Source: Blepharisma japonicum (taxonomy: Eukaryota > Ciliophora > Heterotrichea > Heterotrichida > Blepharismidae). Taken from it: a DNA stretch of 64,000 nt. The stretch covers positions 361,953 to 425,952 of the forward strand of contig CATKHK010000036.1 of NCBI GenBank assembly GCA_949751835.1, written 5' to 3'. How positions within the stretch are numbered: the stretch's first letter is position 1; every line of letters starts with the position of its first letter. Shown here piece after piece: positions 1 through 64,000 of the stretch. The notes under the pieces are model-generated. The model saw only the letters and a program-made list of their open reading frames with translations, was not told the DNA's origin and ran no database searches. The position numbers were made by a program, and so were the translations under genes.

Positions 1-869
1 GTTGCTCTTCTACTTATGCAAATTGTTTTTATAGGAATTTCTCTGCTGGTGATTTTTGGTAAAATCAAAATATCAATTTCTTTAAGGTAAACTTCTACTT
101 CAGTTATAAAATCATCAGAAATTCCTAAAGAGTATCTTGGAATCTCATTATCGACTATATTTCATGTGGAACTTAATATAAAATATGCTTCTTTTGGAAT
201 AACAACATAGTCTTGATCTTCATATAAATCATTTTTTATATAAATATTGGTGTAATAGGAATTTGGGTCTGTGTCATAATAAAACTTATCATAATCTGGA
301 AGAGAAATTATGCTGACATTTGATATTGGTCCTGGAGGATCTATGGATTTATGTGTTGAAAAATCAGTTCATATATCAAATCAATCTTTAGAAATTATAT
401 AGGAGAGGTTCCCTGGCTTTTCTGAATAATTTTTTATGATGAAATTAAAAGTCTTGAATTCCTCTGAAGAATTTTTTTCTATAGAGAGCCTTAGGATTTT
501 TTCTTGAACTAATAGATTAGATAAGCACATATATTGAGTAATTTCACTTAAACTATAATAAGCTTCTTCCAAGTTTCCTAGCCTTTCTAAAGCTTTTCCC
601 ATACACAGAGCAATTTTTTCATAATATCTATCCTTTATCTGCTGATCAGACAGATTTTTTACTAAATCTAAGGACTCCTTTGCTGAGAGAATAGCATTTG
701 GATAATTTTTCATATTATAGTAGCATATCATAACTCCATACTTTGCTTTTATATTTGTATGCACTCTAAAGCTCTGTATAAATCTAGAGATTGCCTCTTG
801 GTATTCACCAGCAATCAATCTCTCTTCTGCTTGTTCTAAGAGGGCTTGAGCTACAGCTTGTTTTTCCAT
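1..869 (-). CDS. TPR plus DUSP-domain protein, possibly a ubiquitin-specific protease (partial, 3' end outside window)
   Basis: The reading frame starts at an ATG at 867-869 and runs off the left edge of the window. The first ~155 residues are helical and look like tetratricopeptide repeats (for example an A-x-A-L-E-R-L-G-N-L-E-E-A-Y-Y pattern near residue 80). They are followed by a DUSP-like domain from about residue 157: a W-F-D-I-W start, then a P-G-P-I-S-N motif, then D-Y-V-V-I-P-K-E-A and an I-P-R segment before a strand ending in E-V-Y-L-K-E-I. DUSP domains are the substrate- or partner-binding module of USP-type deubiquitinases. Several Trp codons are UGA (381-383, 393-395). The catalytic Cys/His boxes are not in the window, so protease activity is inferred only from the domain combination. 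Confidence 0.6.
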
Positions 870-1688
870 TTATTTAGCAAATTCTTATAATTACAGATTT
901 CAAGCTGAGTATTTTAAAATCATCATTAGCATAATGGTAGACAAATAGACTACTTAAAACCGCCTTAAATCTGATATAACCATCATTTAGCAGCAGCTAG
1001 CAAAAAATCAAAAATCCAAAATAAAGACATCATAGCTGTTTTCAACACAGACAAAACAATGAGTCTAAAATTAAGCACCCAAGCATTGCCAAGCTTAGAG
1101 GAGAGATTTTTAGAAGGATTTGATATAGGAATCTTGTGAAAACCTATTACAGCTGAAAGTATATATGATTTAGAAAGAGATGGCGATATGGCAAAAACGA
1201 TCGAATATTCGAGCAAGCATTTATAGAATACTCTCAGTCAAACATAAGCTTATTCAGTCTGTTACTCAAAATAATGGAGGTTTTGGAGCAAATCAAGATA
1301 CTAAACTTTTTATTATATTATTAGATAGGATGAACATAATTGATTTCATATAAAGAAATCTATCTTTTCACTTTCCCAAATGTCAAAGATATAGGATTTT
1401 GCCTCATTTTTTCATATTGAAAATCAGAAAGGGAAAATTATTATTGATTAATAATATTGAAGATTAGAAGCAAAAGCTACATAAATGTTTTCAGAAAAGG
1501 GCTATGAAATGCATATCTATTTTTGAAGATATTGAAGAACGTTGCAGATCTCTAAAGGTTTATAAAAGAAGTGCTGCTAGATATACAACCTTTAGATCAT
1601 TTTTATTCATAATTGACTACCTTAATTAAATCTAAAAAACAATTTCTTCTAAATTTATATCTCATTTAATAATTTCATTAATTCTTTA
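870..1688. other. Spacer with a short coding-like remnant
   Basis: About 820 bp between two divergent genes. A plus-strand open stretch at 1059-1226 (55 residues, one UGA) and scattered coding-like fragments near 1480-1640 are interrupted by UAA/UAG and frame changes. I could not assign them to a family. They may be remnants of a decayed gene. No RNA gene was recognised. Confidence 0.3.
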
Positions 1689-3587
1689 ATGGAAGGAGAA
1701 GATCATAAAGAAGAACATTTTACAGTTGCTATAAGAGTTAGGCCTTTTATTGCAAGAGAATTAGAAAGCGCAGCGAAACTTGGATGGGAACTCCCAGGTC
1801 CAACTTCTATTAAGGAAACTAATGGAGATAGAATGTTCATTTATGATAACGTCTTCGACCAAACCACCAGTACCCAAATCCTCTATGAAGAAATCTGTGA
1901 AAAAATTGTATGAAAAACTCTAGAAGGCTACAATGGTTGCATTTTTTGCTATGGACAGACAGGCAGTGGTAAAACCTTTACAATGCAAGGGTCCAGAAAA
2001 GACAGTCCAGGAATAGTCCCTTTATCAATTGATTCAATTTTTACTTATATTCAGCAAACCCCTGATAAGAGTTTTTTGCTCAGATGTTCTTACCTAGAAG
2101 TATATAATGAATGTGTCAATGATTTATTAAACCCTTCTCTCCTTAACTTGCAAATCCAAGAAGACAAACAGGTATCATTTAACTAGAGCGGTGTTAAAAT
2201 AGTAGGAGCCACTGAAACAGTATGCACGTCAATTAGCCAAGTGAACTCACTCCTCTATTTGGGAGAGACTCATAAACAAATTGCAAGCACCAATTTCAAC
2301 ATGAGAAGCTCGAGGTCTCACACGATTTTCAGAATGGTTATAGAGTCAAAAAACAGAGGTGAAGGCGATAGTGGTCTGAATGTCGCCACACTGAATTTGA
2401 TTGATTTAGCTGGAAGCGAAGGAGCCAATGCCCATGGATCTGCTGCATCAGTTCACAGAACAAGGGAGATGAGCTTTATTAACAAGGTGAATTTTATATA
2501 GAGTCTGCTTACCCTATCAACAGTAATCATGAGGCTGAGTGATAGAACGAATAGCACACCTATCCCATATAGAGACAGCAAACTAACTAGACTTCTGCAG
2601 CCTTCTTTACAGGGCGAGTCTAAAGTTGTAATTATTTGCAATATTTCACCAAGCCTTGATTCTTATGAAGAGTCTTCGTCCACTCTTAAATTCGCACAAA
2701 GAGCAAAAAAAATAAAGCAGATAATTGCAAAAAATGAAATACATGACAGCAAAACACTGATAGTGAAGTATGAAGCAGAAATTAAAACACTCCAAGAAAA
2801 GCTGAGAGAAATGGAAACTAAGTTGTTTGAAGAGGCAGGGAGTCAAGATAACAAAGAAACAGTGGTGAAAATGGAATTAAAGCTGTCCACAATCCAAGAA
2901 GAGAAGGACCAACTTGATACCAAGATGGAAAGTCTTATGCAGGAAAAGCTGGAAATGCAAAGTGAATTAGAAAGGCTGAGATCAATGATTTTAGTATCTG
3001 AAAATGTTAAAATTAACTCAGAAAGCAATGATGCTGAGCAATTTACTGAAAATAATTCAAAGCTTAATGATAGAAGAAGAGTAAGGCTAAGTGTTATGAG
3101 GGAAAGCATATCAGGATCAAGGCAATCGATAGCCAGAGTTTCATATAGACCTTCAGAAATATTATTAAAATCTGGCAGTGACATAGAAAGCCGCTTTAGA
3201 AAATTCCCCACAATAGATGAAAGTAAAGTTCCTGAAATTTCTGATTCAGGGGATTTTCGTGAAACAATGCTGCTTGATAAACTAGATAACTTAAAAGAGC
3301 TGCTTGAAAGCGAAGAGCCATTAGAGAGGATGTCAATGATGCTGACACCTCAGGATATTCAAGAAGCAAGGGATTTTATAAGGAATTCAGACGTTCATGA
3401 AAATAAAGAAGAGCCACAAATAGATTTTATTGCAATCATTCAAGAGCAGGATGGAATCATACAAAGCCTGCAAAGCGTTATTGAAGAAAAAGATGAGCAA
3501 GTAGCGCTACTTAAAGATGAACTAGAACTCTGTAGAACAAATTTGGCAAGGATCCAAAAGCAACTGAAAGAAACGAAAAATAAATAG
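1689..3587 (+). CDS. Kinesin motor protein, N-terminal motor, kinesin-7/CENP-E-like
   Basis: Microtubule-dependent ATPase motor. After removal of two 15-nt introns (2172-2186, 2487-2501) the gene encodes 622 residues and ends in TAG. The motor domain is N-terminal (about 9-340): P-loop GQTGSGKT at residues 89-96, SSRSH switch I, DLAGSE switch II, and the motif INKSLLTLSTVI, which is intact only when the second intron is spliced out. A UGA at 1911-1913 reads as Trp just before the conserved L-E-G-Y-N-G. A neck and alpha-helical coiled coil follow (about 345-480 and the last 60 residues) with a Ser-rich linker between them. The compact motor and the loop after DLAGSE resemble kinesin-7, but the subfamily is a guess. 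Two unrecognised genes follow on the same strand with short spacers (29 and 54 bp). Confidence 0.93.
2172..2186 (+). other. 15-nt intron in the kinesin gene
   Basis: GTATCATTTAACTAG. It lies in phase 0 and contains the in-frame TAG that would otherwise end the protein. Removal joins K-D-K-Q to S-G-V-K-I-V-G, restoring the kinesin motor. Confidence 0.9.
2487..2501 (+). other. 15-nt intron in the kinesin gene
   Basis: GTGAATTTTATATAG, phase 0. Removal recreates the conserved kinesin motif INKSLLTLS. Unspliced, the frame meets TAG at its end. Confidence 0.92.
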
Positions 3588-3616
3588 GCAATATCTAATT
3601 ATATAAATTATTATTA

Positions 3617-4456
3617 ATGGAAAAATTCACGAATTATGATGAAAGTCTGCCTTACTCGCTAAAAACAGTGTTTTTTGCTAGTAACTTGCCACAAATAAGC
3701 CCTACAAAGCCTAAAACCCAGAAAGAAGGAAGAAGAAATAACCCTTATTATGCAAGTTTTGATAATTCTCAGACTAAAAGAATCAAAGATTATAGTGTTT
3801 ATCAATGAAACGATGGGATTTTTGAGCTAAAAGACCAAGAATCGTCTTTTACAGAAAAAATTAATTACAGTGGTTGCATTCCAAAGATTTCTCCGATAGA
3901 GCAGAGAATAGCGTTTCAACAAGCACGACTCTTGAAAGTGCCATTAAAAGATAATGACAATGACAGTCTCCAACATTTCAAGAAACTCATTGAAAAGTCT
4001 TTGAATAAATCAAGAAAAACTGCAAAAATAACCGAAAATACGCAATGCACTCCAGATATTGAGAAAATTGATATCAGTAAATTTTTGGATATCAATAAGC
4101 CTCGACCCAAGCCCAAAAAACTGCATTTATTAAAAAACGAAAAGAATAATGCTATAAGTCCTTACAAACGATTTTTAAATAGAATCCCAACTCTAAACAA
4201 CCCATATAAACGGGCATGTAAATCTCGATCAGGATCACTTATGAATGAAAGTTTAACTGTAAGGCAAATAAATTCTCATAGGGAAAATTCCTTTAAGGAT
4301 CAAAGCAATGAACAAATTTTGAATGGAATTAGAGACAGTCTCCTCTATCTTCCATATACTCATAAAAGAGCAGCTAAGCATAGAAAATCTAAAGAGAGTG
4401 TCTATACAGAATCTTCTGGTGAGGAACTGTTACTGGATAGCAAATTAAATTCATAA
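3617..4456 (+). CDS. Unrecognised basic protein, 279 aa
   Basis: One open frame from ATG at 3617 to TAA at 4454-4456, crossing a UGA at 3806-3808 that reads as Trp. The predicted protein is rich in Lys, Ser and Asn, has no clear signal peptide or membrane segment, and appears largely disordered with short basic patches (K-K-L-H-L-L-K-N and R-A-A-K-H-R-K-S-K). I recognise no family. It starts 29 bp after the kinesin stop codon on the same strand, so promoter and UTR space is very short. Confidence 0.7.
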
Positions 4457-4510
4457 CATGCTAATTAAAATTTTACTAAAAATTTATATTTATTTAGTAA
4501 CTTATAAAAC

Positions 4511-5434
4511 ATGTTCGAAGCTCTTTACAAAATCCCAGAAATCAAAGAGTTTTTAGCATGTTTTCCGAGGGAGCAATGAAGAGGTTGTATTGAGGCGAGT
4601 ATAGTTCTTGGCATAAGATGGACTATTAGTCGATTTCCTAATGGGTGCACATATAGTCAACTTAAATCAGAGGCAAAATCAAATTTTCAATGAACTCAAA
4701 AAAGAGCTTCCGCAAACTGAGAAGAACACTACAAACCTAACAGAAACTCTTTCAGCAGTGCAAAAATTTCTGAGAACTGGTTATCAAAAGAAAACAGAAA
4801 ACACTCGAAAACAATGAATGAGCAAAAGATTCCAAATCGCCTCAAATGTGTTAGCTCAAAAATCAAAAACGAAATCCACCGCGATATTGCCTTATATAAA
4901 TTCAAAATGAACTCTTCAAGAAACTCGTTAATCGAAAAAAGCGCCGAAATTGAAAAAATAAACAGTGGTGTACAAACAGAAAGAGCCTCACTTCCAATAA
5001 ATACAGTTGATGATTTTACTCCTCATATAAACGATGAGAATTTTTCTAGTCTTGACTATAGTGAATCTTTCAAAAAGAAAAACAAGAGAAAGCATAAGAA
5101 AAAATTTTCAATTACTGAAGGCATTAAAGAGCCAAATACCCTTTCTATAGAAGATGCCCAAGATATATTTACTTATATAGCGAATGGAAAAGATAGCCCT
5201 TTAAAAGTGAAAACTAATGGCATAAGATTGCCTGATAGAGAGAAAAATGATAAAAGTGTAGTTGATATAGCTGATAGGTTTTTAAATAATCCTATGGCTT
5301 CTTATTTATCCAAAGAAAAAAGTTCAATTTCAGGTTTGCATTCTCCTAAATTTATAGAGCGGCTTTTAATACCTAAAAGTAACCCTACTTCCAGGCCTGA
5401 GACAACAAGTCCTTCTTATTTATTTGATTTTTAA
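4511..5434 (+). CDS. Unrecognised protein, 307 aa
   Basis: The frame opens at ATG 4511 and ends in TAA. Three UGA codons fall in the first 80 residues and read as Trp. Starting instead at the ATG at 4814 would avoid all of them but discards a well-formed N-terminus with a Cys-containing helical segment (residues 1-45, including C-I-E-A-S-I-V-L-G-I-R-W). The remainder is charged and probably disordered, with a Lys-rich patch around residue 190. No family recognised. It lies 54 bp downstream of another unrecognised gene on the same strand. Confidence 0.65.
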
Positions 5435-5503
5435 TAATTTAATTAATTTCATATTTATTTTCCATATCAATAACTATCATTACTTGTTGTTGCCATAATA
5501 TAA

Positions 5504-6556
5504 ATGCATTTCACATTATTTCTGTCACTTGCCACTACATTGGTGTATGCAAACTTTTACAATCCAAAGCTGAAGCAAGGCACGCTGACTTGCAATTCTT
5601 ACGGTTGTCCTCCGACAAATTCAACGATACCTACTGATCATTGTGTAGTAGCGAACGGTGCTAATTATTATGTTTCTCCTTGTTCAAAGGCTTCAACTCC
5701 ATATTGCAACACAACTACAGGGTTATGCACAGCAAATCCTACCACATCGATTCTTTCATACCCAGGTGAAACTTGTATAAGCAGCTCTAATTGCTACAAT
5801 GGTGCTTCTTGTAACAAAGGGATCTGCTCTGGGAATTCTTACCTTCAAGCATGCTCTTCTCACGAAGACTGCAGTCCAGGGTTAATGTGTGGACAATCAA
5901 ATAAATGCATTGGACAGCTAGGCATTGGAGATAGCGGCTGTAGAGATTATCATGACTGTGTCAACTATGCTTCTTGCAATTTAACATACAGCTCATTAAA
6001 TGGTATTTGTGTCCAATATGCGACTTTAAAGAACGGAGTTGTAGTCACAGATTGTGAAAATGGGTTTTCCCATATGTGTGCTTCAGCAACATGCTTGAAA
6101 ACTGGGGACGATTTTTATTCAACAATTGGAGTCTGCATTGATGCACCTATATCTACTCGTGCTATGCCTGCCAACTGCACCGCCGATACAGACTGTCAAG
6201 GCAAAAATTCAGATGGACTATTCTTAAGCGCCTGCGAATGTGGCTACACAAATCCAGGAACTGCCTTCTGCAAGCCTTTTATTGGAGATGCACAAGGTCA
6301 GAATTTTATTAAAGCTTGGGTTAATGCAATGAAAACAACTAATAAAGTCTGCAATACAGCCAGAAGAGCTGCCAACGCATGCTTAACTGTTGCAGGAGCT
6401 TATGAGTCAGCATTAATGGCAACCTGGGAGTTTGACTACTATACAGCCCTTCAAGGAAACGACGCATGCGTTAAAGCTGTTATTACTGATGATTACTGGC
6501 AGCCTTCTGGAAGCATTTTCTTAATGCTCTCCTGCATTTCTGCTTTATTCATATAA
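5504..6556 (+). CDS. Secreted cysteine-rich surface protein, possible GPI anchor, 350 aa
   Basis: The protein begins with a typical signal peptide (residues 1-17, M-H-F-T-L-F-L-S-L-A-T-T-L-V-Y-A) and ends in a short hydrophobic stretch (last ~15 residues) preceded by small residues, a layout typical of GPI-anchored proteins. In between are more than 30 Cys residues in repeating short loops such as C-x(4-6)-C-x(5)-C, including a C-S-S-H-E-D-C-S-P-G-L-M-C segment that recalls disulfide-rich extracellular modules. It is Thr/Ser/Asn-rich with several N-glycosylation sequons. Function is unknown. Convergent with the next gene: the two stop codons are 24 bp apart. Confidence 0.8.
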   Translation: MHFTLFLSLATTLVYANFYNPKLKQGTLTCNSYGCPPTNSTIPTDHCVVANGANYYVSPCSKASTPYCNTTTGLCTANPTTSILSYPGETCISSSNCYNGASCNKGICSGNSYLQACSSHEDCSPGLMCGQSNKCIGQLGIGDSGCRDYHDCVNYASCNLTYSSLNGICVQYATLKNGVVVTDCENGFSHMCASATCLKTGDDFYSTIGVCIDAPISTRAMPANCTADTDCQGKNSDGLFLSACECGYTNPGTAFCKPFIGDAQGQNFIKAWVNAMKTTNKVCNTARRAANACLTVAGAYESALMATWEFDYYTALQGNDACVKAVITDDYWQPSGSIFLMLSCISALFI

Positions 6557-6580
6557 GAGTTAATTTATTCTTAAAATAAT

Positions 6581-8023
6581 TTATACCTTAGCTTCTTCTT
6601 GTGTAGTTGGTTTTTGAAGTCTTTCTTTTAACTTATCGAAAATTGCAAGAAGTTCTTTGTCTACTTGTTCTGAACGAATGAAAATATCAATATAAACCAA
6701 AGCTTTGTTTACCTCGTATTTCTCATAAGCTAGTTTAAATGCTTCTCTCAGCTCCCAGAAAAAATCACTTTTTGGATAAATGCTGCATGCTGTTATAAGC
6801 TTTCACAATGCTTTAGAGCTTAATTCGCCTAGCTCCATAACTCTTTCAGAAGCACAATTAAAAATTTCTTCATCAAATTTATTTACCTTGTAAAAACCGA
6901 AGGCAAAGAGACTGATGACATGACTGTCGACATTTTTGTAATAAAGTTTGAATTTCCGTTTACAGACTTCTCATAAATCATCTGCTTTTATTTCTGCGAT
7001 CCCAAAGATGTATGCTATAAGACTAAGCTCTTTAGGCTGAAAATCATTGATAGATGCTAAAATTCCAGGAAGAAGATAGCTTATAACTGCTTTTGAGTCA
7101 TCCAGTTCATGGTATGAATTGAGAATAAGCATTATATCCCTTGGGTTTCTTAATTGTGAATGGTTTTTTATGATACATTCAGTTAGGGCAGGCTTGAGGT
7201 CTTCGGAAAGCCATCTATGATGTCCCATTATGTCACATAAATTTGCAATTTCCTTGGAGTCTGCTGAAACGATATCATCGCAGATTGATAATATTAATGG
7301 CTTTAATGATTCATGATCAGGTTCTTTTCCTAAATATCTCAGCAATCTTGAACGATGAATAAGGCTTAGAGAACTTAATCTTCTGTTGATTTCACCTTTT
7401 GATTTTTCAATAAAATTGGTTAGCTGGCCTAAAGGCATAAAAGCTTGAACCAATCCAACCAACTGTGCGTCTGTTGCTTTTCCTAAGTTTGATAATGCTT
7501 TTTTAGCAAGAGCTTGATAGAGATTGGGCTTTGAATAATTCGCTGTTCATAGTATCCTTACAAGCCAATGAATATTTTCAGGATGTAGCTGATCTTTTAG
7601 CTTAAAGGTCCTATTAGCTACAGTATTATAAAAATCTGACCCACCTTTGTATCGCTTTCAAAATATTTTTGCATAATTTACAAATAAATCTTGGTCGCAC
7701 GATTCTAATTGCTGAAGAACATAAGGCTCAGCAATTAGAAAGAGCTTATCACCATAAATTGTTTGAGAAAAAGCTTGAAGAGTGTCTAGAGAAGACCAAG
7801 GACTGTTTTTGATAAGATCCTCTCCTAGAGAGGCCAAAGATTGCCATGTTTGATCATCATGAATTTGAGGTTTATCCCAATAAAGTTTGATAAGATTAGG
7901 AAATTCTTTGATTTCTAAGTCAGTCCCTTCTAAAGATTCTGGGAGTTTATATTCTTTGTGTGTGCCTTGTATTAATGCTTGCCTATATTGTGCTAGTTCA
8001 CTTGCCCTACAAATTCATCTCAT
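6581..8023 (-). CDS. Helical-repeat protein, possibly organellar RNA-binding (FASTK/OPR-like), 480 aa
   Basis: The frame runs from ATG at 8021-8023 to TAA at 6581-6583 and includes several UGA Trp codons (for example 6971-6973). The protein is almost entirely alpha-helical with degenerate repeats of 35-40 residues, such as L-R-N-P-R-D-I-M-L-I-L-N-S-Y and P-K-E-L-S-L-I-A-Y-I-F-G. These resemble the repeat style of FASTK-type or octotricopeptide proteins that act on organellar transcripts. No C-terminal RAP domain is obvious. The basic N-terminus (M-R-W-I-C-R-A) could be a mitochondrial targeting sequence, but that is weak evidence. Family assignment is tentative. Confidence 0.6.
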
Positions 8024-8136
8024 GATAATCATTTGGTATTTTATACCAAATATTAAAATTGAAAGTATTACTCAAAAATAATTAATAATAAAGAAGCTTA
8101 TTAAAGCAAATTTTATGCTATATTCTAATATATACA

Positions 8137-11100
8137 TTAATTCTCAGCTTCTTTCAGGTATTCGTTTTCAATTCTTTTAAGCTCTACCTTATAAATTGAC
8201 CATGCCAGCATAGAAAACTCGAAATTTTTTGCATTCATGCCTAACTCACAAGCCCTTAATCGCTCTTCCCACTCATCTTCTGGCAGACTTTTCCATTTTT
8301 TATTTTCATTATTTTTCATAACTGAGATAATGTTGAATAGATTTTCTTTTTCATTGGATATTTTTTCTCTAGCATTATCAAATGTAAAGCCAGGTGGGCT
8401 ACTATAAAATAGCCTCACGTCTTGCAGTGAAAATAAATTGCTATCAATGCATTTAAGCACAAGCTCCTCTAACATTACTACTTCATTCTGAAATAGTGAT
8501 GCAAGATCTTTTAGTTTTGTGTTTTCATAGTCAATATCTTCATCTTTGGCAGGAATAGAGATCTTTTGTTTAAGAATGTGTCTAATCAAAATAAAGAGCA
8601 TTCTTTTAGAAATAGTTCCATCAACGCCATATCCAACTGCCTTCACCAACATCTCGATTCCGTCTTCTATTTTTTTTTGAAAGTCTTCATAATGATCAAC
8701 AATTATTTGCAAAAATATTTCAAGATCAATTAGCCCACAAGCATTGATTCGTTTTGGATCTGGCTTATTTTTAGATTCAACCTCGGCTTGAATTTTTTGA
8801 ATGACACTTCTTTCGAAAAAATCAAGTTTTTCTTTAATGCATTCATAAGCCCTGTTGATTGGAAACATATTATGCTCTGCGCTTTCTTCGTACCAAGTCA
8901 TAATCCCAACTTTGGAAATTAGCATGTGATGTAAGCAATTCAGGTATAAAGAAAGGCTAACTCGGCTGTAATTTCCTTTTTTTATATAGTCTCCACATTC
9001 TAAAAATCGTAAAAATACCTCAGATCTAGCTTGCTCAGAATACACAAACAATGATGCCATAAAGTCCAGAAATTTTTTATCGCAAACAGTCTTTAACTTA
9101 TACCGTTGATCAAATTCATCAAAGGCTAACTCCAGGAGCTCAAATGTTTCATCAGCTTTTAACTTTTGAAAAGCCACTTGGTATATAGACGCTAACAATT
9201 TATTAACCAGCCTGAAGCTCATTGATGATCTTTTTTTGACTTTTTCAAGGCTTTTTGACATCATTTTTCCAAAAAGGCCGAAAACATAATGAGACTTTTT
9301 GTGAGCTGCTACATGACTAACTGGATGATGAAAATTAAATTCATCAAATTTTGTGGTTTCTTTATAGTATTTTTTGTCTTTGCTGACGTTAAATGATTTC
9401 TGGGATTTTCATATAGAGCTAGATGACCTACGAGAAAAATCTTCAGACCTTCTACTTCTGTCTTCAGGGATTTCAGGGACTTCTATTGGAGGGATTTCTT
9501 TAGTGATATTTGATTCTTCGTCTTCTGAGTAGTCAGACTCTGACGAAAAGTATGATTCAGATATTGTTTTCTCATTAAGAGCTTTGACATAGCCTTCGAT
9601 TTGTCCTTCTTCTTTGCCAAGATTTTCTCCAGCAGTAAATCCTTGCGATTTTCCAAATTCTATCCCAGACAAAAATCCATCTTTCCAAGAGTTCTTGTTT
9701 CCGTCATCAGGGATAAGAGTTCTTATAGTTTCAAGATCCAGATCAGCAAAGCTTTGAATAGAAATATTAGATAAACTTTCTGGTATTTTTGGAATTACTG
9801 AAATAGATCTTCTTTTAACTTCTTTTAAGGGAGATAAAAGCGATTGAACAACGTTTTGTTTCTTCATCTCTATATCTTTGTTCATTTTTTCTAGGAATTG
9901 CTTTCTCAGCTCAATTTCTTTATCAAGCTTCCCAATTTCTTCCATTTTGGATTGGAAGATTTTTTCATTATCAAACATTTCAAGATCCTCAGAAGCCATC
10001 GTTTGATATCTTACTCCAAATGAACCAATCCTATGCATTGGCGTTCCTAATCCACTCTGAAAAATATTATGCTCAGTGATAACTGAAATATTTGACACCA
10101 TGCTTTGGTCAGCTATGCTGGCAGCATCCTCATTATTTTTTTCAGTAGGAATATTATTGTTTTCTAAAGTATTATCAAGTTCTTCGATAGTTTTTGCTTC
10201 CTTGATGATTACTACTTGGTTTGTGAACTGCCTTTTTAGTTCTGTTGGACCAGATACATGGTTTTCAGTAAAAGACATTTCTGAGGAAACTTCGTTTTCG
10301 CTCTGTGAGATAGGGTTTTCCCTAACCATTGTAGAAGACCTAGCCATTATTTTTTCAGTAGGGTCTAATGGTGGCTCAATGCTATTCCGAAAAGACAGTT
10401 CATGGGCTAAAACATTTATTTTTATATTCGAAGTGTCAAAGATTTCTTTATCAGGCTCTTCCATAATGGCAGACTGATCGTTCATGACTTCATAAAGAAG
10501 TTCCTCGAACTCAACTTGTATTTCTTTATCATTTATTTTATTCTCAGCCACATTTTGATCTTGTGGCGCTACTTTGTATTCTAAATTTTCAGGACTTGAG
10601 GACGGCTCTCCCCCAAATGCCTTTTCAAAGACTGAAGGGTCTTTGCTTTGACTATTTTCTTTAGCCATATTCATTAAAGTTTTTCTAATATTAGTTCTTC
10701 TTCTTGCATTTTGCCTTCAATTCACAACAGAAATTGGGGTATTTTCATTTTTCCCAGTAGTTTTCATACTATGTTTTTTACTGAGCTTCGCCATTTCATT
10801 GAATTTTTTATTCCATAATTCTTGTTGTTCATTAAAAGATCTAATAGAATCTTTCCATCGAAGCTTGTACACCCTTATATCTCCTTTGAGCTTGCTAATA
10901 ATTTCATCTTTAGTTTTAAGGTTGCTTTTTCATTCCTGGCTTTCTTTATTATGATCTTCAGCAGCTCTTTCCTGCAAGTTTTTCATTTCTTCGATTTCTT
11001 TGCTATGCTTCTCTTCAATTTCTTTCACATAATTAAGCATTTTGTCTTCTTTTTTTTGGTAAACACCTGGCTCTTTTGATAGTAGCTCTTTTAAGAGGTC

Positions 11101-11778
11101 ACCTCTTTCTTTGCATTGAACAGTTACTTGTCGGATCATTTCTTTGCAGCACATGGAAAATACCATTTCCACTTGGTCAGGGTCATCATAGGTTTTGTTC
11201 ATTTTTTCATATCAGTCTTTGAGCATCACTACTTCTTGCCTGCCTGAGGGGTTTCCCAAGTCAAGCCATTCTGGAGTTTCTGGTATATTTGAATTTACTT
11301 GTGAAATAAAGTCAAAATTTACCATTGAGTTTGAGCCTCTTGATTTTAAAGGATGCTTAAGCTTTTTCTCAATTACAAAATCCAAGCAGTTTTCTCTAAT
11401 ACAATGATTAGGAAAATTCACTTCGTGAGGAGACAGAATAGGCGAGGCTATGAAATCTGTTGATTCCATTAATTTTTTTAAATGATCAATATCTGACGGA
11501 AGTGCTGGCAAAGTACCTGAAGAATTTCTTTTTAGTTTATCTTTCAGGTGTGAAACATCTCTTGTATTCAGAAAAATATTCGATTTTTCGCTTTCTTTAA
11601 ATTTTACATTTTCCTGCCTCAGTAATTCTCGGATTTCTTCTGCTCCCATTGTTCTTAGTGAGTCTAGATCAATTTTGCTTTTATTTCGCCTTTGGGTTGC
11701 CTTCAAAATCAGCCTGTTGGAATATACAGGGCTCCTAGCATCATCTCTTATATCTCCTAATAATTTACTACGATACAT
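8137..11778 (-). CDS. Large protein with an axonemal dynein light-chain-like domain (AXDND1-like), 1213 aa
   Basis: A single frame of 1213 codons from ATG at 11776-11778 to TAA at 8137-8139, crossing UGA codons at 11212, 10930, 9409 and one near 10717. Around residues 195-290 is a segment (D-P-D-Q-V-E-M-V-F then C-K-E-M-I-R-Q-V-T-V-Q-C-K-E-R-G-D-L-L) that matches the core of the p28/DNALI1 family, followed by a coiled coil. Stand-alone p28 proteins are about 250 residues. The long flanks here (an acidic Ser-rich middle and a helical C-terminal half of ~375 residues) are closer to the AXDND1 type. A ciliary role is inferred. The start codon lies only 4 bp after the CDC45 stop codon. Confidence 0.72.
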
Positions 11779-11782
11779 TTTA

Positions 11783-13507
11783 TTAATAAGCACCTGCAGT
11801 AAGCTGTTCCAAGAAAGCTTGAAAATGTTCCTTCCTAACCTCTATATAAGTGTCTTCAAAGAAATCCCTCCTAAAATCAGCTTCAACTGCTTGGGCTGCT
11901 TCATGAAATCTCCACCCAAAGTCATTTCTCTGCTGCACTGCACTTGTAACTCCTGTGACTAGAAAAGTGTTTCTTGATGTGTTTAAAACACATAAAACCA
12001 TTGGCTTTGGCCTGATATTGCTTCGGAGCTCTCTATAAGCTTCCATAATAAAAGTAGTGAGCTTTTTAAGTGACAGAGGATGATGGAAATATTTAGTTTG
12101 GTTTAAACTGTCACTTGAAATAATGGCGTATCTAAAGTCAGCAGCTGGGTTTACAGCTTTTTTCTCTATTAAAATAGTTCCTTGCTGGACTATCGCTTTT
12201 TGCTGGTCCTGAGCTATTTTTATTCCTTGTTCGAGATAGTTTACATCTAATAAAGCGTCATGAGCAACCCAAAAATTGTTCAGCCACTTTTCACGGTCAT
12301 TTGACTCTTCTTGGTCTCCTAACAAAGTAGGTGACTCCAATAGTGCAGTAACACTATAAACTACATCGGAAGCTGAGAATTGTTTTTTTCTGTTATACTG
12401 CCTTATGCAGGTAGTTAAGAATAAATCTTCTATTTCATAAGTAGCACCTATTTGCTGCAGTTTGTCTTTAAGAGTTTTTTTATACATGGGCTTCATAAAG
12501 CAAAAATCTTGTCTGCATTCTTGCAAAGGAATTCCTAGTTGTGCTATTATCTCGTTAAGCCTTCGTTTTCCAGGCTCTCGCCATATCCCTAGCTTGCAGG
12601 CTACATAATCTGAATAATATAAAGAGTCATATAAACTCCAATGCCTATATAGCATAAGTTTCAGATCTTTGTGCTCAATATGAATATTCCCAGGCGTTTT
12701 CTTTTCTGTATCTAAGTCCTTAGGCTCAATAATCCCATTGGCTGCCCTTTGTTCGGAATCCTGGTCCATTTCTTCAGCCTCATCTCCACGCTGCTGATAT
12801 GGGTGCTCATTCAGTCTCAAGACTTCTGTTAAGCACTCATTGATCCTTTGCTCATATTCAGACCTGTCGATTTTTCTGTGTAAATATTGGTCTGTTAGTC
12901 CTACAATCCACATTCAAAGCATATCGTTTGTAGCACGATTCATCTGTTGGGCAAGCCTATAAATAATGCCGGCAGTGCTGATGCCGAAATAGACACCAGT
13001 TGGGTCTGGGTCATTTTTGAATCGCTTACGCGGCTTGTCTTCTCTACCTTCCCGCCTTCTTTTTTGGCCTGGTTCGTTTTCAATTTCGCTTTCCTCTTCT
13101 TCTTGTTCCTCAGGTTCTTCAACAAAAGTATCATCAATGAGTTTTACATAGGCACTTTTTATATTATCTGCCCAAAAAGGCCTCTCACTGTCAAATACGT
13201 AGGAAATTAAATTCTTTTCTGGGCCTAATTGAGTCAGATCGCAAGATCCTCCACAATTAAGGAAAACTAAGCATCTCAGTTCTGGATCTGTAAACGAAGC
13301 AAGTTTCTCTTCAAGCTCTGTATAATTTGCAACAGGAATTACTCTATATTGGACGGTGTCTTTATGCAGCATTTGTGTCAGGATTTTGCATGCAGCTAAT
13401 GCATCACAATCACCTGAGACAAGAATTGCTAAAGAGCATCCTCTTGAAAACGAAGTTTGGCGAATTTCATCATAAATTTCGTTAAGTTGGCTAAGCGGGA
13501 TCAGCAT
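11783..13507 (-). CDS. CDC45: CDC45, replication initiation factor and CMG helicase subunit, 574 aa
   Basis: CDC45 associates with MCM2-7 and GINS to form the replicative helicase in the nucleus. The N-terminal DHH-type fold is visible (S-R-G-C-S-L-A-I-L-V-S-G-D-C-D-A-L-A-A near residue 20), followed by an acidic stretch and a basic NLS-like patch (residues ~125-165). Next comes the segment L-W-M-W-I-V-G-L-T-D-Q-Y-L-H, the family hallmark, whose first Trp is a UGA at 12914-12916. The C-terminal half contains the expected N-x-A-A-D-F-R-Y and F-L-V-T-G-V-T-S-A motifs. The length fits the family (550-650). TAA stop at 11783-11785, just 4 bp before the next gene's ATG. Confidence 0.95.
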
Positions 13508-13686
13508 TTTATTAGTAAAAATAAAACTAAAATCATATTTAGCTCATAAACCTTTTTAAATCAACTAACTTTTATTTTTTATATATTCTAATAAGACTAT
13601 CTGTCTTCTCTGCACCGAGGCTTATTTTTATATAGCTTATTTACGACAAACTATCTAAATTGCTTTACGTTATAATTTTTAATTAT

Positions 13687-14259
13687 TTATTCCCTCTTAC
13701 TTATAAACATATTTTTGTTCTTTTTTGAGATTCTTCCTCTATTATTCGCCAACTCATCTCCTTTGCAAAACTTAAAAATCCAACTACTTAAGTGAGCCTG
13801 CTGAATCCCAAATTTTTTAGCAATAGCGTTTAGGTCTCTGTTAGCCAAATACTCGGTGACCACCTTTATTTTAAATTCACGTGAATAAAGTCTTCTTCCC
13901 TCAGGAGAAAATTGGAGATCAGACTCTGAGAGAGTGTTTCCTGGGGCTAGAGGCAAATCTGAGGATGGGTAATATACAAAATTGTTATCAGAAGCTTCAA
14001 GAATTGTATCTAAAATGTAGCTGGATACTCCCAAACGTATCCCTGAAGCCCTGGTTCCGAATTTTTGTACGTATGTTATAAGAGAGTCACGGATAAATAT
14101 AAAAAATTTATGCAACTCGGGCTTGAGATTGCCTAATAAAGCGTGAATTGCATCGTGAGAAGTTTGGGACAGTTGAGAAGTGCGGTCAACGCCAATTGTA
14201 AGAGCTAGGACTTCTAAATCGATATTGATGGCATCAGCAATTAAGGGGGGTTTTGACAT
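13687..14259 (-). CDS. Helix-turn-helix protein with a transposase-type HTH at the C-terminus, 190 aa
   Basis: ATG at 14257-14259, TAA at 13687-13689. The N-terminal ~115 residues are helical and unrecognised. Residues ~120-165 (R-R-L-Y-S-R-E-F-K-I-K-V-V-T-E-Y-L then L-N-A-I-A-K-K-F-G-I-Q-Q-A-H-L-S-S-W) match the pattern of HTH_Tnp_1/Psq-like DNA-binding domains of IS3/IS911-type transposases. The tail is basic. No catalytic DDE domain is present and no inverted repeats flank it, so it is better read as a DNA-binding protein, perhaps domesticated, than as a transposase. Confidence 0.75.
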   Translation of the reverse strand: MSKPPLIADAINIDLEVLALTIGVDRTSQLSQTSHDAIHALLGNLKPELHKFFIFIRDSLITYVQKFGTRASGIRLGVSSYILDTILEASDNNFVYYPSSDLPLAPGNTLSESDLQFSPEGRRLYSREFKIKVVTEYLANRDLNAIAKKFGIQQAHLSSWIFKFCKGDELANNRGRISKKNKNMFISKRE

Positions 14260-14323
14260 ATTTATTTTTAATTGTCAATAATTAAGAAAAAAATTGATAA
14301 TTAATTTGATAAATTTAAATAAT

Positions 14324-15997
14324 TTAGCTAATCTTACCCACTGGCTTAACCTTACCTTGATATAAAATTTCAAACTTCCCTGTATCGCATGTTGGGTTAT
14401 CTTTTCTATCAACTACAACCTTAATCAAGTCTGCTAGAACTTGCTTAACCAGTACTTCAGTCACTGGAGTGCTATAGTCCATTGCTGGGCTTGAATTTAT
14501 TTCGATCAGCCATGGTTTTAAATTTTCATCAATCATAAAATCATAACCAAGAATTTCAAACGATTTTCTTCTTCCAAAATTCCCAACTGACAAAACTGTG
14601 GTTTTCACAATTTCTTTTATTTTTAAAAATATTTCACTCCACATGTCTCTTCCATTAATTGCAAATAGATGTTCTTTAAATCGATCAATATGCCACATGC
14701 AGCCATCTTCAATTCCATCAAACGCTTCGGAGTTTTTGGAAATGCTGTTATTTGTTAAATGGACAAATAGGTTGTCAAGATTCTCAACGCTGTATTTTTC
14801 CACGCTGAATCTGAGGTAGCATTCATTGTAAATCCAAATTATAATTGGGTCTGAAGAAGAAATTAGTACCCATTGTCTGATATCAAATTTCCTTTGGTCG
14901 AGCAATAGAGGATTTTCAATATATTTTTGAATTACCCACTTTTCTCCATTATTTACGTAATTCCTGATATCATTAAGTTCTGAAAATATAGCAATATCTC
15001 TTCCTCTTGATTTTCCTCCTGGTTTTACTATCCATATCTTGCCTGTCCCATTAATGAAAAACTGAGGGTCAACTTCTGAAAGTCTTTCAAGAGAAGATTT
15101 TGCTAAGTTTATCAGCTTATCTGTTTCTTCCAATGAGTCAATTTTAAGCTCTTTCAAATAGCTAGAAACATCAAACGGAGCATTCGAAATCAAATTCCTT
15201 CATTCTATATTAGACATCAAAGCCATTTGCTCACCATTTGCATTTCTCCTATTAAATTCAATCCACCTTTCTAAAATTACAATACACAGCACTAGTTTTT
15301 CCATCAAAAATTCATCATTTTTTTCCAAGAACTGTTTAAGTCTTCCTACAATTCTTAAAATCTTATAGTGCTCTAAAAATTCATTCATTTCATCCTTGAT
15401 TTTGAAACATCTTGGGAAAAATTGGGAAGAGCCTGATTTAGGAGCATTCAGTCTTTTTAGATTAGAGCAAAGCCTTCATTTAGTAACAAGCTCTTGATTT
15501 TTAGGGAAATGGTTGCAGACTTGCCAATCTTTTATTAAGATTGGGACTTTCCCTTTTCTTGATCACAAAAAATCATAATATGTGCTGGTTACATCAGTAT
15601 TTTCAGCCCAGCCTCTTTCAAGAAGTGCTGCTCGTATATCAGGGTATTCTCCGTTTATGATGAAAACTTTGCAGTCTTTAGAAAATCCGTGAGCGGCTTT
15701 TCATGAATCTAGGCTAGTTACTTTTCTCTGAATAATATTTGAAGTAGGAATTGGCTTTATTTTTTCAGTTACTTTAGGATTTATATGACTAGACTTTAAT
15801 TTAACTTGAGCCATGCTATTAGATCGAGACATTGGCGGCTCTTCAGCTGCTGAATTTTTTGATTCTTTAATAAAATTGTCATCTTTAGATTTGGGAGGCG
15901 TCTTTATTTCTTCTTCTATAGAGATAGGGGCAGATTTTTTTGATAAGTCAGGCTTTAAGGTATTTTCTTCAACCAGAGGTCTCCTTTCTGAAAGCAT
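14324..15997 (-). CDS. Tubulin-tyrosine-ligase-like protein, TTLL3/8 (tubulin glycylase) type, 557 aa
   Basis: ATP-grasp ligase that adds amino acids to tubulin side chains. TTLL3/8 members add the first glycine on axonemal tubulin. The N-terminal ~100 residues are disordered. A region typical of TTLL3 follows (V-F-I-I-N-G-E-Y-P-D-I-R-A-A-L-L-E-R-G-W and N-H-F-P-K). The ATP-grasp core lies at about residues 300-545, with I-W-I-V-K-P-G-G-K-S-R-G-R-D near 320, a K-F-D-I-R-Q-W segment, and the metal-binding W-L-I-E-I-N-S-S-P-A-M near the end. Trp codons at several places are UGA (for example 15194-15196). The exact subfamily is inferred from the N-terminal motif. Confidence 0.88.
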
Positions 15998-16045
15998 ATT
16001 TAAATAAAAGTTACAAAATTAACTCTTTTTATTAAGATAATAAAT

Positions 16046-17239
16046 TTAATTAGTGCTATAATCTATCTGGTGTCCAATAAATGATACATAACCTGCATCA
16101 ATATTAGCGTACTGATGGTTATCATTCATTTCTCTCATTCGTGATTCTGGGTTAATTAGCTTCACATAAACATACTTCCCTGAGAATATTTCTATCAAGC
16201 TTACCCGGATTTTACTGCAGATACTCTTGGTGAATTTCCCCCAAATTATTGGTTTCAATGCATTTTGGGTCCAATTAAAGATCATACATTGATATCCTTC
16301 TTCTTCTTCAATTAAAGAATACTGCCTTGGGATTTTTATATCATTTTCTTGCAAATTTTTTATATCGTTTATAGTGAATAAATTGTCATAGACCTTCAAC
16401 TCTTCACTTTCTACATCAATACAGCTGTCACTTAAGAATATCATAAAAGTTTCGACTGGGCATGTGAAATTTCCTTCACGGCTAAATTCAACGGCTCTTA
16501 TTGAAGCTACAATATTGCTATTTTCTACTGTTGAGTGATCCAGAGGCTGAATTAAAACATAAGGGTCTTTTTCATTTCTCCTGTACTTCTCAACTTTAGG
16601 CTCATGTGTCACTAAGACTTTGTAAATACTTTCATATTCTTTTATTGCATCACGCCTAGCTTTTTTAGTTCTAATATTTTGAGTAAAAATGTGTCCAGCT
16701 TGTCTTCAAGCCTGCTTATAAATTAGCTCCTCATAATAGGTAGGCTCATCCCCTTCCTCTAAAACATGATTCGGATAAATTTCTTTCAAGATATTATTTT
16801 TTCTTACCAGTGATACAGCCTCATGTCGAATTCTTTCATAATCTTGATAATTCAATGTGCAAGATAGCACGCCAGCTATATTCAGATTAAGTTTGTTATC
16901 CCTAGCGCAATAGCCAGGACCATTCTCATGGAACAGTGAGTCAACCCACCAAATAGCTTCATCTTCGTCAACTCCACCAGTTGTTGCAAAGCCTGTAAAT
17001 TTCAATTTCTCTATGCTTGATCGATGAAGAGCTTTGCTTAAAAGATCAACTGTTTTCTCTTTTGATAGAAAGAGAGATTTTGATAGATGAAAAACATTTG
17101 ATAGATAGCGAGAAAGATTGTAGGGGTGTTGGGAAATAGAAAGAAAATCTTTATTCAGCAAGCTGAAACTGAGAAAAACTTCGGATATAGTAAGATACTG
17201 CATAATGTCACCTAAAAGTACCTCTGGGAGGAATTCCAT
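16046..17239 (-). CDS. F-box protein with a C-terminal beta-rich domain, 397 aa
   Basis: ATG at 17237-17239, TAA at 16046-16048; the UGA at 16706-16708 is Trp. The first 40 residues (L-P-E-V-L-L-G-D-I-M-Q-Y-L and V-F-L-S-F-S-L-L-N-K-D-F-L) form an F-box, the Skp1-binding part of SCF ubiquitin ligases. The C-terminal ~190 residues look like a beta-sandwich with motifs such as A-V-E-F-S-R, I-F-S-G-K-Y-V-Y-V-K-L-I-N and Y-V-S-F-I-G. This arrangement resembles the plant F-box proteins of the At4g00755 kind. The substrate is unknown. Confidence 0.7.
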
Positions 17240-17353
17240 GATTTATTATTTATTATGACGTTCTTTTAAAATATAATAAAAATTATAAATTTCTCGAAAA
17301 CAAAGAATTTAATAATTTTAAACTTAAAAAAGTTTAGAAGGGTAAAATGCCAT

Positions 17354-17394
17354 ATAATTCCTTCTATTATAATAATTGTTTTTGTAGGAATTAT
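17354..17394. repeat. Short inverted repeat (9-bp stem, 23-nt spacer)
   Basis: ATAATTCCT at 17354-17362 is mirrored by AGGAATTAT at 17386-17394. It lies in the spacer beyond the start of the F-box gene. It could form a hairpin or be a trace of an element end. In such AT-rich DNA it may also be chance. Confidence 0.3.
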
Positions 17395-17524
17395 TCAATT
17401 AAAAAAGCCTTTAAAGCCTTAAAAAAATGATATATTATGAAATTAACGAATGTGTTGCTTATGTAAATTCATAAAAGCATGCATCAAAAATATGATTTTT
17501 TTCTTTGCTAACTTAAAATATTCA

Positions 17525-18152
17525 ATGGCCTATTATTTTATGATCTAATTGCTGACGTTACTCTCATTTTTCGCATTCTACGAAGCAGACGCCTGTGAAG
17601 AAGCACAAAATAGGATTGCAATGTACTTTTTTCTTGTACAGACAAAGATAAATATAGAGCAAAAAGGATTTCAACCCCTTTTCAATCTCTTCCACAAGGC
17701 ATACTAATTTCAACCAAAGCAAAAGCCTTGGCTAGCATCCTTGCGGTGTGTACAGACAGTCACAGCTGAAGATGTGCCAAAAGTCAAGGCAAAACTCAAG
17801 AATTCGGATGATTTTACTTAAAAAAAGATATCAGCTTTAATATAGAAGAATCTAAGCAAAGAAGCAATTATAAGCTTTCATTTGAATAAATGTAGCTTTT
17901 GGAATATCTAAAGATAGCCCAAGCCTGAAGCCAAGAGCAAGCTATAGGATATTTGAAATATCACCCATGCTAATAGGAAAATTACCCCCACTTAAGAGTT
18001 TCGGATGAGGCTATGCCATTATTATTGTTGGGATTTTTGGATTATTATTTTGATTTGCAATCAAAAAAGTTTGAACTCGAAAGAAATGAATCCTTTATTA
18101 TATAAGAAAAATAAAGTGCAATTTAGTTTATAATCAATCTTTTAATTTATAG
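17525..18152 (+). pseudogene. Decayed gene for a signal-peptide-bearing, single-pass membrane protein
   Basis: Three adjacent plus-strand stretches read as protein but in different frames. The first (from ATG 17525) gives a hydrophobic signal-like segment, a D-A-C-E-E-A start of a mature domain and an 80-residue domain, broken by two TAA codons. The second (~17824-17886) continues in another frame. The third (~17880-18152) gives a transmembrane helix (A-I-I-I-V-G-I-F-G-L-L-F-W-F-A-I) with a basic cytosolic tail ending at TAG. No GT...AG segments of 15-16 nt would repair the joins, so decay is more likely than splicing. No family recognised. Confidence 0.45.
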
Positions 18153-18203
18153 AAAAAATTATTTTAATAAAAAATGGCAAGATTCAAAAACATATAAATA
18201 ATT

Positions 18204-19686
18204 TTAAGCATGCATAACTGCCCTTATTAAATTAGAATAATTGTTCACACAAGAAATTATGGCCTCTTGAGAAATTTTTTCTTTTCAGGAGACTTCTTCT
18301 ATGATAAATTTTCCTGTTCCATACGGTGCAATTTTTGAAAGAGTACTATATTGCTCGCTATTATCATTATTTTGAGCCAAAAATTCACTTAGCATATCCC
18401 TTGGAATTGGTTCATTTAAAGAATAATACTTTTGTGCTTCTTTAGGTAAGTTTTTAGGAAAAAGATAAAGAAAATAATGATAATCTTCAATAATGTTTTT
18501 TCTAAGAAGCCAGGTTAAAACGGTGATCAATTTTTTCCCTTTAATTTTGTTAACCTCTAAATCCCGCAGCATGATTGGAGACTGAAGTTTATTCAATAAA
18601 TCTGCAAAGCTACCAACTTTCCCTTGAAAAACTCTATCAAACTCTCCGTTAAGTACTTGTGTATATTTTCAATTAGGTCCAACAGCAATTACGCTATTTA
18701 AGCCTAGTGCTGGAATTATTTTTGCTTTTTTTCAAAACACTAGATGCTGGGCGGCAGGAAAAAGGGAACTGTAAGGAATTTCAAGCTCATTGTTTATATC
18801 TTCAAAGCTTTTTATAGGGTTTCTGAAGTGCTTTACCATTAAAGACAAAATAGAAGATGTAAAAGGCCCAAGCTGTTCTTGAATTCTACGTGAAAATTAC
18901 TTATCGTAAAAGTCCAGCAACAAAAGAGAATGATAAGGCTTAATCTCAGGAATGTTGTACTCTGGGGAAATTTGAAGATTGCATACAAGCCAGTTGTTTA
19001 TGAATAGTCGGCATTCCCTATTAGATGAAACTGAAGAATAGATTTCTTGCAAATGCTTTGCTAGGAGACTTTCCTGTAAGGAACTAAGAACAAAAGACTC
19101 TTCATCATCAGTTGTGCTACTTATAGATTTTAATTTTGAAATTTCTGTGCTCAAAAAGTTAGTCCTCTGATGTTCAAATTTCAAGGTTGTGTCTAATTAT
19201 AAGATACTAAACCTAATAATGGCATCTCGAATTCCTTGATGATATGCAAGCAGTGGAGAATCCATATCAAACACCATAATCACGTTGAAAGCAGAAATCT
19301 GCTCTTTCGTTTCTTTAATATCTTGCTCGATGAGTCTTAGAGATTTGGATCTCAAAATCCTAGATTTTTTCTTTAGCTTTGACCCTAGAGAAATTGGGTA
19401 TCCGATGAATCTTATTGATTCTATTGAGATATCCATAACTATATCTCATAGCTCTCGTTTTGGACATAATAAATCAGAAAGGACTGAGCATGGAAACCCA
19501 AGGACACTTTTGTTTCGGTCTAGCTAGATTTGCATTACCTTCTGAAGAAATCGCACTAAGACTGCTATTAAAATGGACACTGTCAAAGTATGTGCAATGC
19601 TCTTTATAGATTGTATGGGGGTAACCAAAAATTATTTCTCTACCACTATGTACACCTTTGCAGGCAAAAAGGATTCCTTGCATCAT
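18204..19686 (-). CDS. NPRL3: NPRL3 homologue (GATOR1 complex, TORC1 inhibition), 473 aa, five exons
   Basis: GATOR1 restrains TORC1 on lysosomes when amino acids are scarce. After removal of four introns (19565-19580, 19524-19538, 19193-19207, 18886-18900) the frame totals 1422 nt, exactly 474 codons. Diagnostic segments include I-L-F-A-C-K-G-V-H-S-G near the start, D-L-L-C-P-K-R-E-L-W followed by I-R-F-I-G-Y-P, and F-N-V-I-M-V-F-D-M with A-I-I-R-F-N across the third intron, all as in the NPRL3 longin-like domain. The C-terminal part is a helical region with a winged-helix-like end (I-S-Q-E-A-I-I-S-C-V). Start ATG at 19684-19686, stop TAA at 18204-18206. Divergent from the CDC50 gene by 235 bp. 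The first two introns flank a 26-nt exon; a one-base indel in an A-run is the only alternative I see. Confidence 0.82.
18886..18900 (-). other. 15-nt intron in NPRL3 (fourth)
   Basis: On the minus strand GTAATTTTCACGTAG, phase 2. It follows Y-D and contains an in-frame TAA that would end the protein. Splicing gives K-I-Q-E-Q-L across the join. Confidence 0.85.
19193..19207 (-). other. 15-nt intron in NPRL3 (third)
   Basis: On the minus strand GTATCTTATAATTAG, phase 1. Splicing removes an in-frame TAA and joins I-I-R-F to N-T-T-L-K-F-E-H, continuous with the family pattern. Confidence 0.88.
19524..19538 (-). other. 15-nt intron in NPRL3 (second)
   Basis: On the minus strand GTAATGCAAATCTAG, phase 0. 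Its last codon is the only stop in the frame that leads into the conserved L-L-C-P-K-R-E-L segment. Confidence 0.7.
19565..19580 (-). other. 16-nt intron in NPRL3 (first)
   Basis: On the minus strand GTGTCCATTTTAATAG. A 16-nt removal is needed to move from the frame of exon 1 to that of the rest of the gene. It leaves a 26-nt exon (19539-19564). Confidence 0.62.
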
Positions 19687-19921
19687 TTTTTGTATTTAAT
19701 CGAAAATGATTCATAAAAGCTATATTTAAAAGTTACGTATATTTCTTATTTAAATTATTTGATGACTAATGCATAAAATTCTCTCAAAATGCACAGCAAA
19801 AAAGTTATATTTAAATTAATTAATAATTATGATTGTCAGCCTACAATTAATAGCAAGATAATGAACATATAGATCTAGCTAAAATTAAAAATTTCTTTAA
19901 TCCAGAAATTATAAGCATATA

Positions 19922-20878
19922 ATGGAAGGAGAGAGAAAAAGTCGTATGCCAAGCAATAACCCTATCAAGCAGCAAAGGCTTAAAGGATATCAGCCAGTCC
20001 ATACACTCCAATCAACAATCTTAATTTTACTAGTCATTGGAGTTCTTTTCTTTATTTTTGGCGTTGCTCTATATCTTGAAGCTGATAAAGCAATAGAAAT
20101 CACCCAAAGATATGATGATTTGCCAGAATGCCAAGTATCATTAGATAATTCTACTACTTGCCGAGTAGCGCTTGACATAAAATTTGATATGAAAGCGCCT
20201 GTATTTCTTTATTACCAGATGAGGTATTTTTATCAAAATTATCGAACTTATGTCAAGTCTAAATCTTGGACTCAGCTCAGAGGAGATGATATTGACTCAA
20301 CGAAACTTAAGGACTGTGACCCAATTGAGTATGTCAAAGATCTAAATGTCAAAAGCAATCTGAAAGGAGAAATATTGGACTCTGAATCTGTAGCCAACCC
20401 CTGTGGCTTGGTTGCAAAGAGCTTTTTTAACGATACCTATGCACTCTATAATTCTAGTTCTGGCCAAATAGCTATTAGAGAATATGGAATTGCATTAGAA
20501 TCTGATTTCGAAACCTTTATCAATTCTGACAATTACGAAACAGTTCAATGGATTGACAAAGAAGACGAGCATTTTATTAACTGGATGAAAATCGCTGCAA
20601 TGAGAAAGTTCTGGAAATTGTGGGGAGTAGTCGACCAAGATATAAAGGCTGGGCAATATTTTGTCGACATTACCAATAATTATGATGTCTCAAAATGGGA
20701 AGGAGAAAAAGCAGTTGTCCTAAGTACTGTAAATGCCCTAGGAGCTAAGAACTTTTTCTTAGGATCAGTATTCCTTTGCGCAGGCATCCTCTGCTGTATA
20801 GCTACTGTGTTCTTTTGCAGTATGGGAGTTATGTCAGAGAAGAGAATTATTGAAGGCGACCATCTTAAATGGAAATAA
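19922..20878 (+). CDS. CDC50/LEM3/TMEM30-family protein, P4-ATPase (lipid flippase) subunit, 318 aa
   Basis: CDC50 proteins pair with P4-ATPases to let them leave the ER and flip phospholipids. Two transmembrane helices are visible, at residues ~35-57 (I-L-I-L-L-V-I-G-V-L-F-F-I-F-G-V-A) and ~278-305. Between them lies a large lumenal domain with paired Cys residues, N-glycosylation sequons, Y-Y-Q-M-R-Y-F-Y-Q-N-Y-R, the N-P-C-G-L segment and a D-I-T-N-N-Y-D-V motif near the second helix. All are typical. The length suits the family. Convergent with the next gene: stop codons are 19 bp apart. Confidence 0.93.
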   Translation: MEGERKSRMPSNNPIKQQRLKGYQPVHTLQSTILILLVIGVLFFIFGVALYLEADKAIEITQRYDDLPECQVSLDNSTTCRVALDIKFDMKAPVFLYYQMRYFYQNYRTYVKSKSWTQLRGDDIDSTKLKDCDPIEYVKDLNVKSNLKGEILDSESVANPCGLVAKSFFNDTYALYNSSSGQIAIREYGIALESDFETFINSDNYETVQWIDKEDEHFINWMKIAAMRKFWKLWGVVDQDIKAGQYFVDITNNYDVSKWEGEKAVVLSTVNALGAKNFFLGSVFLCAGILCCIATVFFCSMGVMSEKRIIEGDHLKWK

Positions 20879-20897
20879 CCATAAAATTAAATCTCAG

Positions 20898-22292
20898 TTA
20901 TTTTGCTTTATACAAGCGATTCCTTAGAGGAATCTCTAGATTTGGCTTGCAGCTTTCAAGAGTGCTACTTGGAGATTTTGGAACTGTATATTGTGTCTGC
21001 ATAGCTGATTTGTGCCCTAATCTGTTTATTTTGACTGAAGTCAATGGTTTTGGCCTTATAAACTTTTTATCAATATTTACTGGAGATTGAAAACCTTTTT
21101 CGTGGTCAGAATTCTCGGTCTCTTTCAGTAGAAATTCATCCATGGTTGTTTCTGTCAGAATTTTTCTTTCTGCATTTTCGAGCTTTTTATCTATAGAAAA
21201 GCACTCATTTGGGTTGTTTGTTGAGCATGCAGATTTCAAACTTCGGCTAGGTGGGGTTGATAAGATTCTTTTGCCACTTTCCATTGTATTGAAAATTTGC
21301 TCGTTGAGGATAGCGATCCTATCGTTATGAGAATCAAAATGTTGCTCCATAGTTAACTTATCGGTATCTTTAGCAAGTAGTGAAAACTCTGACAATGGAG
21401 AGTTAGGGGACTGTCTGTATATTGGACTCACTGGGCTGCTAGAAATAACACTTCTATAAGCTTGAAGCTTGTTTTGGCCTATAATTATATCAAGCTGTGC
21501 TGGCCTTTGTCCTAGGCTTGTGTCAAACAGCTTAGGGGCTTTGTTTTCCTTCTGAACTATCTCTTCAGAAAATTTCAAAATTATTAGCAAAGCTTCATCC
21601 CACTGCCCAGTCAATAGAAACTCTTTGTATTTATTTATATTTTTTGCATACTGCTTGAAGCTAATGAAAAAATCTTGATTTTTCTGCAGGTTTTCTAGGA
21701 ATAAAAGTCCATGAAACACAATGTCGCTGGCTAAAGGACTGCTTTCTAAATCTTTCATAGAAGTCTGATTTCTGCTCGTTTCCAGCTCTTCTTTCAGGAC
21801 TTCATTAGCTTGTCACAGCTGTTTCCACATATTGTCGTCGGTTTGGTTATTTCTTAAATTTTCGTAATATTCACATTTTAATTGCAGATCTTTAATTTTC
21901 TCATCTTTGTACTGAGAAACTTTTACAGCATCCTGATATTTAGAGAAAGCAAAATCCAGCTGCTTTGCCTTGGTTTCCAGAACCTTATTTTGGCTTGCAA
22001 GTGCATTGAGCGTCTTTTGCAACTCTTTGTATTTTTCTTTAAGACTGTTATAAGACTCAATAGTAGAGTCAAGGGTTAGCTGGAGGCTTTTCTTTTCTTT
22101 TTTTAGCTTGGATATGACGGTACTAGCTTTTGTAAGATCTGTGTGCATGGCTTGGAGGTATTCATTATTCATCGCTGGGATCTTTTGAGGAGTTGTTATT
22201 GATCCAGGATCAAATGAACTGGAATATGACTTATAATGCCCTATACTGGACATGGAACGTTCTGAGGTAGCAAAATCTTGCTCTTTATGCAT
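20898..22292 (-). CDS. Coiled-coil protein of unknown function, 464 aa
   Basis: ATG at 22290-22292, TAA at 20898-20900; a UGA near 21811 reads as Trp. Residues ~45-160 form a strong coiled coil (L-T-K-A-S-T-V-I-S-K-L-K-K-E-K-K and repeated leucine heptads). The middle is helical and the last ~200 residues are Ser/Pro-rich and probably disordered, with short S-P motifs that could be phosphorylated. No family recognised. Divergent from the pyruvate-kinase-like gene by 96 bp. Confidence 0.75.
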
Positions 22293-22388
22293 TACTTCTT
22301 ATCGTTATTTTAAATTTATAGTTAGAAATGATTTTTCTAAGCCAGCATCTTTCAAGCGGCGATTTATGTAATAATTTACCTTAATAAA

Positions 22389-23840
22389 ATGTTTCGACTC
22401 AAGGCAAAAAGACTCACAAAAATCATTGGAACTCTTGATGAAGACGCCCTGATGTACGAAGAAAACATCATAAGAGAAATGATCGAGTCCGGAATGGACA
22501 TTGCACGTATTGAACTGCTTCATCACAATTATAAAGCTTATTCTACACTTATAGAGAGGCTCTACGAAGTCGCATCAAGCATGAATGCAATTATAGCGAT
22601 CCTCCTAGAAGTCCCTGCAAATAATAGGACTGTTTTCGTACCATCTGACTATACTGTAGAAAAAGATAGAGAACTCACTATTGCAGTAGGTAAAAGAAAC
22701 AATCAAGAGTTCAAAGAAAGCGAAGATGAAGACGACAAAATGTTTATCAGCATCAATGTCCTTGGCTCGGAGGTATGTGAAGGTCAAACCATCATATTTG
22801 GAGACGAAGTCAGCGGGGAAATTATATCTGTAAATCCTGAAGAAATCAGAGTTCTAATAAAAAACGATGGGATTATTTATAACAGATCAAGAGTTTACAT
22901 TAATGGCTCATGCAAATATGCAGTAAATTTCTCTGAGATACAGCAGAGGCATTTAGATTTTATCGCGACTACAAATGTGGATTTTATCACTTTTGTGTTT
23001 TCAAAGGAGCAGTTTAGCGAAGAGCTTGCTATTATTCAGCAGAAACTTGTTGGAAAGGAGATCAAACTTCTATGTAAGATTGAGAAACAACTGGAAAATG
23101 AGTATCTGTATGACTTTATTGAAAAGACTAATGGAATTGTAATTGCAAGGTACCCGATGGGATCAGAGATGCCGATTGAGCGAATTTGCACATATCAAAA
23201 AGAAGTAATTGCAGCATGTCGACAAAGAGCCAAGCCAGTCCTTGTAAGCGGACATGTGCTGGGAAGCTTAAGAAGCCTCCCATACCCATTAAGAGCTGAT
23301 GCCTGTGATGTTTATAACGGAGTAATTGATGGCATTGATGGCTTTATATTATCTTCAGAAATACTGCAGGAAGATAACTGAAGAAATACTTTAGAAATGC
23401 TCACAAACATACTGGCCACTGCAGAGTCTTCTATTGAGTACCGTTCTTCATTCCAAAAAATATGAATTGCAAGCATGAAGCCAAGTATTGCAGAATCAAT
23501 TGCATCAAGTGCTATTAAGACCTGCATTGAGCTTGAAGCAAATTATATATTATGCTTAGCAGAACATGGAAGAGCGCCTAGGCTTCTATCGAAATATAAG
23601 CCACCTGTTCCTATTATTACAATATCAAGTCTTATAAAAACAGTTCAGCAAAGCTTAATTCACAGAGGGACTGTACCTATCCTTGGTGAGAAGCTTGACT
23701 ATAAGCAAGCGCTAACTAATGCAGTTGAAATGATAAGATCTAATACTGACCATAACTGTATTGTCGTAGTTGTTACAGAACTTATGGATTCAGCCAAGCA
23801 CTTTAATGAACAGATGGGAGTTCTCACCATAGAACAATAA
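22389..23840 (+). CDS. Pyruvate-kinase-fold protein, probably catalytically inactive, 483 aa
   Basis: The overall pattern of pyruvate kinase is clear from T-K-I-I-G-T near the start, through the A-domain strands, to the C-terminal domain (E-H-G-R-A-P-R-L-L-S-K-Y). UGA codons at 23379-23381 and near 23463 read as Trp. Key catalytic positions are changed, however. The A-R-L-N-F-S-H segment is A-R-I-E-L-L-H; D-T-K-G-P-E-I-R is replaced by E-V-P-A-N-N-R-T; V-A-R-G-D-L-G is I-A-R-Y-P-M-G (the metal-binding Asp is lost); P-T-R-A-E-G-S-D is P-L-R-A-D-A-C-D (the Thr is lost). The active-site Lys-Ile-Glu is retained. A regulatory or structural role is inferred. Confidence 0.85.
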
Positions 23841-23882
23841 GTAATTATTTAGCGAGTAAATTTTATAGACATAAGTAATTTT

Positions 23883-24197
23883 TTAGTATATAATGGAAAA
23901 AATGCATGTCTCTGATTTCCTTTTTCTTGGATTTACACTTGAATTTCGCTTTTTATTTATTGAAACAGTGGAATTAGTGCTTGCTTCAGAGACGCTGTTT
24001 CTTGAGTCTTTTTTAGTAATTTTATTGAAATTTTTTAAAATACAGTTGGAATTATCACTTAAAATTCCTCTGCAGGATTCTTCATAAAAAACTGAATTTT
24101 GTCTATAGGAGTGCATTTTGTTTGTAGGAAAGTGCTGCTCGCAGTTTTCTTTGTAAAGACTTGGGAGGAGTCCTATGACCTTTTTGTTATCTTGCAT
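23883..24197 (-). CDS. Small basic protein, 104 aa, unrecognised
   Basis: Opens at ATG 24195-24197 and ends at TAA 23883-23885. Rich in Asn, Ser and Lys, with a Lys/Arg-rich tail (I-N-K-K-R-N-S-S-V-N-P-R-K-R-K) that could be a nuclear signal. An in-frame stop lies ~50 bp upstream, so no longer start is available without a further exon. It sits between the pyruvate-kinase-like gene (42 bp, convergent) and arrestin copy A (whose stop lies 54 bp upstream on the same strand). It may be a real short gene or part of an undetected spliced gene. Confidence 0.4.
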   Translation of the reverse strand: MQDNKKVIGLLPSLYKENCEQHFPTNKMHSYRQNSVFYEESCRGILSDNSNCILKNFNKITKKDSRNSVSEASTNSTVSINKKRNSSVNPRKRKSETCIFSIIY

Positions 24198-24251
24198 TTC
24201 TGTTAATTTCAAAATGTCTGTTAAAAATTTTGATATCTTATTATTAGTTTA

Positions 24252-25316
24252 TTAGCGCCTGATATCATAGACTGGATTATACTCAAATCTCACCTGCTCA
24301 AATACATGAGGGTGCCAACCAGGAGGGATCTCAACTTGCCTTGGTGGATGTGCGTACATCGCATATATTATCATAGGTATTTCTATTGATGGATTCTCTC
24401 CACCACATAGAGAACAACCTTCAAGTATCGCATGTGAGTCTAATGAATATATGCACTGAATAAGAGAGCCGTTTGTTGAAAACTTTGAGCCAATTAAGTG
24501 GCGAACTGACGGCAAATCCAGATTTAAAAATACAGCGTCGGACTCAGATAATTTTTCACCTATTCCAACTCCTCTAGCCCGAACCTCGAGTATTTTTTCC
24601 TTAACAAATCATGTTGAAGTTACACAACGAAGTCTGACAGTCCTTCATAAAGTGCATGCTAAATGCGTGATTTTCAGATTGCCATTGGTATTGTCTGCTT
24701 CAATAATAGCGCTAGCAATTTGATCGGGAGTATATGCATCTTGGCTGAACTTCGATTTAAAATAAAAGGTGCCTTTATTTATACAGCAGCAACTTTCTAA
24801 AGGACTTGTTTCTTCGAGCAGAATATTAGTTGAAAAAGCTCGTATTTTTTCAAAAATATGAATATCAACTTTATCCTTTAATTTTTTGCCATTTGGGAGA
24901 ATAAATTTTGACTTGAGCTTGTATTCGATGCTTGCATGAGTTGATCCTTGCATAAATACAAAAGAACCTGGAAGTTCATTAGGGAGCCTAAGACTGAATG
25001 GAAACGTATATGACTCTGGAGGAACATTATAGTTTCATTGATAAATAGGAAATTTCACATTAATAATAGTGTGATACCCATTGAAACGTGCAGTCTTTGG
25101 TCCATTTCCTCAGTGCTTTACTTCACCATCTGGAGCGCCACTATCTAGCTCTACCCAGTGAGTTTTTTCAATTCCTTTTAATTGAAGAATAAGTGTGCAT
25201 GGAGGCAAAGTCTCTTGGAGCATCACATTAATTGTTCCTGCTGCTTCTGCGCCTGTCTGAAGGCATCTGCTTTCTAATTGAATATGCATTCCTCCTTTAA
25301 CGCTGCTGGTTCCCAT
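24252..25316 (-). CDS. Alpha-arrestin-like protein, copy A, 354 aa
   Basis: ATG at 25314-25316, TAA at 24252-24254, UGA Trp codons throughout. Starts M-G-T-S-S-V-K-G-G, a possible N-myristoylation context (Gly2). The N-terminal half has the arrestin-N pattern (M-H-I-Q-L-E-S then G-T-I-N-V-M-L-Q-E and L-I-L-Q-L-K-G-I-E-K-T-H-W). The second half has the arrestin-C strands, ending in P-P-G-W-H-P and F-E-Q-V-R-F-E-Y-N. Alpha-arrestins are adaptors for endocytosis and ubiquitination of membrane proteins; this role is inferred. First of five paralogues in the same orientation. Carries a three-Cys run at about residue 160. Confidence 0.85.
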
Positions 25317-25592
25317 TAATTAATATACTGATTACGATAATTTAAAATTATCCATTTTTGGGATTTATTCAACAATGAATCTTCTATAATATCGAAGTTT
25401 CTCAGAGAAGAAAATTTATTTTATTATTAAATATAATGGTTGCTAATTTTATTATTGATATCATATTTCAACATAAATGTTGTGAAGACAATAACAGATA
25501 ATTCTATGCTTATAAATGTTATAAATTTTATATTCTTATTAAAATCGATATTTCTGAGTTGGTCTCAGTACCATATAGTCTCTCAGCATGAA

Positions 25593-26657
25593 TTAGTAAT
25601 TTTTATGGTCATAAATTGGATTATATTCAAATCTCACTGGCTCAAATACCTGAGGCTGCCAACCTGGAGGAGGCTCCATTAGCCTTGGACGTTGGGAATA
25701 AGCTGCATGAATCATCATGAGCATCTCTGTCGAGGGTTCTTCTCCTGTCCCACAAAGGCAGCATCCGCCAAGTATAGCATGAGATTCCAAAGAATATATG
25801 CACTCAATCAGAGTACCTTTTGTAGAATAATGCATATTAATAAGATGGCGGACCGAAGGCAAGTCCAAGTTTATAAAAATTGCATTAGAGTCAATCAGCT
25901 TCTCACCTATTGCAAGTCCTCTTGTCCTAATATCAAGGATTTTTTCTGCATTAGTATGTGTGGAAGTCACACAACGAAGTCTGATAGTCCTTCACAAAGT
26001 GCACGCTAAATGCGATATATTAAGTTTGCCGTTAGTGTTATCTGCTTCAATTATGGCACTAGCAACTTGATCAGGAGTGAAAGCATCTTGGCTGAATCTT
26101 GATCTTAAATAAAAGGTTCCTTTATCAGAACAACAGGTCTGCAAAGGGCAGTTATTTTCTAAAAGAATATTCTTTGAATAAGCTTGGATTTTTTCGAACA
26201 TATAAATTTCGGTCTTATCTTTTAATTTTTTTCCATTTCGCAGGATGAATTTCGATTTAATTTTGTATTCGATACTTGCCCTTGCATGGTGATGGGTGTA
26301 TGTAAAAGAGCCAGGAAGCTCATAAGGTAGCACAAAACAAAACGGAAAGGTATAGCATCCAGCAGGAACATTAGAGTTTCATTGATAAATGGGATATTTA
26401 AAATTTATGATAACATGATATCCATCAAAGTATTCTTCGTTTTTTGAGCCAAATTTCCTTTCTCCATCTGGTTTTTGTATAAAATTTCACTCTACTCAGT
26501 GAGTTCTCTCAATTCCTTTGAGCTGAAGGATAAGGCAGCAAGGAGGCAAGGTTTCTTGAAGCATTACATTTATCGATCCGCTGACTTCTGCTCCTGGCTG
26601 GAAGCAATGATTTTCAATTTGGATATGAATACCTCCTTTCACGCTGCTCGTGCCCAT
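25593..26657 (-). CDS. Alpha-arrestin-like protein, copy B, 354 aa
   Basis: ATG at 26655-26657, TAA at 25593-25595. Same length and start (M-G-T-S-S-V-K-G-G) as copy A, and visibly similar along its whole length, including the G-S-I-N-V-M-L-Q-E, D-N-T-N-G-K-L-N-I and P-P-G-W-Q-P-Q-V-F-E segments. Trp residues at the conserved Y-Q-W and T-L-W positions are encoded by UGA. The Cys run after the fourth or fifth strand is short (C-C). Placed 276 bp upstream of copy A on the same strand, consistent with tandem duplication. Confidence 0.85.
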
Positions 26658-26760
26658 TATTTTTATATATATATTTTCACCAAAAATGATAAAATCTCCT
26701 ATATTTACTTAAAGGCAGATAACGTCATAAATTTTTTATCTAAAAGATTAAGTTATTGTT

Positions 26761-27828
26761 TTAATCTGTTCTAATATCATAGGCTTGATTATATTCAAAC
26801 CTCACTTGTTCGAATACCTGAGGCTGCCATCCAGGAGGAGGTTCAATATAATGTGGAGGTGGTGCATACATAGCATAGATAACCATAGGCATTTCGAGTG
26901 AAGGATTATCTCCTCCACAGAGACAGCACCCGTCAAGTATTGCATGAGAATCTAGCGAATACATGCATTGAATGAGTGACCCTTTGGTTGAATAATTCAT
27001 GTCAATTAAATGACGGACTGAAGGCAAGTCCAGGTTTAAAAATATCCCATTGGAGTCAGACAGTTTTTCTCCTACTGCAAGTCCTCTTGCTCTGCTCTCA
27101 ATAATCTTTTCTTTGACAAAGTGAGTGGAAGATCTGGCTTTAAGCCTAATACTTCTCCATAAAGTGCAGGCTAAATGCTCAATATTGAGTTTTCCATTCG
27201 TATTGTCTGCTTCAATTATAGCACTTGCAACTTGATCAGGAGTATATGCATCTTGGCTGAATTTTGATTTAATAAAGCAAGTTCCTTTATCACAGCAGCA
27301 ACAGCAAACAATGTGACTGTTTTTTTCTAGTAGGATATTGGTACTAAAAGCTTGGATTTTTTCGTAAATAAAAATTTCTGTTTTATCTTTTAGTTTTTTG
27401 CCATCTGGTAAAATAAATCTTGATTTTATTTTATATTCAATACTTGCTTTAGTGCTTCCTTTATGATAAGAAAAAGAGCCTGGAAGAACATCAGGCAGCC
27501 TAAAGCAAAATGGAAGGGTAAAGCATCCTTGAGGAATGAATGTGTTTCATTGATAGATGGGGAATTTAAAGTTGATGATCTTATGCTTTCCATCGAAGTA
27601 TTCAGTATAGGACTCAGATCTCGTGCCACCTTTACCGTCTGGAACGCTTCTTGAGCGTAATTCTTCCCAATGTGTTTTCTCAATTCCTTTCAGTTGAAGA
27701 ATAAGAGTGCACGGAGGTAGAGGTTCTTGGAGCATAATATTTATTGCTCCAATGACTTCTGAGCCTGGCTGAAGGCATCGATTTTCAATCTGGATGTGCA
27801 TTCCTCCTCTAACACTGGTGTTTCCCAT
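26761..27828 (-). CDS. Alpha-arrestin-like protein, copy C, 355 aa
   Basis: ATG at 27826-27828, TAA at 26761-26763. Starts M-G-N-T-S-V-R-G-G and follows the same arrestin layout as copies A and B. It is the copy that most resembles B by eye (shared L-P-S-V-R-H-L-I-D-M and C-L-C-G segments). It carries a run of five consecutive Cys at the position where A has three and B has two. The spacer to copy B is only 103 bp. Intact along the whole frame with UGA as Trp. Confidence 0.85.
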
Positions 27829-28279
27829 TTTCTTTTTATAAACTACGTTATGATAGTAATTAATAGTAGCTTATTTTTAAATATTGCAACAATAATTAAG
27901 AAATAAAAATTAATTAATTTTTGATTATATCTATGATTCAATAGAAAAATTATCATAATGCACATGCAATTTAAGTTAATATTTGCCAATTTTTCCTTTT
28001 TGGGAGAATTAAAATTAAACATTTTGATATAGGATTTGTTCAACAAACTATATTTAAAAAAATATAAATTATTCTTGACTTAAGTAAAAATAAATAATTT
28101 TAAAGAAATTATATATATAATATAATACTGCTAAGCTTGACATTGAAATAATTGACCTTTTTTATTATTGGATAAAGCATAATTTTCGATTATCTCATTA
28201 GTTTGTTTAATCAAGCCTAACAAATCAATAGCATTTCTCCCCTTCAACTAAAAGTTACTCGAATATCAACATTATATAC
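27829..28279. other. AT-rich spacer upstream of arrestin copy C
   Basis: About 450 bp of very AT-rich sequence. I see no gene, RNA or repeat in it. Confidence 0.4.
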
Positions 28280-28460
28280 TCTTCTTCCTTAGTTGATTCT
28301 TAAATCCTTTTAGCTGGATGGATAAGAGTGTATAAAGTTAGAAATTCTTGATCAATAGTATTTATTGTTCAAGTGACTTCTGGACTAGGCTGAATATATC
28401 GATCTTTAATTTGAACGAGAAAATCCCATAACATTGTTTTTTGAGTCCATTTTTCTTTTA
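28280..28460 (-). pseudogene. Decayed 5' fragment of an arrestin copy
   Basis: The sequence can be aligned by eye to the 5' end of arrestin copy C: the stretch encoding L-K-G-I-E-K-T-H through Q-P-G-S-E-V-I-G and back to the start codon is recognisable at about 50-70 percent of positions, with stops and small gaps. Only about the first 60 codons are preserved. It sits in the gap between copies C and D in the same orientation, so it is most simply a dead tandem copy. Confidence 0.6.
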
Positions 28461-29081
28461 TAAGGTCTTATAATATAAATTAAAATCTATTTTGGAACTT
28501 TCTCTATAATTATAATATGAGAATTTTCATAATTTATGTCTGAGAAATAGCCCATAATAAAATTAATTATTTTTATTTTAGATTTTCAATTTGTGGATAT
28601 AAAAAATCTATTAAGTCCGCAACTTCAATTAAAAATAATAATGTTGATTTATATGACAAATAGAAAATATTTTTCCTCTATAATGTGAGCAGCTGTCTTT
28701 TGCCCTTCACAGCCTTCATTACAACTCCAGTTTCTTCTATCTCAAGCCGCATTCAATAATCCCTGGACGCAAGCCTAATGCTTACCCATCCCAACTAAGG
28801 ACATTTCATGGCAAGGCGGTAGGGCATGTAAAAGCTATAACCACTTTTATTTTTGATAGCACTGTAAAGCCTTCCTATCTGGGCCCAAAATCTAATTTTC
28901 AGATACATTTCAAGCATTTTTTTAAGAAAACTTAATTAATTAATAAGAATTCTGTTTAAGCATGAAAATTATATCACTTCAAGAAGCCATAAATATGCAC
29001 TTTATTTAGCTCTTATATAAATAAAGCTGGCTTATTTCAACTATTTTAAAATAAACTGAATCGCAATGCCTTATATAATTA
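28461..29081. other. Spacer containing an unexplained GC-richer block at about 28686-28895
   Basis: The flanks are AT-rich as elsewhere, but about 210 bp in the middle is clearly less AT-rich than other spacers. It has no open frame longer than about 30 codons that I trust on either strand. Possibilities are a structured RNA, a remnant of a coding gene or an inserted fragment. No family recognised. Confidence 0.3.
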
Positions 29082-30197
29082 TTATTCAGTCCTTGAATCA
29101 TATACTTGATTATATTCGATTCTTGCCTCCTCAAATATCATAGGATGCCAATCAGGAAAAGGCTCAGCCAGAATTTCTGTAGGCAGAGCATGCATAGCAC
29201 AGATTATCACTGGAATTTCTATTGAGGGATAACTACGCCCCAATCCTGAAGGGCAACACTCATCAAGAACTGCATCAATACAGATTGAATACATGCATTC
29301 AATCAATTGACCCTTTGCTGAATAAATCGTATCAATTTTATTTCTGGCTAAAGACAAATCAAGATAAAATAAAATTGCAGAGGACCCGCAGAGCTTTTCC
29401 CCTTTCCCAGGTCCCTTACATGAGCATGCGACTATAAAATTCTTTTGGAAATGGATTCTGCCTATTCTATCTCGGAGTCTAATCGTCCTTCACAAAGTGC
29501 AGTTTAATCTCTTTATGTTAATTTTGCCATTGGTATTATCAGCTTCAACAAGAGCACTAAAGACTTGATCGGGGGTACATGAATTTTGATTGAATAGAGA
29601 AGTCATGTAAAGAGTTCCATTGTCGCCACAGCAGCAACAGCAGCAGGTGTTTTCTAAGGAGATACTCTTTGCTAAATGAATATTTGTTTTTTGCTCCTGA
29701 ATCTTTTCATAGATAAAAATTTCAACTTTATCCATTAATTGCCTGTCCATTGGCAGTATAAATTTTGACTTGATTATATATTGAATACTTGCTGAGGTTC
29801 TTCCTAGTGAGTATTTTAAAGTACTTGGTAATGCATCAGGAAGTTTAAAAGAAAATGGTAAAGAAAAAGACCCTGGAGAAACAAATGAATTCCACTGATA
29901 AAGTGGATATTTAAAGTTTATAATTATACGTTTTCCATAAAAATGTTCAGTGTGAGTTGTAGTTGTAGTACTTCCATTAATATCTGTATTTCTATCTGTA
30001 CGGTCTTCTTTCCAGTAAGTTATCTCAATTCCTTTAACTTGAAAAATCAGTGTACAAGGCGGGAGAGCTTCTTGAAGCATGACACTTATCATTCCATCGA
30101 GCTCTGAGCCAGGCGAAAGGAACCGACTCTCAATCTGAACTTTAATTTGCCCATTAGCTCTGGCTTTCGCCTTCTTAGCATGTCTAATATATTCCAT
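29082..30197 (-). CDS. Alpha-arrestin-like protein, copy D (divergent), 371 aa
   Basis: ATG at 30195-30197, TAA at 29082-29084. The N-terminus differs from copies A-C (M-E-Y-I-R-H-A-K-K-A-K-A-R-A-N-G), so it lacks the Gly2 myristoylation context but gains a basic leader. Core arrestin segments remain (S-R-F-L-S-P-G-S-E-L-D-G, M-L-Q-E-A-L-P-P-C-T-L-I-F-Q-V-K-G-I-E). It has the longest Cys run of the family, six in a row. The C-terminal region (F-P-D-W-H-P-M-I-F-E-E-A-R-I-E-Y-N) is diverged but complete. Confidence 0.82.
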
Positions 30198-31506
30198 TTT
30201 CTATTTTTTAAGAGCTTTTTAATTCCTCAACTTCCATTTTCTAATGAATAATTATAAATAAAATTAAATGCAATGATAAGGCATCGGCAAAGAAGCTATT
30301 ATAGAAAAAATAAATCAATTAATTTAATTCTTGCTTTTAATCTCCTATTAGGATTTTAAATTCTATACATCAAAAAATATTCATGTTTTATTCATAAAAA
30401 ATATTTGCAATTCATAATACTATCTTATATTGAAAATGTTGATCTTCTGTGCATTGCATTTAATTATTAAATAGATCATAATTACTAAATCCGAAGTTTC
30501 ATAATTATATTCAATATGAATTTTTAAATATCCGATTGCTGTTTTACGAAGATCCTAAATATATATGATAATGGATTGATATTTCAAAATAAGATTCAAT
30601 TGATAGTTTTTTTTTCACAATGAATTAATAATTAATTTCTACAGTACTTTTTAATTGGTGATAGTAATAGATAATTTTAATTATTCGATGAGTAAATCAA
30701 GCCAAAGTTCAATTTTTAATTTTTATAGCTAGCTTTTCCATATAATAAATTTAACACCCCAGAAATGATTACTTATGCCGAGTGATTGTTTTTAATTCTA
30801 ATTTAAATATTTATAACTATAAGAGAATGTGAATTAAAACGGAAAATAATTCTTGTTCAAGATAAAAAATGAGCTATTCATTAAGATAGTTTGAAGATTT
30901 AAGCTTTCTATTATAAACCATGATACATATATCGAGTAAGAATTATTCCAATAATGATAGTGTCAAGGATAAGCTGTAACAGGTTTTATATCATTTTAAG
31001 CCGTCTTTACCATATTTCATACTGTAAATTTGGTATCAAAAAATATGATTTTATAAGCATGATTTGGAAGTTATATATATGAGCTTAGTATTTGCTTAAT
31101 TAATAATTATTTAAACAGTGAAAAATTAAATATTTATTTGCTCATTAATATAAATAGCCAAATGGATTAATATGGATAAGTAAAAGAGCGTGCATAGATA
31201 TCGCTATTATTCCTGATATCCATTTTATTTTTGCTTATAAGCCATTATGAGAACAAGTAATATTTTCTATTTTTAAAAGTGTTACCTTTATCATGACGTT
31301 TAATTATTCATATGGTAAACGATTACTATTCACCTTCAACAGGATAATTTTTTACTTTGATTAAATTTTTCCTCACTTAAAAAGTTTACTGACTGAAACT
31401 TTGTTACCTTTAAGAAATTAAAAATTTGAAATTCGAAGCTAATTAATGATTTGCGGTTTTAATTACTTTAATTGTCAGAATTGACAGATATAATTAAATC
31501 ATTTTA
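30198..31506. other. Long AT-rich spacer, no gene seen
   Basis: 1.3 kb of very AT-rich DNA between divergent genes, one of the longest gene-free stretches in the window. Stop codons are dense in all frames. A short inverted motif (TGTCA-GAAT-TGACA) lies near 31476-31490, just upstream of the glucosidase gene. I see no RNA gene or repeat array. Confidence 0.5.
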
Positions 31507-34293
31507 ATGTTTATAACAGCACCTTGCCTTATTAATAAAGAGTTTATTTTTAAAATGGCCAGATTTTTTTATATTTTACTGGTGATGGCAATTCTGAACG
31601 AAGCTTCTAAGAAAGAACTACTGAAAACTTCAGAAGACTCAGGCTTTTGCGTTCGGAATCGCTATCTTACCAGGAATAGAGCCCAAACCAAAAACACTGG
31701 CCTTCGTTTTGAGATGGACTATGAGGTTGACTCAGCCAGTGTCCAGAAAATCCCTGGAGGTATTTCATTTCTGGTGAAAAGCATCTTTGAGGACGCTCCA
31801 TTCCTCAAAGGGAGTATCGTACTTTTAACTTCGGGCTCCCTTCATGTTTACTTTGACGAAATTCATCCTCTTTTCCCTCGATTCAAATCCCCTTATGATG
31901 ATATCCTAAACAGTGAATCTCTCCATGAAGTTCCAGATGACTCAGTAAAGATAAAACCCAGCCAAGTCACATGGACTTATGGTAAGCAAAAATATGAGCT
32001 TAACTTTTCTCCTTTAACGATTCAAGGCTACTATGATGAAACCTTGACCTTAAAGGTAAATAGCCATTCTATGATGAATTTTGATAGATACAGAAGCAGA
32101 GATACTGACTTGAAGCCGGCTTCTCAAATCAAGGATACTTCAAATCCTATAAAAATCTTAGATTCAGCTGGAGTTTACTTAGAAAAAGGAGGGGAGTTAG
32201 CTTATTTTGATGATTTGTGGAGTGAAACTTTCATAGACTTCGTTGATAACAAGAAAAGAGGGCCAAGCAGTGTGGCAATGGATATTGCCTTTGTAGACGC
32301 TACTGATGTGTATGGGCTTCCAGAACATGCGGATCACATTTCTTTGAAGGATACGGTTGATGATGAACCTTATAGAATTTATAATATCGACTATACAGAG
32401 CATGCCGTTGATACCAGACAGTCTCTTTATGGGAACATCCCTTTCATGCTTAGCAGATCTTCAAAAAAAATAGCAGGAGGTGTCTTTTGGTTCAACCCTT
32501 CTGAAACATATGTCGATATTTCTACTTCCAATAAAGAAAAATTAACTCATTGGATTTCTGAGTCAGGAGTAATTGACTTCTTCCTTATTGTCAGTGAAAC
32601 TCCTATGAATGTTGTTGAAACTTACACAATGCTAACTGGGCCTCCACAGCTGCCACCTCAGTTTGCGTTAGGCTATCACCAATGTAGGTGGAATTACATC
32701 AGCCAGGAAGATTTGTTGGACGTTTCAAGTGGCTTTGAAACCAATAATCTCCCTATGGATGTGATATGGCTTGACATTGAGTATACTCCTGAAAGGCAAT
32801 ATTTCATGTGGGATTATAACACCTTCCCTGATCCTATAGGCATGCAGAATACACTTGATACACAAAACAGAAAACTTGTCACTATTATTGACCCACATAT
32901 AAAGAGAAGTGATAAATATTCTGTCCACTGTGAAGCTGAAGACCTCGACCTCTATGTGAAAAATGAGGACGGGGAAGATTTCGTAGGATTGTGCTGGCCA
33001 GGCCGATCATCATGGCTTGATTTTACTAAAAAAGATGCACAAGAATATTGGGCACAACACTACAGCTTAGAACGGTTCCCAGGATCCACACATAATACTT
33101 ATATTTGGAATGATATGAATGAGCCTTCTGTTTTTACAGGTCCAGAAGGGACTATGCCTAAGACAAGCTTGCATGGAGATGTAGAACATCGAGATGTCCA
33201 CAATCTTTATGGTCTCTTAATGATGATGTCTACACACAAAGGCCTTTTAGAAAGATCAGGCAATACAGAGAGGCCATTTGTGCTCACACGTTCCTTCTTT
33301 GCAGGAGTCCAGAAGTATGGAGCCATTTGGACTGGTGATAACACTGCCAAATGGGAGTACTTAGAATATTCAATTCCAATGTGCCTCAGCGTTGCTTTAG
33401 GAGGAGTGAGCATGTGTGGAGCAGACATTGGAGGGTTTTTCGGAGATCCAGAGCCTGAACTCTTGGTGAGATGGTATCAATTAGCAGCTTTTCTCCCATT
33501 TTTCAGAGGACATTCAAGCATTGAATCCAAAAGAAGAGAGCCATGGCTTAGTGGTGAGCCTTATCTTAGCCAAATCAGACAAGCTTTAAGGCTTAGATAT
33601 GCCATGCTTCCTTACTGGTATACTCTTTTCTTCCAATACCACAGAAATGGGACTCCAGTAATTCGTCCTATGTTTTTGGAATTCCCGCTGGACAAGAAGA
33701 CTGCTAAAATTGATAACCAATTTTTGCTGGGACCTTCCATTATGGTAGCAGCTGTCATACAAGCAGGTCAAGAAAAAGTCGGAATTTACCTACCTGAAGG
33801 AAAATGGTATGACTATCACACATATTCCCAAGTTGACTGCGGAGAAATCTACTACGAAGTCCAAGATAACTGGGTACCTGCTTTCCTTAGAGGCGGGCAT
33901 ATAGTTCCTAGGCAAGACAGAGAAAGAAATAGCAGCGTGCTGAAATATCTGGATCCTTTCACTTTAATTGTTGCACTTGATGAAAATGAAGAAGCAGCTG
34001 GAAACTTGTATATTGATGACACCAAAACACACAACTATCAGACAGGTGAATTTTTGTATGCTGAAATGAAGTTCAAGGACCAGAAGCTGAAATACGAAGT
34101 TGCAAACGCAATGGAGTTGGAAAATCAGATTGAAAAAATAATTATTGTAGGCATGCAGAAAACACCTCAGCATGTATTAATTGAAACTAATCATGGTGCC
34201 ACAGCTGCTGAATTTAATATGAAAGAAAATGCAGTAGTGATCAAACTCTCGGAAGTCCAAGTAAATGAACATTGGGTTCTAACAATTAATTAA
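31507..34293 (+). CDS. GH31 alpha-glucosidase, glucosidase II alpha-subunit type, 928 aa (912 from the likelier start)
   Basis: Glucosidase II trims glucose from N-glycans in the ER as part of quality control. An ATG at 31555 begins a good signal peptide (M-A-R-F-F-Y-I-L-L-V-M-A-I-L), so it is the more likely start; the upstream ATG at 31507 adds 16 residues. The N-terminal beta-sandwich is followed by the GH31 barrel: W-L-D-I-E-Y-T, C-W-P-G-R-S-S-W-L-D-F, the nucleophile motif W-N-D-M-N-E-P-S (Asp at 536 of the long form), then R-S-F-F-A-G, W-T-G-D-N-T-A and G-A-D-I-G-G-F, and F-F-R-G-H-S. These match glucosidase II closely. No KDEL-like end is present, as is usual for the alpha-subunit. It splits the arrestin array in opposite orientation. 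Confidence 0.95.
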   Translation: MFITAPCLINKEFIFKMARFFYILLVMAILNEASKKELLKTSEDSGFCVRNRYLTRNRAQTKNTGLRFEMDYEVDSASVQKIPGGISFLVKSIFEDAPFLKGSIVLLTSGSLHVYFDEIHPLFPRFKSPYDDILNSESLHEVPDDSVKIKPSQVTWTYGKQKYELNFSPLTIQGYYDETLTLKVNSHSMMNFDRYRSRDTDLKPASQIKDTSNPIKILDSAGVYLEKGGELAYFDDLWSETFIDFVDNKKRGPSSVAMDIAFVDATDVYGLPEHADHISLKDTVDDEPYRIYNIDYTEHAVDTRQSLYGNIPFMLSRSSKKIAGGVFWFNPSETYVDISTSNKEKLTHWISESGVIDFFLIVSETPMNVVETYTMLTGPPQLPPQFALGYHQCRWNYISQEDLLDVSSGFETNNLPMDVIWLDIEYTPERQYFMWDYNTFPDPIGMQNTLDTQNRKLVTIIDPHIKRSDKYSVHCEAEDLDLYVKNEDGEDFVGLCWPGRSSWLDFTKKDAQEYWAQHYSLERFPGSTHNTYIWNDMNEPSVFTGPEGTMPKTSLHGDVEHRDVHNLYGLLMMMSTHKGLLERSGNTERPFVLTRSFFAGVQKYGAIWTGDNTAKWEYLEYSIPMCLSVALGGVSMCGADIGGFFGDPEPELLVRWYQLAAFLPFFRGHSSIESKRREPWLSGEPYLSQIRQALRLRYAMLPYWYTLFFQYHRNGTPVIRPMFLEFPLDKKTAKIDNQFLLGPSIMVAAVIQAGQEKVGIYLPEGKWYDYHTYSQVDCGEIYYEVQDNWVPAFLRGGHIVPRQDRERNSSVLKYLDPFTLIVALDENEEAAGNLYIDDTKTHNYQTGEFLYAEMKFKDQKLKYEVANAMELENQIEKIIIVGMQKTPQHVLIETNHGATAAEFNMKENAVVIKLSEVQVNEHWVLTIN

Positions 34294-34527
34294 TATCGCA
34301 TTCACATAGATTAAGTTTAGCATAATTGCTTTTCTTTTTGCTGTTGAAAGTCTAGCAATTAATTAATTTGACATGGTTAAACAATATATAAATAGATGTT
34401 TACACAAAATTGAATAGAATGATTTAAGAGCTAAATTATCTTTTTCAAATTGAAAATAATATTAAAAAGTGAAAATTTTATTGACTAAAAATTTATTCAA
34501 TTATTATTATCTAGGAATTTCTTATGT

Positions 34528-35535
34528 TTAAAGGCTATAAAAATTAAAAGGGTCATTTTGGATAGGCTCAGCAGGAAATAAATAAATCAGAATTTCTATT
34601 GATGGCTTTTCACCTAAGCATGTACATCATCCATTCATGTCAGCATGATACTCTATTATATAAGAGCACTCAATCAATGCACTTTTTGTTGAATAAATCA
34701 TGCCAATTTTGTGTTTAATCAATGAGAGATTCAAATCCATAATAATACCATAGGGTCCAGCTAAAGATTTTCCAAAATCCAGTCCATCTTCTCTAGTTTC
34801 AATAATTCTTTCCTTAATAAACGTACTTGACTTACCTGCTTTTAGCCTGATAACTCTTCATAAAGTACAAAATAAGCTTGATATATCGATTTTGCTCTGA
34901 GAATTGTCTGCTCCTACTATGGTGCTAACTATTTCATCTGGAGAGTATATATTCTTATCTATTTTTAATTTCAGCGTGCAATTACCTTGGTTAATACAGC
35001 ATCACTTTTTTAATCTAAAAGATTTATTGATCTCTTGATTTTTCTGACAAATAATAGCTTTTTCATTTATATAAATTTCTGTTCTGTCAAATAGTTTTCT
35101 TCTATTTGTTATAATTAATTTTGATTTAACTATATATTCTATCTTCGACCAGGTAGTTTCTTTTTTGTATTTGAATGATCCTGGAAGATTATCAGGCAGT
35201 TTGAAGGTAAAAGGAATATTGTAATCCCCAGCAGGCAAGCTTGACTTTCATTCATATAAAAGTTGCTTAATGCTAACGATAGTTTTTTTATCCTGATAGT
35301 TTTGAATATATTCTTCCTCTGGATCTAATTCTGGATCAGCAGTATGGCTAGCTGAAGATTCTTCTCAATAAGTCTCTTCTATTCCTTTAAAGCTGAGAAA
35401 AAGAGAGCAACGAGGAAGTACATCATGAAGATAAAAGTGAACGCTGCCATTAATATCTCCTCCGCCATTACAATCCATCTTTTCAAGCTGAATATGCATT
35501 GAACCTTTTATTGTTCTTGCTTGGGAACTCCCCAT
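34528..35535 (-). CDS. Alpha-arrestin-like protein, copy E (C-terminally shorter), 335 aa
   Basis: ATG at 35533-35535, TAA at 34528-34530. Starts M-G-S-S-Q-A-R-T-I-K-G-S, retaining Gly2. The frame is open across its length with UGA at 35002-35004 and elsewhere. Arrestin core motifs are present but diverged (H-F-Y-L-H-D-V-L-P-R-C-S-L-F-L-S-F-K-G-I-E-E-T). The final strand with P-P-G-W and F-E-x-x-R-x-E-Y-N found in copies A-D is missing. Either it ended early by mutation or it is a functional short form. It lies on the far side of the glucosidase gene, 235 bp beyond its stop codon. Confidence 0.78.
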
Positions 35536-36303
35536 ATTTCCATAAAGTTAAATAAAGTTTTTATCATTAACTAATAAATTTTATACCAATTAAAATGGTT
35601 GAATGCTAGCATGAATGTCTATTATTCAGATGAATCTCGCAATTAAATAAAAATATAGCTATAAAATTTTATATTAGACTTTAATAAAACTCAAAAAATA
35701 AATGGAATGATTTATAATTCACATTGTGTTTTGGGCAAACCTTATCATGGAATTTTATCACCTAAATGCCATATATCATCAAATTTAGCTTTTAAAAGAT
35801 TTCTCTTGATCTAATTTTATATAATTAAATTACTTGAAAACAACTAAGGAAATTCCTAAGGAAGTCTTGCTAATTTACTGGCTATTGCACAGAAACCGAT
35901 ATGGGCAATTATATAGGGCAGCATAATAAATAATTTCAAATTCACCATCGTTAATTTAAGTAACTATAATTGGCATGACATTTATGTCTTTATACTTTCT
36001 CAATTTAGAACTAGACACAACTGTGTTTATTAAGCAATAAGAAAAAGGAACTATTTATTTTCTTAGTTTATATTGACAATTCTCATAGCTGCTCACTAAT
36101 ATGTTCTGACTGAAAATTCTAAAATAAATAAATCATATAAATTAGTTCTTATCATTTCTCTGGCGAATGCAATATCATGCAGTTTAATTCTGCAAATTTT
36201 AATTATAAATAACGATAAATTTTTGGTACGCCATTTAAAAATGAGTGGATCATAGAATATTAATATTCTGATACATTTTTATTGTAAAATCCAATATCTT
36301 TCT
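35536..36303. other. AT-rich spacer, no gene seen
   Basis: About 770 bp between divergent genes. Very AT-rich with dense stops. I see nothing that I can support. Confidence 0.5.
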
Positions 36304-36774
36304 ATGAAGCTTCCAATACCAAAAGATATTTTGCTATCTACTCAGTCAATCACAGAATTTACATGCAACATTTGCAATTTATCATTCATTTCTCCTGATG
36401 ATTTTAAACTTCACAAGCTTGGGACCTTAGAGCAAGTCCCAAGCCAGGTCAAAGCTGAAGAAAATGAACCAAACTCTCGGCCATCTCATCGACATAAATT
36501 TGAATGTGACGAATGCTTAAAGATCTTTTCTTCAGAAAAAGGACTACACCAGCATGAAGGGAAAATTCACAATTTTAGTAAAAGGTTATTCAAATGCCCT
36601 ATTTGCGACAAGAAATTTAGAGACAATTCAGCCCTGAAATTTCATACTAGGCAGGTGCATGAAAAGAGCACTCGAGTTAGTTGCAATGACTGTAAACAAA
36701 TGTTTTACAGCAAATACGTTCTTGAGAAGCATTGCCAAAAGTGCACGGCTCAAGAAATTGAACTTAGCACTTAA
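36304..36774 (+). CDS. C2H2 zinc-finger protein, 156 aa
   Basis: ATG at 36304, TAA at 36772-36774. It contains two canonical fingers (Cys68, Cys71, His84, His89 and Cys98, Cys101, His114, His119) and a third of C2HC type (Cys127, Cys130, His143, Cys147). A degenerate N-terminal finger keeps Cys21, Cys24 and His37. Spacing and the F/L hydrophobic core are typical of DNA-binding C2H2 domains, so a nuclear regulator is plausible. Targets are unknown. Confidence 0.85.
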   Translation: MKLPIPKDILLSTQSITEFTCNICNLSFISPDDFKLHKLGTLEQVPSQVKAEENEPNSRPSHRHKFECDECLKIFSSEKGLHQHEGKIHNFSKRLFKCPICDKKFRDNSALKFHTRQVHEKSTRVSCNDCKQMFYSKYVLEKHCQKCTAQEIELST

Positions 36775-37360
36775 GACTGGATATAACTAATTTAATAATC
36801 ATAAAATATAAATTAAATTAATTAAATGCTCTTAAGCTTTTACTCTTGTTTGCTTTTGATCTTATACCCTTGAATAATCTCATATATAGAGTAACATCGC
36901 GAAATCTAAATACATAAAATTAAAATAAAATCTCAAGAATAGATAAATATTAGTCTAGCAGTTAGTTGCAGTATTAACAGGTAGTTCCCAAATTAATTAC
37001 AACTCTAAAGATCTCTTTTTGCTTTTGCTATTATTTTAACTTCACTCATATATTGAAAAATAATTTTTCCTATATTACCTATCATCACTTGCAGAGCCAC
37101 AACTTCTCTTTTAATATCTAAATTAGTTGCTTTTGATCTCATATAAGCACTTTACAACACATGAGCTTATAAATTTCATTTTCTTCATCACTCGCACTAA
37201 ATCTACTAGAGTCATGGACTTGAAGGATAATGAGATGGTAAAAAATATATTTTTATGCTTTTTTATTGCTATAATCAATTTCTTCTTTAGCCCAGCTGAT
37301 TCTTTTTGACCCAAGTCGAATTTCTCAGACTATATATTTATATTAATTAAAAGATGGTTT
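36775..37360. other. AT-rich spacer, no gene seen
   Basis: 586 bp between convergent genes. Antiparallel open stretches of about 60 codons at 37123-37314 are present on both strands, but neither shows a recognisable protein pattern. Confidence 0.45.
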
Positions 37361-38644
37361 CTATGTATTATTTAAATCGATCCTGCAGACTTCTGTCAAT
37401 GATGATGCTAAGACGTTAAATTGAAAGACACAAAGGTCAGAAAATCTTAAAATGCAAATATTTTTATCTTGAATAACTGGTGGAGACTGACTTCACCAAT
37501 TTAGTTTATCTTCAATAGATACCAAGGAACCTGCTGTGTCATCATCTCCTATCAAGCAAATTTTTTTACTCTGAAAAATGATAATTCCTTTGTCAGTTGA
37601 AGCTAATGTGCAGCCTTGATCACTGAGAGGAAATTCCAATTTTATATTTTCAACATAAAAATTTTCTAAACTGATCTTTTCAATGCTGAACTCCTTATTT
37701 CCGCCTGCTACATATATATTGTTCCTATGATAGCATACCCCTGGAAATCGTCTTGACAAATGCAAATCCCCTAGCATTTCTCAACTTTTAGATTTTAGGT
37801 CATATCGCTCAAACGCAGTGATATCTCCTATTCCTATTCCTCCAAAGACATATATAAAATTATCAACGAGCAAGCCTGAGTGGTAATATCTCGCCGTGAT
37901 CAGGTCTGCTTGACTGATAAATTCATAAGTTTTGAGGTTAATTTCAAAAACTGTTTTCACAGCTTGGCCAAGAATAGAAGATCCTCCAGTTACAAGGACT
38001 GACCCTGGGAACCCTATAATTGCTGAAAAAACTTTGCTTTTCAAGCCTTGAATTGTAAAAGTTTCTAAACTTTGTTTAGAAACATCATAAATTCTCAGTT
38101 TATCTTGCCTAATATTATATAACTTTGTAGGGCCTATACTTGGCCCTTCGTATTTTACCTCAATTAAAACATTAGCCAGACTATTTTCGAACTCTGGCAG
38201 CTTCATTTCTACATTTGTAAAATTCCGCCCACTTTTCATGAACTTGCTGAACTCTTTTATCTCAATTTGATCAATCCTTTGTATTATAGAATTCAGCTTT
38301 TCTAGCGTTTCTTGCTTTTTTCCTTCAATTTTCATAAGAATTTCCTTCAATTTGGATTGAAGTTGCTCTATCTTTGCCATGATTTCTAATTTAGATTTGT
38401 CTGCTGCTTCTGTGACTCTTTTAATTTCTTCTTCTACTTTGGAAATAATTAGTTCCTTCTTATGATTTTTGCTTGAATCTTCAGAAATAGAAATATCAGG
38501 CTTATCTTCGATTATGATTTTTCTACTAAAATGTGAGATTTGAGCTAAGGCTGATTTGTGATTTTCAAAGCATTCTTCGCAGCACATGATTCCTGAACAG
38601 TAGCATCTAATTACGGCACCCTTTGGACAGATACAGCAATTCAT
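37361..38644 (-). CDS. B-box-like zinc finger, coiled coil and Kelch-like repeat protein, 427 aa
   Basis: ATG at 38642-38644, TAG at 37361-37363; UGA Trp codons at 37778-37780 and 37493-37495. Residues 1-45 have a Cys-rich zinc-binding pattern (C-C-I-C-P, then C-Y-C, C-C-E-E-C and H) like B-box domains. Residues ~65-145 form a coiled coil. From ~180 there are Kelch-like blades (S-V-L-V-T-G-G-S-S, F-I-Y-V-F-G-G-I-G, N-I-Y-V-A-G-G-N). The order B-box, coiled coil, beta-propeller is that of TRIM-like proteins without a RING. It begins 38 bp after the stop of the ankyrin/SAM gene on the same strand. Confidence 0.75.
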
Positions 38645-38682
38645 ATTTTTATAAGAAAATACTATAAATTAATTATTTCAGA

Positions 38683-40065
38683 TTACATCACCTCACAGAA
38701 CTGGCAGGCTGTACCATTGTTCTCTCTTTCAAAATTCATGAAATTAGTCCTCAGCCTCTTTATACTCCCTGATTCTTCTTTTAATTTCGCAAGAATCCTT
38801 TGTCGGTGCCCTAGTTTCTCGATCCCTATTTCATTCTCTAGTACATACTCAGTGATGGGATAGTTCGAATTCATCAACAACAAAATTTGTTCGAAATTGT
38901 CAAACCCTGAATTGTAGAAATCTCGATAGTGCTCGGACATGCCAAGCGACTCAAGCCATTCTTGGAGAGTAGGGAGTAAGTGAACCCCGGGTGCTGAAAT
39001 TGGGTTTATGCATCATCCATTCGCAATTTTTTCTTGGGCTGAAGAAGGGGTTTGCTTTTTCATGCTGTCCTCTTCTAGTAAAGCTAGTAGACGATAGCGA
39101 TATCCTGGCTTTGAGATGCCGATAGTAGTAAGGATATCTACTGTTAAAGGCATTTCTGACTGCATTTGATCAAGCAAAATCTCAAGATCATCAAACCCAT
39201 TTTTTACTAAAAACTCGAACGTTTGTTCCAGCTTTTTTGAACAAAGCCACTGAAATAGTGAATTTTTCGACAAATCAATTCCAAAAGAAAACGTTCTGTA
39301 TGTATTTGTGCTGGGTCGTTTTGCAATTGTTTTTTCACATTCTGGCTCAAGTACAGATTCTTTGATGCTTAGATCTTCGCTTCCTGAGTCTTCACTGTCA
39401 CTTCCTACATGCTCTGTTTCTTCATCAACAAAATTACTAAAACTGATACTCTCTTTCTCTTCTTTTCTATTCGGGGTATGCGGACTTAGATCAAAAATCG
39501 GCTCTGATAAAATCTTTTTCATTTCCTCAGAAGAAGCAAGCTCAATTGCGTTTTTCCCTCCTCTATCTTTCAGAAGAGCTGATGCATCGCTGTTTATCAA
39601 GATTTCTGCTACTTGAATGTGCCCTTTTTCTGAAGCATAATGGAGAGGGGTTTTCCCAAATACAAAATTTGGGATATTTGGGTTTGCTTCGTGCTTAATT
39701 AGGAGTTTTGCCATATTGATGTGACCTTTAAATGCAGCAAGATGCAAAGGGGTGTCGCCGTCGTTTTGTTGGATATTTGGATCAGCTTTATATTCTAAAA
39801 GAAGTTTGACAATTTCTAGCAAGTTATTGTCAGCAGCTTGGTGAAGTGGGGTTTCACCAAGTCGGTTTTGAATATTCGGCTTTGCTCCTCTTTTTAAAAG
39901 AAACTCTGTTGCTTGGAGATGTCCGCAGATAACTGCACGATATAGAGGTGCCCAGCCAAGTTTGCTGTCTAATTCATTCAACCCTTCTGGGTATTTGTCA
40001 AGCGCTTCTGAAAGAGACGGGATATCGCCAAGTCTGCAAGCTTTTTGAATTTCATCTGAATTCAT
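38683..40065 (-). CDS. Ankyrin-repeat protein with two SAM domains, 460 aa
   Basis: ATG at 40063-40065, TAA at 38683-38685; the UGA at 39013-39015 is Trp. Four ankyrin repeats occupy about residues 36-168 (G-E-T-P-L-H-Q-A-A, G-D-T-P-L-H-L-A-A, G-K-T-P-L-H-Y-A-S). After an acidic Ser-rich linker come two SAM domains: about 270-335 (L-F-Q-W-L-C-S-K-K-L with G-F-D-D-L-E) and about 365-432 (L-Q-E-W-L-E-S-L-G-M with G-F-D-N-F-E-Q). SAM domains often polymerise and ankyrins bind partners, so an adaptor role is likely. The start codon lies 18 bp from that of the divergent NACHT gene. Confidence 0.88.
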
Positions 40066-40083
40066 TTAATTTATTTAATTCAT
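40066..40083. promoter_or_regulatory. 18-bp divergent intergenic spacer between two start codons
   Basis: The 18 nt TTAATTTATTTAATTCAT separate the ATG of the ankyrin/SAM gene (minus) from the ATG of the NACHT gene (plus). This is too short for two independent promoters and leaders. Promoter elements and transcription start sites must therefore extend into one or both coding regions, or one annotated start is too far upstream. Confidence 0.55.
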
Positions 40084-43000
40084 ATGGAGATATCATATGC
40101 AAACTATCTGATTTCACGTCTTTCGATCTTCAAAGATCCTTTTTCATCTACAGAAATCCAAACAGAAATGCTCTGCTACCCAATTTCATATCTAGCAGAA
40201 GACCAACTGAAAGGGCTTGAGTGTGGGCTCCTACAAGACATCGAAGATCACCAATTGATTTTTGATTCTCTACAAAAAGATCTGCCAAAAAGCGAAAAGC
40301 TGAGCTATGAGCACCACTTTATTGCGGATGGTGCTGCTCATCTTCTTGCAAACTCTCATAGAGAAAACTTTGTTTTCCTGCTCGGAACTCCCAAAATAGG
40401 GAAAAGCTCTCTGTTAAGGAAAATTGCTTTGCTCGCAGCTCAAAATTTGAAAGGCAATCCTAATAGCCCTATTCCTTTGCTAGTAAACTTAAAGAAAGTT
40501 ATGGAATATGAAGTATCATCAATGGTGCAGTTTATGGAAGCATGCTACAGTCAGCTCGAAGAATTCGAAGCTTTTCTCAGGCAAAAATTTTTTCATGGAA
40601 AAATTATTTTACTTTTAGATGGATTAGACGAAGTCAAAGGGCAGAAGAAAAAAGTTTGTGAATACGTCTTCAAGGTTATAGAAATGTATTCATCTCTATC
40701 TCTCTGTGTGATTACTTCGAGGTTCAAAGGATATATTGAAACAAAAGGAGCAGTTGTGGCAAGAATGGAGCTGATTCCTCTTAAATTACAGATTTCTATG
40801 GCGCAGTATATGCTTTCTGAGCTACAGTTTGAGCGGTTTGTATCAATTGTGACTGAAGGATCTAATTTTTATAGTGAGTTTATGAGCACACCTTTTTTCC
40901 TATCTCTTTTCTTAGACCTTTTTAGATGGGGAGAAATAGGGGCAAGTGAAAATATTTCTAGAGGGATTTTATATAGTATAGGTCTGAGGAAACTATTGGG
41001 AAAGTCTGTCACTCCAGATATATTCAGGTTTCTTGAGCTATTGGCAACCGAAGTTTTGTCAAAAGATATAAGAGAGTTTTCGTTCCTCGACGTACAAAAA
41101 TTAGGCTTTGGTGAGTGTTGAAATGCTATCAAGCAGATGCCTATATTTATAAGGGTAGAAAACGATATTATTGAAAAGCTTTCTTCAGGACCTTTGAGTG
41201 ATGAAGAATATTATAGAGATTCCATCGATGCAGAGAGCGGTATTGGAGAGGTAAAAGATACACCTCTTTTTCACGCCCTTAAAGGAAGTGCAGCCAGACT
41301 TTCATCTATTCAAAAATCAAGCTTAATCAAAGACAGGATTTTTTCTTTGCAAAGCTCCAAAGAAAGCTTGGAGAGAGAATTAAATTGTGAAGCTCTTGAG
41401 TATTTTAGATTTCTTAGCCTTAGATTTGCTGAAATTCTCTCTGCTCATAATTTGATTAACCAGATTGAAGACCTTATCTCTCAGCTTGCAGGAGCTTTTT
41501 TAATGGAAAGTTCAGCATTTCAGAAAGCATTCAATCAATGCCTTCCTAGAAACTATTTATTTTCTAGAAAACACAGAGAAGTGATCACTTTATTTGCTTC
41601 TCTCTGCAATGAAAACATTTTTGAAAACTTCATAAAATATCTGCTAGCCGAAAATACTCTTGAATTTTGCCATATAGCAGAGCGCCTTTTAAAAGAAAGA
41701 AACCAAACCCACAAATTCAAGCATTTAATAAACAAGCTGAAACAGTCAAAATATGAATTGACTAAAAAGCAGTTCGTTAGGAACTTTTCTCATCCATCGT
41801 CAGTTGTGAGGAGGATTTGTAGGTCAGAAGCTATTGATAATGGGATTTTTGAAATGGAAATGCAGACTTTAATCAGTCGAAATTTTGAAGCTTCGTTAAG
41901 GCTTTCACATTGGTTAGCGCTTAAGCAAATTTCTACTGTATGCAATGATTCAAGTGTAAGGGTGACCAGAATTTTATTAAATAGAGTGATAGATATTGCT
42001 GCTGATATGATTCAGCAGGCCAATAAATCGCAATCTTATAAGTCAATTGTTCTCAAAGTGCATCTTACGCTTCTCTTGGCTAGCTTTGAAAAAGTTGATA
42101 AAAGCCCTTCAGGTCAAAACTCTTCAAGCTCTTGCACAACTCCTCCATCAAATGTAAGTATTGCTCCTAGTGCCCAGGAGCTGTTTGATAAAAATACAGA
42201 AGAATCAACAATAAGGATAAGCTTTGATAGGATGAAAATTCCGAGGAGAGACTCAGTGAATCTTGATAGGATGGGGTCAACCAATAAAGTGATATCAACT
42301 TTGCTAGAAGCACTGAGAGTTTGTGAATCAATTGACGTTAATTTAACAGTCAGATCTTTAATTTTACTTGGCTGCTCTATGAGCCATATGCACTCTGCAC
42401 TTGCAGGTAGATTTTTCAATCTTGGAGACAGATGCAGCAAGCTTGACATTTTGCAAGTTCTTAGAGATCTAGGGTTTGTGACCCAGCACACTGTGGATAT
42501 CCCATTACTTTGTATTGACTATTCAAAAGAAACCAAGGAAAAAGCCAAAGAAATTTTACGATTGCTAAATGCTGGGAAACTGAAAAAATATGCAATGAAT
42601 GTTCTGATGAAAGATGAGTCACAGCCAGTTAAATCAATACTTGCACTACGAGCGTTAGGATTCGCTAGCTCTTTTGAGCTTGACGAAGAAGTTGTTCACT
42701 TTCTTGTTCAATTTATTGACCATTATGATTTGTTATTCCGACTTGAAGCCTTAAAAAGTCTTTACAATTTAATATCAGTAACTCAAGGCATTAACACTCA
42801 AGATACACAAATCCGCAAAATACTAGCTGCAGCTCCTCATGTTATTAGAGACCGGCTAAAGCTACCCAAATACTCTAGCACCATGAGGATAGCAAGCTTA
42901 AAATGTTTAATAGCTCTTTGAATCTTGCTTGATAAAGGTAGAGAAGATAATCATATCTGCGAAATGAATCATATTTTGGTTAAAGAACAGCTAGGGACAA

Positions 43001-44466
43001 GTTTTCTTGTAGGGAGCCTAGAAAGCATAATGCCGATCCTTTACGAGTTTTTAAGCAGTGGCATTCAAGAAGAAATTGAAGCAGGATGGCAATGCCTCAT
43101 TGAGATAGACCCATTTTCAAACAACTCAAATTTTCCTGAAGTGATCAAATTTGTGAAAAATGCTTTATTGGATGGCAACATCAAAACAAGAAAATATGCT
43201 TTAAAATTGTTGGTAAAAACTATACCTTCCCTCGAATTAAAAGACGAAACTATGAAAATCTTGGTCGACCTTATCCCTGTCTTCACTTCAAAAGAAATCG
43301 AGCTGTCAGCCAAAATAATTTTTAACTGAAGTGAAATATCATCACTGAAGTCAATTTTTCCACCCCTTAGCTCAGCTATTTTACCTGAGTTTGCAGCCCA
43401 TTTTTCAAATATTTTCCATTTAATTGATACTCTCAGTAAAATTATTGATCAGGAATATGGGTATGTTTCAGAAGTTCCTCAGACAGGACCTTCAGCAGAA
43501 TTTAAACAACTAAATCATCAGAATAAATCAATAATGAACCATATCACAGAAAACTTGCAAAGCACGCTAAAAGCTTCAGTTCCCAAAAGAAACGAATTCC
43601 TTGATATAAGCGGAGAACCATCATTTTTTAAAGACGATTCTCTGCAAGACATGTCTATTATAGAAATTGACGACTCCGAAAACAAGACTTCTCTTGACAG
43701 TGGATCAGGTGATTCTGATGAAAAGCTACCTTCCATTGTTTTGTGCTATACTATTCTCAAGTCTGGAATTAAAAGCGAAGCAGTTAACCACATAGTTTTG
43801 AAATATCTGAAAAAGTACGATAATATCGAGGAATTCTGCGTAGCTGCAGAATCATGGGCAATAATAAATTGCAGCAAAGAATTCTACCAACCTCAAGTAG
43901 AAATTGCTATAAATAACCTTGTTGATGATTATCCTGAAAAAATAGCAAAAGCTGTGATTGACTTGAAATTTAAATCTGATAGCATTTGCAATAAGTTAAT
44001 CGCAAATTTGAGCTCTGGAACTCTCAAGCTTGATTATACATATAAAGCTATTCTTATAAGTATGCAGCTGAATTCATCTGCGCCATTGGAAGAGTTATGC
44101 AGGCTAGCAATAAGCTACACTAATAATGATCCACAGCTACTTTTGTTTATTCATAACCAAGTAAGTAACGCAATTGAGCAGTTCACAATTAATTGCGATT
44201 CGCAGTTGAAGTCTCTAATTATCTGTTTGAGCAATAACCATTGTGGGCTTTTGGTGCAGCCAATTTGACAGTATTGAACAAATCGGCTGAGTGAAAACCC
44301 TGGGTACGTTCTTCCTGAAGATATTCAAATTGTGCTTGAAAATTCTGAAGATATGGACTCAAAGTTCTTATTGAGATGGGCCAGAACTTTAGGAATTTTA
44401 AAAGTTGAATTTGTAGGGAATGAATCAATCATAAGTATGCCAACAAGAAAAATGTGAAATATATAA
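40084..44466 (+). CDS. NACHT/STAND-type NTPase with long helical-repeat C-terminus, 1460 aa
   Basis: One continuous frame from ATG 40084 to TAA 44464-44466, with UGA Trp codons at 41119, 42919, 43327 and 44266. Walker A is G-T-P-K-I-G-K-S-S (residues 101-109) and Walker B is I-L-L-L-D-G-L-D-E-V with the acidic D-G-L-D-E pattern typical of NACHT (Asp179). I-T-S-R-F-K-G is a sensor-1-like motif and F-M-S-T-P-F-F-L-S-L-F resembles the conserved Pro motif. The remaining ~1100 residues are helical, probably HEAT/ARM-like repeats, with a Ser-rich loop near 675-720. STAND ATPases are signalling switches in immunity and cell death in other eukaryotes and bacteria; function here is inferred only from that. 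Confidence 0.82.
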
Positions 44467-44740
44467 CTCATTTTAAATAGATTTTATATCATGCAGCCAT
44501 TAATGAATAAAAATTTATATAGCCAATATTTTTATAGATCTTAAACCTATTATAATTGCTATACTTGATGGGAAATAAATAAAATAATATAATTTATTAG
44601 GCATTTCTATTAATTTTCACATTATTTTTTAAAAATTAGTTGTATAGCAAATAAATGAAAATTTCCAAGTTTAACTGTGTTAAATAAGTAGAAAAATCCT
44701 TTATCTTGCGCATAACAATTTATTCCCCTCACTGCCGTAA

Positions 44741-45559
44741 ATGCATAAAATTAAGACAGTTAATTGTAAAATGGATAAAAAAGGACATGAGTTGGATTTT
44801 AAAGTAAGATATCCACAACTAGAGAATTTCCCAGGGGAATTGAAAGCAGGTCTTAAGAGATACCATGTCCACAAAAATGATTCTTCACGAGAGCTCTTCT
44901 TCAATGTTAACAAACTCACAAGCAAGTACTTGATTCTCCCAACTGTTCAAAATCGCCCAAGAAGGAACAGGTCACAGCTTGACTATGTCTCACAAAATAT
45001 ATCTATCGATACAAAGCCAAAGCAAGAGGAATTGGTCACTCTTAAGCAGAAATTAAAAACCAAAGATGATGAAATTGCTCATCTTAGGTATATGGTTAGG
45101 TCAAATCAAGGCTTCAAAAGTGTTGAACCAGAACAAAAACATCAGCAAAATATGCTGTCGAATTATGAGCCGAGTAGTTCGTTTCTGCCCTATTCGAAGT
45201 CAAATGATATCAAAAGGTCTACAAGCTCGCATCAAGATCTTTTTAAAGATCAGAGACTGACTCCTTTAAGAAATAGATTTATACCAACAGAAAGAAACTC
45301 TAATCCTTTACTTGAGTTCGCGAATCACCCCGTATTTAAGCAGCCGTTTTATTCCAAGAAAAACCCGAAAATCGTACTTAATGACCCAATTACGGGCCTT
45401 AACAAACCATCCGGGCTATCCTTATCACCAGATAAGCCAAATAATCACAGCTTGACGCCTGACATAAGAAAATCAGCGGATTTCTATAATAATTACATCG
45501 GAGAGTCGTTCTCCAGGCCAAATTTAAACGCAGAAAGGCTCAATAAATCATTTGTATAA
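44741..45559 (+). CDS. Unrecognised protein with a short coiled coil, 272 aa
   Basis: ATG at 44741, TAA at 45557-45559; a second ATG ten codons downstream could also serve. A predicted coiled coil lies near residues 93-118 (L-K-Q-K-L-K-T-K-D-D-E-I-A-H-L). The rest is Ser/Asn/Pro-rich and likely disordered. No UGA codon is needed. No family recognised. Convergent with the next gene: stop codons are 38 bp apart. Confidence 0.7.
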   Translation: MHKIKTVNCKMDKKGHELDFKVRYPQLENFPGELKAGLKRYHVHKNDSSRELFFNVNKLTSKYLILPTVQNRPRRNRSQLDYVSQNISIDTKPKQEELVTLKQKLKTKDDEIAHLRYMVRSNQGFKSVEPEQKHQQNMLSNYEPSSSFLPYSKSNDIKRSTSSHQDLFKDQRLTPLRNRFIPTERNSNPLLEFANHPVFKQPFYSKKNPKIVLNDPITGLNKPSGLSLSPDKPNNHSLTPDIRKSADFYNNYIGESFSRPNLNAERLNKSFV

Positions 45560-45597
45560 TTCATAATAGCGATTAAACATTAGCAAAAGCTATTAAA

Positions 45598-46806
45598 TTA
45601 CATATACAGAGGGGATTCATCAATATTATAATTTCTGATAACCCAATTTACATTTTCAATTGAAGTCGAAGTCGCGTTTACTATAATTTTTTTCACATCG
45701 CTTAGAAATTGTAAATCAATGTGCTGCATCCCTGAAACTCAAACATTCATCTTATCTTCCAGAGGAAGCTGCCTTGCAGACTCATAAACTTCTAATAGAT
45801 CGCCTTCTTCTAAATCAGAAATATCTTTAAGGCCAGCTACAATTCCTTTGATGATTTGAAAAAGTTGAGTGCCATCAAGCATAATATTTGCATAGCGGTG
45901 AAAATATTCTTTCGTCTTTTCCATTGATGGGAAGTGGACTTGCCCTATGTTTCTGCCCTCAAGCACTTCGTCAAGATCTCTGAGTATGCTGAAAATATAT
46001 CGTTCAAGCCTTTCCATGTGTTGGTTGTAAAGTGTTTCAGCTAAAACACTGTCCTTTCTTAAGCAATTGCAATAAGAATCCACTGAGAAAATTGTTCCTA
46101 ATTTGATATCTACAAATTCAGGATCTCCCAAATTTTCACCATAGAGTCCAGTAGGAATTACTTCTATGCAAAGGGTGTTAGGATTCCCTTCATTATTTCA
46201 AATCAGAGGGATTCTATCAGAGTTATTCAAAAATAGATCCAGGGCAAGAATAACGCCTAAGTCGCGAAGTCTTGAATAGCCTTTAATTTTATCATACCCA
46301 AAGCATAAAGCCGATCGCTTCGGGCCTAGCATTAATAAAGAAAGAGTAGGATAGTATTCTGACACAATCAAAAAAGGACGATCAAGTTCATGAGTTAGCT
46401 GATTGTCAATGTATAAATCATGGTATGTCTTGGATCTCAAAGAGTGCATCATCTTTTTGAATTCTTTATCTTTATATTGAATGATTCGTGCAAGAGGCAC
46501 TTGGATTGCTAATTTTTGGTATAAAAGAGTATTAAAATAATCTTGCGCTACATTAGGGGAACCTTTAACGGTTAAAGCTCTATTGTCTTCAAATTGGCAT
46601 AGAAAAATCCCTGTTACTCCTCCCTGCGCACAATCAACTCCAATCAACTCTTTCCAAGAAAAATCATAAATTTCTGCAGGCTGAGATTTCAAGTTAAATT
46701 TAAACTCATTCTTGCTCGGCTTCGCTTTATGGTATTTCTCCACTAGCTTCCTTGAAACTGGATCATAAAAATCATTCGGATGTTCGCTAATATAAGGAAT
46801 TTCCAT
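45598..46806 (-). CDS. Actin-fragmin-kinase-like (PI-kinase-fold) protein, 402 aa
   Basis: ATG at 46804-46806, TAA at 45598-45600. The pattern G-V-D-C-A-Q-G-G-V-T-G-I-F near residue 58, A-L-T-V-K-G-S near 78, and D-R-I-P-L-I-W-N-N-E-G-N-P-N near 198 matches the catalytic domain of the actin-fragmin kinase family first known from Physarum, an atypical kinase fold. The D-R-x-P-L-I-W motif spans a UGA Trp codon (46198-46200). Actin-regulating activity is inferred from the family. Some catalytic residues may differ and were not checked individually. Confidence 0.8.
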
Positions 46807-46922
46807 TATTTACTTAATAAGAAATTCCTCAAAATAAACGGTGTATTCGTATTTATAAAGCAATTATTTAATTAATTAGACTTTTAATTAGAATTTAAAT
46901 AATTGGTTTGATGTCTGTACAC

Positions 46923-47597
46923 TTAACCATTTGTTTTGTAAAGCGTTCGCTCAAGAAATTGGATTTGCTGAACTGTGATACTCATTTCATCTTGCAATTC
47001 CTGCTCTTTACTGTAAAGCTCTTTTAATTGGCTCTCTTTTTCTTCGCTGTCGATGTCCATATTAGCGTCACCGTCAGGCTGCCCAACTGTGCCACTCATT
47101 GTCTTTGACTTTTGCTCAATAATTAATGCTTCTTCTGATGAAAGGGTTCCAACTATTATACTGTGAAATCGATTTTTAGCAGAATTTGGAGTTCGGCCTT
47201 CAATATATTTGGATACTTCATATCAATTCATCCCAATATCCAAAACTATATTCTTAAGAAGAACGTCTTCTGCTTCAGTCCATGGACTCTTCTTAATGCT
47301 GGGATTCAGCTTATTTCTCCATCGAGATTGTACTTGGACTGAAGTTTTATGTGGGAATTTTCTAGCAATTTTTTCTCAGTCAAAATTCATTTTGATTGCG
47401 TATTTGGAGAGCCTTTTGTCGTCATCCTTTGTTCATATAGCTTTGCCGTGTTTCTCCTTTTCATGGATGGATTCGTGCTGTGGTTCTCTATAGATTCTCA
47501 CTGGCTCTTCGGCACAGCAAGTATCTCAACAACTTCGTGGTGCTTCTGGAGTTCTCCAGTATCCACCTGCAACGTTAATTGCTCCTGACCAGCTCAT
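46923..47597 (-). CDS. Myb-like (two-repeat) DNA-binding protein, 224 aa
   Basis: ATG at 47595-47597, TAA at 46923-46925. Two Myb/SANT repeats: 54-98 (W-T-K-D-D-D-K-R-L with F-D-W-E-K-I-A-R-K-F and Q-S-R-W-R-N-K-L) and 103-148 (P-W-T-E-A-E-D-V-L-L with N-W-Y-E-V-S-K-Y-I and K-N-R-F). The Trp residues at 24, 55, 74 and 125 are all UGA; the latter three are conserved Myb tryptophans. A C-terminal coiled coil (~175-220) follows. Probably a transcription factor or telomere/chromatin protein. Confidence 0.85.
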
Positions 47598-48026
47598 ATT
47601 ATTTCAATGGTTTAATTTTATATCTATTTTTATGCCAGACTATGACTTAAATTAACATATAAAAAATAGCTAAAAAATTTTGTATTTTAAAATGTTTCTG
47701 TTGAAAGCATTTTAAAAGATTTAACTCCTTTCTAAGTAATTTGATTGACACATAAATGGCTTGAAATGTAGTAAGTGACAGAATTTTGAATTAATTTTTT
47801 TAATTCTATATTAGATCTAGTTACAGCCTTTTTCCTACAATTAGCCTTTAAATTCAAGATTTATCATTCTATTATATTTATGAGCCAATATTTATACATT
47901 CAATGACTTATATTCCTCCTTAAAACTGAATTGACTATTAAATCCCTATGGTCTTCAAACTAGAGCTACAAAGATAAAAATTGTTGGAGTTCCCTTAAAT
48001 ATATAAATGATTATATTTATATAGAT
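47598..48026. other. Spacer, no gene seen
   Basis: 429 bp AT-rich divergent spacer. I see no gene, RNA or repeat. Confidence 0.45.
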
Positions 48027-48710
48027 ATGTATGACAATAGTGAGGAGAGTTCTCCTGATCAAAGATCAAACTCATTAGCCACCCAAAAACCACAGAGAAA
48101 GAATCTCATAGCTGATGCAGCAGATCTCGCAAATCGAATTCGTCTTCTTAAATTTGAACATAGCCGAGCTTTAAAAAGAATTGAAGAAACCAAAGAGAGA
48201 ATCGCTGAAGTCATAAATTCCCGCACAAGGAATGCTCAAGACAAGCAGATTAGGGAACAGTGAAAGCAACAGCAGCTCAAGCAGGAAGAAGAACAAAGAG
48301 AGAAAAACAGGCAATTGAGGCAGTTAAAAGAAGACAAAATGTATCAAATGCAATATGAATTATTCAATGTTAAACAAAGAGTGGGTAATCGTATGCGAAA
48401 TGCAAAAGAATTCATTAAACGGACGATTCAGCAAAAATCATTAGATACGCGAAGAGAAAATAAGAAAAAGAGAGAAGCTATTCTGCTTGGAAGTAAGCAG
48501 GCCAATATGCGAACGAAATTTTTAGAAGAGCATAAAACCCAAAAAGCAAAAAGCTTCTATGAGCACAGGATTGACTATGAGGATAATCATAGATTTGATC
48601 TCGAAAAGCAAGTCCAAGATTTGGAAACTCAGGAAAGGATTTTGCTAGAAAGGGTGCAGAGGGCTCAGGAAATTCAAAGAGAAGCGCTTGAAGAATTTGA
48701 GCAATCCTAA
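48027..48710 (+). CDS. Highly charged coiled-coil protein, 227 aa
   Basis: ATG at 48027, TAA at 48708-48710, with UGA at 48261-48263 as Trp. From residue ~30 on it is a near-continuous Glu/Lys/Arg/Gln-rich helix (I-R-L-L-K-F-E-H-S-R-A-L-K-R-I-E-E-T-K and many similar). This pattern is common in ciliary and basal-body structural proteins but not diagnostic. No family recognised. Confidence 0.75.
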
Positions 48711-48907
48711 ATATTGATAAATTGTTATTTTGAATAAGTTTTTAATTAGATTTATTTTAATTGGAGCCCAAATAATTGACTTCTAAATAAAGAGGCTGAG
48801 AATGAAGCATGCAATGATAGCAGGTACGGCACTATAAAAAATAAGACCTGGCTTCTATTTAAAATTTTGAGCAACACGCAAATCTTAAATGAGAAAGATT
48901 AATAAAT

Positions 48908-49909
48908 ATGAGGCCAATACTCATCAGCTGCCATACAAGGCCAGTGATCGCCGTAAAATTCAACAAAGACGGCGATCTTTTCTTCACAGGAAGCTTTGAT
49001 GGAAAAGTCTCAGTATTTTGGTCAGAACCAGTTGAAAGATTAGGGACATTTGCTTGTGATGGTGCAGTTAAGGCATTTACAGTCACAGACGATTCCAAAT
49101 ATATTGTTATCGGCACAGCCATTAACGGAATCTTCATTTTTGATGTAGAAACAGGAGCAAAGGTCAAAACGCTCGAATTCTCAAACAAAATCCATGTAAG
49201 AGACGTCGATTTCTCTATGGGCAGTCAGGAATTCTTTATGATTAGCTATGAAAGTGATGTGAAAAAGCAATCAGTGGTTTACTCATATGACTTCGAGACT
49301 GTTCTTAATAGAGAACAGCCAACTAGGAGAGAAATCAGAAGAAGAGATATAGATCATTATTACAGAGGAGCTTGGGGATACCTAAATAAAACAATAGTCC
49401 TTGGAACACAAAATGGCTGCATTGATATCGTTGACACAAAAACCAAGGAACTCTTAATAAACTATCGCCCTCACTCAAACCAAATCACAAGTTTGGCTTT
49501 TTCTCCTGACTATAGCATGCTCATCACTGCATCAAGAGATTGCTTTGCCAAGATTCTTGATCCAGAAACATTAAAAGAAAAAAGAGTTTTTAATGCACAA
49601 AGACCGTTGAACTCTGCTATCATTTCGCCATTAATGCTAAATGAAGGAAACCCTAAATATCATTGTCTAGTTGCTGGAGGCCAAGAAGCAAGAGATGTGA
49701 CAACCACTGCGACAGACCAAGGAGGATTTGAAATTACGTTTTACAATATGATCTTTGAAAGAGAGGTCGGAAGTGTAAGAGGCCACTTTGGTCCTGTGCA
49801 TTCAGTCGCTGTGCACCCAAGAGGCCACATGTTTGTGACTGGCTCAGAAGATGGTACAGCTAGAGTGCACATGCTTGATCAAGATTACTTCACGCCAGCC
49901 TATGATTAA
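48908..49909 (+). CDS. EIF3I: Translation initiation factor eIF3 subunit I (WD40), 333 aa
   Basis: WD40 propeller subunit of eIF3. The start (M-R-P-I-L-I-S-C-H-T-R-P-V), E-R-L-G-T-F, the A-S-R-D-C-F-A-K-I-L-D segment, R-P-L-N-S-A, G-G-Q-E-A-R-D-V-T-T-T and G-H-F-G-P-V-H-S-V-A-V-H-P match the eIF3i pattern well. Length is typical (about 325 residues). A TAA stop ends it at 49909. Confidence 0.95.
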   Translation: MRPILISCHTRPVIAVKFNKDGDLFFTGSFDGKVSVFWSEPVERLGTFACDGAVKAFTVTDDSKYIVIGTAINGIFIFDVETGAKVKTLEFSNKIHVRDVDFSMGSQEFFMISYESDVKKQSVVYSYDFETVLNREQPTRREIRRRDIDHYYRGAWGYLNKTIVLGTQNGCIDIVDTKTKELLINYRPHSNQITSLAFSPDYSMLITASRDCFAKILDPETLKEKRVFNAQRPLNSAIISPLMLNEGNPKYHCLVAGGQEARDVTTTATDQGGFEITFYNMIFEREVGSVRGHFGPVHSVAVHPRGHMFVTGSEDGTARVHMLDQDYFTPAYD

Positions 49910-50046
49910 CAAAGTAAACATAAAATAGTTGCTTAATATCTATTATTCAGAAAATAGGATTTCAATGATGCCTTTTAATATTTCAACAAAATATTTTTTA
50001 TTAATAGTCTGCTTTGCTGATAATTTATTAATTACTTCAATTGAAA

Positions 50047-51129
50047 ATGACGACTACTCTGTCAAGGGAGCAGAATTTGTCAAATGACTACCAAGAAAAC
50101 GAGAAGATTCATGAGATGTATAACAGTTATGAGTGGAATGAAAACACACAATGAAAAAACTTAGAAGAAGAAGCGTTTAACAGCCCAAACGATGGAAGAA
50201 TCAGACATAATAGCAGGAGAAATAGTTTTACAATGCCAGAAAACTCTAATGAAAATATCATTGTTACAACCAAACCTACACATAGACGTACAATTAGTGG
50301 CTCCCACGATTATTATTGTGATTTATTCGGCTTTTCAGTGAACCATTCTCCTCCTTCGAGTGAAATGGAAAATAAATACCAGAAAGTCCTAGAGTGGATC
50401 TCTAATAATGAGTACTTAGCAGTAAATGAATCAAATGAATTTAAATGAGAAGCTGAAGAAATGAGGGGGAATGATGAAAAGCAAACAAATTCTTGCACAA
50501 AAGAGGTTAAAACAGTGCTTGAGCTTGGAGACTTTGAGGAAATGATAAAAGTAATCAACGAAAGAGAAAATACAATGAAGCATTTTTTATTAAATAAAAA
50601 GAAAGAAATTAAGGAGTTTGCAATAAAGCAAATTAAGAGATCTGGCAGTCCAGATTGCGATACAGAAAAAAAGAAACGAAATGGATTATCAAATATAGAA
50701 AATAATGATAATAAGCTGCAAAAAAAGAAAGAAAAATGCACGCATATGTCTGAGCAAGTAAAAGGAGATCAATTTGAAAAAAATAAAGAGCATTTTTCAA
50801 ATGGGTTTTTCCGAAAAAGCAATGAGACCAAATCTGAAATTAAAAATTTCCTGCATAAATTGAATGTAAATAAAGGAAGCGAGAGTAATGCAATTCTGAT
50901 TTCATCACGAAAAATAAATCTTGGAAAAAAGGATAAAAAGAGCGATAATGAAAAGCCTGAAAAGAATGAAAAGCCTGAAAAGCATGAAAAACTAGAAAAA
51001 CTAGAAAAGCTAGAGAAGATAGAAAAGCCTCGAGTTACTTCCACAAAGGAAGCTAGAACAGGGACAATTCATCATAGTCCTCTGCAAAAAAGAGGGAATA
51101 TTGAAAAAATAGCAAAGCTCATTCGCTAA
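50047..51129 (+). CDS. Basic low-complexity protein with a KPEK-type repeat, 360 aa
   Basis: ATG at 50047, TAA at 51127-51129, with UGA Trp codons at 50149, 50446 and others. The protein is rich in Lys, Glu and Asn and mostly disordered, with short coiled-coil potential. Residues ~300-335 carry a degenerate five-residue repeat built on E-K-P-E-K and E-K-L-E-K, encoded by a repeating AAG/GAA pattern, which is a likely replication-slippage site. No family recognised. Convergent with the LKR-like gene (72 bp between stops). Confidence 0.7.
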
Positions 51130-51201
51130 AGAATGTATTTAGTGTTCATTCCTTATTATTTAGCCATGTATTTAATTTGGACAATAATTAATCTTGATTT
51201 A

Positions 51202-52683
51202 TTATTTCCTCCTTAATATATCTCTAATAGCTATAACTGCTCTTTCTGATTCTTTTGTTAAATCTTGCTTATTCATAGTATTTTCTAAATCAGAAGCCAA
51301 ATGTGGGTTTTCTCTCACAACATCTGCAATCCTATCAATAACATCATTCCTTCTCACAGGAGTTACCACATTTCTTCTAACATCAATAATATATCGGAAC
51401 CCAGGAGTTAGCTGGCCATGACAAGCCATTATCGCATTCTTTATTTCTGGGTTTAAAGTGATGTCTTCGAAGGGCTTATTAGCGTCATCCCATGCCAATT
51501 CTTTGACATAATTGAATAAGCGTTTTGAAAAATGCTCAGAAGCATCTCTGGGAAGCTCGGAGGAAAGAAAGTCCATACTGTGGTAAAGAATCGAACTATT
51601 TATGTGAAGTGAGCTGAGGCAGTGAATTCTATCATCTTCAGGAGAGTACAGATAAAAGGGCTCTTCAGGCGATGTGAATTTGCGGCAAATTTGGATTCCT
51701 CCTTTGATGTCACATGAAATATCACAAATGCCAAGCAGTCTTCCATTTAAAGTTTTTATATCATCAACTGTAAGCATCTTTGGGTATTTTGAGTCCCAAT
51801 AGATAGCATGGACTAGGCATGAAAGCTTAGATGCGTATTTTTTAAACACACTCTGATACATCTCAGGGTGTTCTTGATACTCTGCTCTGTCAAATCCATT
51901 ATCAGAGAACCTTCTATAAATATACCTGATAGGGAAATGCACAATATAAATTTTAAACCTTGATTGCTCATTTGGTGTAAAAGTTTCTAATTGTTCTGGC
52001 TCTATAAACTCATGAGGGAGTTTTGTGAGAATATTCAAAGCTCCACTTGCGCATCTGCCATTTCCAGTTACTCCGAAAATCATCGGAACAACTGAAGGGT
52101 GGAAACCATCGTGGGAAATTATTTCTCCAATATGCTGTATTTCTTCATATATATCTGTCAAGCTTCTGTACATATACGCGAGACCTTGAAGTAAAAATGG
52201 AGTTGAGATATGCTTCATGAGTAAATATTTCCCCAGACCTTGCAGAAAATCAACCATCCCAGCTGATCCGGCAAAGGTACCAAATGCAACGAGTCTGTTG
52301 TATGGACGCTCGAGAGACTTTATACACTCATAGTCAATCAAGCGAATTTGCTTTTCAAGAAATGCATCAAGGAGTGGCATATTGTAGGGCTGGCCTTTTA
52401 AGGTATGAGAGAAGAGCATATAGGTGCGATTTGGGATTAGTTCATCAATAGGAATTTCTTTGACACCGATAATCAGCTTTGCTGGAGTTAAATCTTCTGT
52501 GAGCTCTGCTCCTGCTTCTGCGAACTCAATATCTGAAAAGCATCGATTCGTTGAAGGCTGAACGAGGACTCTAATTCCTTCTTTTATGAGACGCTTGACA
52601 TCCTGAGGAGTTATGGCAACTCTTCTTTCCCAGTATGTTTTTGTTTCTTTTCTTATTCCAATTACACCTTGTTGTCCTTCCAT
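51202..52683 (-). CDS. Lysine-ketoglutarate reductase-like protein (LKR half of AASS), 493 aa
   Basis: ATG at 52681-52683, TAA at 51202-51204. The first step of saccharopine-pathway lysine breakdown condenses lysine and 2-oxoglutarate. The segments G-I-R-K-E-T-K-T-Y-W-E-R-R, L-I-I-G-V-K-E, M-L-F-S-H-T-L-K-G-Q, R-L-I-D-Y-E, A-F-G-T-F-A-G-S-A-G-M and L-G-I-C-D-I-S-C-D-I-K-G-G align with the LKR domain of animal AASS. The saccharopine dehydrogenase half is absent; that enzyme would have to be separate. The order of the Rossmann G-motif (G-V-T-G-N-G-R-C-A-S-G-A) is retained. Confidence 0.85.
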   Translation of the reverse strand: MEGQQGVIGIRKETKTYWERRVAITPQDVKRLIKEGIRVLVQPSTNRCFSDIEFAEAGAELTEDLTPAKLIIGVKEIPIDELIPNRTYMLFSHTLKGQPYNMPLLDAFLEKQIRLIDYECIKSLERPYNRLVAFGTFAGSAGMVDFLQGLGKYLLMKHISTPFLLQGLAYMYRSLTDIYEEIQHIGEIISHDGFHPSVVPMIFGVTGNGRCASGALNILTKLPHEFIEPEQLETFTPNEQSRFKIYIVHFPIRYIYRRFSDNGFDRAEYQEHPEMYQSVFKKYASKLSCLVHAIYWDSKYPKMLTVDDIKTLNGRLLGICDISCDIKGGIQICRKFTSPEEPFYLYSPEDDRIHCLSSLHINSSILYHSMDFLSSELPRDASEHFSKRLFNYVKELAWDDANKPFEDITLNPEIKNAIMACHGQLTPGFRYIIDVRRNVVTPVRRNDVIDRIADVVRENPHLASDLENTMNKQDLTKESERAVIAIRDILRRK

Positions 52684-53557
52684 CTTTGTCAAATAAATGT
52701 GTGACTAAATAAGTATAATTAAATTTTAAGCATTATATCAAAGCAATCTCCGAAATAATATCTTAATTATTGCATAGAGTTGTTATGCTATTAGTAGAAT
52801 TAATTACATCTTTTGATTAAATTAAAATTGATTTCTTCATCAAAGGTATCAAAAAGACGCGATACTTGATGTTGAATCAACACAAATTTGTTTTTGCAAA
52901 GTCCATTTGAATTCATCAATTAGTTAAAATACAAAAGTTTTAAAATTGAATCAGTTTTCTTATGTAAGCCTCAATACTTTTTTAAAAGCTCGTTAGATAC
53001 AGCAAACTTCTTTTGGTCTGCTACTCAGTGTTTTTTGGTACGTAGATATCAAAGTTCAACCTCTTATTGCCGCAAAACAGTTTTCACCATTTATATCTGC
53101 TGGATTGCTAGGTGATTCAGTTAGTTTGACTATGAAGAATAAATTCTTAATAAAAAATAAATAAATAATAAATGAAGCACTCAAAAGATAAGGGAAAATA
53201 AAGGGAAAATTGGCCTTCAATTTTGAAAAGACATAAAAAGAACAACTCAAATACAAGTACTAAAAATAAACACAAAATTAATGATTAATAAAAACCACGC
53301 TCTGGTCAAGACAGAATGAGAGAAAGAAAAGTTTTAAAAAAATTTCATGATTTAGTGCTTGATAAATATAATTATAAGTTTCCAGGCTCAAAATTATGAA
53401 GAAAGACGGCACAATTTTTAAATAGTGCACGCCACTGATTTTATACAGAAAGATCAAATTACTAGGGCTGAATATGCTACATAAAGAAATTTATTTTATT
53501 ATTGTAATATTATTATAATAAAATGCTTATTCTTTTAAAAATTGGATATACACATAT
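52684..53557. other. Spacer with coding-like remnants
   Basis: About 870 bp. On the plus strand a short frame at 53316-53465 (49 residues, two UGA) and a membrane-protein-like stretch at about 52990-53170 with a stop in it look coding-like but cannot be assigned. They may be decayed genes. No RNA gene recognised. Confidence 0.35.
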
Positions 53558-56179
53558 TTATTTATCAAGTAAAACTCTATACCCACACCAATTCCAAAGT
53601 GTATGGCCTTTTTCTTCTTCCATATAGCTCATAAGTGTTTCGCATGGTCCATCTCTCTCCCCTTTAATCTCCTGCGCATTAATAAATTCTTGCATTGCCT
53701 GATCTCATTCCCCAAGAAAATAATGATTCAGTGCTTTTGCAAACACACTTATAAATTTTTTACTGACTCCCGCTTTCATCAATTTCAGATCTTCATCATC
53801 ATCTCATAAATTGCAAACTGAATAATCTCCATTTTTACATTGGAATAGCATTTTTTCTCTTGAGATTCTTGCTAGAACTCTTTCATGCTTTAATTCTTCA
53901 TGATTGAATGATTTTTCTGCTACTGGTGCTAGATTGCACAAGTTCAAATCGCATGTAAAAAGCTCAATAGGTTCTTTGCTACCTTTGACAGTTACTCTAT
54001 CAATTTTTCGGAACTTGGATTTCGTTACGTTTGAACAAAGATTGTATAAAGCGTCGCTTATGAGCAATGGAACTCCAAACTGCTTTGTAGCTGCCTCAAG
54101 CCTGGAAGCTAAGTTTACGTTCGGTGATAAATAAGAAGCATCAATTTTAAATTCACTTCCAATGGCTCCTTCTATGGCCCATCCTTGGTGCATGCCAAAT
54201 CCCATTTTGACAGCATACCCAGGCATCCTTTCAAGAAGACTAGGATTTTGCTTATATTTCAATATCCTTTCGCTTTTATTGATTTCAGCTATGATTTTAA
54301 CAAAACTTATTACAGCCATGTCAGCTATTTCTTTAACCATGATATTTCTATGTAGAATTTTGCCTTCAGGATTTTTTGGGTCATCCTTTATGGCTTCTTC
54401 AGGAAATTTCCAACAAAGTAAAAACGCATCTCCAATGTTTTTATTAGCAGTCCCTGAATATTTATCGACAAAACTATGAACAATATAAGCAATTTCATTA
54501 ACGAAACTCAATACTTTTTCTTGGAGAACTTCTGTAGTATCAGTAAAATTTCTTATATCACAAAACCCAAATATGCAAATTGTGTATTTTCCAGGAATCA
54601 TAGGATCGACTTCTCCCCCTCCTCTCTGTATATTTAAAGCTATTATCTCTGATCCAGCTTCTCCAAACCCTAATGCAAGGAGTAACCCAATTTTCGTTAT
54701 GGTTTCTTCTAGAAATGCAGTTTCCATTGATTCAATTTTTTTATTCTTTTTTATTCCAGTAATTTCATTGATAACTGCATCTCTTTCTTCTTTTTGTGCA
54801 GCTGAAAGTGGATTTTCTGCTATTCTTGATATTTTTTCTATCATATTTTCTAAAGGAGTCAAAAGGATCTTCTGAAAGTCATTTGATAGAAAAGCTATTG
54901 CTGCCATGATAATTAAGCATAAATAAATTGTTTGCAAAACATTGAGTTTCGCTTCCAACTGAGATTTACCTCTAAGATCAAAAACAGCAAAGCATGAATA
55001 ATAGTAAAAGTGTGTTGTATTATATACATAAGCATAAGCTTTTTCTGAATTTCTTAGTTCTTTTGGGTCAACTCTTGTTGCTCATTTTTTCCTGTTCTTT
55101 ACCTCTAAATAAATTAATGGATAAATACTGTCTTTGTGCTTTTCTATATAATTATTCCAAGCTAATAAAAATGATGCATGATTATGTCCGACTTTATCAA
55201 GGACATCAATTCCATACTGATAGGAAGAATTTTGGTCTTCATAAAGCGATGACTTAAAAACTGGCATGACTACTATGATAACTAAAACCAAAAAAAGAAC
55301 TCTCTTAATAGTAATTTCTTTTAAGGCCTTTCCTATATTACTTTTTTCGATTTCAACATCCTCAATTGTATCGTTTACCTCTATTTTAACTTGATTCTCG
55401 TCTGGAAGGATTTCTGCTAGTGTTGTCATTATCGCTGAGTTTTCATGATTTTTATCTGAAACTGCTGAAGAAAAAGAACGGGAAGCAGAACCCGGACCAT
55501 CACTTAAACTATCTGGAGGAGACCTTTCGCCAATTGGTGGAATTGTAATTATATTTTCCTTAAAAAATTTTTCATTTTGCCGTCTGAGCTCGGGCCTTTT
55601 CCTTCGGGCTGCATTTTTGATAGCTTTAGCTATTTTAAATAATGTTGCAACTCTTATGAGTCGAATAACTCTAACAATTCTTATGATTCTTGCACCTTTT
55701 CCAGCTTGGCGAGCTGTTGCAGTTTTATCTGCTTGATTAGGCTTGCCATCGTCACTGATTCCAAGCATTGAATTTCAAATCCAGCCAACATCGAAGGCCA
55801 TCGTTATCGTTGCAATAATATCAAGCCAAAAATAAAAACTGTTGAAGTAGTTGTCTCTTGAAATAGAAGATAAGATAATTTCAACACCAAAAAAAGATAG
55901 GCAAATAGTAGTCATTGTGTAAAAATCTTCATCGACACTCATTGGCGTAGCTCAAAGTCTAATGTCATCAGCAAATAGGGCTCATAATGTTAGCATCATC
56001 ATAAAAGTTTGTACAACTCAATGATCCAACGCTTTTGATAGGCACACTTTTCATTTTGGCTTTGATTTTTCGTTGTTTTTGGGAGATATTGTAAAGGCCT
56101 TATTATGATTATCACTGGTATCAATTATTGTGTTTCTGAAACGAGTTTGATTTCTTTCAAATTCAATGAGACCATTCAT
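53558..56179 (-). CDS. Class III nucleotide cyclase fused to an N-terminal voltage-sensor-like domain, 873 aa
   Basis: ATG at 56177-56179, TAA at 53558-53560. Residues ~45-190 resemble a voltage-sensor domain: several hydrophobic helices, then an S4-like helix (R-I-I-R-I-V-R-V-I-R-L-I-R-V) with basic residues every third position. No K-channel pore signature is seen. A further membrane helix (~255-275), an extracellular segment and another helix (~410-430) precede the cyclase domain (~530-730). That domain has F-C-D-I-R-N-F-T (metal Asp), N-K-N-I-G-D-A-F-L (second metal Asp, Lys for base choice) and Y-L-S-P-N-V-N-L-A-S-R. The tail ends in W-C-G-Y-R, as in other ciliate adenylyl cyclases. ATP specificity is inferred. 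Confidence 0.85.
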
Positions 56180-56821
56180 GCTGAGCTTAGATTAATTATC
56201 CATGAAACTGTCGAGAAAACTTCAATTTACTTAGTTTATTAATTATCGAAAATTTCTATTATTTTCCGAAAAGAAACTGAAATAGTTATTGTGCTGCTGC
56301 ATTTTGTTTAAATCTCGAATTTACTTCATAATATAGATGATTTACTTATTGAGATATTTTATCATTTAAATAATACTTTCTTCTAGCAATTTGTAAGAGC
56401 ATTCTAATAAGCAAAAAATATATTCAATAAAGGAAGAAGTTTTTTAATACCTATTAATTTGATTTGCATATTAAAAATTTGATATATTGCGAGTTTAATT
56501 TATTAAATATTAATAAAATTGATTGATAGAGAAACTTACTCATAAAATATCAGTTCATGATAGAGCTAATTTTATAAATATCAATTTTCTCTAAGGCTAT
56601 TCTTCAATAAAAGTTATGAAGGTATCTAATTAGTTTGTATACGGCAAACTTATGAAGATTAATATATATATGAATTAAATTGTCGGTATGTTTTGGCTGT
56701 CAATTAATCCAAAAATTAATTTAATTTCATTTCCATGAAAGGTGATTCTGTCAAGCTTTTACAAAACTAAAAAAAGATTATCAAAGCGCAATAACTTAAC
56801 TATTATAATGAATTTATTATC
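56180..56821. other. AT-rich spacer, no gene seen
   Basis: 642 bp between two minus-strand genes, very AT-rich. I see no gene, RNA or repeat that I can support. Confidence 0.5.
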
Positions 56822-59800
56822 TTATTCTGGTTCAACCTTTCTACTCAAACGAGCATTAGATACAACTGTATCACCTTCTGTAGCGAACATGTTGAATATC
56901 TGCTCCAGAGTAGTTTGGCTTAAAGAGTATTCACTGATATTTAATTGATCCTTGTGACTCTCAATAAGCCCAAAGATATCACCAATACTTATATTATTCC
57001 CCTTCTCAACTCTAAATTTGAAAGAGGTCCCGTAATGCTCAATGAGGCTCAGTTCTGAAAAGTGGTGCTTGAGTCATTTATATATAGCTGAACCATAATT
57101 TTCTATAATTACCCATTCAACTAATGTTTTGACGTCAATAAACTTCTTTTCGTTTAACTCCTCTCTTATATGAGATCCTGAGCCTCCTTTGCAAATTTCA
57201 TCTATAAGCTGCTGGCTTTTAAGAGCCGTGAGCGCACTGAGTAAGCTTTCTTCAAAAACGTTCTCTCCCGGTGCAGCTTTGTAGACTTTATGAATCATGC
57301 GAGTGATTTCTTCTTCGCTAGGGTATTTTACTTTTAAGAAAAACTCATAGCCTGAGCCGAATTTATTCTTGATATGAGTAGCAGTGCCATAGCAGCGCAA
57401 CCTGCCGGCAACCATGATTGCCATACTATTGCAGAGAGCTTCGGCTTCGTCCATGGAGTGGGTCGTTAGGATGATGCTCACTTTCTGAGATTTGATGTTG
57501 TTGATCACTTTCCACATATTTTTGCGTGCTTCTGGGTCCATCCCTGCACTTGGCTCATCTAAGAAGACAACTGGAGGGTTGCCTATGCAAGCGATAGCTA
57601 CTGAGAGTTTTCTTTTATTACCACCACTTAGGTTTCCTGATCTGACATTTGCGTATTTTTCTAAGCCCATATCACTTAGCTGCTGTGCAACAAATTTAGG
57701 TATTAAACTCCTAGGGATGCCTTTAATTTTGGCATAAAGTCTTAAATGCTCAGTAGGGGTAAGCAATTCAGTTAAAGCATCAAATTGAGGGCAGTAACCA
57801 ATGTTATACCTTGCCTCTGATAAATTGGTGACTACATTGCAGCCATTGATATATGCCTGACCTTTAGTTGGGCCATATTCTCCAGTCAAGATCCTAAATG
57901 TAGAGGTTTTCCCTGCTCCGTTGACTCCAAGCAATGCAAATGCTTCTTGAAATGGGACTATAAACGAAATTTCTTGAATTGCAGTTTTTACGTCACTCTT
58001 GCTCCATCTACTCCCATAAATTTTTCTGATCCCTGAAACTTTCACTGCTACTTCTTTAGGACTTGTATTTGCACAAACTTCTTTCATTCTTTCGACATCA
58101 TCATCTGGCTTGTATTCATTTTCTCCAGGGTCTCTAACTGATCCTATGCTTCTGAGATATTGGTTGTGGCCAAGCCATTCTATTAAAACCAGAGCCAGAA
58201 TCCCACCTCCTGCATGAAGCACCAAAAAGAAAGCATCTGCTCCTGCAACATCCCATGCTAAAGGTGCTTGAACTTTTTCGCTGTTTAATGATGCATAAGC
58301 ATCCCTATTCGATATATTCATGATGCCAAAAGAAAAACAGAAAATTGGTGAAATGCCCCTTAGAGGCCACTGCATAACATTTGCCACACTTAAAGTCCCT
58401 TTATTATTGATTCTCAATATCCAAATCATAATGGCAGCAATTCCTCCTGATATCAAGCTAAAAATAAAGACGTAGAATTGCGCTATAGAGTAGCTCTTAA
58501 ATAGAAAACTACAAGCATAAGTGTGAGGGCAAATCGCAAGGCCAAATAGCAAGAAAATCACTCATGTGGCTTGATAAAGCTCACTATTTTCAGTCAGGCT
58601 TTTAAGTCCAAATCCTTCTATCATAAGTACTGATAATATACAAGGAACCATGTATTTCAGCAAATCCCAAGTATAGGAAGAAAGCCAATAAGCTGAGATT
58701 GAAACTCCACTCACCAAATGCTGATGCTTCACATTATTTTCTTTTTCCTTTACAATAAAAGTCACAAGCCCTGTGGGGATAAATGCCATCCCAATACCAA
58801 AAATCATGGAGACATAAAATGTTGCTGCGTTCCTTGATAATCCAGCCTGCTTATGGGTTAATGGAAGTGGCCAATTTCGCATTTTTAAGCTGACAGGCTC
58901 TCCAATTGCAGATTGTACGATTGCTTCTCCTATAACGTTTGCAAAAGTTGGAGAGGATTGCATTGCTGTAGTGTTATGGAAAATGGCGACTGAAAATTGC
59001 TTTGTTGCGTTGTTTGCTTGATAGAAATAAAAAGATCCCATTCTATATGGCTTATGGTGTCTTTGGGTATATACGAATTTATCGAAATCTTGAATTGTTG
59101 GAGTATTAGCAGATTCTGTATTTGTCAAGGTTGATGCAGAATGTTGGCTCGCCATGCTATAAACGATAATTTCTTTGGCAGTCGCAGAAGTAACAGGGTC
59201 AATTACAGAGTCTCCCCATAGCACATTTTGAGGAGTATCATATTTCCCAACTGACAAACTTAGTGACTTTTGGCTTTCCCAGAGGCTGACTTTAGTAAGC
59301 AAAATTAATCCTCCCATAATTAAGAGTATTGGCAAGAATATTTCAAGGATGAATCCTTTGAGGTCTCTCCAAGAATAGAGAATCCTTTTTTGAAGTAGTG
59401 CTAAATAATGAGAAAAGAAAAGAAAATGTCTAACTCTGTCTTGAGCGATGTTGAAGTTTTTGGCCTCTTGGGATTCAACTTCAAACTCAGAGCCTTCCCA
59501 AGTTTTTAAGACAATATTTTCTTTGTGCTCTTCACCAGAATCATCAAGCTTTCTGCTTTTTCTTTTTTCCAAAACACTTTCATCGTCACCTCTTGCAACT
59601 CTTAGAAAGACTTCTTCTAGAGTGGTCACTGAAATCCCATAATTTTCTATTTTAAGCTCAGAAGTCTTTTTGTCAATTTCTTTAAAAAGTTCGTTAAATA
59701 TAGAAGATGCAGATAATGGTAGTTGGTAAACTGTTTCTGAAGAAACTTCGCTTAGGACTTCAACATCTGGGACATATTTTTTGATTATATCAGTAATATG

Positions 59801-62149
59801 ATCAGAGTAGTCCTTACTACTAGCTTCAATTCTCCTTACAACGGTCAGATTATAACCAACTCCAAATCTTTTCTTTAAAAATAAAGGACTTCCCAAGCAG
59901 TGAACTTTCCCTTCCGCCATAATTGCAATTCTATCTGCAAGAATATCGGCTTCTTCCATATAATGGGTTGTCAAAATGATGATCCTCCCATTTTTATCAT
60001 TTCTCAGCATGTCCCACATCCTTCTTCTTGCTGACAAATCCATCCCAGAAGTTGGCTCATCAAGCATCACGATCTTTGATCCTCCTATGAGAGCGATTGC
60101 CAGTGAAAGCTTTCTTTTCTGGCCTCCAGACAGGTTTCCAGCCTTAGTGTCTCTTTTATCTTCCAAATCGACTTCTTTTAGCTTTTCATCAATAGCTTCT
60201 TTGATTTCTTGCTTATTGGTCATCCCTTTGAATCTGCTGAACATGTAAAGGTGTTCATAAACTGTTAAATTTTTAAATAGAATGTCATGTTGTGGACAAA
60301 CACCTAAGTTCTTTCTTATTGCAGACATTTCAGAGCTAAAATCATATCCATCTACAGTCATTGTACCAGCTGTTGGCTTAAGAAGCCCTGTGAGCATTGA
60401 TAAAGTGGTAGTTTTTCCTGCTCCATTGTGCCCAAGAAGTGCGAAAATTTGTCCCCTGAACATTTCCAGATCTAGCCCATCTACTGCAATTTTATTGCCG
60501 AAATGCTTTCTTAACCCTCTTACAACCATAGCTTGCCCTGTTTCGATTTGTTTAAGTAGTAAGGGTTCTTCCTTTTCGATTTTATCATTTCGCTCCAACT
60601 CTCTCCTCCTTTTTTCTTCTTCTTCTTTCATGTTTGCGAGTGCCTCCTCACTTAGTCCAGAGTCTGTTCCCTGTTTCCCAATCCAAAAGCTTTTAGTGAA
60701 AGGGAAATACCACTTAAGCGATACTCCATATTGTGATGGAATGACCTTATCGAAATAAAGTGCGAGCACAATATAAATTACTGAGTCAACTAATAGCATA
60801 ATAAATGAAGTCATGACTGTATAATTCTCAAAGGTGTCTCCCCAATTGCTGAAGTCGCTGCCGATTTCATTAGCTTGAAGGTTCAGCAAGGTGTAAAATC
60901 CTTCAGCCATAGCCACAGTATTAAATATTGACAAAGCTGCTTTTGTTCCCTGAGAAGTTGTGCTAGTTATTGCAAACATTGTGAAGAAGGTCATAAAGTA
61001 AATTAAGATCCCAACCAAAATTGCAGTCTTAGCTCTTGAGAAAAAGGAAACGATTAAGAAAGCAAACGCAATGCAAGAAAGTCCATAAAAGAAAAAGAGT
61101 AAGAAAACTAAAAACTTGTCTGAGGCCATAAACAAAGCCCAACCAATAAGAGTAGACAGCCCACTAATGACAAGGAAAATGAGTATATACATAATGATCC
61201 AAGAAAGAAAGTAAGGAGTGTCCCTAAGTCCCATCATTTTCATAGCTTCCTTCACTTTAGTTTCTTTTTCAGTGGCCATCTTATTAATCAGTCTTGATAT
61301 TGGCACCAAGGACGTTATAAACATAAAAAGTCCCAAAGTTCCAGCAAAAGCATTGGTGAAGTTGTCTTCTATATATTTCATCCCATGAAAAGGAACAAAC
61401 CCAAACTGTATGTATCCATCAGACTCCTCTTTGGTTAAAAAGAAGTTATAAATCATATTTTGGATACTCAAAAATCCACTCTCGATGAAATCTTTCTGAT
61501 AAACAGTCATAACACTTTTCTGATAAGTGTTAACAGGTGGGAAAATACTTGTCTGGTAGATGTCATACCAAGATCCATACACAGTTTGATCATTGGGATC
61601 AGTGTCTGTGTAGTTATATCGAATATAGAATGTAGCATTTGGATAGTTCATTTTAATTCCAATTGCAAAGCAAATTTTGGTATGTCCTTTATCGTCATAA
61701 TCTTCATCGGTGACATAGTCGTCAAGCTTGTCCATAGACTTAAATATTAGCGGCTCATGGTAAGTTCCATTACCATTGTTCAAGTATTGAGCGATCTGGG
61801 TCTTTAAATAGGCGGTTAATAATTGGGAGTTAGTATCATTAGTCTCTTGCGCAATGGCCCAAGTCCAGCCATAGGGAATAAGCAGCTGACACCACTCAAA
61901 GGGGTGGGTTTGCTTGTTAGCTAGGTTATATAGCCCTTCTCCACTTGAGTTTTTAGGGCCAACTATCTGAAGATGGTTGAGGTATGATTTGGCGCTAATA
62001 TGTTCAACAGGGCTAGATAGTCTAAGTATCACCATGAAGAAAATGAGGATTACAGGGAACAGGATCTCACAAAGAGACCCACAAAGTTCTCGCTTCCATA
62101 AAAGCCAGTTTTTAAAGAGCAAAGCACGCAGATGACCTGCCAATGTCAT
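56822..62149 (-). CDS. Full-length ABCA-type ABC transporter, 1775 aa
   Basis: Two halves, each with a membrane domain and an ATP-binding domain. ATG at 62147-62149, TAA at 56822-56824, UGA Trp codons at 58562 and 57074 among others. The first NBD (about 540-775) has G-H-N-G-A-G-K-T-T, the signature N-L-S-G-G-Q-K-R-K and L-D-E-P-T-S-G-M-D. The second (about 1380-1610) has G-V-N-G-A-G-K-T-S, N-L-S-G-G-N-K-R-K and L-D-E-P-S-A-G-M-D. The large first extracellular loop and the C-terminal regulatory region are typical of subfamily A lipid exporters. The second membrane domain is complete. All ATPase motifs look intact. Confidence 0.96.
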
Positions 62150-63308
62150 ATTTATTCGACAACTTTATTCTTGGAAATTTCTGCTTTAATTTGGGGAAAA
62201 ATTATTTTAGCTGTTGGAGAAGCAAGTTTTAGCTCTTAGCATACAAATATATTGTCAGCAGATTAAATTGTCCTTGATGCATATCAGCAATATAGATTTT
62301 ATAATTAAGTATATATATTATAGAGAATAAGTGAATTCTTGTCAATAATTACTATTTTTTAAGATAATTGTTTTACTGATAGAACTTTGAATCTGAAAAT
62401 TAATTGATTTGATGAAATAAGTCTTATCTCAGAAATGAAGCTAGTTTTTAAAATAATAGCAACGGCCTTGGAACACTTTGATATGGCCTGGAGAGAAAAT
62501 GCAAATGGTGAATTAATTTTAAAGGCTTTTTTAAAAGATCCAAACGATAAAGCTAAATAAAAGTTAACTTTCAAAGCCTCAAACATAGAAATTTTAAAGA
62601 TTTTGTTTTAAAATCTATTTTTGTACCTTAGCTTCATGATTCAAATATAAGTAATAAAGTTAAGATTTATAGTAAAAATAAATCAAGCAAATCAAAAATA
62701 CCCTTGATTGTTTAACAGTATATTTACTTCTAAATCCAAGAATATTCATCTTTATAACGAGGATATTTAAATATCATTATTTGAAATTATGATAAGATTA
62801 ATAAACATGGTTTGGAATGTGCTCTGGTGCTTACTTATTCAAAATTCTAATGAAATTAAGTATTAAAATCCCCTTAGTCTCAATTATTAGCTATCTTTTT
62901 TATATTCACTGCAAAGCTAGCATAATTTATAAAATATATAAAATTACGGCAAATATTAGCATGAAAAATAATAAAATTTTAATTTTATATTAATTATGAT
63001 AAGTTATGAAAATTAATTAGCAATACTACAATAAAGTGCACTAAATTCCATCATTTTATATAGAACCAAAGATAACTTTTGAAAAATAAATCAATAGATT
63101 TTTTCTGGGCAGAGAAATTCTTAGATGAGATGATAAAAATTAATTTTAAACATAAAATTGATGAAATGAAAGAAAATATCCTTAATATAAAAGTTATTTC
63201 TTTGGTATTTCAAATTGAAGTCTTGTATTTAGATTTAAAATAGATAAATTAAACTTTTAAAGTTTTTAATTTCTTTCCCATTTAATAAATAAATCGATTA
63301 GATTTATA
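62150..63308. other. AT-rich spacer between two ABCA genes
   Basis: 1.16 kb. A 41-codon plus-strand frame at 62435-62560 is the only coding-like stretch and is unassigned. The rest is very AT-rich. No RNA or repeat recognised. Confidence 0.45.
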
Positions 63309-64000
63309 TTAATCTGATTGTACTCTTCTACTCAGCCGAGCATTCGATACAACTACTTCGCCTTCTGTAGCGAACATGTTGAATATTTGCTCAAGCGTCG
63401 TTTGGCTTAAAGAATATTCGCTGATGTTCAAATTATCTTTCATATTCTCTATAAGTCCGAAGATTTCGCCAATACTTTTATTATAGCCTTTCTCTAATCT
63501 GAATTTAAATGAAGTTCCATAGTGCTCAATTAAGCTGACTTCGTTGAATTGCTCTCTGAGCCAATTATAAATAGTTGCTCCATATATTTCTAATATGGCC
63601 CATTCAACTAAAGACTTTAAGTCAACGCAGTGCTTTTCATTTAATTCTTCTCTTATATGAGATCCTGATCCTTGTTTGGAAACCTCATCATAAAGTTGTG
63701 GGCAGTTAAGCTCAGTCAAAGCTCTTAGTACGTTAATATCATCTACTACATCGCCTGGGAGGATATTCTGAACCCTTTGAATATCACGAGAGATCTTATC
63801 TTCACTTGGATATTTGGCTTTCAAGAAAAGTTCATATCCTGAACCGAATTTATTCTTGATATGTGTGGCAGTACCATGGCAGCGTAATCTTCCAGCGACC
63901 ATGATTCCAATAGTATTGCAGAGAGCTTCAGCTTCGTCCATGGAATGAGTTGTCAGAATTATACTAACCTTTTGAGATTTGATGCTATTAATAACTTTCC
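63309..64000 (-). CDS. Second ABCA-type transporter, 3' end only (partial)
   Basis: TAA at 63309-63311; the gene continues beyond the right edge. The visible ~230 residues comprise the end of the second NBD (I-I-L-T-T-H-S-M-D-E-A-E-A-L-C-N) and the C-terminal regulatory region. They match the complete ABCA gene upstream closely, including the shared S-L-S-Q-T-T-L-E-Q-I-F-N-M-F-A-T-E-G and S-N-A-R-L-S-R ends. This indicates a recent tandem duplication in the same orientation. Confidence 0.92.
   Translation of the reverse strand, partial: KVINSIKSQKVSIILTTHSMDEAEALCNTIGIMVAGRLRCHGTATHIKNKFGSGYELFLKAKYPSEDKISRDIQRVQNILPGDVVDDINVLRALTELNCPQLYDEVSKQGSGSHIREELNEKHCVDLKSLVEWAILEIYGATIYNWLREQFNEVSLIEHYGTSFKFRLEKGYNKSIGEIFGLIENMKDNLNISEYSLSQTTLEQIFNMFATEGEVVVSNARLSRRVQSD

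What the first reader, a model, noticed from the sequence alone, without database searches (positions are those of the whole stretch)
37361..44466. Compact cluster: NACHT ATPase, ankyrin/2xSAM adaptor and B-box/Kelch-like protein
A 1460-residue NACHT-type switch ATPase (Walker A G-T-P-K-I-G-K-S-S, Walker B with D-G-L-D-E) starts head to head with an ankyrin protein carrying two SAM domains. A B-box/Kelch-like protein begins 38 bp after the ankyrin gene's stop. Established: NACHT proteins act as ligand-triggered oligomerising switches, SAM domains polymerise, and B-box/coiled-coil/propeller proteins are often recognition or ubiquitin-ligase-like factors. Inference: the three could form one signalling or self/non-self module. 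I know of no description of such a module in heterotrichs.
Basis: partly seen in the sequence, partly recalled or inferred. Interest (0 to 1): 0.72.

Follow-up and report, generated by a model that had tools for sequence, protein, structure and literature searches.

The report
NACHT neighbour of lipid-anchored ankyrin-SAM gene
Three real, tightly packed genes sit side by side in a ciliate genome, but little found here suggests that they work together; the more telling find is that the middle one belongs to a large family of ankyrin-SAM scaffold proteins that carry a likely signal for lipid attachment to membranes at their ends.

Summary
In detail: three intact ORFs (TGA read as Trp) encode a 1460-residue NACHT protein, an ankyrin + 2xSAM protein 18 bp away head to head, and a B-box/coil/Kelch protein 38 bp behind it. 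The inferred module is not supported. Short gaps are common in this genome. No other NACHT place (11 of 12) lies within 6 kb of an ANK-2xSAM gene, 0 of 17 further ANK-2xSAM and 0 of 19 further Kelch loci show the other partner in the DNA held, and no motif is shared. Against this, one other NACHT gene (C80) has a Kelch gene beside it, and 3 of 8 STAND loci lie within about 10 kb of an ANK-2xSAM gene (post hoc). Synteny in other species and co-expression could not be tested. New here: the ankyrin gene belongs to a family of at least 23 ANK-2xSAM genes, and 23 of 23 end in a CaaX-type cysteine box, against 3 of 95 other ORFs. Best reading: a membrane-anchored (prenylated) SAM-clustering scaffold of the Caskin/ANKS1 kind, beside a single-copy NACHT switch by position only.

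The parts
40084..44466 (+). NACHT / STAND ATPase, 1460 aa, 6 TGA codons read as Trp, single match in the genome; helical, perhaps alpha-solenoid, after the NACHT core
   Evidence: helices from a low-confidence model of residues 1-640
40384..40407 (+). Walker A GTPKIGKS (residues 101-108)
40603..40632 (+). Walker B IILLLDGLDE (residues 174-183), NACHT-type DGxDE
40708..40722 (+). sensor-1-like VITSR (residues 209-213)
40888..40923 (+). TPFFLSLFLDLF (residues 269-280), like the helix after the NACHT core in NLRs (likeness recalled)
40066..40083 (.). 18-bp gap between the two divergent start codons; smallest of 23 divergent gaps seen
38683..40065 (-). ANK-2xSAM protein, 460 aa, member of a family of at least 23 genes in this genome
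39496..40062 (-). ankyrin-repeat domain (residues 2-190)
39061..39267 (-). SAM1 (residues 267-335)
38746..38973 (-). SAM2 with long last helix (residues 365-440)
38686..38697 (-). C-terminal CaaX box CEVM (residues 457-460), with a second Cys at -7
   Evidence: Cys at -4 in 23 of 23 family members
38645..38682 (.). 38-bp gap between ankyrin stop and Kelch start
37361..38644 (-). B-box / coiled-coil / Kelch protein, 427 aa, with a 61% paralog on C15 (coil by reading)
38531..38638 (-). B-box-like zinc site (residues 3-38)
   Evidence: seven ligands invariant in 3 paralogs, position 25 Cys or His; weak Pfam match
37400..38104 (-). Kelch-repeat region (about residues 181-415)

Best explanation
Three independent signalling-type genes lie next to each other by position only in a very compact somatic genome. 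(a) The ANK-2xSAM protein is one of at least 23 paralogous scaffolds. Its C-terminal cysteine is probably prenylated (X is Met here, the farnesyl type by recalled rules), which would hold it on a membrane; the ankyrin repeats bind a client; the SAM tandem joins molecules into clusters, as in Caskin and ANKS1. (b) The B-box/coil/Kelch protein is a RING-less adaptor that probably self-associates by its coil and binds a target with its propeller. (c) The NACHT protein is a single-copy STAND switch: nucleotide exchange in the NACHT core, sensing through a long helical region, with no recognisable N-terminal effector domain. Shown: the ORFs, the domains, the family, the CaaX conservation, and different direct neighbours at ANK-2xSAM paralogs. 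Inferred: lipidation, clustering, client binding, switching.
For: Domains. Family of 23. CaaX in 23 of 23: searches (18 members; 5 members), against 3 of 95 other ORFs. Three Prenyltrans (PF00432) matches are in the genome. A model from 16 aligned members is confident for ANK and both SAM domains, with the last 18 residues at low confidence, as for a loose tail (mean pLDDT 76.8). Chance adjacency: short gaps are common; in the DNA held, 0 of 17 further ANK-2xSAM loci match the window NACHT or Kelch protein and 0 of 19 further Kelch loci match the window NACHT or ANK-2xSAM protein; the nearest other NACHT-ANK-2xSAM distances are about 7 and 10 kb; of 15 other ANK-2xSAM genes with a visible 5' neighbour, two have a divergent neighbour of another kind at 39 and 47 bp. 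The published Blepharisma stoltei somatic genome is described as gene-dense with short intergenic regions (PMC9942806, passages).
Against: The 18-bp divergent gap is the smallest of 23 seen, so these two genes may at least share control DNA. Three of 8 STAND loci, this one included, lie within about 10 kb of an ANK-2xSAM gene; for the other seven alone P is about 0.002 to 0.008 depending on the distance chosen, post hoc. The nephrocystin-3-like NACHT gene on C80 has a Kelch gene directly upstream on the same strand, 23% identical to the window Kelch protein over 165 residues. The search used the window NACHT protein, which does not find the other STAND proteins of this genome by sequence. Lipidation is read from sequence only, and the 23 members share ancestry.
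Confidence: 0.7

Rival explanations
1. The three genes are one signalling or self/non-self module: ligand makes the NACHT protein oligomerise, it nucleates the SAM polymer of its head-to-head partner at the membrane, and the B-box/Kelch protein recognises or disposes of the target.
For: Direct adjacency with 18- and 38-bp gaps; NACHT and oligomerising SAM domains suit such a chain by known family behaviour; two CHAT-STAND loci (C12, C15) have an ANK-2xSAM gene 7-10 kb away; the NACHT gene on C80 has a Kelch gene directly upstream.
Against: Paralogs of the neighbours lack the partners in the DNA held; the C12 and C15 pairs are separated by several other genes and differ in orientation; Kelch genes are many (57 matches, a lower bound), so one beside one of seven STAND loci is not rare, and the C80 one is not of the closest subfamily; no shared motif (the best of 20 comparisons has 46 of 500 shuffles reaching it); no gene fusing the domains was met in the calls made.
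Confidence: 0.12
2. The NACHT and ANK-2xSAM genes are only co-regulated: they share one tiny bidirectional promoter region without their proteins touching.
For: 18 bp between start codons, smallest of 23 divergent gaps; the first 28 codons of the NACHT frame score like other gene starts (0.128, within -0.066 to 0.38 of 28 ORFs, itself included), so the start is plausible.
Against: No homolog fixes the NACHT start; Met29 would widen the gap to 102 bp. Two other ANK-2xSAM genes have divergent neighbours of other kinds at 39 and 47 bp, so such closeness carries little meaning.
Confidence: 0.15
3. The NACHT protein is a housekeeping AAA+ ATPase that only resembles NACHT.
For: The Pfam score is near the cut-off (25.5 and 29.3 bits against 26.7), and ORC1- and CDC6-like proteins of this genome also reach the NACHT model.
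Against: NACHT is its best family, with no ORC/CDC6, AAA-lid or AAA_22 match up to E 0.1 (unlike); DGLDE Walker B and TSR sensor are NACHT-like (recalled); the only PDB sequence match is NLRC4, at an insignificant E 0.29.
Confidence: 0.05

Closest known systems
Caskin-1/2 and ANKS1A/ANKS1B (ankyrin repeats plus SAM tandem)
   Same: Ankyrin repeats followed by two SAM domains; these SAM tandems are the nearest solved structures by sequence; the Caskin-2 tandem is reported to oligomerise (abstract, PMC4994250).
   Different: No SH3 or PTB domain in the window member; it ends in a CaaX box, present in 23 of 23 paralogs; at least 23 genes in one genome.
Fungal STAND/effector gene pairs such as NWD2/HET-S
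   Same: A STAND ATPase gene lies next to a gene for a protein able to oligomerise (abstract, PMC3321046).
   Different: In that system the STAND protein's N-terminus matches the effector's motif and the clustering is conserved (abstract); here no shared motif was found and paralogs lack the partner in the DNA held.
NACHT-family STAND ATPases (NLRs, NACHT-WD40, nephrocystin-3-like)
   Same: Walker A, DGxDE Walker B and sensor-like TSR in order; best Pfam family NACHT.
   Different: No recognised N-terminal effector domain and no LRR or WD40; a long region without a family match above cut-off.
B-box/coiled-coil/propeller proteins (TRIM-like, Kelch adaptors)
   Same: B-box-like zinc site, coil (by reading), Kelch repeats.
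   Different: No RING was found, so no ubiquitin-ligase activity of its own is indicated.

Membership tests
NACHT STAND ATPase | NACHT profile match with Walker A, DGxDE Walker B and sensor | tested here: met
   29.3 bits, over cut-off; 25.5 bits, just below it, on the whole protein; motifs
NACHT STAND ATPase | C-terminal repeat sensor region | tested here: inconclusive
   Only a sub-threshold HEAT_2 match, E 0.041; helices in a low-confidence model of residues 1-640, mean pLDDT 38
NLR with effector domain | N-terminal death-fold, SAM, TIR or other effector domain | tested here: not met
   No Pfam match up to E 0.1 before residue 89
STAND/effector gene pair (NWD2/HET-S type) | Shared motif between the two proteins | tested here: not met
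   20 part-by-part comparisons, none beyond shuffles
STAND/effector gene pair (NWD2/HET-S type) | Clustering conserved across species | not testable with these tools
   No other heterotrich genome held; within this genome 0 of 17 further ANK-2xSAM and 0 of 19 further Kelch loci match the window partners in the DNA held
Ankyrin-SAM-tandem scaffold (Caskin/ANKS1 kind) | Ankyrin repeats followed by two SAM domains | tested here: met
Ankyrin-SAM-tandem scaffold (Caskin/ANKS1 kind) | SAM-mediated oligomerisation | not testable with these tools
   needs protein
CaaX-prenylated proteins | C-terminal C-a-a-X kept in the family | tested here: met
   Cys at -4 in 23 of 23; X is Met 13, Ile 4, Phe 3, Leu 2, Val 1
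CaaX-prenylated proteins | Prenyltransferase genes in the genome | tested here: met
   3 Prenyltrans matches; which is farnesyl- or geranylgeranyltransferase was not resolved
CaaX-prenylated proteins | Lipid actually attached | not testable with these tools
   needs labelling or mass spectrometry
TRIM-type ubiquitin ligase | RING domain before the B-box | tested here: not met
   the protein begins with the B-box-like site; no RING in Pfam

The most novel reading that the evidence does not exclude
In this ciliate, prenylated ANK-2xSAM scaffolds are the membrane platforms on which STAND receptors (this NACHT protein and the CHAT-STAND proteins) assemble, a ciliate counterpart of an inflammasome-like hub, with Kelch adaptors as recognition parts; the linkage of STAND and ANK-2xSAM genes (3 of 8 STAND loci within about 10 kb) and of two NACHT genes with a Kelch gene would be traces of that partnership.
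Probability: 0.06. Interest if true: 0.8.

Novelty: new variant of a known kind. Interest (0 to 1): 0.33.

Why it matters
If the CaaX reading holds, this ciliate carries a large family of membrane-anchored, SAM-clustering ankyrin scaffolds, an architecture that I know of in no other group (recalled), and a set of candidates for signalling or cortical organisation in a large cell. It also gives a first list of STAND proteins in such a genome, for which the listings I saw show no published account (capped lists).

Tried and rejected
Structure of NACHT residues 1-640 without an alignment: mean pLDDT 38, so no fold search was made with it. No fold search was made with the ANK-2xSAM model either. 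Relatives of the NACHT protein in prokaryote and viral contigs: none confirmed. PADLOC: no match. NCBIfam: only chance-like matches for the NACHT protein. PDB by sequence: none at E<=1 for the whole NACHT protein; NLRC4 at E 0.29 for residues 61-470, not significant. Introns of 15 or 16 nt of the form GTA..TAG on the coding strand of the NACHT gene: none found. Rejected as NACHT relatives: the ORC1-like (C62) and CDC6-like (C30) matches. The C8 ankyrin locus (L060) was left out of the family count because the part held shows no SAM. Overlapping loci L019, L028, L029 and L051 repeat L017, L020, L022 and L011 and were not counted again.

Papers: PMC9942806 passages only (no occurrence of NACHT or ankyrin in its main text); PMC3321046 and PMC4994250 abstracts and outlines; all others seen in search listings only. 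Searches for such genes in ciliates: 12 of 653 shown; 0; 0; 1; 10 of 22 shown; 1; 8 of 135 shown; nothing shown describes them. Searches were searches on the genome, Caskin and CHAT.
Full report
What is there. With TGA read as tryptophan, the window holds three intact ORFs at the stated places: 37361-38644 (-), 38683-40065 (-) and 40084-44466 (+). Pfam gives Kelch repeats with a weak B-box to the first, ankyrin repeats and two SAM domains to the second, and NACHT to the third. The gaps are 38 and 18 bp. The NACHT frame holds six TGA codons, which fits a native nuclear gene of a ciliate with this code.

Is the tight packing special? In the window, 8 of 37 gaps between ORFs of at least 100 aa are 38 bp or less, the two in question included. 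In the sampled loci, with 74 gaps between ORFs of at least 150 aa, 9 of 37 same-strand gaps are 40 bp or less. So the 38-bp gap is ordinary. The 18-bp gap between two divergent starts is the smallest of 23 divergent gaps (7, 16); 1 of the 16 is 40 bp or less. The first 28 codons of the NACHT frame score like other gene starts, but no homolog fixes the start, and Met29 would widen the gap to 102 bp.

Do the genes travel together? One search compared all ORFs of the held loci with the three window proteins. Seventeen further ANK-2xSAM loci were covered (L011-L018, L020-L027, L052): none matches the window NACHT or Kelch protein. Nineteen further Kelch loci (L031-L049): none matches the window NACHT or ANK-2xSAM protein. 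Flanks are mostly 1.5 kb (for L052 about 0.4 kb on one side and 8 kb on the other), so mainly direct neighbours are tested, and this search does not see other STAND families, which are too unlike the window NACHT protein. By position, however, the 12 NACHT places and the 23 ANK-2xSAM genes share a contig only on C36, C12 and C15, and the nearest gene-to-gene distances besides the window pair are about 10 kb (C12) and 7 kb (C15). In one search the 5' neighbour of 15 other ANK-2xSAM genes could be seen: no two begin alike, and two of them are divergent and only 39 and 47 bp away. Tight head-to-head packing with other genes therefore happens to this family anyway. The NACHT protein itself has one match in the genome, itself.

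One result goes the other way. The nephrocystin-3-like NACHT gene on C80 (L003) has a Kelch gene directly upstream on the same strand. It is cut at the end of the stretch held, so whether it has a B-box is unknown, and it is 23% identical to the window Kelch protein over 165 residues. Kelch genes are many (57 matches, a lower bound), so a Kelch neighbour at one of seven other STAND loci is mild evidence at most. The neighbours scanned at the other STAND loci are a DNA polymerase subunit B (C7), a weak ATG16 match (C12) and four without a family.

The NACHT protein. Walker A at residue 101, Walker B with DGLDE at 174, a TSR-type sensor at 209 and a TPFFLSLFLDLF helix at 269 come in NACHT order (likeness to NLRs recalled). 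Pfam NACHT scores 29.3 bits in the genome search and 25.5 bits, just under the cut-off of 26.7, in the whole protein. The next families are weaker: VMAP-M1 20.1, NPHP3_N 18.3, AAA_16 15.8. Nothing is found before residue 89, so no effector domain is recognised. A single-sequence model of residues 1-640 is poor (mean pLDDT 38); only its helix-rich make-up is worth mentioning.

The 12 NACHT places sort as follows. C12 (two places), C15, C7:718-722k (two places) and C39 are four proteins of one type, by reading; the complete C12 one has CHAT, a NACHT ATPase and a second NB-ARC/STAND ATPase, while the C39 part scanned gives no CHAT match and the C15 one was not scanned by Pfam. C80 is nephrocystin-3-like and C25 resembles it by reading. 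C7:226k is a NACHT-WD40 protein. C62 is ORC1-like and C30 CDC6-like, not counted as NACHT proteins. With the window gene this leaves 8 STAND loci.

The ankyrin protein. One search gives 111 matches (92 of 257 candidates scored, so a lower bound). Twenty-three genes match in both the ankyrin and the SAM part. All 23 end with a cysteine four residues from the end: 18, where L016 and L027 are only the C-terminal frames of split genes, and 5 read from the translations. The last residue is Met in 13, Ile in 4, Phe in 3, Leu in 2, Val in 1. A second cysteine lies at -7 in 15 and at -8 in 4 more. Of 95 other complete ORFs of at least 150 aa, 3 have Cys at -4. Most of the tail before it varies, so the box looks kept by selection, although shared descent means that the 23 are not independent. 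The genome has three Prenyltrans matches. A model from 16 aligned members shows an ankyrin domain (to residue 190), a loose linker, SAM1, SAM2 and a loose tail. The nearest solved SAM domains are those of Caskin-2, Caskin-1, ANKS1B and ANKS1A.

The B-box/Kelch protein. It has a 61% paralog on C15 and a 33% one on C97. The zinc pattern is kept in all three, with His for Cys at position 25 in the third. No RING is seen.

The module idea. In fungi STAND genes do lie beside effector genes, with a matching motif (abstract of PMC3321046). That motif test fails here: of 20 part-by-part comparisons the best has 46 of 500 shuffles reaching it. The closeness of CHAT-STAND and ANK-2xSAM genes on C12 and C15, given 23 such genes in 45.2 Mb, has a probability of about 0.002 (10.2 kb) to 0.008 (20 kb) for two or more of the seven other STAND loci. 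This test was made after seeing the data, takes a uniform genome, and the pairs have several other genes between them, so I rate it as a lead only.

Verdict. Observation confirmed; the module reading is not supported and only partly testable. The part worth following is the CaaX-bearing ANK-2xSAM family.

Noticed in passing
G000 C12:389165-394282 (L050), C15 from 473723 (L052/L001), C7:717-722k (L004), C39:195-199k (L053): Large proteins of one type (by reading): the C12 one has a caspase-like CHAT region, a NACHT ATPase and a second NB-ARC/STAND ATPase in one chain. The His and Cys motifs of CHAT look kept in the C12 and C15 members and changed in C39 (by reading; C39 gives no CHAT match).
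   Followed up: partly
G000 C12 and C15: CHAT-STAND genes with an ANK-2xSAM gene about 10 kb and 7 kb away, with several other genes between and different orientation; post hoc P about 0.002-0.008.
   Followed up: partly
G000 C80:100816-104352 (L003): A Kelch gene directly upstream, same strand, of the nephrocystin-3-like NACHT gene.
   Followed up: partly
window 24252-25316, 25593-26657, 26761-27828, 29082-30197, 34528-35535: Five arrestin-fold genes near each other (Arrestin_N in all five), four of which start with Met-Gly, as for N-myristoylation (rule recalled; starts).
   Followed up: partly
window 45598-46806: Protein with a strong actin-fragmin kinase catalytic domain match (E 4.9e-42), the second gene after the NACHT gene.
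   Followed up: no
G000 C32:431-433k (L016) and C49:289-291k (L027): ANK-2xSAM genes whose frame is split in two, perhaps by tiny introns; only the C-terminal frames were used for the CaaX count.
   Followed up: no
window 40084-44466, residues 476-563: Sub-threshold match to VMAP-M1, a region of vWA-MoxR-associated proteins (20.1 bits, cut-off 25).
   Followed up: no
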